From contig JAMDBT010000048.1 of the NCBI GenBank assembly GCA_023487205.1, positions 1 through 41,651 on the forward strand: 41,651 bases of DNA. The letters are read 5' to 3'. Position numbers and translations under genes: made by a program. Every line of letters starts with the position of its first letter. Position 1 is the stretch's first letter. This DNA comes from Thermoplasmatota archaeon (lineage in GTDB: Archaea > Thermoplasmatota > Thermoplasmata > Thermoplasmatales > Thermoplasmataceae). This document shows positions 1 through 41,651 of the stretch, one piece after another. Below the pieces are notes generated by a model, which saw nothing but the letters and a program-made list of their open reading frames with translations, ran no database searches and was not told the DNA's origin.

Positions 1-49
1 TCGCCGGCTTGAAAGGCCGGTATGCTTGGCCGGACTACACCATCGGAGC
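1..49 (-). tRNA. tRNA-Glu (UUC), 5' part, cut by window edge
   Basis: Read on the minus strand from 49 down to 1, the sequence starts with the acceptor strand GCTCCGA, then TG and a D-arm. The anticodon arm follows: CCGGC, loop CTTTCAA, GCCGG. Loop positions 34-36 read TTC, so it decodes Glu. The variable loop, T-arm and 3' acceptor strand lie outside the window. A TATA-like element sits about 27 bp upstream. The gene is divergent from the cas operon, whose first codon is about 210 bp away. Confidence 0.9.
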
Positions 50-66
50 AGTTTGTCCCAGAGCCT

Positions 67-81
67 TCCATTTTATATTTA
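67..81 (-). promoter_or_regulatory. TATA box of tRNA-Glu
   Basis: The AT-rich stretch ATTTTATATTTA on the plus strand reads TAAATATAAAAT on the minus strand. Its centre is about 26 bp upstream of the tRNA 5' end at 49, the normal archaeal TATA to start distance. Confidence 0.5.
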
Positions 82-219
82 GATTTGGTCAACCACCAAC
101 GGCTCCCACGTGCTGGGTTGCAACTTCTAGGATCGATAATCATGAATAATCGCCGCAACAGCAGGCTGGTCTACGGAAACTTGGTTCCTAAAGTCAAGAG
201 GGGTCTCTTCAGCGAAGTC

Positions 220-227
220 TATTATAA
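220..227 (+). promoter_or_regulatory. Candidate TATA box of the cas operon
   Basis: TATTATAA lies about 37 bp before the GTG start of cas3 at 261. This predicts a transcript start near 250 and a leader of about 10 nt. The rest of 50-260 holds no convincing gene: an open frame over 22-264 overlaps the tRNA and was rejected. Confidence 0.45.
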
Positions 228-260
228 CCTCGGAATACTAAAAGCAAAGAGAGTGGGTTC

Positions 261-3020
261 GTGAATCATTCGTCTATACATTTTGAAAGCGCGTTCTTCT
301 CTTTGACCGGTCATCAACCTTTCCCTTGGCAGTCCCGCCTTTTCAATGACTTTGTGTCTGGCGACTTGCCTGCTTCTTGTGATCTCCCTACAGGTCTCGG
401 GAAGACTTCTATAATTCCCATATGGTTGATTGCGCTGGCGAGTCAGGCTCTTAGAGGTGAGGTCACGCTTCCCAGGCGTCTCGTATACATAGTTAACCGG
501 AGAACGGTTGTAGATCAGGCGACAAATCTGGCGGAAGAGATGCGGGAAAAGCTTCTTTCATATACAGCGGGAACCGATTCTTCTGCTATGGAAGCGGTCC
601 GATTGCTAGCGACCACACTGAGAGAATTGTCGGTTTCACAGGAATTGCCCTTGGCGATTAGTACCCTGCGCGGACAATTTGAGGACAACAAGGAGTGGAA
701 AGATGATCCAACAAGGCCTTCCATCATAATAGGAACAGTGGATATGATAGGCAGCAAACTGCTTTTCTCTGGATACGGTGACGGAAGATACTGGCGAGCG
801 CAGCATGCCGGCCTTATTGGACAAGACTCTCTCATTGTTCACGACGAGGCACACTTGACGCCTGCCTTTGCCGAGCTCTTGGATGAAATTGTTCGCTTCC
901 AGGCCAACTCAGAAGAACCGAGACCCGTCAGGGTCATTCAACTGTCCGCAACAAGTCTGCTTCCGGATAATCATGGATTTCGGCTGGAACCCGACGACTA
1001 CAAAGATAAGAGGGTAACAGAACGAATTGATGCGACGAAACGTCTGCATCTCTCTCGCATGGATGCAGAGGACCGAGGAAGAAACGGAGAGGTTGAAAGA
1101 AATTTTGAGAGCGAACTGGTCAGATTGAGCCTCTCTCACAAAGATGAGGGATCAAAAGTGGTGATCTACGTGAGATCGCCCCAAATTGCCAAAAGAGTCT
1201 CGAATCTACTGATAAAGGAACTGGGTGATGAGGAAGGAAACCGGGTTGTCCTACTTACTGGAACCATCCGGGGGTTCGAAAGGGATCGCTTGGCCAAAGG
1301 CAATCGCGTCATTCGCTCTTTCCAAGATCATGGAAGCGGGGTCAGTGAGAGTGTTTTCCTGGTGAGCACTTCCGCAGGAGAGGTGGGTGTTGACCTTGAC
1401 GCGGATCACATGATTGGGGACATCACAACACTGGATTCAATGATTCAGCGTCTCGGGCGGGTGAATCGAATAGGTGGACCGAATCGTGATGCAAGGATCG
1501 ATATTCTGCTTCCTCCGAAATTGGTACGACAGACACGGAACGATAGCTATGAGAACTCCATCAACGCAACCATAGGGGTCTTGGAACGTTGGGAAGAGGA
1601 ATTTCGTAATGAAATAGACGTTAGCCCTAGAAATCTTGGGATTCTACTGGAGAAGCTGAGTAGTCAGCAGCGTGAAGAAGCTTTTTCTCCCATACCAGAA
1701 ATCGTTCCGCTGACTGAGATTATGCTTGACCGGTGGTCATTGACGAGCGCAGGACCGCTAGGAAGCGACGATCTGGTTGCTCCCTACCTGCACGGCAAAG
1801 AAGAGTCAGACTTCCCAGAGACCTATGTCGCCTGGAGAGCCGAAGTAAGCAAGATAGCCAAAGTAAGCGAGATACATGCATTGAGTCCTGATTCACTCAG
1901 TAGGTGGTTTGAGGGTTGCCCGTTGTTGGGGGGGGAGTGTTTGCGAGAGAGAAGTGATTTCGTTAGGAAATCCCTGAAAGAACTCCTTGAGGAGCATAGA
2001 CAAAAGGAACGGGATAAAGACTTCTCGGTGGTCTTGCTGGACGAACATGGGAATGGAAAGCTGGAGAAATTATCGGACATTTCCAAGGATAATTCTGAAA
2101 TTGACCTCGATTACAAAACGGTTGTATTACCAATTGAAGCGGGCGGGCTGAACAGAGAAGGCGGGCTAGACCCTAAGGAAATTGCAAACGTTTCTCATAT
2201 TGACGTACTGGAGGAAATAAGCAATCAAGACGGAAAGGCTAGACTTCAGCGATGGATTGAGACCAACGATCTAGACGGGACACATTATGAGGGGTTGATT
2301 GTAGGTGAAGAAAAGGTCCCTTCCAAGGGTCTCTCCGAGAAGGAAAGAATTGTTTTTCAAGGACCCCCTGAAGATTCGGACTCGGATATCCCCGGTGAAT
2401 CACTGGTCCTGTATGCGAGCCCCTCTCTCCAGGCAGTCGAGAGAGCTGAAACCGCCAAGGTCAGACAGACTCTTGAGGGACACGTGGGTCGCATCCGTTC
2501 GAGCATGCTTTCTATTACAGAAAAACTGCGCCTTGATGATAAGCTTCGGGAAGCGTTGATCCTTGCGTCCGTGTGGCACGATCGTGGGAAGGGCAGGTAT
2601 TTATGGCAGAATTATGCCCTAAACCCGGATCCCTCTCATCCGTTGGCAAAGTCCCTTAGATATAGGAACCCGGACTATCTTGGTGGATATCGACACGAAT
2701 TCGGGTCCCTCCTAGATGCCTCCAATGATCGCCAGGTGCTGCAATGCGAGGAAGTGGACTTGGTACTTCATCTCATTTCGGCACATCACGGGTGGGCCCG
2801 ACCGAGTTTTAGGGATGATGCAGGCGATCCCTCTTACTCCTCCAGTGTGAATGACAAGGCGTTCAATGAGGTATCCCGAAGGTTCGGCTACTTACAAGAG
2901 AAGTTTGGCAGATGGGGCTTGGCCTGGATGGAATCGCTGCTCAGGTGCGCAGACATCGATGCTTCGAAACCAGATGTCAAATTAGGTAATGGTGAACTGG
3001 GCGAAGAGGTGGCGTCTTGA
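261..3020 (+). CDS. cas3: Cas3 helicase-nuclease, type I-G (helicase-HD order)
   Basis: This is the DNA-degrading effector of a type I CRISPR system, recruited after Cascade binds its target. The 919-residue protein has a superfamily 2 helicase first: Walker A PTGLGKT at 43-49, DEAH at 195-198, and a C-terminal helicase motif with QRLGRVNR near 410. The HD nuclease follows at the C-terminus: WHDRGKG with His773-Asp774, a later HH pair in SAHHGW, and a final ADID. The helicase-then-HD order is the reverse of most Cas3 proteins and is known from the GSU0051-like Cas3 of subtype I-G (formerly I-U). The start is a GTG 11 bp or so past the predicted transcript start. Its stop overlaps the TTG start of the next gene (TTGA), so the two are translationally coupled. 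Confidence 0.93.
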   Translation: MNHSSIHFESAFFSLTGHQPFPWQSRLFNDFVSGDLPASCDLPTGLGKTSIIPIWLIALASQALRGEVTLPRRLVYIVNRRTVVDQATNLAEEMREKLLSYTAGTDSSAMEAVRLLATTLRELSVSQELPLAISTLRGQFEDNKEWKDDPTRPSIIIGTVDMIGSKLLFSGYGDGRYWRAQHAGLIGQDSLIVHDEAHLTPAFAELLDEIVRFQANSEEPRPVRVIQLSATSLLPDNHGFRLEPDDYKDKRVTERIDATKRLHLSRMDAEDRGRNGEVERNFESELVRLSLSHKDEGSKVVIYVRSPQIAKRVSNLLIKELGDEEGNRVVLLTGTIRGFERDRLAKGNRVIRSFQDHGSGVSESVFLVSTSAGEVGVDLDADHMIGDITTLDSMIQRLGRVNRIGGPNRDARIDILLPPKLVRQTRNDSYENSINATIGVLERWEEEFRNEIDVSPRNLGILLEKLSSQQREEAFSPIPEIVPLTEIMLDRWSLTSAGPLGSDDLVAPYLHGKEESDFPETYVAWRAEVSKIAKVSEIHALSPDSLSRWFEGCPLLGGECLRERSDFVRKSLKELLEEHRQKERDKDFSVVLLDEHGNGKLEKLSDISKDNSEIDLDYKTVVLPIEAGGLNREGGLDPKEIANVSHIDVLEEISNQDGKARLQRWIETNDLDGTHYEGLIVGEEKVPSKGLSEKERIVFQGPPEDSDSDIPGESLVLYASPSLQAVERAETAKVRQTLEGHVGRIRSSMLSITEKLRLDDKLREALILASVWHDRGKGRYLWQNYALNPDPSHPLAKSLRYRNPDYLGGYRHEFGSLLDASNDRQVLQCEEVDLVLHLISAHHGWARPSFRDDAGDPSYSSSVNDKAFNEVSRRFGYLQEKFGRWGLAWMESLLRCADIDASKPDVKLGNGELGEEVAS

Positions 3021-3886
3021 ATCCACCATCCCCAAGCTTTTCTGTGAAAGTGGATATTACAAACCCGGGACATGTATTCGCATGTTGCGGACTGCTTGAA
3101 TTGTCCAGTAGGATATGGCAGTTCTCTGAGGGATGGTTTGATCTACCCAGGTTTAACTTGTCGATCCCAAACGAAGTGGAGAGGGACAAATTTGGCGTGT
3201 TGATGTCGAAATTATCCAACTGCGAAATCACAGGGCTGAAGGAAGAAGAGCTGGAAGAGAAAGAGCGCCTCAAATCTGAGAAGAAGAGGGACAAGGAATC
3301 TTTTCCCAAGGAGAAAGAAATGAGATTAAAGGAGTTGGGAAAACAGAGCCGATCAGGCGAAATCAAGATGGGCAAACCGTTCAACCTGTCACTTGACTGG
3401 TGGGAATCAGAACAAGCACCAAAGACATGGGCTGGAAAACAGGAGGTTCTCGGGATCGCCAATGCTGCACGAAATGAAATGTGCAAGACGCAAGAGCCCG
3501 ACGAGTTGTTGGACCGTAACTCGATTTTGAGAAAGCCGGATGGAAAGACGAAGATTGAGCCATTCTACTTCGATTCCAGACGCTTCGCTGATCGACGTGA
3601 CGTGGGCTTCTCCCTGGATGCTATAAATTGCGTAACACCCGCGTATCCTGCCGTTGAATTCCTGACCTTGGTCGGTATGCAGCGCTTTCGCCCTGCTCCG
3701 AACCAAAAAGAAAAGAATTCATTCAACTATTCCATTTGGACTTACCCCCTGAGCGTGTCCGTGGCATCGGCTGTCTTCAGTGAAAGTGCTTCTCTTCGTG
3801 GGACTTACAAGTACGGTTTCAGGATGCTTCCCCGGGATGGAGAGAATCGATACAAAGGTTTTTCAAATGCTCGTCCCATGTCATGA
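3017..3886 (+). CDS. Small Csb3-like (GSU0052-position) subunit of type I-G Cascade
   Basis: This 289-residue protein lies between cas3 and cas7, the position held by Csb3/Cas8u2 (GSU0052) in the Geobacter I-G operon. The N-terminus contains NPGHVFACCGLLEL, a pattern I associate with the Csb3 and Csx17 group. Residues about 74-115 form a highly charged Glu/Lys segment, probably a helical or coiled insertion. It starts at a TTG inside the cas3 stop and ends in an ATGA overlap with cas7. The assignment rests mostly on position and the N-terminal pattern. It is far shorter than Csx17 large subunits (roughly 700 residues). Confidence 0.65.
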   Translation: MNPPSPSFSVKVDITNPGHVFACCGLLELSSRIWQFSEGWFDLPRFNLSIPNEVERDKFGVLMSKLSNCEITGLKEEELEEKERLKSEKKRDKESFPKEKEMRLKELGKQSRSGEIKMGKPFNLSLDWWESEQAPKTWAGKQEVLGIANAARNEMCKTQEPDELLDRNSILRKPDGKTKIEPFYFDSRRFADRRDVGFSLDAINCVTPAYPAVEFLTLVGMQRFRPAPNQKEKNSFNYSIWTYPLSVSVASAVFSESASLRGTYKYGFRMLPRDGENRYKGFSNARPMS

Positions 3887-5028
3887 TTCACATGTCAACC
3901 CTGGATCAGTACGATGAATGGCTAAGAGATGGCGGCAGGGAGGCAGCCGTGGTATTGCGGCAGTGGCTGGAACCGGTCGAGGGGAAGGGCAGCGTAATTT
4001 TCCCCCCAACCTATACGCTAGAAGATACAGACAGAGCCCGCAGTTACAAGGATGGCAAGTCTCCTTCAGGAGTGTACCAAAGCAGCCAAGGCGTGTATGG
4101 GTATAACATAGACAGCTTTCGGGATGGAAGTAATGTTTGCCAGATCGATAGCGTGGGATCGCAGGCCAACCACATGGAACCGATCTTCAAGAATGCAGGA
4201 TACATGCATCTTGTTCCCCAATACGTTATTTCTACAGGAGATGAGAAAATTAGCCTGTTAGATGTTGGACACCGTGCAGCCGACGCCATCGTCAGATTTT
4301 CCGACATATCAGATAAACTCAGTAGTGCATTCAAGGCAACGGCAAGAGGTGATGCCCGCGGGTTGGCCATTATCGCTCCCACCTCCTTGGTTTTCGGCTT
4401 CTGGGATTCTCGAGGCACTCAGGTGAAGATGCCGCGAATCGTTCGATCAGTAATTCGTGCTTTTGACGTTGAGTCCCTGCACAGATCTGCCCAGTATAAG
4501 CCTCCGGTTGAATATGAGGAAGCTGGGCTTGTGGACAAGGTGAGCAACAAGAGCGAAAAGGATGCACTGTCTAAACAAGGTCTAGCGCACGCTCCTGCCC
4601 CGATGAGTCACGGTGGCATTCTCGTTCGTGGGGAAATCAGACGGGACGCTTCATTGAACCTGGTCGCAATCCGATCCCTAGGAGCGGGAAATGACGATCC
4701 TCTTCCCCTACGCAGATACATACTAGGGCTGTCGCTTGTGGCACTCACTGCTCCACAGAAGGACTTCCTGAGGGAGGGGTGTCATCTTGTGGTGGACCCA
4801 GAACACAAGCCCCAGTGGAACATCGTGGACCACGACGGAAAGCGTTCGGACGCACAGAACCTGAAGCATGAACAGGTCTTGGAATTTGCCTCTCAGGCTG
4901 CCAAGGAGTTTGGCGTCCAGCAAGGTGAGGTTAGCGTGGGGTTCGACAGTAAGAAGGCAAACAATGCGCTTCACGGTTCCGGCGATGGAAAGAAAAGACC
5001 TAACAAGGTTGAGAAAGCGTCGAACTAG
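3883..5028 (+). CDS. csb1: Cas7 backbone subunit, Csb1/GSU0053 family
   Basis: This 381-residue protein is the type I-G Cas7, which coats the crRNA spacer in multiple copies. Family-like stretches are visible: IDSVGSQANHMEP near 86-98, DVGHRAADA near 127, RSVIRAFDV near 187, and a strongly conserved-looking GGILVRGEIRRDASLN near 243. The start ATG overlaps the stop of the previous gene (ATGA); a second ATG lies three codons later at 3892. The C-terminal 30 residues are Lys/Asn/Gly-rich and probably disordered. It is followed 13 bp later by csb2. Confidence 0.88.
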   Translation: MIHMSTLDQYDEWLRDGGREAAVVLRQWLEPVEGKGSVIFPPTYTLEDTDRARSYKDGKSPSGVYQSSQGVYGYNIDSFRDGSNVCQIDSVGSQANHMEPIFKNAGYMHLVPQYVISTGDEKISLLDVGHRAADAIVRFSDISDKLSSAFKATARGDARGLAIIAPTSLVFGFWDSRGTQVKMPRIVRSVIRAFDVESLHRSAQYKPPVEYEEAGLVDKVSNKSEKDALSKQGLAHAPAPMSHGGILVRGEIRRDASLNLVAIRSLGAGNDDPLPLRRYILGLSLVALTAPQKDFLREGCHLVVDPEHKPQWNIVDHDGKRSDAQNLKHEQVLEFASQAAKEFGVQQGEVSVGFDSKKANNALHGSGDGKKRPNKVEKASN

Positions 5029-5041
5029 GTTCCGTGACTAG

Positions 5042-6517
5042 ATGGATACCCTCGTTCTATCCGTAACATTCTTGGACAGATTGTTCCACGGCAGGTCGAG
5101 CAACAATGAACCGGAATGGCCTCCATCACCCATGCGACTCTTCCAGGCAATGCTTGCGGGAGCACATATGGGGATACGAGAGACTCAATGGTCTGGAGCA
5201 AAGGAGAATGCGTTCAAATGGCTTGAATCGATCGAGGATCTCCCTGTAATAATAGCACCTAGAGCCGAACTCTCATCCGGATACGTCGCCTATGTGCCGG
5301 ACAATGTTGGTGACAAGAAGAGAGAAAGGCAAAATCGGTTATTCCCGAAAGAATACAGACCCTACAGGCTAATTGACGGAGACACTGTATACTATGCTTG
5401 GATAATTGATTCGTCGGAGAGGGAAAGCAGGGAGGAACGCTTAAGGATCCTGTGTGACGAGATGCGTCACGTTGTCAGCCTAGGATGGGGCATAGACCAG
5501 GTAATAGGCAACGGAAAGATTCTTTCCGAATCTGACGTAACCGGGCTTCCCGGCAATCGATGGAAATCCGTGAATGCAATAGGCCCCGGAGAGAGTCTGT
5601 TGCGTGTCCCCACGGAAGGGTCATTAGTGGATTTGCAGTCCGTGGTTTACAAGGGGTTTGTTGAAAGAGTAGACGGAAATTCTTTTAGGCAACCTCCGAA
5701 ACCTAGTAAGTACCGAGAAGTATGGTACTCTAGAGAGTGGTACAGGTCTCCCAGGGAGTATTGTGTCTTTGAGATTTTGGATGGAGTGGCGTTTGCCCAG
5801 AAGAACCTGACCAAGGTTGCGACGATGTTTCGTTCGCTGACAATCAGGGAAGCCGAGGGGGACGACCACAAATTCCCTGGAGGAGTTGAGAAGTACGTCG
5901 CCGGGCACGCAGACCATGTGGACACCAACATTCCTCGTTTTTCGTACATACCGCTGCCGACCATTGGGCACCAACACGCAGATGGAATGATACGGAGGCT
6001 CCTGATCGTTGAGCCTTATGGGGGAGGCGGGACGCAGGCCCGCTGGTCTTATAACAAGTTGCACGGTGCCCCACTCCGGGATGAAGATGGTAACATCTTC
6101 GGAGTTCTGAATCGATCTTTGGGATCCGAAACGGAGAGGATGGTACAAAGATATACAAGAGAATCTCTGAAGTGGAGGACAGTCACTCCAGTCATTCTCC
6201 CTGGATTCGATGACGGGAAGCAGAAAAAGGCAGAGAAGCTTGTCCTGACTGCTATGAAACAGGCGGGGGTTGCTCCTGAGACAGTATGTGAATTCTATTT
6301 AAGAAAATCACCATTCTGGAATGGGTCGCTTCATCCTAAACAGTACTTCTTGCCTGAGTACTTGAGAAAGCTTCCTGGCTGGCATGTGGAGATCGTTTTT
6401 CGCGAACCGGTCTCTGGACCGCTCTCTCTGGGAGCAGGACGCCACTTAGGAATGGGTTTGTTTGCAAGAGTGATCAGCGGGCATAAAGGATCAGAAGACT
6501 CTTACATGTCCATTTGA
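5042..6517 (+). CDS. csb2: Csb2 (GSU0054 family), Cas5-Cas6 fusion of type I-G
   Basis: This 491-residue protein is the signature protein of subtype I-G. It combines the Cas5 role (binding the crRNA 5' handle) with the Cas6 role (cutting pre-crRNA). The N-terminus has the family pattern FLDRLFHGRS followed by EWPPSPMRLFQAMLAG, where the pathway-specific RAMP fold begins. The C-terminus has the glycine-rich loop GPLSLGAGRHLGMGLF (about 460-477), typical of RAMP and Cas6 domains. Its RNA substrate is presumably the repeat hairpin of the array at 8906-9670. A 79-bp gap without a gene separates it from cas4-cas1. Confidence 0.9.
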   Translation: MDTLVLSVTFLDRLFHGRSSNNEPEWPPSPMRLFQAMLAGAHMGIRETQWSGAKENAFKWLESIEDLPVIIAPRAELSSGYVAYVPDNVGDKKRERQNRLFPKEYRPYRLIDGDTVYYAWIIDSSERESREERLRILCDEMRHVVSLGWGIDQVIGNGKILSESDVTGLPGNRWKSVNAIGPGESLLRVPTEGSLVDLQSVVYKGFVERVDGNSFRQPPKPSKYREVWYSREWYRSPREYCVFEILDGVAFAQKNLTKVATMFRSLTIREAEGDDHKFPGGVEKYVAGHADHVDTNIPRFSYIPLPTIGHQHADGMIRRLLIVEPYGGGGTQARWSYNKLHGAPLRDEDGNIFGVLNRSLGSETERMVQRYTRESLKWRTVTPVILPGFDDGKQKKAEKLVLTAMKQAGVAPETVCEFYLRKSPFWNGSLHPKQYFLPEYLRKLPGWHVEIVFREPVSGPLSLGAGRHLGMGLFARVISGHKGSEDSYMSI

Positions 6518-6596
6518 CCTCGAATGAAGAGAATAAGATGTCAAAAAGAGAAGGGTACATTTCAGTGACGCATTTGAGTAACCCTGCGGTGATTCA

Positions 6597-8282
6597 ATGA
6601 TCGGAGACGAGGTTCCTTCGTTGCTTCCGGCAAGAATGCTGAATGAATTTGTGTACTGTCCGAGGCTCTTCTATCTCGAATGGGTTCAGGGGGACTTCAA
6701 GGATTCGGCAGATGTCATAGAAGGTATGGCAAAACACAAACATGTGAACGTTGAAGGGGGGAAGCTCCCCGCTCCTGAAGAGTTAGCCACGGATGGAGAC
6801 ATCCAATTTAAGACTAGATCTTTAACCCTGGCCTGTGAAAAGTATGGGATCATTGCGCGGATGGACCTTGTCGAAGTGGCAGGAGGAAAGGTTTCCCCGG
6901 TTGAATACAAGAAGGGAAAGGAACCAAACCAAGAGGAGAAAGTCTGGCCCTCCGATCTGGTACAGATCAGTGCCCAGATACTGATCTTGAGGGAGAACGG
7001 TTACAAGTGCGAGACGGGATTCCTCTATTATTCAGAATCCAAGAAGAGAGTCAAGGTCGAGATCAGCGAAGAAATAGTCAGGTGGACCCAAGAGGAAATC
7101 GAGAAAGCAAGGGAGTTATCCAATTCCCGGACGATTCCACCACCACTGGCGGACAGTCCAAGGTGCGTGAGATGCTCTCTCGCATCAATTTGCCTTCCGG
7201 ATGAGGTCATTTCGCTCTCAGGGTTGTCGCCAGGAAATGTGGAAGGAGGAGAGGTTCGCAGGCTGTATCCTGCAAGAGACGACTCCCTGCCGGTCTATGT
7301 GCAGGAGCAGGGGGCATCTGTCTCCAAGAGAAATGAGGAGCTCATAATTAGATTCGAGGGAGAGATCAGATCGACGGTAAGATTAATTGAGGTATCCCAA
7401 TTGTCGCTGTTCGGGAATGTTCAGGTGTCCACCCAAATGATAAATGAACTCTGCAGACGGAACATTCCGATCTGCTATTTCACAACCGGAGGCTGGTTCA
7501 ACGGTCTCACTCATGGAATGGCTCACAAGAATGTTGAATTGAGAATCAGGCAATATTCTGCGGCAGGCGACAAGGAAATGTCACTGTCACTTGCGAAAAA
7601 GTTCGTGGAGGGAAAGATAAAGAACTCCAGAACTTTATTGCGTAGGAACAGCGATAATTCCAGTCGCGAAGCACTCGATTTACTGCAGCACCTGACTGTG
7701 GATGTTTCGAAATCCCGGACGAGCGAGGAACTATTGGGCATTGAAGGATTGGCAGGACGTACCTATTTTCAGCATTTTGGAGACATGATTAAGGAAAATA
7801 CCCCGGGTTTCCATTTCGATTTTGAAGGCAGAAATAGGAGACCACCCAGAGACGCGATTAATGCTCTCCTTTCCTACGTATACGCATTGCTGACCAAGGA
7901 GTTCACCGTCACTACCTTGGCTGTGGGCCTTGATCCCTTTCTCGGGTTTTACCACAAACCCAGATACGGTAGACCATCTCTTGCGTTGGATCTTATGGAG
8001 GAGTTCAGGCCCATTGTGGCTGATTCCGTTGTGATTTCCCTTGTAAACAATCGTGAAGTCGCGATGAAAGATTTTATTCAAAGAGGACCCGCAACGAGCC
8101 TCACCTCGGAAGCAAAGAAGAAAGTAATCGGTGCCTATGAAAGGCGTATGGACTCGTTGATCTCACACCCTATGTTCGGCTATTCGGTCAGTTACCGCAG
8201 GATTCTTGAGGTTCAGGCGAGGCTGCTCTCCAGATACCTGTCAAAAGAATTGCGAGAGTACCCCATATTTTCCACGAGGTGA
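6597..8282 (+). CDS. cas4-cas1: Cas4-Cas1 fusion, spacer integration
   Basis: This 561-residue fusion joins a Cas4 nuclease to the Cas1 integrase, as in GSU0057. The Cas4 part (about 1-205) has an N-terminal Cys in FVYCPRLFYLEW, the nuclease motif PVEYKKGK near 101-108, and three clustered Cys in CVRCSLASIC near 192-201, which together would hold an iron-sulfur cluster. The Cas1 part (about 220-561) has RRPPRDAINALLSY and the catalytic-region FYHKPRYGRPSLALDLMEEFRP. Cas4 in such fusions helps select the PAM and orient the prespacer before Cas1-Cas2 integrates it. It is followed three bases later by cas2. Confidence 0.94.
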   Translation: MIGDEVPSLLPARMLNEFVYCPRLFYLEWVQGDFKDSADVIEGMAKHKHVNVEGGKLPAPEELATDGDIQFKTRSLTLACEKYGIIARMDLVEVAGGKVSPVEYKKGKEPNQEEKVWPSDLVQISAQILILRENGYKCETGFLYYSESKKRVKVEISEEIVRWTQEEIEKARELSNSRTIPPPLADSPRCVRCSLASICLPDEVISLSGLSPGNVEGGEVRRLYPARDDSLPVYVQEQGASVSKRNEELIIRFEGEIRSTVRLIEVSQLSLFGNVQVSTQMINELCRRNIPICYFTTGGWFNGLTHGMAHKNVELRIRQYSAAGDKEMSLSLAKKFVEGKIKNSRTLLRRNSDNSSREALDLLQHLTVDVSKSRTSEELLGIEGLAGRTYFQHFGDMIKENTPGFHFDFEGRNRRPPRDAINALLSYVYALLTKEFTVTTLAVGLDPFLGFYHKPRYGRPSLALDLMEEFRPIVADSVVISLVNNREVAMKDFIQRGPATSLTSEAKKKVIGAYERRMDSLISHPMFGYSVSYRRILEVQARLLSRYLSKELREYPIFSTR

Positions 8283-8285
8283 ATA

Positions 8286-8576
8286 GTGCGAAACTGGTAT
8301 GTGGTATCCTATGATGTAAGGGACAGCAATCGTTTGAGACGAGTTTACCTCAAGATGCGTGCGTTCGGCGACTCACTGCAGTATTCCGTGTTCCTGTGCG
8401 AACTTTCACGAAGGGAAAGGGCAATAATGATGTCCGAACTGACAGATATATTAAAACCATCTGAGGATAGCATTATGATCATTAATATCGGACCCTCTGA
8501 TAACAATATTAGGGAACATATAGAAATCATTGGAATTAGCCCGCTTATTAGAGAGCGAGCAGCAGTGGTGGTTTGA
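8286..8576 (+). CDS. cas2: Cas2, adaptation complex subunit
   Basis: This 96-residue protein begins MRNWYVVSYDVRDSNRLRRV, the classic Cas2 first strand with the conserved Asp after SY. It continues with LQYSVFLCELSRRE. It bridges Cas1 dimers during spacer integration. The start is a GTG three bases after the cas4-cas1 stop. It is the last gene of the cas operon; the array leader follows. Confidence 0.93.
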   Translation: MRNWYVVSYDVRDSNRLRRVYLKMRAFGDSLQYSVFLCELSRRERAIMMSELTDILKPSEDSIMIINIGPSDNNIREHIEIIGISPLIRERAAVVV

Positions 8577-8905
8577 GAGAACCCAATTCCACAACAGTTC
8601 GGCCAAAGATCCGGCTTGCGTGAAAACATCCCTGAGATGGCAGGGGGTGTATCAGCACACTGAACTCACGTTAGTCGAGAATGTCAAATCCATTGATCGA
8701 GAGGTTCCGTGCCTAGGATTTTCCGATAGGTGCTCGAATTGGTCGGAGGGCACATAAGTCGGTGTCTCCGAGTTCGACCATGGTACCGTTAGCAGTGGAA
8801 AGTATAACCGGATGCCCCCCCTCGAGACCAATCATTAAAGCTTGATGATGCCATGTTGTTTTTCCGTCTGGGGGAAAGATACGTTTCTTGGTAATGCATA
8901 AAGCT
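8577..8905 (+). promoter_or_regulatory. Presumed CRISPR leader region (329 bp, no convincing gene)
   Basis: This stretch separates cas2 from the first repeat. The repeat end ATTGAAGC facing away from here resembles a crRNA 5' handle, so transcription is expected left to right, with this segment as leader. Weak TATA-like elements are AGTATAACC (8801-8809) and ATTAAAG (8834-8840). The minus strand carries an open stretch of about 60 codons ending at 8713 (it includes GHPVILSTANGTMVELGD). I do not recognise it, and it may be chance or a gene relic. Confidence 0.5.
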
Positions 8906-9670
8906 GTTTCCATGACTGAAAAGTCATGGCCACATTGAAGCGAAACAGAAGGTAATAGTACCACATCGATCTACTGAGTTTCCATGACTGAAAAGTCATG
9001 GCCACATTGAAGCGTTACGTTCACGTTTCCGGCCGGGTAGATCGAGGTGTTGTTTCCATGACTGAAAAGTCATGGCCACATTGAAGCCTGATTTGCCGTA
9101 ATGATAGAAGACCGAGACATTCTTGTTTCCATGACTGAAAAGTCATGGCCACATTGAAGCTTCCAGATCGCAGTTTCCTTTTCGTCCAGTTCCCAGCGTT
9201 TCCATGACTGAAAAGTCATGGCCACATTGAAGCGCATAGAGGTCGCCAACGTCCCGATAGGATTCGACGGTTTCCATGACTGAAAAGTCATGGCCACATT
9301 GAAGCTACCAGTAGTGGAGACTTGCATTGTAGGTATCGGAACGTTTCCATGACTGAAAAGTCATGGCCACATTGAAGCGAATAATAGAGCAGCTTCACCG
9401 GATCGTCGCTGTAAAAGGTTTCCATGACTGAAAAGTCATGGCCACATTGAAGCGGGATATCATAAGTGTAAACGTCGTAAGTCTGGTTGGTTTCCATGAC
9501 TGAAAAGTCATGGCCACATTGAAGCAACATTATCACAAGCTGGGAGTGCGTGACGATGTTCTGTTTCCATGACTGAAAAGTCATGGCCACATTGAAGCTT
9601 ATTATTAATTGCATATCCATATGGAATGCATGCAGTTTCCATGACTGAAAAGTCATGGCCACATTGAAGC
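8906..9670 (+). CRISPR. CRISPR array, 11 repeats of 36 bp and 10 spacers
   Basis: Repeats begin at 8906, 8978, 9052, 9125, 9198, 9270, 9343, 9418, 9490, 9563 and 9635. All eleven are identical 36-mers beginning GTTTCC and ending CACATTGAAGC. Spacers are 36-39 bp. Inside the repeat is a perfect 8-bp palindromic stem, CCATGACT and AGTCATGG, closed by GAAA; the tail after the stem is CCACATTGAAGC. The likely handle after Csb2 processing is the last 8 bases, ATTGAAGC. Neither end repeat is degenerate, so orientation rests on the handle and on the side where cas2 lies. Confidence 0.98.
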
Positions 9671-9745
9671 ACCCCAACGGGATTGCGGAGGCTGCTCTCT
9701 CGTAGGAACTGTCTGCTATCTTACCAATCATCGATGCTTGATTTT

Positions 9746-10780
9746 TCACAGTCTGTATCTGAGGATGGCACACAGGCCACCGAATCGTTCCACTACGGCA
9801 CCGGATTCGTCGTGTCCGCTGATGATATGCACCTCTCCTCCGGCATTCCTGACTTCGTCCATTATTTTCGCAGTCTTTTCGCCCCTGAAGGATGTCTCTG
9901 TAACCAGAAGCACGGAAACTGCACCTGCAGCTGACGCCTTCTCAACCTCCAGGGTACCATACGCAACGGGTTCTTCCTTGCCTAGGGCCCGCATGAACAT
10001 GTCCAGGTAGGTCTTTTCTTTCCTTAGCCTGGCTTCCTTCAGCAGATCCTCGCTCCTGTCACTTTCGAGGAATTCGTAAACGGCCCCCTGATCACTCCTT
10101 CCCGTGGCAAACGAAAACAAGGCGGGCACCCCCCTTTTTCCTTTCAAGAACGCTTCAAAGTGTGAACGGGTAAATCCTCCTCCGAGGATGACAAGAATGT
10201 TCCTATCCGCGGACCTGGTTTTCACTGCGCCCCAAATCTCTTCAAAATACCCGGTCTCGCTGTACGATGATTCGTATCTCTTTCCCGTCTTGCCGGACAG
10301 GATGGAAGCCAGGGGCATAAGGCCGTAAGACTTCATCTCATAGACCTCCGCAGTTTCATCGTCGAGTGCAACAAAGATAACGACATCCCTGGACTCGCTG
10401 TTGACGGATTCCCGGAGAAGTTCCAGTTCCTGCCGGCTCCATTTTTCCTTTATGATCTCGATTTCGTCCTCGATACCTACGTTGATGGACTGGTGATCTC
10501 CCTTCACATCTTCCCCTCCCTCCTCTATGACCCCCGATATCCGGAGAGTGTCGGAGAACTTCCTGAATTCGACTTCCTCCACCTTCATCCTTACAGTGAA
10601 AGGCTTCCTGTAGGTTTCCTTGGCCCTGACCCTGTCTTCCGGGCGATCCACTCGCCTGAATACCGTAGATACGACCCTGTCTCCCGTCCTGATAACGTTC
10701 TTCAGGGTCCAGAGGTCGTCCTCGATCATGGTCATTACCCTCACCGATGTTCCCGAACGATCTTCATGCAGTATTTTCAT
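9746..10780 (-). CDS. pelA: Pelota/Dom34 ribosome rescue factor
   Basis: This 344-residue protein has the Pelota layout: an N-terminal Sm-like domain (starting MKILHEDRSGTSVRVMTMIED), a central domain with VIFVALDDETAEVYEM near 127, and a C-terminal eRF1-like domain with EGGEVHIIS-type and LGGICAILRY-type endings (here GGEVHIISGHDESG and FGGLCAILRY). It lacks the GGQ motif of true release factors, as expected for Pelota. It splits stalled ribosomes together with an ABCE1 or EF1A-type partner. It is the last gene of ubiX - nuclease - pelA, overlapping the nuclease gene by 17 bp. It ends only 75 bp from the last CRISPR repeat and is convergent with the array. Confidence 0.92.
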   Translation of the reverse strand: MKILHEDRSGTSVRVMTMIEDDLWTLKNVIRTGDRVVSTVFRRVDRPEDRVRAKETYRKPFTVRMKVEEVEFRKFSDTLRISGVIEEGGEDVKGDHQSINVGIEDEIEIIKEKWSRQELELLRESVNSESRDVVIFVALDDETAEVYEMKSYGLMPLASILSGKTGKRYESSYSETGYFEEIWGAVKTRSADRNILVILGGGFTRSHFEAFLKGKRGVPALFSFATGRSDQGAVYEFLESDRSEDLLKEARLRKEKTYLDMFMRALGKEEPVAYGTLEVEKASAAGAVSVLLVTETSFRGEKTAKIMDEVRNAGGEVHIISGHDESGAVVERFGGLCAILRYRL

Positions 10781-11252
10781 TCTGTCCCGTTATTCCCGTA
10801 ATGCGTTTCTCCATGTTCCTGTAGTGGGGCCCCTTCCAGTATACCGTCCCGCATTTTTCGCACTGGTAGAACTCGCTATAGGATTTCAGCGTACCCGGTT
10901 CGAGGAGTCCCTGCAGTTCCTCACCGCTTCGCCTCTGCAGCTCCCCGTTGCATTCTGTACATCTGGTGAATGCCAGACCAGATTCCGGCGAATAGATCGC
11001 AACGAATTGCCTCAACTGATCATCTATGTCGGTCGATTCCACCAGTACGGATTTGCCGTATCTGGCAGAGAGTTCCCTGTCCCTTGTAAGGAGAATACGG
11101 TCCGTCTTCCTGCACATCTCAATTATCTCGCCGTCACTTATTCCGGTCGATACGTATTCCACGTCAAATCCCAGGATTCGGAGCCATCTGCACATCCTGC
11201 CCAGCATGTGATCCGCTATGAACCTACTCAGTCCCTTCCCACCTCTTGACAA
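10764..11252 (-). CDS. Mut7-C domain RNase-like protein (PIN-like) with zinc ribbon
   Basis: The protein matches the Mut7-C family (PF01927 type). A PIN-like nuclease begins with FIADHMLGRMCRWLRILGFD, where the Asp of ADHM is the first acidic site. LLTRDREL supplies the next Asp. A zinc ribbon with CTEC and CEKC pairs follows. The frame is open to an ATG at 11291, but the domain needs only the residues from the TTG at 11252, which overlaps the ubiX end by 29 bp. I prefer 11252; the ATG at 11291 is possible and the ATG at 11207 would lose the catalytic Asp. It is coupled with pelA (17-bp overlap), suggesting a link to RNA or ribosome quality control. Confidence 0.82.
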   Translation of the reverse strand: MSRGGKGLSRFIADHMLGRMCRWLRILGFDVEYVSTGISDGEIIEMCRKTDRILLTRDRELSARYGKSVLVESTDIDDQLRQFVAIYSPESGLAFTRCTECNGELQRRSGEELQGLLEPGTLKSYSEFYQCEKCGTVYWKGPHYRNMEKRITGITGQNENTA

Positions 11253-11790
11253 GGCGATTCTCAATCCCCAGGAGATCAAGAATCCTGCCAACCACGAAAT
11301 CGGTCATGTCGTCGGCAGACTTGGGCCTGGAGTAATAGCCAGGCATGGCGGGCGCGATGATCGCACCGCTTCTGGACAGTCGGAGCATGTTCTCTATGAA
11401 CAGCGTGGAGAATGGCGTTTCCCGTGGAACTATGATCAGCTTCCTCCTCTCCTTCAACGCAACAGCCGCGGATCTGGTTATCAGCGTGTCTGCAATCCCG
11501 GCTGATATCTTTGCAAGGGTCGAACCGGAACATGGCACAATGCACATGGCATCATAGATGAAACTCCCGGAACTTATGGGCGCTGAAAGATCGGAATCCT
11601 TGTAACTGTGATCCGCAAGACTGGCGACTTCCTCCCTCGTCATGCCAGTTTCATACTCCATGACTTCAATGGAACCCTCGCTCAGCACAACATGCTTCTC
11701 CGCGTCCGGTAGGTTCCTCAGGAGCCTGATCCCAAGTATGCTGCCCGAAGCACCCGTGATTGCAATGACAATTCTCCTGCGTTGGGCCAT
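11224..11790 (-). CDS. ubiX: UbiX-type flavin prenyltransferase
   Basis: This 188-residue protein begins RRIVIAITGASGSILGIRLL, the flavoprotein nucleotide-binding start of UbiX/Pad1. SGSF near 97 and IVPCSGSTLAKISAG near 107 follow, and the late part has the family RKLIIVPRETPF and GAIIAPAMPGYY. It makes prenylated FMN, the cofactor of UbiD decarboxylases; no ubiD lies in this window. It is first in an operon with the Mut7-C nuclease and pelA. Its ATG is 26 bp from a TATA-like box, consistent with a leaderless mRNA. Confidence 0.93.
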   Translation of the reverse strand: MAQRRRIVIAITGASGSILGIRLLRNLPDAEKHVVLSEGSIEVMEYETGMTREEVASLADHSYKDSDLSAPISSGSFIYDAMCIVPCSGSTLAKISAGIADTLITRSAAVALKERRKLIIVPRETPFSTLFIENMLRLSRSGAIIAPAMPGYYSRPKSADDMTDFVVGRILDLLGIENRLVKRWEGTE

Positions 11791-11810
11791 AGTATCGAAG
11801 TGGAAAACAA

Positions 11811-11820
11811 GATATAAATG
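11811..11820 (-). promoter_or_regulatory. TATA box of the ubiX operon
   Basis: The minus strand reads CATTTATATC, centred about 26 bp before the ubiX ATG at 11790. No Shine-Dalgarno-like sequence lies between, consistent with leaderless transcription. Confidence 0.6.
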
Positions 11821-11951
11821 TGAGACTGGAAGCTACGTTTCCATTCAATCAAAATGCTGTGGACACTCCTGATAACCGTTTCAATTGACTGTTTAATCGG
11901 GCATTACAATGCCCATCGATGTTTCCACCCTTCTAAAGAGCAGGGATCTGG

Positions 11952-12212
11952 GTGATTGAGTTATTCCGGCTTCTGGAAAAGCAGAAAGGGAAGGAAGTTG
12001 ATCTTGATTTTTCCGGGATAAAGTCCATGAGCAGGTCACTTTCAAATGAATATGCAAAGAGAAGGGAAAAATTCAGCAAAAGCGCAGTTGAGAAGAATCT
12101 CGACAAGAGCATTCGCAACTTGATTGCGATTGCGTCCAGGCTCCCTGCGAAATCTGACCGGAACAAAGCCCGTAAAATGGAAGTCTTGGAAGTAGCCTCA
12201 ATGTCGCAGTAG
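11952..12212 (+). CDS. Small STAS-like (DUF4325-like) protein
   Basis: This 86-residue protein starts at GTG. The core KEVDLDFSGIKSMSRSLSNE resembles the STAS-like DUF4325 pattern (a hydrophobic strand, DFSG, then a Ser/Asn-rich turn leading into an E-containing helix). The C-terminal half is basic and helical. The frame is closed by a stop at 11934-11936, so it cannot extend far upstream. Nothing around it indicates a function. A small hairpin (GGGCAT, TACA, ATGCCC) lies at 11899-11914 upstream. The family assignment is tentative. Confidence 0.45.
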   Translation: MIELFRLLEKQKGKEVDLDFSGIKSMSRSLSNEYAKRREKFSKSAVEKNLDKSIRNLIAIASRLPAKSDRNKARKMEVLEVASMSQ

Positions 12213-12342
12213 ATTGCAACGTACTCGGTGTGCGGACGATTCGGCAGGAAGCCGGTCTTATTCTTGACGGCGCAAGTTGCCATTCTTGCCGTTACGACCT
12301 TTGGCCGGGTGCCCATGATTGGGGGGACTCATCGGTAGAGTC

Positions 12343-12900
12343 TCATTTCTTCCTGTTGAAAATAAAGTACAGCGCAAAAATGGATGCAACGATTACGAGA
12401 AGGGCTCCCCATTCCTCATACTGGACGGTTGTGCTGACCCCCTTTGGAACAGACCAGGAGAATCCGGGATAGGCCTGTGCGTCAAGCGCCTGGATGTTCG
12501 TGAATCCGCTGATTTGAGAATTTTCGTTCTTTGTCAGGTTGAACGCCTTGGTCATGTTTCCCACCGACGGGAATCCGACTGTCGAAAGCGCTTCCACAAA
12601 CTGGAGACCGTACGGATTGAGGCCGGTGTACGAGAGATCGAATATAATCAGGTACTGCGTGACGTTCTTGGACCAGTTATATGATACGTAGGAACTGTTA
12701 TCATAAACGTTGGTAAACAGGCTCTGCCATTCGGACTGCGTAATCGTGTAATGGCTCGAGGCGTTGGTGTAGTAAGTTATCGCAGGAAGGTTTCCCGTTG
12801 GTGGCTGCAGTGGGGGAATTGATGCCTCAGAAACAGAACCCCAGGTAGAAACGATCAACACGACCAGTATCGCTGATATCAGTCCAGGCAGAAATCTCAT
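12343..12900 (-). CDS. Secreted, C-terminally membrane-anchored small protein
   Basis: This 185-residue protein has an N-terminal signal peptide (about 1-27, hydrophobic GLISAILVVLIVS). The outside domain is rich in Asn, Ser and Tyr with several N-X-S/T sites. A C-terminal membrane segment (ALLVIVASIFALYFIFN, about 165-181) is followed by NRKK. The topology is outside domain, one anchor, short positive cytoplasmic tail. It lies 101 bp downstream of the large surface protein gene on the same strand. I recognise no family. A TATA-like TTTTAAGA lies near 12930-12937. Confidence 0.75.
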   Translation of the reverse strand: MRFLPGLISAILVVLIVSTWGSVSEASIPPLQPPTGNLPAITYYTNASSHYTITQSEWQSLFTNVYDNSSYVSYNWSKNVTQYLIIFDLSYTGLNPYGLQFVEALSTVGFPSVGNMTKAFNLTKNENSQISGFTNIQALDAQAYPGFSWSVPKGVSTTVQYEEWGALLVIVASIFALYFIFNRKK

Positions 12901-13001
12901 GGGACTCCGAGGTGCCCCAATGAAACCGGTTCTTAAAAGGTTTTCATGGATTTGTGCTCAACTTCACGATCCCGCATATTTGCTGCAGGTATTGAGCGAC
13001 A

Positions 13002-16000
13002 TCATTTCCTCCCGCCGATGGGTCTTGGGATTTCACTTCCCGTTCCAGGCAATTCGGAGGGCATCAGATACTCCTTCCCTGAAATGTCAGTTGAAATGTG
13101 CCACCTCCCAGTGGCCAATGCTCCGTTAATCTTTTCGTTTATCTTCGCCCTGCTGAACCTGTGCTTCTTTCCTTCCCTGAATATCTGGCGAAGGCTCGCG
13201 CCGTTCATTTCCTTCAACATGTCGCTCAGTGCAGATTCATCCTTGTTAACTGTTGCCCTCCGGTATACCCAGTATGCCGATGCCGCAATGACTGTAACGA
13301 TTTCGGGCACGAAGCCCACGCAGTAGACTCCTGACGAATCGGTAATCTGCCTGCCGTTATAGCTTATGACTGCCGCAACCTCGTTCTGCCCGTAGTTCAG
13401 GTTATTCGACGTCGTGATGCCGTTTCCAGCGAATTTTCCGTTCACGTACCATGAAACGTTTGGTGTGTGCCCTATGTTTCCGTTGAGGACGACTCGGAAC
13501 GTGCCTGAAGTTCCAAACACGGCACTCTCAATACTGCTCGAGGTGACGTTTATGAAATACCGGACCGATTCACTCAAGTTTCTCGACACTGCGTTTCCGC
13601 ACTTGTCCTCCGCAGTGAAATTGAGGATGTAATTCCCGTTGGTAGGGAACTGTATGAGAAATTGGCCCCGGGTGAGGCTTAAGTTGTCATCCAGACCCAA
13701 TGTTCCACAGGTGACAGAGACGTTTCGCATGGGAGAGGGATCAATCACGGAAAAGGCTATTTCCAGGCTGGAAGAGTTGATCATGATGCCGGGATAGCTC
13801 ACCGTTAATTGGGGAGTGAGGTTGTAATAAAAGAAGGTGAGGTTTGTGGAGTTGAAATTCCCGCTGTCAGAGATGCCTGTAACGTTGATCTGGTATTCCC
13901 CCTGCGCCGACTCGTTGATCCAATTGGTATACGATTGGATCTGTTGAATTTCTCCTGGTCCGGCCACTGTTACGAGGTACCGCAGTCCCGGGACAGGCTG
14001 CCCGGGAATGGATCCATTTCCCGTTCGTGAGTATATGGATTGGGGCTTGAACGGGCATTGCGGTACTGTATTGTTTACCAGAATTGCGAACGCAGAGACA
14101 TTCTCGGTTCCGCTCAGCGACAAGGCAACGACCTTCACTGAATAGTTGCCGCTTATGGAGAAACCCGCTGTCCCGGGGCCAATGGATATCGTGGTTGTGT
14201 TCCGGTTCGAGAGTTCCATGACATTCTGGCCTGATGGGGATGATATGCTGACCCCGATGTACGCCGTCATGTTCGAAGCCGCAGTCATGGTGAAGGTGTC
14301 GTTAGCCGAGTTCCCGAAAAAAGAAAATGCGCTATCCGTGGTTCTCGTTATGGTGAGGCCTGGCCTGTATGAGATTACCGTGACGGACAGGTTTGAGACC
14401 CTTTCTTCGACGCCGTCCAGGAAATCGCAGTATATCCCTATATTGCTGTGTCCCTCAGGAAGGATCATTGTAGTCCGGTTTGTGGCAGTATAGTAATAGA
14501 TCGAACCTGACGCGCTTCTTACCACGATTTCGTACCGGGAAATGCCGGAAATGGGAGTCCAGGTCATGTTCTGGTGAGTCCTGTTCAGGTAGCTCCCGTT
14601 CCTGATGCTTGCCCGGAATCCTGCCGCGTTTGCGGATATTGCGTTGTAGGTGACATTCACCTCCCTCGAGAACCCCAGGGAATCCGATACCAGAATGGAT
14701 ACGTGCAGCGGACCTGTGTAATTGTTCAGGCTGAATGGTACGGTCGCCCCGGTGCCGTTGAACTCCCATGTCAGGTTTGCAGAGGTCACGTTTATCCGGG
14801 AAATGCCGAAAATACTGGTTCCATTGACGGACAGGGCAAAGTCGTCCGGAACGTAGGAGGAATTCGAAGGAGTTACCCCAATACCTGGCCCGGAAACGTC
14901 CACATAAACCGTAATGTTCCCTCTTGCTACATACCCCGCTTCGTTCTCAGCCGTCACTGAAGCGAGATAGGTTCCGTCGGGGATCCCCTGGGGATCGATT
15001 GCAATGGTATCGCCATTTGAAAGGAATTCTTTCCCGCTCAGGTTGAGTCGAACCTCATATGGCAGCGCAGATGAAACGCCGATCCCGATGGTGGCATTCC
15101 CGTGGATCGTCACCGGACTGGTCTTTCCCAATGAAATTGTGTCCGGAGAAAACGGAAAGGCCGTCCCCGCCAGGATACAATAGCCCGGGACTACGTCAAC
15201 AAATGACCCGTTTCCCAATGGTACTGCGGTACCGGAAACCTCCCCGGTGTCGAGAATGATCCGGGTGCCGTTCCCGACAAGAATGCCTTTGGCCGTGGTA
15301 ACTGTGAATCCCTCGTTGCTGCCAGCAACGGCCGTAATCTGCGGGGTTCCCGGGATTGCAAATTCTTCCATGGTGCCATTGAAGATAACCACCGTTCCGG
15401 TTACGGTCCTCCAGGCACTGCGCACCGTGTCGTTGTAGAATTCCGGAGGATAAGCCTCCGACACGAGATCACTGCTTCCTAGAAGGCTGGTGCCAGGGTC
15501 TCCCGTCGATATATTCACCTCAGCAGAATACATTGAGCCGTTTTCCAGCATTGTTGCGGTAAATTTCCCGGCACCTAAGTGCGCATACAGTATTTTCGTT
15601 CCCGCACCTGGAAAGAGAGATAGCGACCATTCTCTGTTGATAGAACTTCCCTGGATCGAGAACCAGGTGAGGTTTGCTCCGTCAAGGATGGCCGCCCCGG
15701 AAGGGTTCCTGAAGACCGTGACGCTGGAGGTGTCTGAGACCATAAGGGAAGCGCAGGCAAATGATGTGTTGGACAGGGAAAGGTTGTACAGCAGAATTCC
15801 CGTTGTACTGGCCATTGTTGCAAACAGGCAGTTGCCCGACCGGGAGATCCAGGAATCAGAGACGTTGAATCCGGGTTCCGCGGGTATAACGGTGCTGACC
15901 GATCCGTTGTAATAGTTCAGAATTCCAAGCCCTGCTCCCGGTTCCGCGTATAGCACTCCGTTGATCCTGCTTACAGGCAAGAACCCGTAGCGCTGAAAGG

Positions 16001-16763
16001 ATCCCGACCCAAGGGATGCGTCCTGAACGCGCCTGTATTCGGGCACGCTCTCATTCACAGGCAAGTATGCTGCGATTCCCTTCTCCATCGTGATCGAGTA
16101 AATCGTCATGTTTGTGAACATTCCGCCCCATCTCAGGTCCAGGTTTCCGTTAAACCGATCGGTCAGGTTCATGATCTGCGGAAAATCGCCGGAAGAACCA
16201 TTGGAAACGGAGAACATCATTGGCGCCTGATCCAGAGGGGGGAGAAAGAACCTGATCGAGGTCTTGACGTTGTATGCGGGCTGCGGACCAAGGTTGAAAT
16301 ACCCAGACTGATCCGTGAGCCTGGCATCGTATCCGTCGGGGGAACCGAAGGAAAGGTTTCCTCCCTGTCCTGGTCCCAGGAAAGTTCCGATGTCCGGTTC
16401 AGACAGGGAATAGCTCAGGTTGTCGTTCCAGGAGAAGACGATGTTCACGGATGAGTTTCCCTGAACGGTGAGATTGGTCCAGACCCATCCTGCGTAATTC
16501 ATCGTATTATCACGGAGGTCAAGTCCCACGCTTCCGGCACCACGGCCAATCGTGGCGTTCATGTACTGCCTTCCTTCCACAGACATGTTAATCCACGACA
16601 GATTTCCGGGAAATGAACCGGACGGCAGGGCAGAAAAATTGTAGGTTTCCTGCCCTCCAAACTGCGGAACCCAGTGATAAGAACCGTAATTCTCAGATCC
16701 AGACATCTGGGAAGGTACCAGCGTAATTAGTGCAATAAGTGCTATAATGGCAACTCGGACCAC
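13002..16763 (-). CDS. Giant surface protein with one membrane anchor and winged-helix-like cytoplasmic tail
   Basis: This 1253-residue protein starts at GTG 28-30 bp from an AT-rich TATA-like element. Residues about 1-22 form a signal peptide. The ectodomain is dense in N-X-S/T sequons. It seems to hold a beta-rich, propeller-like middle (about 230-540) followed by several Ig-like modules (for example SGPGIGVTPSNSSYVPDDFAL near 620). One membrane span lies near 1146-1167 (PEIVTVIAASAYWVYRRA). The last 86 residues are charged: SLRQIFREGKKHRFSRAKINEKINGALATGRW..KEYLMP looks like helix-turn-helix plus wing. The topology suggests sensing outside and DNA binding or signalling inside; that is inference. 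Confidence 0.8.
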   Translation of the reverse strand: MVRVAIIALIALITLVPSQMSGSENYGSYHWVPQFGGQETYNFSALPSGSFPGNLSWINMSVEGRQYMNATIGRGAGSVGLDLRDNTMNYAGWVWTNLTVQGNSSVNIVFSWNDNLSYSLSEPDIGTFLGPGQGGNLSFGSPDGYDARLTDQSGYFNLGPQPAYNVKTSIRFFLPPLDQAPMMFSVSNGSSGDFPQIMNLTDRFNGNLDLRWGGMFTNMTIYSITMEKGIAAYLPVNESVPEYRRVQDASLGSGSFQRYGFLPVSRINGVLYAEPGAGLGILNYYNGSVSTVIPAEPGFNVSDSWISRSGNCLFATMASTTGILLYNLSLSNTSFACASLMVSDTSSVTVFRNPSGAAILDGANLTWFSIQGSSINREWSLSLFPGAGTKILYAHLGAGKFTATMLENGSMYSAEVNISTGDPGTSLLGSSDLVSEAYPPEFYNDTVRSAWRTVTGTVVIFNGTMEEFAIPGTPQITAVAGSNEGFTVTTAKGILVGNGTRIILDTGEVSGTAVPLGNGSFVDVVPGYCILAGTAFPFSPDTISLGKTSPVTIHGNATIGIGVSSALPYEVRLNLSGKEFLSNGDTIAIDPQGIPDGTYLASVTAENEAGYVARGNITVYVDVSGPGIGVTPSNSSYVPDDFALSVNGTSIFGISRINVTSANLTWEFNGTGATVPFSLNNYTGPLHVSILVSDSLGFSREVNVTYNAISANAAGFRASIRNGSYLNRTHQNMTWTPISGISRYEIVVRSASGSIYYYTATNRTTMILPEGHSNIGIYCDFLDGVEERVSNLSVTVISYRPGLTITRTTDSAFSFFGNSANDTFTMTAASNMTAYIGVSISSPSGQNVMELSNRNTTTISIGPGTAGFSISGNYSVKVVALSLSGTENVSAFAILVNNTVPQCPFKPQSIYSRTGNGSIPGQPVPGLRYLVTVAGPGEIQQIQSYTNWINESAQGEYQINVTGISDSGNFNSTNLTFFYYNLTPQLTVSYPGIMINSSSLEIAFSVIDPSPMRNVSVTCGTLGLDDNLSLTRGQFLIQFPTNGNYILNFTAEDKCGNAVSRNLSESVRYFINVTSSSIESAVFGTSGTFRVVLNGNIGHTPNVSWYVNGKFAGNGITTSNNLNYGQNEVAAVISYNGRQITDSSGVYCVGFVPEIVTVIAASAYWVYRRATVNKDESALSDMLKEMNGASLRQIFREGKKHRFSRAKINEKINGALATGRWHISTDISGKEYLMPSELPGTGSEIPRPIGGRK

Positions 16764-16788
16764 GGCTCCGGCAAAAGATTGGGTTTAC

Positions 16789-16798
16789 ATAATTATTC
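16789..16798 (-). promoter_or_regulatory. TATA-like element of the giant surface protein gene
   Basis: The minus strand reads GAATAATTAT, about 30 bp before the GTG start at 16763. The 180-bp divergent spacer to gap (16764-16943) holds no gene. Confidence 0.45.
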
Positions 16799-16912
16799 GC
16801 ATCTTTGCGCCTCTAGTCGTCTTCGTTGTGGTGAATCATTTGCACACTGTCGAGATCTGACGCAAAGTGCCTGATCCGGCGTGTTTGCGTGTTTTTTATT
16901 TATGCGGCATTG

Positions 16913-16920
16913 CTTTATTA
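16913..16920 (+). promoter_or_regulatory. TATA box of the gap-radA-ACT-xpd operon
   Basis: CTTTATTA is centred about 27 bp before the ATG at 16944. This favours that ATG as a leaderless start over the upstream in-frame ATG at 16881. Confidence 0.6.
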
Positions 16921-16943
16921 GGATTCTAGGACTTCTGGATTCG

Positions 16944-17960
16944 ATGCTGAAGGTTGCTATCAACGGGTACGGGACCATCGGTAGGAGAGTTGCAAGGGCA
17001 GTATCTATCCAGGATGACATGAAGGTCGTCGGTATCGTCAAGGCCCATCCAGACTACGTTTCGAAGATTGCGGCCAGGGAATACAGCCTCTTTCTTCCGG
17101 ACTCGTCGGGGATTAAGGCGTTCCAGGAAGCAGGGATAAAGACTGCCGGAACTCTGGACAACCTTCTGGATGAAGCAGAGGTTGTGATTGACTGCACTCC
17201 AGAGGGGCAGGGGGAAATGAACCTGCCGCTTTACAAGAAGCATTCGATCCGTGCCGTGTTTCAGGGAGGGGAAGAGCCGGACATCGCCGAGGCAAGCTTC
17301 AACGCCTATGCCAACTTCGATGCGTCTTCCGGAAAGAAATATGTGCGGGTTGTGTCGTGCAATACAACGGGACTGGCCAGGACGCTTGCTCCATTGAGGG
17401 ATGCCAGGGGCATCACGAGAGTCTCCGCCACCCTGGTGAGGAGAGCGGTGGATCAGAATGACAGTTCCAAGGGACCGATAAACGCAATAGAGCCGAGCCT
17501 TGGATTCCCGTCACACCACGCACCCGATCTGAAAACGGTGCTGGGAAACATCAGCGTTGAAACGGTCGCCATAAAAGCGCCAACCACGCTCATGCATGTC
17601 CATTCTGTGGAGGTAAACCTCGGAAAGGAGGCGTCCGCTTCCGAAATACTGGAAATCTGGAAGAATTACAGGAGGATAATGCCCGTGTCCGGCAAGGATG
17701 GCAGGAAGTCCACCGCACAGGTCATGGACATGGCCAGGGAAATGGGGAGGGACAGGTCGGACCTCTATGAGATCGCGGTCTGGAAGGAGAGTGTTCATTC
17801 CTCCGGGTCCACGATCAGGTACATACAGGCCGTACACCAGGAAAGCGATGTTGTACCCGAAAATGTGGACGCACTCAGGTCAATGTTCCAGCTGTCCGAT
17901 AAGGAACAAAGCCTGGCTGCAACCGATCAGAAGCTGGAAATTGGAAAGGAGTTGTTTTGA
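16944..17960 (+). CDS. gap: Archaeal phosphorylating glyceraldehyde-3-phosphate dehydrogenase
   Basis: This 338-residue enzyme interconverts glyceraldehyde 3-phosphate and 1,3-bisphosphoglycerate. It begins [20 protein letters not shown] (Rossmann GXGXXG). The active site is [11 protein letters not shown] with Cys139, and ALRDAR-like and HHAPD segments follow in the catalytic domain. The archaeal (GapB/type II) length and motifs fit. The frame is open 21 codons further upstream, but homologues start at this Met and a TATA box sits 27 bp before it. The stop overlaps the radA TTG start (TTGA), so glycolysis and recombination genes are co-transcribed. Confidence 0.93.
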
Positions 17961-18934
17961 AATTGGCTGAAAAGAAAGTGGCGGAAGAATACACGATCGA
18001 CGATCTCCCGGGAGTGGGAGAGGCGACGGCAGAAAAACTTAGGGAAGCCGGCTATGACAACATGATGACGCTTGCGGTCGCTTCTCCCAGGGACCTTGCG
18101 GAGGTAACGGGAATAGGCGAGGGCGCTGCGGCAAAGATCATAGCTGCTGCCCGGAAATATGCAGACGTTGGAAATTTTGAGACCGGTGAGCAGATACTGG
18201 AGAGGAGAAAGGAGATACAGAAACTTACCACGGGAAGCAAGGCACTTGACGACCTCCTCGGCGGGGGGCTTGAGACGCAGGCAATAACAGAATTCTACGG
18301 TGAGTTCGGATCTGGGAAGACCCAGGTAATGCACCAGCTTGCCGTCAACGCCACCATGCCGAAGGACAAGGGCGGGTTCGACACCGACGTCCTGATCCTG
18401 GACACGGAAAACACGTTCCGTCCGGAAAGAATAGTGCAGATGGCGAATTTCAGGGGAGCGGATCCCGACGAGACTCTTAAGAGGATTCACGTTGCCAGGG
18501 CTTATAATTCCCACCACCAGATCCTTCTTGCGGAGAAAGCGGCAGACGAGACCAAGGAGTATCAGGCCCGGCTCATGATCGTGGACTCCCTGACTTCCCA
18601 CTTCAGAGCTGAATATATGGGCCGCGGGTCGCTCGCAGAGAGGCAGCAGCTCCTGAACAGGCACATGCATACTCTGCTCAAATACAGCACCGTCAGCAAT
18701 GCCGTGATTGCGGTCACAAACCAGGTCAGCGCCAGACCGGATGTCTTCTTTGGCGACCCCACTGCACCCATCGGGGGAAATATCGTGGGGCACACCGCGA
18801 CCTTCCGGGTCTATCTGAGGAAGAGCAAGGCGGGCAAGAGGATTGCCAGGCTTGTGGACTCCCCCCATCTTCCGGAGGGCGAAGTCGTGGTTCAGATATC
18901 CGAGGACGGCATCTGCGACGTCCAGAATGCCTGA
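17957..18934 (+). CDS. radA: DNA repair and recombination protein RadA
   Basis: This 325-residue archaeal recombinase (RecA/Rad51 family) forms filaments on single-stranded DNA and drives strand exchange. Residues 13-70 hold the helix-hairpin-helix N-domain ([19 protein letters not shown]). Walker A is GEFGSGKT at 115-122, Walker B is LMIVDSL near 204, and NQVSARPD with the L2 region [16 protein letters not shown] follows. Its length is normal for RadA. It starts at TTG inside the gap stop and is followed 14 bp later by the ACT-domain gene. Confidence 0.96.
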
Positions 18935-18948
18935 TCCTGGAGGGCAAT

Positions 18949-19464
18949 ATGTGGAAAATCCTCCAGGAAACCTTTGAAAAGACCCCGTCCCAACTGGAGG
19001 TCGTGAGGAAGCTCGTTTTCCTTGGATTGAGCGTAAAGCTGGATGATGAGAACACGGGGCACATTTATTGCTCCGACATAGAGATCAAGCCCGCCTCGCT
19101 TGCCAACGCCGTGGGCGTGGACAGGAGAGCCGTCGTGGAAGCACTGAAGAAGATAGTGCGCAATCACCAGCTCCTGGATTTCTTTTCCCGCCTAACGCCG
19201 GTGGCGAACCTCAGCGCCAGCAGCGGCTTCATGGGAATGGGTGTGATCCAGATTGTACCCGATCAGGCGGACAAGCCCGGCATCATAGCGGGGGTACTGT
19301 CGATAATATCCACCGCAGGAATAAACGTCAGGCAGGTGGAGGTTGACGATCCGCAGATCAGCGACGATCCAAGGGCTTACGTCGTGACGGAAGCTCCTGT
19401 CCCGCCGGAACTCCTGTCCAGGATGAGGCAGGTCCCTGGCGTCAGAGCGATAGTGCTAATGTGA
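18949..19464 (+). CDS. Predicted amino-acid-responsive regulator, HTH plus ACT domain
   Basis: This 171-residue protein has an N-terminal winged-helix-like region (about 12-85: PSQLEVVRKLVFLGLSV, then ASLANAVGVDRRAVVEALKKI as a recognition-type helix). A C-terminal ACT domain follows (about 95-170: GVIQIVPDQADKPGIIAGVL, GINVRQVEVDD, VPGVRAIVLM). It belongs to the archaeal COG2150-type regulators of amino acid metabolism; the ligand is unknown. Its stop overlaps the GTG start of the XPD helicase (GTGA), so they are coupled. Why it sits among repair genes is unclear. Confidence 0.85.
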   Translation: MWKILQETFEKTPSQLEVVRKLVFLGLSVKLDDENTGHIYCSDIEIKPASLANAVGVDRRAVVEALKKIVRNHQLLDFFSRLTPVANLSASSGFMGMGVIQIVPDQADKPGIIAGVLSIISTAGINVRQVEVDDPQISDDPRAYVVTEAPVPPELLSRMRQVPGVRAIVLM

Positions 19465-21338
19465 GCGATTTGCTCACCGACGGTTTCGGCCTGAGGCCCT
19501 ACCAGCAACAGTCTGTAGATTTTGTTACCAGGGTTCTTTCCTCGCAGGGCCACTGTGCCGTCGAGGCACCAACAGGATCGGGGAAGACCATAATGGCCCT
19601 CGTTTCCGCACTCGAGGCCAGGCGAGAGGGAGAAAAGATTCTCTACCTGACGCGCACGAACTCACAGCAGGAACAGGTAATGGCAGACCTGTCGCTCATT
19701 TCGGCAAAGTACGCGGTCAAAGCTGTTGCCATGCAGGGAAGGGGAAACCTGTGCCTGCTGTACGGGGAAATAGAGGGGGAATTCGAATTCTCCTCGGAAT
19801 CCCTTTCGAGGTTCTGCAGCTTAAGGAAGCGGAAGGTGATGTCTGGCGACCCCCGCGCGTGCAGGTACTTCAACTCCAGGATCAGGAGCGACGAGGTCAG
19901 GGACTTTGTGCTTAATTCCCATCACACGGCAGAACAGGTTCTCCAGTTTGGGTCGGAAAGGGAGTTCTGCCCCTATGAGGCGATCAAGTACCATATGAAG
20001 AACGCGGATCTGGTGATTGCGCCATACGCCTACTACCTGAACAGAAGCATCGGCGATCGGCTGTTATACAGCATGGGGACGTCAAGGGACAGGTTGATCG
20101 TGATCCTGGACGAATGCCATAACATTCCAGAACTTGCACGAGCTATTGCCAGTTTCCAGATATCAGTGGAATACCTCAACAGGGCAGAAAAGGAGGCCGT
20201 GTCATATGGAGACAAGGAGTTGCTGGAACGGGTTAGGGCTTCGGACCTCATCGAGATGGTTCGTTCCTCAATCTCTTCATTGCTGTCGAACCTTTCGGGT
20301 GATGACCGGAGAATGATGTTCCAGGATTTCCTGGAGGAGGTCATGATCTCTGCGCACCTGAATTCGTTCAAGCTCTCCGTCCTGTTCGAGGCGCTGCAGG
20401 TATTCGGCGAGGAAATAGAGCAGAAAATGGAATCTGACGGCAAGGTGCCCAGGTCGCGTCTGAAGTCGCTCGGATCGAGGCTCATTGCATGGAGAGACGG
20501 GGACGACAGCCAGCTTGCGGCAATAATATCCCGCGAGGATGGCGGTACCATACAGGCAGTCTGCATGGACCCGTCCGAGACGCTTTCCGTGCTCCGGGAA
20601 AGCAGGACGGTACATTTTTCCGGAACACTCGAACCCTTCGGGATTTACTCCAGAATTACAGGATTCCAGGAAATGAAGCACATAGTTGTCCCGGAGGTTT
20701 TTCCCCTGGACAGGCGGCTCTTCGCGTACGACGATTCCATTTCAACGAAGTATGATGAGATTGACGACCAAATGATCTCCAGAATTCGGGATAAGATTTC
20801 CGATCTCGTTTCAGGAGTACATAGAAAGACCATTGCATTCTTTCCTTCCTATGGCCTCATGGAACAGGTCCTGGACCTCGGTTTCGAGTTCCCTATGCTT
20901 TCGGAGGAAAGGGGAATGTCACAATCCGATACCATGGATCTCGTTTCCGACTACAGGAAATCGGAAATGCCACTTTTTGCCGTTGCCGGAGGACGGCTGT
21001 CGGAGGGGATGAACTTTCCCGGAGAGCAGCTTGAGATGGTGATCCTGGCAGGAATACCGTATCCGAGACCGGATTCCCGGAACCTGGCAATACGGGACTA
21101 CTATGACAGGCTGTACGGAAGAGGTTGGGAGTACTCCGTGACATTTCCAACAAGCCTAAAGGTTAGGCAGATCCTTGGTCGACTGATACGATCCGATCGG
21201 GATTTCGGCGCTGGAATCATCCTTGATCATCGAGCAGCGCATTTCCGGAAATTCATCAACGGACTGCATCCTTCGAACAACCTGGTGGAGGAATGCGTCA
21301 ATTTCTTCCGGAAGTTCGAGAACGAGAAAGAAGACTGA
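19461..21338 (+). CDS. xpd: XPD/Rad3-family DNA helicase with iron-sulfur cluster
   Basis: This 625-residue superfamily 2 5'-3' helicase acts in DNA repair. Walker A is APTGSGKT at 36-43. Four Cys able to bind a 4Fe-4S cluster are at about 98 (GNLC), 119 (RFC), 134 (RAC) and 170 (EFC). The DEAH-type box is DECH at 217-220. The C-terminal motor has HFSGTLEP, AVAGGRLSEGMNFPG and the arginine-finger motif QILGRLIRSDRD. Length and Cys spacing resemble the short archaeal XPD of Thermoplasma. The GTG start overlaps the ACT gene, making it the last gene of the operon. Confidence 0.93.
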   Translation: MSDLLTDGFGLRPYQQQSVDFVTRVLSSQGHCAVEAPTGSGKTIMALVSALEARREGEKILYLTRTNSQQEQVMADLSLISAKYAVKAVAMQGRGNLCLLYGEIEGEFEFSSESLSRFCSLRKRKVMSGDPRACRYFNSRIRSDEVRDFVLNSHHTAEQVLQFGSEREFCPYEAIKYHMKNADLVIAPYAYYLNRSIGDRLLYSMGTSRDRLIVILDECHNIPELARAIASFQISVEYLNRAEKEAVSYGDKELLERVRASDLIEMVRSSISSLLSNLSGDDRRMMFQDFLEEVMISAHLNSFKLSVLFEALQVFGEEIEQKMESDGKVPRSRLKSLGSRLIAWRDGDDSQLAAIISREDGGTIQAVCMDPSETLSVLRESRTVHFSGTLEPFGIYSRITGFQEMKHIVVPEVFPLDRRLFAYDDSISTKYDEIDDQMISRIRDKISDLVSGVHRKTIAFFPSYGLMEQVLDLGFEFPMLSEERGMSQSDTMDLVSDYRKSEMPLFAVAGGRLSEGMNFPGEQLEMVILAGIPYPRPDSRNLAIRDYYDRLYGRGWEYSVTFPTSLKVRQILGRLIRSDRDFGAGIILDHRAAHFRKFINGLHPSNNLVEECVNFFRKFENEKED

Positions 21339-21470
21339 AGCATCGCAGGATCTGCTAAGACGCTTTGTTTAAGATGGCACAAATGCGGAGACGTTGTTAA
21401 TGAATTGATCTCGTATGATCATTACGGAATTTTAAGGAATTCAAGGGCAGGAAATGGAAATAAGAAAATG

Positions 21471-21489
21471 GGTAGGAAATAGACCTACC
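21471..21489 (-). terminator. Hairpin between xpd and the MBL gene, possible terminator
   Basis: GGTAGG and CCTACC form a perfect 6-bp stem with a 7-nt loop. On the minus strand it is followed by the T-rich CATTTTCTTATTTCCATTT, so it could end the Nudix-MBL transcript. The intergenic stretch 21339-21569 holds no convincing gene. Confidence 0.35.
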
Positions 21490-21569
21490 TGTTACGTTTG
21501 GGCTGGTGTTGCTTTACAGTTTTCTGGGCACGAAAGCACCATCCGTAATCTTATGACGCAATGCGGAGG

Positions 21570-22217
21570 TCACAGTTCTCGTGCAAATGGGTTGGTGGTT
21601 TTCTCCAGTTCTACTGTACTCTCTGGACCGTGTCCGGGAAGCACTCTCAGGTGGCCCGGCAATTTCAGCAGCTTTCCCAGGCTCTGGATCATAGAATTCC
21701 AGTCCCCTCCTAGATCGGTACGCCCTATTGAACCCCTGAAGAGCGTATCTCCGGTGAGAACCGAGTCCCCGGCTATTATTGAGATGCTTCCTGGAGTGTG
21801 CCCAGGCGTCTCCATGATTTCCAGTTGTGCGTCTCCCAGTGGAATCTTTTCCTGTCCATGAAGGTATCTTGTTTCCGGAAGGTCTATTTCCGGTATGCCA
21901 AATAGTTCCCTGCCGAGATTCAGTGATAGGTCTAACACCGTTTTCTCAGCTTCGTGCATCATGAACGGCGCGTTATACAGATCACAGAGTGCCTTAGCCG
22001 CGATCACGTGGTCGAAATGGGAGTGCGTCGCTATGACTGACTCGACCTGCAGATCCTTCGAGTTCAGAAAACTGACGATCAATTCCGGTTCGCCTCCGGG
22101 ATCGACCACCGCAGCTTTTCTTCCTGATGCGATGACGTAACAGTTCGTGCTTAATGGTCCTACCACCATACTGCTAATTTCCAGGGGCGGGGAAGGGTTA
22201 TCCTTCGGCTTAACCAT
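21570..22217 (-). CDS. MBL-fold metallo-hydrolase, glyoxalase II-like
   Basis: This 215-residue protein carries the metallo-beta-lactamase metal motif THSHFDH (HXHXDH, near 65-71). ETPGHTPGS (third His), GDTLFRGSIGRTD (bridging Asp) and LPGHGPEST (last His) follow. This series is that of hydroxyacylglutathione hydrolase-like enzymes, and the physiological thioester is unknown. The start is a few bases downstream of the IDI-like gene stop, so the two form an operon. Confidence 0.9.
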   Translation of the reverse strand: MVKPKDNPSPPLEISSMVVGPLSTNCYVIASGRKAAVVDPGGEPELIVSFLNSKDLQVESVIATHSHFDHVIAAKALCDLYNAPFMMHEAEKTVLDLSLNLGRELFGIPEIDLPETRYLHGQEKIPLGDAQLEIMETPGHTPGSISIIAGDSVLTGDTLFRGSIGRTDLGGDWNSMIQSLGKLLKLPGHLRVLPGHGPESTVELEKTTNPFAREL

Positions 22218-22224
22218 TCACCAG

Positions 22225-22824
22225 TCACTGTTTGGTGGAGAAAGCTTTTTGCACTTCCTCATATGGAAGAGTAAAGATTGCGTGTACCCAGGGCGCATAC
22301 TTTCTATCAGCGGGCCTCTTCCGCAGATCATCCAGAGATTCGGCTCGTATCTCCTGCATATCTTCCCAAACCAGATCGTAGGCGTTCTCCGCGTTCATGT
22401 TCAGTTCTCCTTCATATCGGGCAACCATGACACTCAGGAGTTCGTTTTCACAGTATGATGAATTCCTGGGATCGGGTGCCGAGTAAGAAACCGTGAGTGT
22501 GGGGGCCCATTTCTCTATCCGAACGCCAAGATCCTCGCTTGCACACCTGGAAGAGGCTTCGGAGAGGGTTTCAACTTCCCGGCTCTTGTATTTTCTGGGG
22601 TGAGTGTCGCCCGAAAGGCTCCATGTCTTGTCAAATATCTTGTGCTTCCGATGCTCCAAAAGAATCCGGTTCTTGTGGTCAATACACGCGATAGTGATCC
22701 CGACGTGCTTCTGTCCCAGGATCAGGTTTCCGGTGCTGCCGCTAACGGTATGCGATAACCACCTGTCGCCGTATCCTGACACTCTTCCAGAACGGTCAAC
22801 GAGTGGTATCTCGTATTCCTCCAT
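22225..22824 (-). CDS. Type 1 IPP isomerase-like Nudix protein lacking the catalytic Cys
   Basis: This 199-residue protein aligns by eye with type 1 isopentenyl diphosphate isomerase. KHVGITIACIDHKNRILLEHR matches the first strands. WSLSGDTHP sits where the isomerase has WTNSVCGHP, and SRCASEDLGVRI where it has RRCRYELGVEI. A Glu-X-Glu pair is present in CENELL. The C-terminus has LVWEDMQEI, then APW. The Cys of the VCGHP motif is replaced by Asp, so isomerase activity is doubtful; it may be a Nudix hydrolase of another diphosphate. It is first in an operon with the MBL gene. Confidence 0.75.
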   Translation of the reverse strand: MEEYEIPLVDRSGRVSGYGDRWLSHTVSGSTGNLILGQKHVGITIACIDHKNRILLEHRKHKIFDKTWSLSGDTHPRKYKSREVETLSEASSRCASEDLGVRIEKWAPTLTVSYSAPDPRNSSYCENELLSVMVARYEGELNMNAENAYDLVWEDMQEIRAESLDDLRKRPADRKYAPWVHAIFTLPYEEVQKAFSTKQ

Positions 22825-23082
22825 GGCTGCCTATTTCGACGAGGCTTGTAATCGTATTCATTTATTCTGCTTTCCGGTGCGAATTTCTATTTGACTGTCC
22901 ATTCTGCTCCCCTGGCATAATCCTCACGTAATAGCCTGTCGCGGAAGTATTACCTTCTGGCATATTGTAGTCTCGAAACTTGAAATAATACTGCCAAATA
23001 GTCGATAAAAATTGGAATCCATGTACGGCCACTCTGGAGTTTGTTCACTCCTTCCGTCCACGGGTTCCGGGTGGATAAAACA

Positions 23083-23787
23083 ATGGCTGCGATGTCTGCA
23101 CAGGAAACCGATTTCGGTTATTCCGGATTCCACACCGTTGCGGATCAGTTATCGGAAATAGGAAGGGATTTCTATCACAGGGGCTGGCTCTACGGCACAA
23201 GCGGAAATCTCAGCGCAGTTCTTGGATCTGAACCATTGCGGCTTGCGATCACCGCAACAGGCGTGGACAAGGGACGCCTGTCGCCATCGCACATGCTGGA
23301 GATTGACGGAAATGGGGAGGTGATCCGCGGTGTGCTCAGGCCTTCCAGCGAGACACTCGTGCATCTCGCAATAGTCAGGAACCGCCATGCGGGCGCAGTG
23401 TTCCATACGCATTCCGTCTGGTCAACTGTTCTGTCTGAACGTTATGCTTCAAGGGAAGGCATAGAAATCCGCAATTATGAAATGCTCAAGGGGTTGGAGA
23501 ACGTGCGGACCCACCAGCACAGGGAGTGGATACCCGTACTCGGCAATTCACAGGACATGAGGACACTTTCCCAGGAGATCGGCAACGTTGTCCGGCTCCA
23601 ACCGCTGGTTCACGGAATTGTCCTGCGAGGCCATGGGCTGTATACGTGGGGGAGTTCCATCGAGGATGCAAAGCGCCACGTTGAGGTCCTGGAATTCCTG
23701 CTAGAAGTACTGGGCCTTACCGGACTCGGATCCGGCGGACTGCAGCTGGATCGGGAGAAAAATGTGGAGGATACTGCATGGCAGTAG
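23083..23787 (+). CDS. mtnB: Methylthioribulose-1-phosphate dehydratase (class II aldolase fold)
   Basis: This enzyme dehydrates methylthioribulose 1-phosphate to the diketo intermediate in methionine salvage. The class II aldolase fold is shown by YGTSGNLSA near 36, ITATGVDKGRL, the metal motif HTHSVW, and the last His in VLRGHGLYTWG. The frame is open to a TTG at 23041. I prefer the ATG at 23083; a further ATG lies at 23092. A TATA-like GATAAAAATT at 23003-23012 would give a transcript start near 23035. The mtnD start overlaps its end by 10 bp. Confidence 0.9.
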   Translation: MAAMSAQETDFGYSGFHTVADQLSEIGRDFYHRGWLYGTSGNLSAVLGSEPLRLAITATGVDKGRLSPSHMLEIDGNGEVIRGVLRPSSETLVHLAIVRNRHAGAVFHTHSVWSTVLSERYASREGIEIRNYEMLKGLENVRTHQHREWIPVLGNSQDMRTLSQEIGNVVRLQPLVHGIVLRGHGLYTWGSSIEDAKRHVEVLEFLLEVLGLTGLGSGGLQLDREKNVEDTAWQ

Positions 23788-24332
23788 TGAAGCTTGAGGG
23801 AGGCACTAAGGCGATTGCCAGTCCTGCTGAGGTCAGGGAATACCTTGACGCAATAGGAATTGAGTACGAGCAGTGGTCACACGACCAACCGCTTCCGGAG
23901 GATGCCAGCCAGGATGAGGTCCTGGGAGCCTATTCCGGCCCCATTGAAAAGCTGAAGGAGAGAGGCGGATACACAACCGCCGATGTGATAGTCATGAATC
24001 CCCGGACACCGGGACTTGATGAAATGCTTGCAAAGTTCAACAAGGAGCACTGGCACGACGAGGACGAAATACGTTTCACCATATCGGGACATGGCATCTT
24101 CCATATTCATCCGCGGGAGGGCCCTGTGGTCACGGTCGAGGTCAGCGGAGGCGATCTTATCCGGATTCCCAGAATGACCCGGCACTGGTTCAACCTCTGT
24201 GAGGACCGCCAGATCAAGGCGATCCGGTTGTTCCAGAACAAGTCTGGTTGGACGCCATATTATACGGGCAGCGGCGTGGACGGTAATTTTCAGCCGGTCT
24301 GCATGGGACCAACATATTTTACTCCGCATTGA
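23778..24332 (+). CDS. mtnD: Acireductone dioxygenase
   Basis: This 184-residue cupin oxidises acireductone in methionine salvage. Metal-binding residues are clear: HWHDEDEIRF (His-X-His-X4-Glu, about 92-99) and the last His in MTRHWF near 137. With Fe(II) the enzyme gives the methionine precursor ketoacid and formate; with Ni(II) it gives the off-pathway product with CO. It overlaps mtnB by 10 bp and precedes mtnC by 9 bp. Confidence 0.95.
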   Translation: MAVVKLEGGTKAIASPAEVREYLDAIGIEYEQWSHDQPLPEDASQDEVLGAYSGPIEKLKERGGYTTADVIVMNPRTPGLDEMLAKFNKEHWHDEDEIRFTISGHGIFHIHPREGPVVTVEVSGGDLIRIPRMTRHWFNLCEDRQIKAIRLFQNKSGWTPYYTGSGVDGNFQPVCMGPTYFTPH

Positions 24333-24341
24333 ATCTGCCTG

Positions 24342-25088
24342 ATGTTGGGCAAACTAAACGACACCAGGGCCAGAGTAATCCTGCTGGACATTGAGGGAAC
24401 CACTACTCCGATCGCTTTCGTTCACGAGACACTTTTCGGCTATGCAAGCATGAATTTGGAAGTGTTTCTCCGCGAAAACATTGCCGTTCCCGAAGTCAGT
24501 TCCTGCATTGAAGATATGAGAATGCAGCATGGTGATGACGTTAAGAACGGGAGAGACCCTCCTCCCTGGCCAGAAAGTTCTGCACTGACGGATATTGACC
24601 CAGCCGTCAGCTACGGTCTCTGGTTAATCAGCATAGACAGCAAGCTCCCCGCCCTCAAGCGATTGCAGGGACTGATGTGGGAGCACGGGTATAGAACGGG
24701 AGAGCTGAAGAGCCAGGTTTATGAGGATGTTCCGGACGCCTTGAGGCGCTGGAAGAGCCTGGGAAAGGAGATATGCATTTACTCGTCGGGCAGCGCGTTT
24801 GCACAGAGGCTGATATTCGGCGCAACACAGTATGGCGACCTCACAATTCACATCGGCGGCTTCTTTGATACTGGAGTGGGTACGAAGACAAATCCTGACA
24901 GCTACCGGAAGATTGCTTCCCTCATGGGCGTGCCCGAAAGCGGGTTCCTCTTCTTTTCCGACGTTGGAAGGGAGCTGGATGCAGCGAAAGAAGCGGGGAT
25001 GGGGGTGTGCCTGGTTTCCCGATCACAGACCGTTTCTCAGCCCGTTTCCGGTTATCCCGTCATTGGGAGCTTCAGGGAAATTGAGTGA
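24342..25088 (+). CDS. mtnC: Enolase-phosphatase E1 (HAD family)
   Basis: This 248-residue HAD enzyme both enolises and dephosphorylates the diketo intermediate, giving acireductone for MtnD. Motif I is LLDIEGTTTPIAFVHE with the nucleophile Asp at about 16 (DXEGT is typical of MtnC rather than DXDGT). CIYSSGSAFAQRL supplies the motif II Ser, GTKTNPDSY the Lys, and FFSDVGRELDAAKEAG motif IV. It is third in mtnB-mtnD-mtnC. mtnA, mtnP or mtnN and a final transaminase are not in this window. Confidence 0.93.
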   Translation: MLGKLNDTRARVILLDIEGTTTPIAFVHETLFGYASMNLEVFLRENIAVPEVSSCIEDMRMQHGDDVKNGRDPPPWPESSALTDIDPAVSYGLWLISIDSKLPALKRLQGLMWEHGYRTGELKSQVYEDVPDALRRWKSLGKEICIYSSGSAFAQRLIFGATQYGDLTIHIGGFFDTGVGTKTNPDSYRKIASLMGVPESGFLFFSDVGRELDAAKEAGMGVCLVSRSQTVSQPVSGYPVIGSFREIE

Positions 25089-25120
25089 TTTCCAGCAGCG
25101 TGCAAATAAGCAAAGGCTTC

Positions 25121-25128
25121 CTTATATG
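25121..25128 (+). promoter_or_regulatory. TATA box of tag
   Basis: CTTATATG is centred about 30 bp before the ATG of tag at 25155. Confidence 0.5.
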
Positions 25129-25154
25129 AACTGGAAACTTCAGGAATTGATCTG

Positions 25155-25736
25155 ATGGCTGACGTGGAAAGATGTGGCTGGGTACCGCTTTCTGATCCCA
25201 TATATGTGGAATACCACGACCGGGAGTGGGGGGTTCCCGTGCACGATGACCGGAGACACTTCGAATTTCTTGTGCTTGAGGGGGCTCAGGCCGGGCTGAG
25301 CTGGAAGACTGTCCTGTACAAGAGGGAAAACTATCGGAAGGCGTTCCTTGGTTTCGACCCTGAAAAGGTGGCGCGCTTCACTGACGCAAACGTTCAGGAA
25401 CTCATGAAAGACTCCGGAATAATACGCAATGGCCTCAAGATACGATCAGTTATCCAGAATGCCGCCTCTTTCCTTGCCGTAAGGGATGAGTTCGGGAGCT
25501 TCGATGAATACGTGTGGAGATTTATGGGCAACAGGACCTTGGTAAACGGATGGCACAATATATCGCAAGTCCCGGCAAGAACTGCCGAGTCAGACGCAAT
25601 GAGTCGTGACCTGATCAAACGCGGATTCAGGTTTGTGGGTTCCACGATATGCTATTCGCACATGCAGGCAACCGGACTGGTTAACGACCACACCACACAA
25701 TGTTTCCGATTCCGGGAACTAACGCGACAATCCTGA
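25155..25736 (+). CDS. tag: DNA-3-methyladenine glycosylase I
   Basis: This 193-residue glycosylase removes 3-methyladenine from DNA. The N-terminal CGWVPLSDPIYVEYHDREWG holds the zinc Cys and the hallmark YHDREWG. EGAQAGLSWKTVLYKRENYRKAF follows, and the C-terminal zinc ligands lie in GLVNDHTTQCF. The length matches E. coli Tag. It appears to have its own promoter after the mtn operon. Confidence 0.95.
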   Translation: MADVERCGWVPLSDPIYVEYHDREWGVPVHDDRRHFEFLVLEGAQAGLSWKTVLYKRENYRKAFLGFDPEKVARFTDANVQELMKDSGIIRNGLKIRSVIQNAASFLAVRDEFGSFDEYVWRFMGNRTLVNGWHNISQVPARTAESDAMSRDLIKRGFRFVGSTICYSHMQATGLVNDHTTQCFRFRELTRQS

Positions 25737-25761
25737 CCCGGCGGGAGGCACTGGCCTGCTG

Positions 25762-25983
25762 TCAATCTGATATCTCGAAGATCTTTTCCCGCGATCTGGA
25801 GCCCTTCACTATCCTTATGTTACCCGCGGGTACGCCATAGTACTTTGCAAGCTGTTTTATGACGTCGCGGTTAGCCCTGTTGTACTGCCTGGGCTCTGTG
25901 GTGGAAACCACCAGGTCTTCCCCCCTTGCCACTATCTCACCGCTGCCCGTCCTGACCTTGACCTTCTGCATCAACTTCGCCAA
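25762..25983 (-). CDS. DUF167/YggU family protein
   Basis: This 73-residue protein has the DUF167 signature: NRANRDVIKQLAKYYGVPAGNIRIVKGSRSREKIFEI, split here as NRANRDVIKQLAKYYGVP and NIRIVKGSRSREK. The family folds as a small alpha/beta domain of unknown biochemical role. It lies 28 bp downstream of msrA on the same strand. An alternative start is the ATG at 25971. Confidence 0.85.
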   Translation of the reverse strand: MAKLMQKVKVRTGSGEIVARGEDLVVSTTEPRQYNRANRDVIKQLAKYYGVPAGNIRIVKGSRSREKIFEISD

Positions 25984-26011
25984 CAGTGCATTACTCCCCG
26001 GAAAGATCCGT

Positions 26012-26542
26012 TTATTGAAGCTTCATCTCAAGGCCGAACTTCTTTCTGACTTTCTGCACCTTGGGAGAGATAACCAGTTTGCAATATGCCCTATCTGGAT
26101 TTCTGGCAAAATATTTCATGTGATATTCTTCCGCCGGGTAAAACTTTCCAAGCTGCTTGACTTCGGTTGTCAGGGGCTTGCTGTAACTCCCCTGGGTTTC
26201 TTTCACGGATTCTTTCACGGTAGCTTCCTGTTCCGGAGCGGTGAAATATATCACTGATCGGTACTGTGTTCCAATGTCGTCGCCCTGCCTGTTCCCCTGC
26301 GTGGGATCATGCATTCCGAAGAAAATTTCCAGAAGATCTCCGAGCGGGATCTTTTCCGGATCAAACTGCACCTTTACCACCTCCGCGTGGCCCGTCCTGT
26401 CCGTGCAAACCTCCTCATACGTTGGGTCAGTTGTGTGGCCCCCTGCGTATCCGGGAACTGCACTTTCCACTCCTTCAACCAGTGAGAATACTGCCTCGGA
26501 GCACCAGAAACATCCCGCACCAAGGACAATTGTCTGCGTCAT
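26012..26542 (-). CDS. msrA: Peptide methionine sulfoxide reductase MsrA
   Basis: This 176-residue enzyme reduces the S-epimer of methionine sulfoxide. The catalytic motif GCFWC is at 10-14 with Cys11 as nucleophile. [28 protein letters not shown] is split around residues 31-58. [13 protein letters not shown] lies near 145. The start overlaps the msrB stop by 4 bp (ATGA). Confidence 0.97.
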
Positions 26543-26913
26543 TTCTTCTCCTCCACCCTACTGACGGGAATGAATTTCAGTGATATTGAGTTCACGCAAT
26601 GTCTTGTATCCTTCGGGGTAAGTTCCTCCCCCTCGAAAACGTGCCCAAGATGGGCTCCGCACTTCGAGCACTCGATCTCTGTCCTCACACCGTCCGGGTC
26701 CGGCAGCCTGACGACAGCACCGTCAATCTCATCGTCGAAACTGGGCCATCCGCAGTGGGCATTGAACTTGTCTTCTGACCGGTAAAGAGGAGTTCCGCAA
26801 CGCCTGCACACGTAAGTTCCCGGCTCGAAAAACTCATCATACTCCCCGCTGAATGGTCTCTCCGTTCCCTTATGAATAATTACTCTCTCTTCTTCCCTGG
26901 TGAGCGATTCCAT
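26539..26913 (-). CDS. msrB: Peptide methionine sulfoxide reductase MsrB
   Basis: This 124-residue enzyme reduces the R-epimer of methionine sulfoxide. Two zinc pairs are at 36-39 (CRRC) and 82-85 (CSKC). The catalytic Cys106 is in [11 protein letters not shown], and [10 protein letters not shown] near 50 is conserved. It is first of msrB-msrA-DUF167. The ATG is about 28 bp from a TATA-like TTTTATTG on the minus strand. Confidence 0.97.
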
Positions 26914-26935
26914 GGTAGTTTCCCAAGGTGCATAT

Positions 26936-26946
26936 ACAATAAAAAG
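26936..26946 (-). promoter_or_regulatory. TATA-like element of msrB operon
   Basis: The minus strand reads CTTTTTATTGT, centred about 28 bp before the msrB ATG at 26913. Confidence 0.5.
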
Positions 26947-27000
26947 TGGTCGTTTCGTGCAACCGGACGAATGTTTAAATGCAGAACCGTACCTTTACAC

Positions 27001-27669
27001 TCAGGGGGTTGCATTAATGTCTGTCTCATGATTCCGGGGAGAGCCGGCCAGAATGGGGGCTTTGTTTCTGTTAATTTCCGTTATCTCCCTGAACATGTTG
27101 GAAAAGTAGTTGCTATTTCCCGGGACAAATGATTCCAGAGAGATGATGACCTCAACAATCTGCGAGGCGTTCCCTGTGATGCTCAATTTCCGTGCCCTCG
27201 TTTCTGATATTTGTCCGCCGAAGAGTGCCTTTCCTTCCTCAAAACGGATCGCAACTATCCCTGAAAGCTCCTCGGGATTGGGTTTGAAAAACCTGAGACC
27301 CGATACCGGACGGGCAAGATAAACGTCTGCCACTTCGTCCACCCGAAAGGCGCCGTAACTTAGCCTGAACCGGTTCGTCCCGACATGCATGAGATCGCTG
27401 GCAGCGAGATTCACGCCAATTTCCTCGTTAATCTCCCGAAAAGAATCCTGAATAGACTCTCCTGATCTTACATGCCCCCCCACAGTAACGTCGAGCTTTC
27501 CGGGAAGGTCAACGTTCAACCCCCTCTCCTGGAAATAAAGGTATTCCGGGTCGGCAAACCAGCAGTGAAATGTCCTGTGGATCAGCCCTTCCTTGTGTGC
27601 CTTGGCCCTGGGGACAGAACCCAGGAAATTCATGTCTTCGTCAAAGTAGTCCACATACTCCTGTGGCAT
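27001..27669 (-). CDS. Nudix hydrolase (IDI/YfcD-like) with shortened Nudix box
   Basis: The protein has EYVDYFDEDMNFLGSVPRAKAH, the opening typical of IDI/YfcD-like Nudix proteins, and then FHCWF. The Nudix box reads GHVRSGESIQDSFREINEEIGV, seen here as GHVRSGE then SIQDSF then REINEEIGV. Only six residues lie between the first Glu and the RE, instead of seven. The C-terminal 40 residues may not belong to the fold. The frame is open to an ATG at 27708, but a TATA box at 27711-27718 lies too close to that codon, so I place the start at the ATG at 27669. Confidence 0.78.
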   Translation of the reverse strand: MPQEYVDYFDEDMNFLGSVPRAKAHKEGLIHRTFHCWFADPEYLYFQERGLNVDLPGKLDVTVGGHVRSGESIQDSFREINEEIGVNLAASDLMHVGTNRFRLSYGAFRVDEVADVYLARPVSGLRFFKPNPEELSGIVAIRFEEGKALFGGQISETRARKLSITGNASQIVEVIISLESFVPGNSNYFSNMFREITEINRNKAPILAGSPRNHETDINATP

Positions 27670-27710
27670 TCTGATGAATCTATTGGTGTCTATTTTGATT
27701 TGGCGCATAA

Positions 27711-27718
27711 CTTATAAG
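27711..27718. promoter_or_regulatory. Palindromic TATA box shared by the Nudix and cyclophilin genes
   Basis: CTTATAAG reads the same on both strands. It lies about 33 bp before the cyclophilin ATG at 27748 and about 45 bp before the Nudix ATG at 27669. It is the only clear TATA element in the divergent gap. Confidence 0.5.
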
Positions 27719-27747
27719 GCGCACTCAATTTGGCTCAACAGATCCAA

Positions 27748-28203
27748 ATGACTAGGGTGAAATTTGAAACAAGCGCGGGCAACGTAACGCTGGACATATA
27801 TGAGAAGGAGATGCCGGTCACGGCAGGGAATTTCCTGAAACTTGTCAGGTCAGGGTTCTACGATGGCGTGATATTTCATCGCGTCATCCCGAGTTTCATG
27901 ATTCAGGGAGGAGATCCCACAGGAACAGGAATGGGCGGCCCCGGATATAACATTAAAGACGAATTCACCAAGAATAATAAGAATGACCGCGGAACGATAT
28001 CGATGGCCAATGCCGGTCCAAACACCGGGGGCAGCCAGTTCTTCATCAATGTTGTTAACAACAACTACCTTGACTCGAAACATCCCGTTTTTGGAAAGGT
28101 GACGGATGGGATGGAGGTCGTAGACGCCATCAGCAAAGCCAAGAGGGACCGAAATGACAAGCCGCTTGTGAAGGTAGTAATAAACAAGGCATACGTGCCG
28201 TAG
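27748..28203 (+). CDS. Cyclophilin-type peptidyl-prolyl isomerase
   Basis: This 151-residue cyclophilin is of the short prokaryotic type. Core motifs are [19 protein letters not shown] (catalytic Arg in FHRV), [19 protein letters not shown] and HPVFGKV. It catalyses proline isomerisation during protein folding and is probably cytoplasmic, as no signal is seen. The frame is open to a TTG at 27730; the ATG at 27748 fits the promoter spacing and homologue starts better. Confidence 0.94.
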
Positions 28204-28254
28204 TCACAGTTCTTCAGAAAAACGGTCACCCGATTGGAACCTGTCTGTCCTAGT

Positions 28255-28437
28255 ACAGCAGGGCCCCAGTTTAGGCGATCATTTTCCATTTGCTTCTTAT
28301 TTTGAGCGGGTTTTGCCTGTTCGTCCCTGCCATTGCATCTGCCTTCCGGAACTGTTTGTCCGGAGTATTTCCATATCCACTATTGCGAAAGCACCGTTTC
28401 CGTCTTCTGAAGTCTTGACGTTCACTATCCTTCTGCC
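28255..28437 (-). pseudogene. Decayed SnoaL-like (DUF4440/NTF2-fold) C-terminal fragment
   Basis: The minus strand reads VKTSEDGNGAFAIVDMEILR, then QMQWQGRTGKTRSK and a stop. In the next frame SKWKMIA, a stop, and TGALLY follow. Joined, these match the end of SnoaL-like proteins (AFAIVD, WXGR, KWKMIAHTG pattern). One frameshift and one stop break it, and the N-terminal half is missing. Confidence 0.55.
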
Positions 28438-28439
28438 TG

Positions 28440-28715
28440 ATTACGAAACCGTCCTTGTCCAGATTCCACTCGGGGTTATAGACAACTTCCCACAGATAGC
28501 CGTCCGGATCAGCTAAGTAGCCGCTGAATCCCTCCCAAAATGCCCTCTGCAGTTCCTTCGCCATCCTGACACCCGCCTTGCGTGCAAATTCAATGGTCCT
28601 CTTGAATTCCGCTTCGCTGGAAACGTTGTATCCCCTCTTATCAGATAATAAAAAGTTGGTGTAGAGACCTGAGACAAGTACGGAATTACCGCTTGAAGGC
28701 GACAGCCGCTCATTC
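28440..28715 (-). pseudogene. Truncated VOC (glyoxalase/bleomycin resistance) protein
   Basis: One minus-strand frame reads GLYTNFLLSDKRGYNVSSEA, then FKRTIEFARKAGVRMAKELQ, then FWEGFSGYLADPDGYLWEVV and YNPEW. SGYLADPDGYLWEV is the hallmark C-terminal strand pair of VOC-fold proteins. The N-terminal half is absent; upstream is the A-rich terminator of the sedolisin gene. An internal ATG at 28564 gives a 97-codon frame that runs on into the SnoaL-like remnant out of frame, so no intact product is expected. Confidence 0.65.
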
Positions 28716-28730
28716 GAGAATAAAATGGAT

Positions 28731-28768
28731 GAAGAAAAAAAAGAAAAAAAGAAAAAAATTGAGTGGAA
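28731..28768 (-). terminator. T-tract terminator of the sedolisin gene
   Basis: The plus strand is almost pure A with scattered G, so the minus-strand transcript ends in a long U tract beginning about 10 bp after the sedolisin stop. Archaeal transcription terminates at such tracts without a hairpin. Confidence 0.75.
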
Positions 28769-28776
28769 ATAAAGAT

Positions 28777-30027
28777 TTAGGCTACGGCTATGAACTCGTA
28801 TACGATCGGGCTGCCGATTCCGGTAACCTCATCATATCCCGGGGTTGCGTAGAAAGCGCCGTTATATCCAACGGTTATGTCGTGGAACGCCTTGCCGTAG
28901 TTGCTTCCGCTGTATATCGAGTACAGATCCTGGTGAACGTTGTTTCCGTTGATCACCGTGGACCCGTCAATATGCTGAGCATCGGCAAATATGGCTGCCC
29001 ATTGAGGAGCAGCTGCACTTGTTCCACCAACCTGTATCCAGCCCTTCTGGCCCTGGTAAATCGTGCTGTCGTATACCCAGACACCGGTGTTGGGGTTGGC
29101 ATCATAGGACACGTCAGGCACTCCCCTGCCGGTAATCGAAATTCCTGCTGCGGACTGGTAGGATGGTTCAGCGAAGTAAGCGCTGATGCCTCCGCCGGAA
29201 CTGTTCCATGCATATTCAGATCCGTAGGTACCTCCGGTCGAGGTTGGGTTGCTTATAATAAGCGAGGTTCCGCCTGCTCCAACGACTGCGGGATCAGCAG
29301 AGGGGTAGTCAACGGTTGGCGAGGAGGTTCCGTCATTGGCTCCATTGTCGCCTGAGGCTCCAACGAGGATCGCACCGGCACTTGCGGCATTGGCAAAGTA
29401 GGTATGCGCACTTGCGAGGCTGGAGGAGCTCATCGAGCTTTCTGCCTCTCCCCATGACGTGGATATCACGTTGGCACCGTGCTGCACTGCATAAGGTACC
29501 GCATCGTTTATCAGGTATGTGTTTGACGCGGATGGCGTTTCGATCAGGAGTATGGTGGCTCCGGGCGCCATTGCATGTGCCCATTCAACGTCCAGTGACG
29601 TTTCAAGGGCCCAACCGGCGTTCTTGGATACCTTTCCAAAGGGCTGGACAACCTGCAGGTTTATTGCTGGCAGGCCGAACGCCTTGTCGAACGTCGCAAC
29701 GTCGCTTGTTATGCTTGGGCTTCCATACGCGTCTATGATTGCGATGGTTTCCCCGGATCCGTAGCCGGTGTTATACGCTCCGTTGGACGTGTACTGGTAT
29801 GCGTCCCAAATCTGTATTGGAATATATCCTGGATACGTCGTCGGAGCACCGCTCCCTCCTCCATGACCCGGATGGCTCGGGTGAAGGAACCAGGGCTGGC
29901 TTCCATGAACTGCTGCAACTTCAGGTGTTGCGAACCCGCTACTGTCTGCTGCGGCTGGGACAAAAATTCCCATAAAACCAACCACGGCAAAGACCGTCGC
30001 TAACAAGACCAATGGTTTGCTGGTCAT
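28777..30027 (-). CDS. Sedolisin-type (S53) acid protease with short pro-region
   Basis: This 416-residue secreted protease has a signal peptide at about 1-27 (VLLATVFAVVGFMGIFVPAAA). The S53 catalytic set is complete: Glu142 and Asp146 in ETSLDVEWAHAMAPGA, oxyanion Asp227 in GASGDNG, and Ser337 in GGTSAAAP. The C-terminal calcium site is FHDITVGYNG and GYDEVTGIGSP. Sedolisins usually carry a pro-domain of roughly 180 residues; here only about 40-60 residues precede the catalytic domain. It probably degrades protein outside the cell at low pH. Its ATG is 28 bp from a TATA box, and a U-tract terminator follows. Confidence 0.92.
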   Translation of the reverse strand: MTSKPLVLLATVFAVVGFMGIFVPAAADSSGFATPEVAAVHGSQPWFLHPSHPGHGGGSGAPTTYPGYIPIQIWDAYQYTSNGAYNTGYGSGETIAIIDAYGSPSITSDVATFDKAFGLPAINLQVVQPFGKVSKNAGWALETSLDVEWAHAMAPGATILLIETPSASNTYLINDAVPYAVQHGANVISTSWGEAESSMSSSSLASAHTYFANAASAGAILVGASGDNGANDGTSSPTVDYPSADPAVVGAGGTSLIISNPTSTGGTYGSEYAWNSSGGGISAYFAEPSYQSAAGISITGRGVPDVSYDANPNTGVWVYDSTIYQGQKGWIQVGGTSAAAPQWAAIFADAQHIDGSTVINGNNVHQDLYSIYSGSNYGKAFHDITVGYNGAFYATPGYDEVTGIGSPIVYEFIAVA

Positions 30028-30049
30028 CGAAAATGTATCACTTGCAGTT

Positions 30050-30060
30050 GGTATATGAAT
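30050..30060 (-). promoter_or_regulatory. TATA box of the sedolisin gene
   Basis: The minus strand reads ATTCATATACC, centred about 28 bp before the ATG at 30027. Confidence 0.55.
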
Positions 30061-30142
30061 CTTCTTTCATTTTTCACAACGGAGATGTATCGATAATAGC
30101 TGATACCGGATGCGAGCAGTCCGCTTCAAAATCACTGGATGA

Positions 30143-31225
30143 CTAGCGGATGATGCGTGGCTTGGAAACAGTTGCGGGATATTCCTCGGAACGAATCCGG
30201 ACCTTCACAGCGGTACCCTCCTTGGAGTATGATTTATCCAGGAAACCAAGAGCTATAGGAATTTTCAGGACCGGAGAGATGCTGCCGCTTGTAACGGTCC
30301 CGATCCTTTTTCCGCCCGCCATAAGGGGGAATCCTGATCTTGGGATTGCCTTCCCGTCAACCTTGAATCCCCTGAAAATCTCGTTCCTGCTGGACTTCGA
30401 CTTCAGGAGGCTTTCCTTCCCTATGAATTCGTGCTCCTCGTTGACGATGAATCCCACCGACGCTTCGAACGGTGTTCGGTTATGATCGAAATCCGTGCCG
30501 GACAGGAGCATGCCTTTCTCCATCCTCAGTGTGTCCCTGGATCCGAGGCCGCAGGGCTGTCCCCCGAGTTCCCGGGTCAGGCCCTCCAGCTTGATCCAGT
30601 ACTTTTCGGCTTCAGACGCGGGCACTATGAGTTCCATTCCCTTCTCTCCCGTGTATCCGGTTCCCGAAACGATTATCTCCCTGTTTCCGGTGATGCTGTT
30701 CCTGTCCCCTGACTCCTGGGAATAAAACGTAAATGGTTCCGGCTCCCGAATCCCAATCTTCTGAGCCGCTATTGTCGCCCCGGGTCCCTGCAGCGCTATG
30801 CATGCAATTTCGCTGGATACGTTTCGCAGCGTCACGTCTAAGCCGTCGGAGTGGGAGGAAGCCCATTTCACAATCTCTCCCGTCGTTGAGGCGTTGGGCA
30901 CAAAGAAGAACTTGTCTGCAGAAAGACGGTAAACGATGGTGTCGTCGATAATGTTCCCGCTTTCATCCAGGAATGCAGTGTATGCAGCCTTTCCTGCCTC
31001 AAGCCGAGAAACCTGCGTTGGAAGCAGATGATCCAGGAATCTTCCCGAGTCCTTCCCCTCCACGATGACGTCTCCCATGTGTGAGACATCAAAGTAACCG
31101 AAGTTTTCCCTTACCGCCATGTGTTCGTTGATTATGCCACTATAATACAGCGGCATGTCCCAACCGTGAAAGTCAACGATTTTTGCGTTGAGTGCCACAT
31201 GCCTGTCATAAAGTGGAGTCCTCAT
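30143..31225 (-). CDS. gcvT: Glycine cleavage system T protein (aminomethyltransferase)
   Basis: The 360-residue product transfers the methylene group from the aminomethyl-lipoyl H protein to tetrahydrofolate. Motifs are [25 protein letters not shown] at the start (split at HGWDMP), [29 protein letters not shown] and the folate-site [14 protein letters not shown]. The frame is open to an ATG at 31252, but TCTATAGT is centred about 29 bp before the ATG at 31225. That supports a leaderless start at 31225. gcvP and gcvH are not in the window. Confidence 0.95.
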
Positions 31226-31250
31226 AGCAATTGGGCTGGCATCCCTGTGC

Positions 31251-31259
31251 ACTATAGAA
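31251..31259 (-). promoter_or_regulatory. TATA box of gcvT
   Basis: The minus strand reads TTCTATAGT, about 29 bp before the ATG at 31225. It overlaps the alternative upstream ATG, arguing against that start. Confidence 0.5.
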
Positions 31260-31337
31260 CAGTTTGGACGAATACTCTATACGACTTGGCTGCAATAGTG
31301 CCAGGCTCCGACGCTTCCAGCCGGTTTCACAAAATTG

Positions 31338-31346
31338 ATTTATATC
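31338..31346 (+). promoter_or_regulatory. TATA box of the MFS transporter gene
   Basis: ATTTATATC is centred about 28 bp before the ATG at 31370. It marks the true start within a longer open frame that overlaps gcvT. Confidence 0.6.
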
Positions 31347-31369
31347 AAGAATTACTGAACGGCAAAAGA

Positions 31370-33109
31370 ATGGTACAGTACAAGTGGGTTGCGCTGTCTA
31401 ACACCACGATAGGCGTTTTCATGGCAAGCGTCAACGGAACAATTATCCTGATTTCCCTTCCGGACATTTTCAACGGGATAAACCTCAACCCGTTCCAGGC
31501 GTCGAACTTTGCGTATCTTCTCTGGGTACTCATGGGATATAACATTGTGACCGCTACCCTTTTGGTAACCTCAGGCCGGCTTTCTGACTTCTACGGACGG
31601 GCAAAGCTCTTCAATCTTGGATTTGCCACCTTCACCTTAGGATCCCTGCTCTTGTTCCTGCTTCCCAGCACAGGAACGGCTGGAGCGATGGAGCTCATCG
31701 TCTTCAGGTTGGTGCAGGGAGTGGGGGGCGCGTTCCTCTTCTCCAATTCGGCGGCCATTATTACCGACGCTTTTCCCGTTGAGGAGAGGGGAAAGGCGCT
31801 TGGGTTGAACCAGATCGCCTTTCTCGGGGGATCGTTCATCGGGCTGGTCATTGGCGGGCTCCTGGCTCCGTTCAACTGGCGCTACATATTCCTGGTCAGC
31901 GTTCCCGTGGGAGCGCTGGGTAGCATATGGTCGCTTCTGAAGCTCAGGGACCTCTCCCTCAAGAAAGAGAAACACAGGATAGACCTCCCCGGGAACCTCT
32001 CGTTCGCGGGCGGGCTCACCCTGATCCTCATAGGGGTGACTTACGGGCTGCTGGGCTACAAAGGACAGCCCATGGGATGGGCCAATCCCCTGGTCATCCT
32101 GGCGCTTACGGTAGGATCAGCCCTTCTCATAGCATTTCCGTTCATTGAGTCGCACGTGAAGGAGCCTATGTTTCATCTTAGGCTGTTCAGGAACAGGGCC
32201 TTCGGGCTTGGGAACCTCGCGGGCTTCCTTGCTTCGTTGGCACGCGGCGGGGTAATGCTCATGCTTATCATCCTGCTGCAGGGCATCTGGCTGCCGCTCC
32301 ATAACTACTCTTATTCCTCGACGCCGTTCTGGGCCGGCGTGTTCATGCTTCCCATGTCTGTGGGGTTCATAGTTACAGGTCCCCTGAGCGGCTGGTTGTC
32401 AGACAGGTTCGGTGCGAGGTGGCTGGCCACGCTGGGAATGATAATGTCAGGAGTTGCCTTCCTTCTCCTTTCCTTCATCGGGTATCAGTTTGACTACCTG
32501 ACCTTCGGCCTGGTCCTTTTCCTTATGGGATGCGGAAGCGGGATGTTCACTGCACCCAATACTGCCCTGATAATGAATGCCGTACCACCGGAAGAGCGGG
32601 GAGCAGCCTCGGGGATGAGGGCTACCATAGTCAACGCCGGCCAGACTGTGAGCCTTGGCCTGTTCTTTACGATAGTCATTGTTGCACTGTCCGGCGGGCT
32701 CTCCTTGAGTGTCGCCAGCAGCCTCGCATCGGCCCACGTACCAAACTCGCTCGCCCCCGTCATCGGAGGGGGCCTGGGATCGGAGCCTACCGTTGCCCTG
32801 TTCTCTGCATTCCTTGGCAAGGACCCCATGAGCGTCCTTATTCAGGGGCTGGCTGCGTATGACCCTGCGCAGTTCTCCGGGTATTCGTCCACTGGCTGGT
32901 ACCAGACTGTAACGTCACATTACTGGTTTCCCAATGCCATTGCCCCCGCTTTCATGGGTGCCCTGGACCTGACGTTCTACATGGGTGCGGTTGTTTCGTT
33001 CATAGCGGCTTTCTTTTCAGCCATAAAGATCGAAACCGGGAGGCTAAAGGGCGCCTCTGCGGCTGGTTCCCGGAGCAAGCCCGGCATTCCGGACGATCCG
33101 GAAAAGTAG
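31370..33109 (+). CDS. MFS drug/proton antiporter, DHA2 (EmrB/QacA) 14-TM family
   Basis: This 579-residue membrane protein begins [20 protein letters not shown], typical of the EmrB/QacA group. It has about 14 hydrophobic segments. The loop 2-3 motif A is [13 protein letters not shown], and a second copy is in [15 protein letters not shown]. The mid-family [15 protein letters not shown] (motif C-like region) and [20 protein letters not shown] are also present. It probably exports organic compounds using the proton gradient. The open frame extends 83 codons further upstream across the gcvT promoter, but the TATA box places the start here. It converges with the TPR gene, 22 bp away. Confidence 0.93.
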
Positions 33110-33131
33110 TCATTTCCATCTTCGTCCGTTC

Positions 33132-34025
33132 TCAGTGCGAACTGTTTTCAGATCGGCCTTTCCGAATGGCCGACTCCAGACTCAACCTGAACTCCGGGTT
33201 GTGGGGATCGAGTTCCGTGGCTTTTCTGTAGTCTGCCAGACACTCCTCGTACCTCCCGAGGCCCTCGAGTATTGATGCCCTGTCAAAGTACAGCTGCGGT
33301 TTCCTCGGGTTAAGGCTGATCATTGTCCTGTAGCAGTCCAGGGCGTCGTCATAACGGTCTTCTGTTTCGTAGAATTGCGCCAGAACCTGAAATGAATTGA
33401 TCTGGTGAGGCCTGAGATCCGCTATTTTCCTGTAACACCTCTCGGCCTCTTCCGTCCTCCCCATATCTGCAAGCAGGTTTCCCTTGTCATAATAGGTGTC
33501 CGGGTTGACGGGGTCGATCCCGATCAGCTTATCATAGCAGTCCAGGGCATCCTGCTTTCTATCAAGCGCCAGGAGCGTTTCCGCCTTCGCGACCTGGTAC
33601 CTGGGGTTTTCTGGGTCCAGGGATATGCATTGTTCCGTCTCCGAAAGGGCAGCGCTTTCGTTTTCGTGCCTCGAGTAAAAATCCGCTTTTTTCCAGTGAA
33701 GTTCGGGATCCTGTGGTTCGTTCTCGATCATCCTTTCGATCGTTTCCAGGGCCTCATAATGAAGCCCGTTTTGTTCCTGCAATTTGAAGACCATGAGAGC
33801 TGCTTCGACGCTGTTTGGCCTGGCTTCGTACAATATCAAAGCCTCGGAAAGTGCTTTTCCCTTCTCGTGCATTTCCATAAGACAGCGTATTTTGCTGGTC
33901 CGGAATCCCACATTCTCCGGGTCTCCTTCACACGCTGCGGTGAATTCTGCCAGCGCCCCCTCGGTGTCCCCGGCATCAAGTCTTAGGTGTCCTTGCCTGT
34001 TGTGGTACAGCGAAGCCTGGTCCAT
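33132..34025 (-). CDS. Tetratricopeptide (TPR) repeat protein
   Basis: This 297-residue soluble protein is built of about eight 34-residue TPR units. Examples are YHNRQGHLRLDAGDTEGALAEF at the start, TYYDKGNLLADMGRTEEAERCY, and LYFDRASILEGLGRYEECL. No signal, membrane span or enzyme domain is seen. It is probably a scaffold for protein-protein contacts; the partner is unknown. It is divergent from pdxT across a 77-bp spacer. Confidence 0.92.
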   Translation of the reverse strand: MDQASLYHNRQGHLRLDAGDTEGALAEFTAACEGDPENVGFRTSKIRCLMEMHEKGKALSEALILYEARPNSVEAALMVFKLQEQNGLHYEALETIERMIENEPQDPELHWKKADFYSRHENESAALSETEQCISLDPENPRYQVAKAETLLALDRKQDALDCYDKLIGIDPVNPDTYYDKGNLLADMGRTEEAERCYRKIADLRPHQINSFQVLAQFYETEDRYDDALDCYRTMISLNPRKPQLYFDRASILEGLGRYEECLADYRKATELDPHNPEFRLSLESAIRKGRSENSSH

Positions 34026-34072
34026 TCGCCTTCAGTGATGTGCCGGAAATAACCGTTACGTTCCGCAGGTAA

Positions 34073-34080
34073 ACTTATTG
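34073..34080 (+). promoter_or_regulatory. TATA box of pdxT
   Basis: ACTTATTG is centred about 26-27 bp before the GTG at 34103, consistent with a leaderless GTG start. Confidence 0.5.
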
Positions 34081-34102
34081 TTGTCGGCTGGCATGCAAAT
34101 AC

Positions 34103-34732
34103 GTGAATGTAGGAATCATAGGATATCAGGGAGACGTTGTGGAGCATCTGGAACTGCTTGAGAAACTTAATAAGGATTATAAGAGAGAGGTGAACGTCGT
34201 CCTTGTCCGGAATGTCAGGACTCTTTCCATTGTGGACGGGTTAATAATTCCCGGGGGGGAGAGTACCACCATATACAGGCTCATCAAGGAGTTTGGACTC
34301 TTTGATCCCATCAGGACCATGGCAGGGCAGGGCATTCCCATAATGGGGACATGTGCCGGCCTGGTACTAATTTCGAAAGATAATCCCATGGAGAGGGTCC
34401 GGACCCTTGATCTCATAGACGTTTCTGTCAGGAGAAACGGTTATGGCAGACAGGGCGAGTCTTTCTATGAAAATATTGACGTCGATGAAATTGGAAGTTT
34501 TGATGCGGTGTTCATCAGGGCCCCTATAATTGAAAGGGTAGGGAAGGTAACGGTCCTTGCCAGGTATAACGGTTCTCCCGTAATGGTCAAGGAAGGTAAC
34601 ATTCTGGGAATCACTTTCCATCCGGAGCTTACTGGGGATTCCAGGATCCATGAGATGTTTCTGGATATGATAGGGATGGGGGGGTCCATTTCCATTGGAA
34701 AGAGGGAATTTCCCATGGTTGAGTATGTATGA
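34103..34732 (+). CDS. pdxT: Pyridoxal 5'-phosphate synthase glutaminase subunit
   Basis: This 209-residue class I glutaminase supplies ammonia to PdxS for PLP synthesis. It begins MNVGIIGYQGDVVEHLELLE. The conserved GLIIPGGESTTIYRL is near 47, the nucleophile Cys sits in GTCAGLVLIS near 79, and the His-Glu pair is in ITFHPELTGD near 170-180. It starts at GTG. PdxS is not in this window, so the partner must be encoded elsewhere. Confidence 0.95.
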   Translation: MNVGIIGYQGDVVEHLELLEKLNKDYKREVNVVLVRNVRTLSIVDGLIIPGGESTTIYRLIKEFGLFDPIRTMAGQGIPIMGTCAGLVLISKDNPMERVRTLDLIDVSVRRNGYGRQGESFYENIDVDEIGSFDAVFIRAPIIERVGKVTVLARYNGSPVMVKEGNILGITFHPELTGDSRIHEMFLDMIGMGGSISIGKREFPMVEYV

Positions 34733-34750
34733 AGTATGCTAGATGATAAA

Positions 34751-34770
34751 TGTTTAGTTTTATTTAAATA
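34751..34770 (+). terminator. T-rich terminator after pdxT
   Basis: TGTTTAGTTTTATTTAAATA begins about 19 bp after the pdxT stop and fits an archaeal U-rich termination tract. Confidence 0.45.
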
Positions 34771-34875
34771 ATATGTCATTCAGGACCGTCTCCTCTTACA
34801 CTTCTTCAAAAAAAACTCTCCACTGGAAATATACCCCTCTCCCCGCTAAGTTAAACCGCTCGTCATTATGTTGGA

Positions 34876-35772
34876 ATGGTGAAACACGCGAAACAACCTG
34901 ATTCATCTTCGCGAAGCAACAGCCTAGGATCTCTTCTCAACATAACCGCCAGGAATGTTGTTAATGCTGGGAGGTTGGTCAAAACAGGACTGGTTTTCAG
35001 GCTATCTCACGAACTGCACGCAGATATGCCATACAGGCCGACACACGGATCTTTCTTCTATTCCATAACATTGAGACCCCAGGATTACCACGAACCATTC
35101 AGGCCCGCTCCGAAGAACGGGTTTGGCGCCTCCATCGGGAGGATGGAGCTTTCAGACCACGCAGGGACCCATCTGGATTCGCTTAACCACATTTCGAAGG
35201 ATGGAAAATATTTCGGGGGGATAGACGCAATCCAGTCGACCGGTCCCAGGGGAACCTCGCACCTGGGAGTGGAAACTACGCCTCCAATAGTTACCAGAGG
35301 CATTTTGATAAACGTGTGCAAGTCCAGAGGCGTGGACATGGTGGAATCCGGACCGATACTCATCAAGGACGTGGAGAAGGAACTGAAAGATTCCAACATT
35401 TCTCCTGAGCCGGGAGACGCCGTTCTGTTTTATACCGGAATCTCGAAATTGTGGAGCGACCCTCAGAAGTTCATGGGATTCTATGAAAAGGCCCCGGGAA
35501 TAGGAATGGAACTGTCAAGGTGGATTGTTAAGAAGAAGCTCTCAATTGCTGGTGTGGATACCCCCGGTTCAGAGGTGAGTCCGCCTGAAAATCCGGGATT
35601 CATGTTGCCGGTTCACCAGTTCCTGATTGCGGAGAGCGGAGTACGACTAATTGACAACATGAATCTAGCCGGAATTGCGGACGCTGGACTTGCGGCGTTC
35701 ATGTTCATCTGCTCCCCGCTGCCGATAAAGGGGGCCACAGCATCCCCGGTTTCTCCCCTGGCCATAATATGA
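34876..35772 (+). CDS. Cyclase-family (kynurenine formamidase-like) metal hydrolase
   Basis: This 298-residue protein belongs to the cyclase family PF04199. The metal motif is HAGTHLDSLNHI near 96-107 (HXGTHXDXXXH), GDAVLFYTG is in the middle, and GVDTPGSEVSP near 227 matches the late GXDXXS segment. The family includes arylformamidases and amide or lactone hydrolases; the substrate is not evident. The first 35 residues look unordered. It converges with the S66 peptidase gene. Confidence 0.88.
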   Translation: MVKHAKQPDSSSRSNSLGSLLNITARNVVNAGRLVKTGLVFRLSHELHADMPYRPTHGSFFYSITLRPQDYHEPFRPAPKNGFGASIGRMELSDHAGTHLDSLNHISKDGKYFGGIDAIQSTGPRGTSHLGVETTPPIVTRGILINVCKSRGVDMVESGPILIKDVEKELKDSNISPEPGDAVLFYTGISKLWSDPQKFMGFYEKAPGIGMELSRWIVKKKLSIAGVDTPGSEVSPPENPGFMLPVHQFLIAESGVRLIDNMNLAGIADAGLAAFMFICSPLPIKGATASPVSPLAII

Positions 35773-35777
35773 CTGCT

Positions 35778-36818
35778 TCATTTCGTCATGGAATCCAAAA
35801 GCCTGAGGGAGTCCTTTGAGTCGCCTATCTCCGCGTTAATTCCAATAGGCAACGGGAAACGCGGGTCAGTGTGCCCGAAGTCAACGCCGGAAAGCACAGG
35901 CAGCCCGTCTACCCCAAATTCTTCCGTTACGACCCGTAGAATTCTGCCCTCAACCTCTTCTCTCATGGCATCTGAATATCCCCTGAACTTTCCAAATGCC
36001 AGTCCCCCGATTCTGCCGAGGATTCCCTGGATGCCGTACAGCCTGAGGAAACGCTCCACCGCTAATGGCGATGGCACCTCTTCTGAGGTTTCCAGGAAGA
36101 GCAACACCCCGTCCCAGAATTCCGGCCCGGGCCAGTAAGGGGTTCCACGGACCCAGTCCAGAACCTCAATGCATCCTGCAAAAATCCTTCCAGACATATA
36201 GGAACCTTGGAGCCATCTCCACGGAACGGACCGTTTCATCTCGTTGATTCTTGCCGGATCGCCTTCGCTCCAGTCGGGATAGCCCTCACTGTACCAGGGA
36301 AAGGCGTTCAGTTCAAGGCCCGAACAATCACCGAAAAGGACCTTTTCATGATACTGCAGGAATTCCCTGGGGAAACTTGACGACTGGGCAAAGCCCGCCA
36401 TCAGGGTTGACCCGTGAACGGAATGGATCCCAATCTTGCTGAGAAAGCAGTGATAAGTTGAGTTGTCGGAAAAGCCTATGAACGCCTTTGGATGATCCGC
36501 AATTGTTTCCGCATCCAGGTGGGGAAGGACCCGGATGGACTCGTCGCCCCCAATCGTGGCAAATATTGCCGAAATAGAATCGTCTGCATACGCTTCATTC
36601 AGGTCTCTGGCCCTCAGCAGGGGATCACGGTAGTATTCTTCCGGAGGCGCAAAAGTCCCCGGAAACGTGACGGGAACAAGACCGAAGGATTCCCTTATCG
36701 CCTCAATGCCCTTTTCCGCAACAGCAGGAAACCGCGAAGCAGAAAAGCCGCTTGGAGACAGAACTGCAACCCGATCTCCGCGCCTGACCCTCCTCACTTT
36801 CTGGTACCGGAATACCAC
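35778..36818 (-). CDS. S66-family LD-carboxypeptidase / MccF-like peptidase
   Basis: This 346-residue protein begins at GTG with GDRVAVLSPSGFSA. It has the conserved IFATIGGDESIRVLPHLD and the nucleophile Ser in GFSDNSTYHCFL near 116. LFLETSEE supplies the Glu, and FGHTDPRFPLPIG near the end the catalytic His. The family includes LD-carboxypeptidases of peptidoglycan recycling and MccF, which cleaves microcin C. Archaea lack murein, so a detoxification or peptide role is more likely here (inference). Confidence 0.9.
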   Translation of the reverse strand: MVFRYQKVRRVRRGDRVAVLSPSGFSASRFPAVAEKGIEAIRESFGLVPVTFPGTFAPPEEYYRDPLLRARDLNEAYADDSISAIFATIGGDESIRVLPHLDAETIADHPKAFIGFSDNSTYHCFLSKIGIHSVHGSTLMAGFAQSSSFPREFLQYHEKVLFGDCSGLELNAFPWYSEGYPDWSEGDPARINEMKRSVPWRWLQGSYMSGRIFAGCIEVLDWVRGTPYWPGPEFWDGVLLFLETSEEVPSPLAVERFLRLYGIQGILGRIGGLAFGKFRGYSDAMREEVEGRILRVVTEEFGVDGLPVLSGVDFGHTDPRFPLPIGINAEIGDSKDSLRLLDSMTK

Positions 36819-36898
36819 ACCAAGTGAAGGGGAGTCGAGCGTTGAATCTTTGCACTCCCCGTGTGTGATCCTTTTGCACTATCGGGGAATATGCCTGT

Positions 36899-37651
36899 AT
36901 GGCGGATCAGGCGAGGGATTTCTTCGGAAAGCACGCAGATGCTTATGCGAAGAGCAAGGATCACAGGAGCGGGGAGGACCTGATGAAGCTCGTGGAGTAT
37001 CTCGCCCCCAGGAAATCCGAACTGGTTGCTGACATCGGCACGGGAACAGGATTTACGGCCGCAGCGCTTTCCAGATCGGTTAAAACAGTATATGCTATCG
37101 ACCCGACTCCGGAGATGCTCTCCAGGGCTCGTGATCTTTGCAGGGAAGAAGGAGCATGCAACGTGGAGTTCATCGAGGCCGAGGCATCTTCCACGGGACT
37201 GGGCGATTCATCCATGGGGATTGTCGCCACACGGCGTGCGGCTCACCATTTTCCCGATAAGGGATCATTTCTTCGCGAATCCCACAGAATTCTTGCTTCA
37301 GGAGGAAGGATTGGCATAAGTGACATGGTGGCACCCGAGGATGACGCCCGGGATGTCTTCAACGCGCTGGAAAGAATTAGGGACGGTTCTCACGCCGGCG
37401 CAATGAAAAAGTCTGAGTGGATCAGTCTCCTTTCTGATACGGGATTTGAAGTGACCCACGTCTGGGACAGGATCAAGCAGCTAAAGTTCGAGGAATGGCT
37501 CTCTCCCGTTGCAGCGAATTCTGATGAGGGCAGGGCATGCAAGTCTTACCTGGACTCCCTGAACCCCCGTCAGAGGGGAATACTCGAATACGATCCGGTT
37601 TCGGCATCGTTTGTCAAGAGATGGGTAGTCATCGTCGCAAAAAGGACGTAA
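36899..37651 (+). CDS. Class I SAM-dependent methyltransferase
   Basis: This 250-residue methyltransferase has motif I VADIGTGTGFTAAAL near 39-53, an acidic AIDPTPEMLSRAR after strand 2, and SMGIVATRRAAHHFPDKGSFLRE as in UbiE/Coq5-like enzymes. RRAAHHF resembles the family's AxHH substrate loop. The acceptor is unknown. The 80-bp spacer to the divergent S66 gene has no clear TATA box. Confidence 0.9.
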   Translation: MADQARDFFGKHADAYAKSKDHRSGEDLMKLVEYLAPRKSELVADIGTGTGFTAAALSRSVKTVYAIDPTPEMLSRARDLCREEGACNVEFIEAEASSTGLGDSSMGIVATRRAAHHFPDKGSFLRESHRILASGGRIGISDMVAPEDDARDVFNALERIRDGSHAGAMKKSEWISLLSDTGFEVTHVWDRIKQLKFEEWLSPVAANSDEGRACKSYLDSLNPRQRGILEYDPVSASFVKRWVVIVAKRT

Positions 37652-37733
37652 CGCTCCATACACATCCCGGTTGTGGTAGATAATGTTCTTGCGGACGATT
37701 CCAGACCCCCCAGCAATGAAGGGCCGTCCGGAT

Positions 37734-38306
37734 TCATAGGGCTGCTAAAACGCCCTCCGTGGATCTGACCCTTCCCATTCGCTTGAGAACAAGATCGACC
37801 GAAACCCGATGCGCTTCCTGAGAAAGATCTGTCATAGCATCCTCAACAAAAATCTGGTTGAATCCGTATTCATAAGCAAACCGGGCAGTACTTTCAACTC
37901 CGTAAGTTGTCGCAATTCCGCAGAGCACGATTGTTTCGATCTTTCTTCTTCTAAGCTGCTGTTCCAGGTCGGTGCCGTAGAAGGCCCCCCACTGTCTCTT
38001 CGTGATTACGATGTCGGACCCGGAGACCCCAAGTTCAGGAACAAATTCTGACCAGTCTGCGGGGCGATCACCCTGCGAGAAGGTGGTGTCCGTAACCACA
38101 CTCAGGGGAAGCGCACCCTTGAAATCCACGCGAACAAGGAAAACCGGCATGTGTTTTTCTCTGAACCTCGCTGCAAGTCTTGCACTATTTTTCACGACGC
38201 TGCTGGTGGAATGCGGGGAAGCATCTCTTCCCGTAACTCCCTTCTGGAGGTCTATTACTACCAGCGCGGAACTTTTTGGATCGATTGAGAGATTCGAATC
38301 TGTCAC
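37734..38306 (-). CDS. Isochorismatase-fold hydrolase without the active-site Cys
   Basis: This 190-residue protein has Asp19 (VVIDLQKGV) and Lys103 (ITKRQWGAFYGT) of the cysteine-hydrolase triad. The third position reads CGIATTYGVESTAR, so Gly136 replaces the nucleophile Cys. This resembles isochorismatase and YecD-like members rather than nicotinamidases. The start is GTG directly after AAGGAG. A TATA-like GCATATAAG lies only about 10 bp upstream of it. No in-frame ATG precedes it nearby, so the exact start is less certain than the gene. Confidence 0.88.
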   Translation of the reverse strand: MTDSNLSIDPKSSALVVIDLQKGVTGRDASPHSTSSVVKNSARLAARFREKHMPVFLVRVDFKGALPLSVVTDTTFSQGDRPADWSEFVPELGVSGSDIVITKRQWGAFYGTDLEQQLRRRKIETIVLCGIATTYGVESTARFAYEYGFNQIFVEDAMTDLSQEAHRVSVDLVLKRMGRVRSTEGVLAAL

Positions 38307-38618
38307 CTCCTTATATGCTTCCGAAGCGGATAAAGTTGCATCGAGTCCGTTGTCAGTCTGGCCATGATGTGAGATGGAACCGCAGATCCTATACTGTGCC
38401 GGTCAATGGACAGATTAACAATGACATGAGTTACAAAACCACAACCGAGCACAAGGATAGGAAACTTCCGATCAACGTCCAGTCCACCTGTTACCTGATC
38501 CTTCAACAACTGTCGGAAATAACCAAAAAGAAATATGGAAAACGAAACGAGTCATCTTGGGGTGAATCGCAGCCTGGTTTACCCCCCAAAACGACAAGAT
38601 CATCGAGCAGGATGCAGC
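38307..38618. other. 312-bp stretch without a convincing gene
   Basis: An open plus-strand frame covers it from inside the isochorismatase gene into the gene below, including YKTTTEHKDRKLPINVQSTC followed by a Lys-rich helix. It has no recognisable family and overlaps real genes at both ends. A TATA-like CTTATATGC (38310-38318) could serve the plus strand. I see no RNA gene here. Confidence 0.3.
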
Positions 38619-38873
38619 TTACTTCTTGCTGCCGGACGAACCAGTCTTCTTCGTGGTACCGCTCTTGCTCTTACCTGCGCTCCCGGTTCCAGATTTGCTC
38701 CCACCCTTCCCGTCAGACTTTGGCTTCTTAGGCGCAGAAGGTGTCGTGGGCGCCTGCTCCGCAGGCTTTGCTGGGGCTTCCTTGGCGGGGGGCGAGACCG
38801 GTGCCTTTGCCTTGGGTTCAGGGGACGATTTCTTCTTCTTCCAGAATTGCCACATAAGGAGATCAAGCATCAA
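38619..38873 (-). CDS. Small Lys/Pro/Ala-rich basic protein, low complexity
   Basis: This 84-residue open frame begins MMLDLLMWQFWKKKKSSPEP. An alternative start is the ATG at 38855, giving MWQFWKKKK. The middle is Pro/Ala/Lys-rich (PAKEAPAKPAEQAP) and the end is Ser/Gly/Thr/Lys-rich (KSGTTKKTGSSGSKK). It resembles a histone H1-type tail in composition and is likely disordered and able to bind nucleic acid; no fold is visible. It is divergent from the NYN-OST-HTH gene. Composition bias makes coding status less certain. Confidence 0.5.
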   Translation of the reverse strand: MMLDLLMWQFWKKKKSSPEPKAKAPVSPPAKEAPAKPAEQAPTTPSAPKKPKSDGKGGSKSGTGSAGKSKSGTTKKTGSSGSKK

Positions 38874-38980
38874 GAGCGTAAAATCCTATCGATCCTACTC
38901 AACGCCAGTGCTTTCCAAGAGGAACCATGCATGAGGGAAGGCGCAGCAGACAAGAAAGGCACCGGGTGGGGGGAAAAGCC

Positions 38981-38992
38981 ATATATTTATAG
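38981..38992 (+). promoter_or_regulatory. Strong TATA-like box upstream of the candidate RNA
   Basis: ATATATTTATAG predicts a plus-strand transcript start near 39010-39015. The next clear gene start is the ATG at 39247, so the transcript would have a leader of about 235 nt or be a separate RNA. Confidence 0.5.
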
Positions 38993-39009
38993 AACACCCC
39001 GGCATGAAT

Positions 39010-39180
39010 AGTAGAAAGAAGAATAGACCGTCCATTTGGAAATATGGGCAGAAAACATGCTGCATATCTGCAAACTGGAGGCTAACAGAGATAAAGCAGG
39101 GACATTGAAACGGGAGGGCTAAAGCAACCGGGCAGCATCGAAAGATGTTGCAGTGAAGAACCCCTCCCGCCGGTTTTCAG
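39010..39180 (+). ncRNA. Candidate structured RNA or long structured 5' leader
   Basis: CGGGAGGG (39111-39118) pairs perfectly with CCCTCCCG (39162-39169). Nested inside, GCAGCATC (39132-39139) pairs with GATGTTGC (39144-39151), with one G-U pair, across a GAAA tetraloop (39140-39143). The internal loops are A-rich (CTAAAGCAACC and AGTGAAGAA). TTTT at 39173-39176 follows the outer stem. No known RNA family is recognised: RNase P and SRP signature sequences were looked for and not seen. The bounds are approximate. Confidence 0.4.
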
Positions 39181-39246
39181 TCGCGGCAAGTATCAAGAAT
39201 AGCCTTTGGGGAGACAAATTCGCGGTATATTTTTCGTGGAGACGAC

Positions 39247-40233
39247 ATGTTCGAAAAATTCAAGCGAAAGAAGACACAGGATCAGGAACCAGTCATTCCC
39301 GAGGCACAGGCTGTAAAACGCGTTCCCGCCTCTGTGACTCCGAAGGTGAGGGTTCCGGTAAGCGAATCGAAAACGGCGGCGGCGATAATTCTTGTCGATG
39401 CAAGTAACGTGGCTCATGGCAACAGCGCAGGGAAACATGAACCAAGACTGGAGAACGTGCTTGTCACGCTTTCTAGTCTGGTGAACAGGGGAGCAAAAGT
39501 AATTACGATAGCGGATGCCACCCTGAGACACAAGATCGATCAGAAGGACGCGCTTGAGAAGATGCTCGACGAGAGCGATATCATGCAGGTTCCCGCAGCT
39601 TCATCAGCGGACGATTATATCTGGGAAATTGCACAGTTTCACCAGAAGAGGGGGAGCAGGGTCTTCATTGTCACCAACGACAGGTTTCCCATAACCAAGG
39701 CAACTACCCCTGAAACGAAGAGCATCAAAAGGATCACGTTCATGCTGATCGAAAAGGACGTATTTTTCCAGCCCAGCCTCGAAGATGCACTGAAAGATAC
39801 GCAGATCGCGCCGCCTGCCAAACCTCCTGCGGAATCCACCCAGAAAGCGCCCGAGGTGAACAAACAGGAAAGGCCCAGAACGGAAACAGCCAAGCCCCCC
39901 AACGCGGGTGAAAGAAAAACACACAGGGAAGAGAGGAAGAAACCAGAACTTACGCCCGACCTGCTTAAGGTCATCGTGGACTACCTGGGAAGCAGGAGGG
40001 TGCCAGTTAAACCCGGAGATCGCGTAGACTTTGCGTCCATCTCCAATTTTCTTCATAAGAAATATGGCGGGAATTTCTGCGCTGTTTTGGGGTTTCGCAG
40101 ACCAAAGGATCTTGCCACGCTGCTTGAAGCCAACGGGTACGTGCTCACCAGCCACAGTGGTACCACGCTGTACATTGAACCCACCCCTAAGCTGATGGAA
40201 AAGCCGGCAAAGGAAGGTTCTGTGATTAATTGA
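39247..40233 (+). CDS. NYN/PIN-like RNase domain protein with OST-HTH (LOTUS) domain
   Basis: This 328-residue protein starts MFEKFKRKK. A NYN (Zc3h12a-like) domain spans about 45-180. IILVDASNVAHGN has Asp51, ADAT has Asp90, SADDYIWEIA has Asp122/Asp123 and VTNDRF has Asp145, so the acidic set for metal-dependent RNA cleavage is present. Residues 185-235 are a Pro/Lys/Glu linker. Residues about 236-312 resemble an OST-HTH/LOTUS RNA-binding domain (DFASISNFLHKKYGGNF, VLGFRRPKDLATLLEANGYV). The pairing suggests an RNase guided by an RNA-binding module. A possible TATA (TATATTTT, 39225-39232) is only about 19 bp from the ATG. Confidence 0.78.
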   Translation: MFEKFKRKKTQDQEPVIPEAQAVKRVPASVTPKVRVPVSESKTAAAIILVDASNVAHGNSAGKHEPRLENVLVTLSSLVNRGAKVITIADATLRHKIDQKDALEKMLDESDIMQVPAASSADDYIWEIAQFHQKRGSRVFIVTNDRFPITKATTPETKSIKRITFMLIEKDVFFQPSLEDALKDTQIAPPAKPPAESTQKAPEVNKQERPRTETAKPPNAGERKTHREERKKPELTPDLLKVIVDYLGSRRVPVKPGDRVDFASISNFLHKKYGGNFCAVLGFRRPKDLATLLEANGYVLTSHSGTTLYIEPTPKLMEKPAKEGSVIN

Positions 40234-40308
40234 ACGGGACCGATCCTCCCGGAAGAGATGGAACCGGGATAGGGTGTTGCTAATAGCTATTATCTGTTGA
40301 TAACAAAC

Positions 40309-40318
40309 ATATAAATAT
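40309..40318 (+). promoter_or_regulatory. TATA box of the right-edge surface protein gene
   Basis: ATATAAATAT is centred about 25 bp before the GTG at 40339, consistent with a leaderless start. Confidence 0.6.
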
Positions 40319-40338
40319 TCGCAAGCCGTCAAGCAAAA

Positions 40339-41651
40339 GTGTTTAGTCACTATCGACAAATAACGACTATACTGATTGTCCTGGGCCTAGTTGCAACCGG
40401 ACTGGCATTTGTGACCTCGAGTAATAACAACTCAAACCCGGTAAACAGGCCAGAATTTCCTCCACCCGCGTCATATCAGGTTCCAGTTTTCATAAAGAAC
40501 AACCTGTCCACCCCGATCGTGGGGCCGTTTGAGGAAATGATCGTCATAAACAGCACCCAGTATTCTCAATGGGAGAATTCTAATCTGTCAAACGTCTTCT
40601 TCGAATCGGGCAACCATACAAATGTCATTCCTTCGTGGCTGGAGTCTGGAAGCTCAAGCAGTGATAACAATACCACATACTGGTTGAGGATAAACAGTAC
40701 CCTTCCTTCGCAGACGACCCTTGTTGTGGACCTGGCCTTCGGTACACTTGGAGTTAACTTCTTCAACAATTATGCGACCGGCGAGGCACCGCAACTCTCC
40801 ACGGTATACGGGCAGTACGATGACGGATCGCACGTATTCAACTTCTATGATAATTTCTCCGGAACAGTGCTGAAAAGTTCCCTGTGGAGTTCTTCAGGTA
40901 GTTTTGCAATCAGCAACGGTATCACTTTCACTACTGGAAGCTCAATACTCACGTCCAAAGGCGTCTTCGGATCTCCCGGGTTTGTTGAGGCATATGGCGT
41001 AATGAACTCTCCCCAGTCAACCAACCAGACAAGCTACTTTCTCGGAGGAGCCGGTTTTGGGAATGGCGGAATGAATTTGGTCGCACCGGTCATGACGACC
41101 GGCTGGGCAGAAAACGACACGAACGGACTCGGCCTGTCAATCTGGAACGGTAACGGCAACGCTTACACCTACAACTTTTCCAGGAACCTCAACGTTTCAA
41201 GATACCACTTGTTCGGGACGGGTTACCTGAACTCGACCCATACGGTGGGCGCGGTGGACAACGTGATTGAAAACTCATCCAGCGTAGGTATTGGCACCAC
41301 CTCCCCACTGAACGTAACAATAGGATTCCAAAGCAGCAATTTTCCGCAGACAAATCATTTCTACTGGATATTTGAGCGAAACGCCACATCCAACGGCCAG
41401 AATCTTCCCTTTCAGGTTGGCGGCCAGACTGTGACCATAACAGAAAGCGGATTGCCTTCGGGCACCTTTTGGACCTCAAACATCCTGAACGTCATCAACC
41501 TGTTCCCAAATGGTGGGCTGATCCCAATAAATTCAACCAGCGCAGTACTTCCAAACGGGGAATTCAACTTCACCCTGTCTTCATCAAACAACCTGTACGT
41601 TCCGGAAAACAGGACCTCCAACTTCACCGTCTCCGGATCTCCTGTTACGGT
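40339..41651 (+). CDS. Secreted or surface glycoprotein, partial (runs off the window)
   Basis: The frame opens at GTG with MFSHYRQITTILIVLGLVAT, a signal or anchor segment, and stays open to the last base (437 codons visible). The outside part is rich in Asn, Ser and Thr with many N-X-S/T sites. It contains FNFYDNFSGTVLKSSLWSSS, a pattern seen at the start of concanavalin-like/DUF2341-associated domains of archaeal surface proteins. It is followed by a beta-rich region and ITESGLPSGTFW, common in Thermoplasmata surface proteins. The C-terminus is outside the window. Confidence 0.75.
   Translation, partial: MFSHYRQITTILIVLGLVATGLAFVTSSNNNSNPVNRPEFPPPASYQVPVFIKNNLSTPIVGPFEEMIVINSTQYSQWENSNLSNVFFESGNHTNVIPSWLESGSSSSDNNTTYWLRINSTLPSQTTLVVDLAFGTLGVNFFNNYATGEAPQLSTVYGQYDDGSHVFNFYDNFSGTVLKSSLWSSSGSFAISNGITFTTGSSILTSKGVFGSPGFVEAYGVMNSPQSTNQTSYFLGGAGFGNGGMNLVAPVMTTGWAENDTNGLGLSIWNGNGNAYTYNFSRNLNVSRYHLFGTGYLNSTHTVGAVDNVIENSSSVGIGTTSPLNVTIGFQSSNFPQTNHFYWIFERNATSNGQNLPFQVGGQTVTITESGLPSGTFWTSNILNVINLFPNGGLIPINSTSAVLPNGEFNFTLSSSNNLYVPENRTSNFTVSGSPVT

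Follow-up and report, generated by a model that had tools for sequence, protein, structure and literature searches.

In an acid-loving archaeon of the Thermoplasmatales, a group mostly without mRNA leaders, the gene for a Zc3h12a/Regnase-like NYN nuclease is preceded by a predicted 5' leader of about 235 nt, which is very likely real and structured and which probably serves as a control element. Drawing on analogy with known autoregulated genes, we favor, at about even confidence, the reading that this stretch is the folded 5' untranslated leader of the nuclease mRNA and that the nuclease recognizes it for its own negative feedback. We regard it as a probable undescribed cis-regulatory leader whose kind is known and whose setting is unusual. 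The evidence presented here was obtained in silico and concerns the position of the leader, its fold, its closure in relatives, the selection acting on it and its exclusive link to one gene.

Promoter, predicted transcript and neighboring genes

The window, the whole 41,651-nt stretch of DNA that we analyzed, belongs to a genome referred to here as G000. The nuclease gene (39247-40233, + strand; 328 aa with a C-terminal winged-helix domain, by PF11977 profile and structure model) is preceded on the same strand by a TATA box (CATATATTTATAG at 38980-38992, or ATATATTTATAG at 38981-38992), where the sequence TTTATAG starts at 38986. Three genes of the window that look leaderless have a TATA box starting 27-33 nt upstream of their ATG; transcription of the nuclease gene is therefore expected to start near 39012, a position placed from the TATA box (TATA start plus 26), such that the predicted leader spans 39012-39246 (+). 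A Shine-Dalgarno-like GGAG lies 5 nt before the ATG, at 39238-39241 (+). The initial annotation had described a strong TATA box followed by about 235 nt without a gene, in a genome with leaderless mRNAs, and this description held up: the box is present, 39012-39246 contains no gene family or credible ORF, no tRNA was found in the stretch, and the leaderless background is backed by the TATA spacing of the three window genes and by the Thermoplasma literature (PMC7531240). It had also placed the stretch between two RNA-related genes, which we could not confirm, as the divergent upstream ORF (38619-38873, - strand) has no Pfam or PADLOC match. This ORF encodes 84 aa that start with MMLDLLMWQFWKKKK and continue into a Lys/Pro/Ala/Ser-rich tail, and its start loosely resembles the N-terminus of the nuclease (MFEKFKRKK plus a low-complexity stretch).

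The same TATA box could instead drive a leaderless ORF of 34 aa (39004-39108, +), whose ATG follows soon after the box and opens 34 codons. We consider this very improbable, since only 18 nt separate that ATG from the TATA start, whereas the spacing is 27-33 nt in the leaderless-looking genes of the window, and since neither G084 nor G085, two related genomes considered below, has an ATG at the equivalent place. The start of this ORF is probably upstream of the transcription start. Rfam covariance models searched against the window gave no match at the gathering score, with two matches at chance level (E 2.1 and 4.8), and RNase P RNA, considered as a candidate, lies elsewhere in the genome.

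Fold, conservation and distribution of the leader

Folded as a whole (39012-39246, 235 nt), the leader has a minimum free energy (MFE) of -74.8 kcal/mol and a z of -4.2, with none of 200 shuffles as low, and other choices of boundaries or shuffles gave z of -4.0 and -4.7. Among 160 sampled 235-nt control windows on both strands, z ≤ -3.5 was seen, besides the leader, only in the CRISPR array. This array (8906-9684) has 11 repeats (GTTTCCATGACTGAAAAGTCATGGCCACATTGAAGC) at a period of about 73 and is adjoined by cas3g, cas8g, cas7g, cas5/6g and a cas4-cas1 fusion (261-8282), which together represent a type I-G (I-U) system.

The predicted fold is closed by a stem, P1, in which 12 of the 13 positions of the 5' arm (GAAGAATAGACCG, 39018-39030, +) pair with the 3' arm (CGGTATATTTTTC, 39223-39235, +), and which stops 2 nt short of the GGAG. 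Inside it are a hairpin, P2 (ATATGGGCAG / CTGCATAT, 39042-39051 / 39060-39067, +), present in the centroid and local folds and absent from the MFE structure, and a long-range stem, P3 (5' arm CTGGAGGCTA, 39075-39084; 3' arm TAGCCTTTGG, 39200-39209; +), present in both MFE and centroid. The two stems reported by the initial annotation are indeed there, namely a perfect outer stem of 8 bp (CGGGAGGG at 39111-39118 with CCCTCCCG at 39162-39169, +) and a nested hairpin of 8 bp, one of them G-U, with a GAAA loop at 39140-39143 (GCAGCATC / GATGTTGC, 39132-39139 / 39144-39151, +). That report missed P1 and P3, however, and in the folding model its two stems make up just the interior of a larger structure; this nested part alone has a z of -2.6, and 1 of 200 shuffles matched its energy. 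No k-turn was noticed by eye around the GAAA hairpin.

Full-length orthologues of the nuclease came from six genomes of one Thermoplasmatales family (G000, G016, G084, G085, G001 and G002), three in the genus of the window and three in one other genus, and all six have a TATA box and a long leader before the gene, with lengths by the same TATA rule of 245 nt in G016, 182 nt in both G084 and G085, 232 nt in G001 and 277 nt in G002. A TTTATAG box is common to the relatives, with ACAAATGTTTATAG in three, and BLAST of the promoters of G084 and G016 gave 86% over 35 nt. A nearer TATA in G016 (L002:1299), which makes for a shorter and weaker leader, was rejected because the TATA held in common with G084 and G085 lies further upstream. 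Since the candidate TATA of the distant Thermoplasmata homologues L028 and L029 lies no more than about 90 nt upstream of the ATG, the long leader seems, from sequence, to be limited to two genera. A strong GAGGAGG was observed at L028 and L029.

As a measure of closure, we took the expected number of pairs that the first 30 nt form with the last 5-35 nt ahead of the start codon. With 200 shuffles for each leader, this number was reached by 9 shuffles in G000, 1 in G016, 8 in G084, 8 in G085, 1 in G001 and 81 in G002. For energy, the corresponding counts were 0, 0, 4, 3, 28 and 131, with fold z of -3.5 in G016 and of -2.3 and -2.6 in G084 and G085. End-to-end closure above most shuffles was seen in five of the six genomes, or four lineages (the window and three others), and pertains to architecture, not to individual inner stems. 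The G001 leader is closed, yet its energy is ordinary, and that of G002 has neither low energy nor closure. In the relatives, closure rests mostly on different sequences, and four of the five have a pyrimidine-rich 3' P1 arm whose end lies 9-13 nt upstream of the ATG. Against G084, the 5' P1 arm matches at 9 of 13 positions at equal distance from the TATA box (G084 arm GGAGGATAAACGG; p 0.009) and the 3' arm at 9 of 12 at equal distance from the ATG (p 0.012), both comparisons having been chosen after inspection. Analogues of P2 were seen in G084/G085 and G016, which also have long-range stems equivalent to P3 in position and of other sequence. Five of the six orthologues have GGAG or GAGG near the ATG, and P1 ends 0-2 nt before this Shine-Dalgarno-like motif in G000 and G084/G085.

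These similarities do not extend to the stems on which the initial annotation had staked its candidate by naming their conservation in relatives as decisive: neither nested stem was found in the relatives, and they show no compensatory changes because the lineages have wholly different inner domains. Alignment of leaders across the two genera revealed similarity at chance level, no better than shuffles, and as they are not alignable beyond chance, pair-by-pair covariation is not scorable. A motif within P2, ACATG-(0-3)-YTGC-(0-2)-ATATCTGC at 39055-39071, is common to the leaders of G000, G084 and G085 (L013, L014), and scanning 77 genomes for it returned these three NYN leaders and one match in a coding region; having been chosen after the sequences were seen, this sharing is only suggestive.

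Between the closely related species G084 and G085, the leader differs at 11 of 182 positions (94% identity), compared with 36 of 111 four-fold coding sites (68% identity; p 5e-9) and 35 of 171 positions in the flank upstream of the TATA box (80% identity; p 6e-5). Two of the 11 differences swap GGAG in G084 for GAGG in G085, both of which are complementary to CCUCC. By this comparison, the leader appears to be under selection. A bias of these changes toward unpaired sites was discarded, being strong on the alifold consensus and gone on single-sequence folds (p 0.34 and 0.75). Conservation of this kind could also come from DNA elements if the stretch had no RNA function and were a long intergenic region with conserved sites for regulators and a chance fold, as the foldless G002 and the chance-level similarity across genera would allow. 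Because folding and closure rise above shuffles in several lineages and above the control windows, we give this explanation little likelihood. A structure that merely protects the 5' end or keeps the start site open, with no switch, would need only P1 closure and a free Shine-Dalgarno-like site, and would fit inner sequences that drift between genera. It would be less expected to show the 94% identity of G084 and G085, which includes the inner part and suggests more than a generic stem, and we think it improbable.

Searches of 61-77 related genomes with leader DNA from the window, G084 and G016 found no further copy; the only hits were the promoter common to relatives and short matches attributable to chance. 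One 22-nt identity, in G004, was dismissed as chance, as it lies antisense inside an apparent aminopeptidase gene. The neighbors of the nuclease gene vary between lineages, and the leader therefore stays with the nuclease gene, to which, in the genomes searched, it is exclusively tied. The earlier proposal of a structured RNA linked to the NYN gene is thus upheld: a leader precedes the orthologous gene in all six genomes, is closed in five of them and is conserved between the closely related G084 and G085. That proposal left three roles for the RNA, as cofactor, substrate or autoregulatory leader, of which the last is the likeliest, while a separate cofactor or substrate RNA found no specific support because a Shine-Dalgarno-like motif follows P1 and there are no copies elsewhere.

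One form of such a separate RNA would be a discrete transcript of about 225 nt, set free either by cleavage or by transcription ending at the U-rich arm of P1 (ATTTTTC), and serving the nuclease as a partner, guide or substrate. U tracts can stop archaeal RNA polymerase, and both the U-rich 3' arm of P1 and the end-to-end closure would suit this possibility. The U run, however, counts only four or three in the relatives, which is weak for a terminator, the Shine-Dalgarno-like motif after P1 is what a leader predicts, and no copy is uncoupled from the gene, so that we hold a discrete RNA to be unlikely.

The nuclease and its proposed action on the leader

Profile, fold and acidic residues identify the product as a Zc3h12a-like NYN nuclease: it matches PF11977 at 49.4 bits (cut-off 23; E 5e-13), its model retrieves ZC3H12C/Regnase PIN domains in Foldseek (E ~1e-5), and D51, D122, D123 and D145 are invariant. 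In nuclease fold and acidic residues it is like Regnase-1/ZC3H12, from which it differs in having a winged helix, in lacking a CCCH zinc finger and in being archaeal. The C-terminal domain is modeled as a winged helix (wHTH, pLDDT 83) with the order H-H-h-H-E-E, to be compared with the LOTUS fold, in which an additional short helix separates helices 2 and 3. In a fold search with this domain, many winged helices matched, none of them with an E below 0.001, and the LOTUS domains of Tejas and Marf1 came only at ranks 24 and 40; against Pfam, OST-HTH profile included, the C-terminal part had no match even at E 10, and a profile search with the complete protein retrieved nothing from the sequences of solved structures. 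The distant relative L028 has a sub-threshold match to the OST-HTH-associated domain (OHA). Both L028 and L029, at about 450 aa, carry a C-terminal extension that weakly matches the OHA and DUF7625 domains. Of the initial description as an NYN nuclease with OST-HTH, the nuclease and a predicted winged helix therefore stand, whereas OST-HTH was established by neither profile nor fold search, and an RNA-binding OST-HTH/LOTUS identity of the winged helix is, from the model, plausible, not established. The layout of an N-terminal NYN/PIN-like nuclease and a C-terminal winged helix is shared with MARF1, DNE1 and bacterial DUF88-OST-HTH proteins, but here the nuclease domain matches Zc3h12a (PF11977) and the OST-HTH profile is unmatched. 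OST-HTH has been described as very rare in archaea (PMC2848206), and the LOTUS domains of MARF1 bind G-rich RNA according to work cited in PMC10226599.

For the favored feedback, we infer that 39012-39246 is transcribed as the leader of the nuclease mRNA and not as a separate gene. It would form one closed domain, in which P1 joins the 5' end to the nucleotides before GGAG and ATG with P2 and P3 inside, and the nuclease would recognize this folded domain of its own mRNA through the winged-helix domain. Once bound, it would block ribosome binding or cut the leader, and its level would be held by negative feedback. This is the most economical reading because it takes in a closed stem next to where ribosomes would bind, a link to a single gene, inner sequences that drift while the shape is kept, and the fact that the gene encodes an RNase. 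For the specific part that the nuclease is the regulator of the leader, we see the case as evenly balanced.

The leader might instead respond to pH or temperature, to a metabolite, or to an RNA-binding protein other than the nuclease, for instance L7Ae, with the opening or closing of P1 controlling translation. In keeping with this, only 0-2 nt lie between the end of P1 and the Shine-Dalgarno-like motif in G000 and G084/G085, and control of L7Ae by a k-turn in a 5' UTR is known in archaea (PMC5539422). We find such a sensor rather unlikely, though it deserves weight, as the leader matches no riboswitch or other family in Rfam, its inner domain is unconserved in sequence between genera, unlike typical aptamers, and it occurs only at the nuclease gene (61-77 genomes). 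Because inner sequences differ while closure stays, recognition of shape by a protein is favored over a conserved ligand pocket. The more ambitious idea of an undescribed RNA-protein system gained no specific support, and it is quite doubtful that the nuclease and its leader are an RNA-protein pair dedicated to each other, with the cleaved or released leader also serving as a working part, for example as guide or decoy.

The autoregulatory reading has counterparts in systems already described. In Escherichia coli, rnc (RNase III) is autoregulated through a structure in its 5' UTR, rncO (PMC5371410), and 5' UTR autoregulation of rne (RNase E) is covered by references in PMC9841416; as here, a long structured leader precedes an RNase gene, and in those cases the enzyme acts on its own leader, whereas here the nuclease belongs to an unrelated family and another domain of life and its action on the leader is only proposed. 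Archaeal L7Ae is autoregulated via a k-turn in its own 5' UTR (PMC5539422, PMC6298567), which is alike in that an archaeal gene has a control element, here a predicted one, in its own leader, and different in that we see a large closed domain of ~180-245 nt, a nuclease gene and, by eye, no k-turn.

If true, autoregulation of the nuclease through this leader would extend RNase autoregulation to archaea. To our knowledge, few structured cis-regulatory leaders have been described in archaea, and fewest in mostly leaderless lineages. The Regnase-type nuclease family is best known from animal immunity, and for an archaeal relative of these nucleases the leader would, on the same proviso, be a natural substrate.
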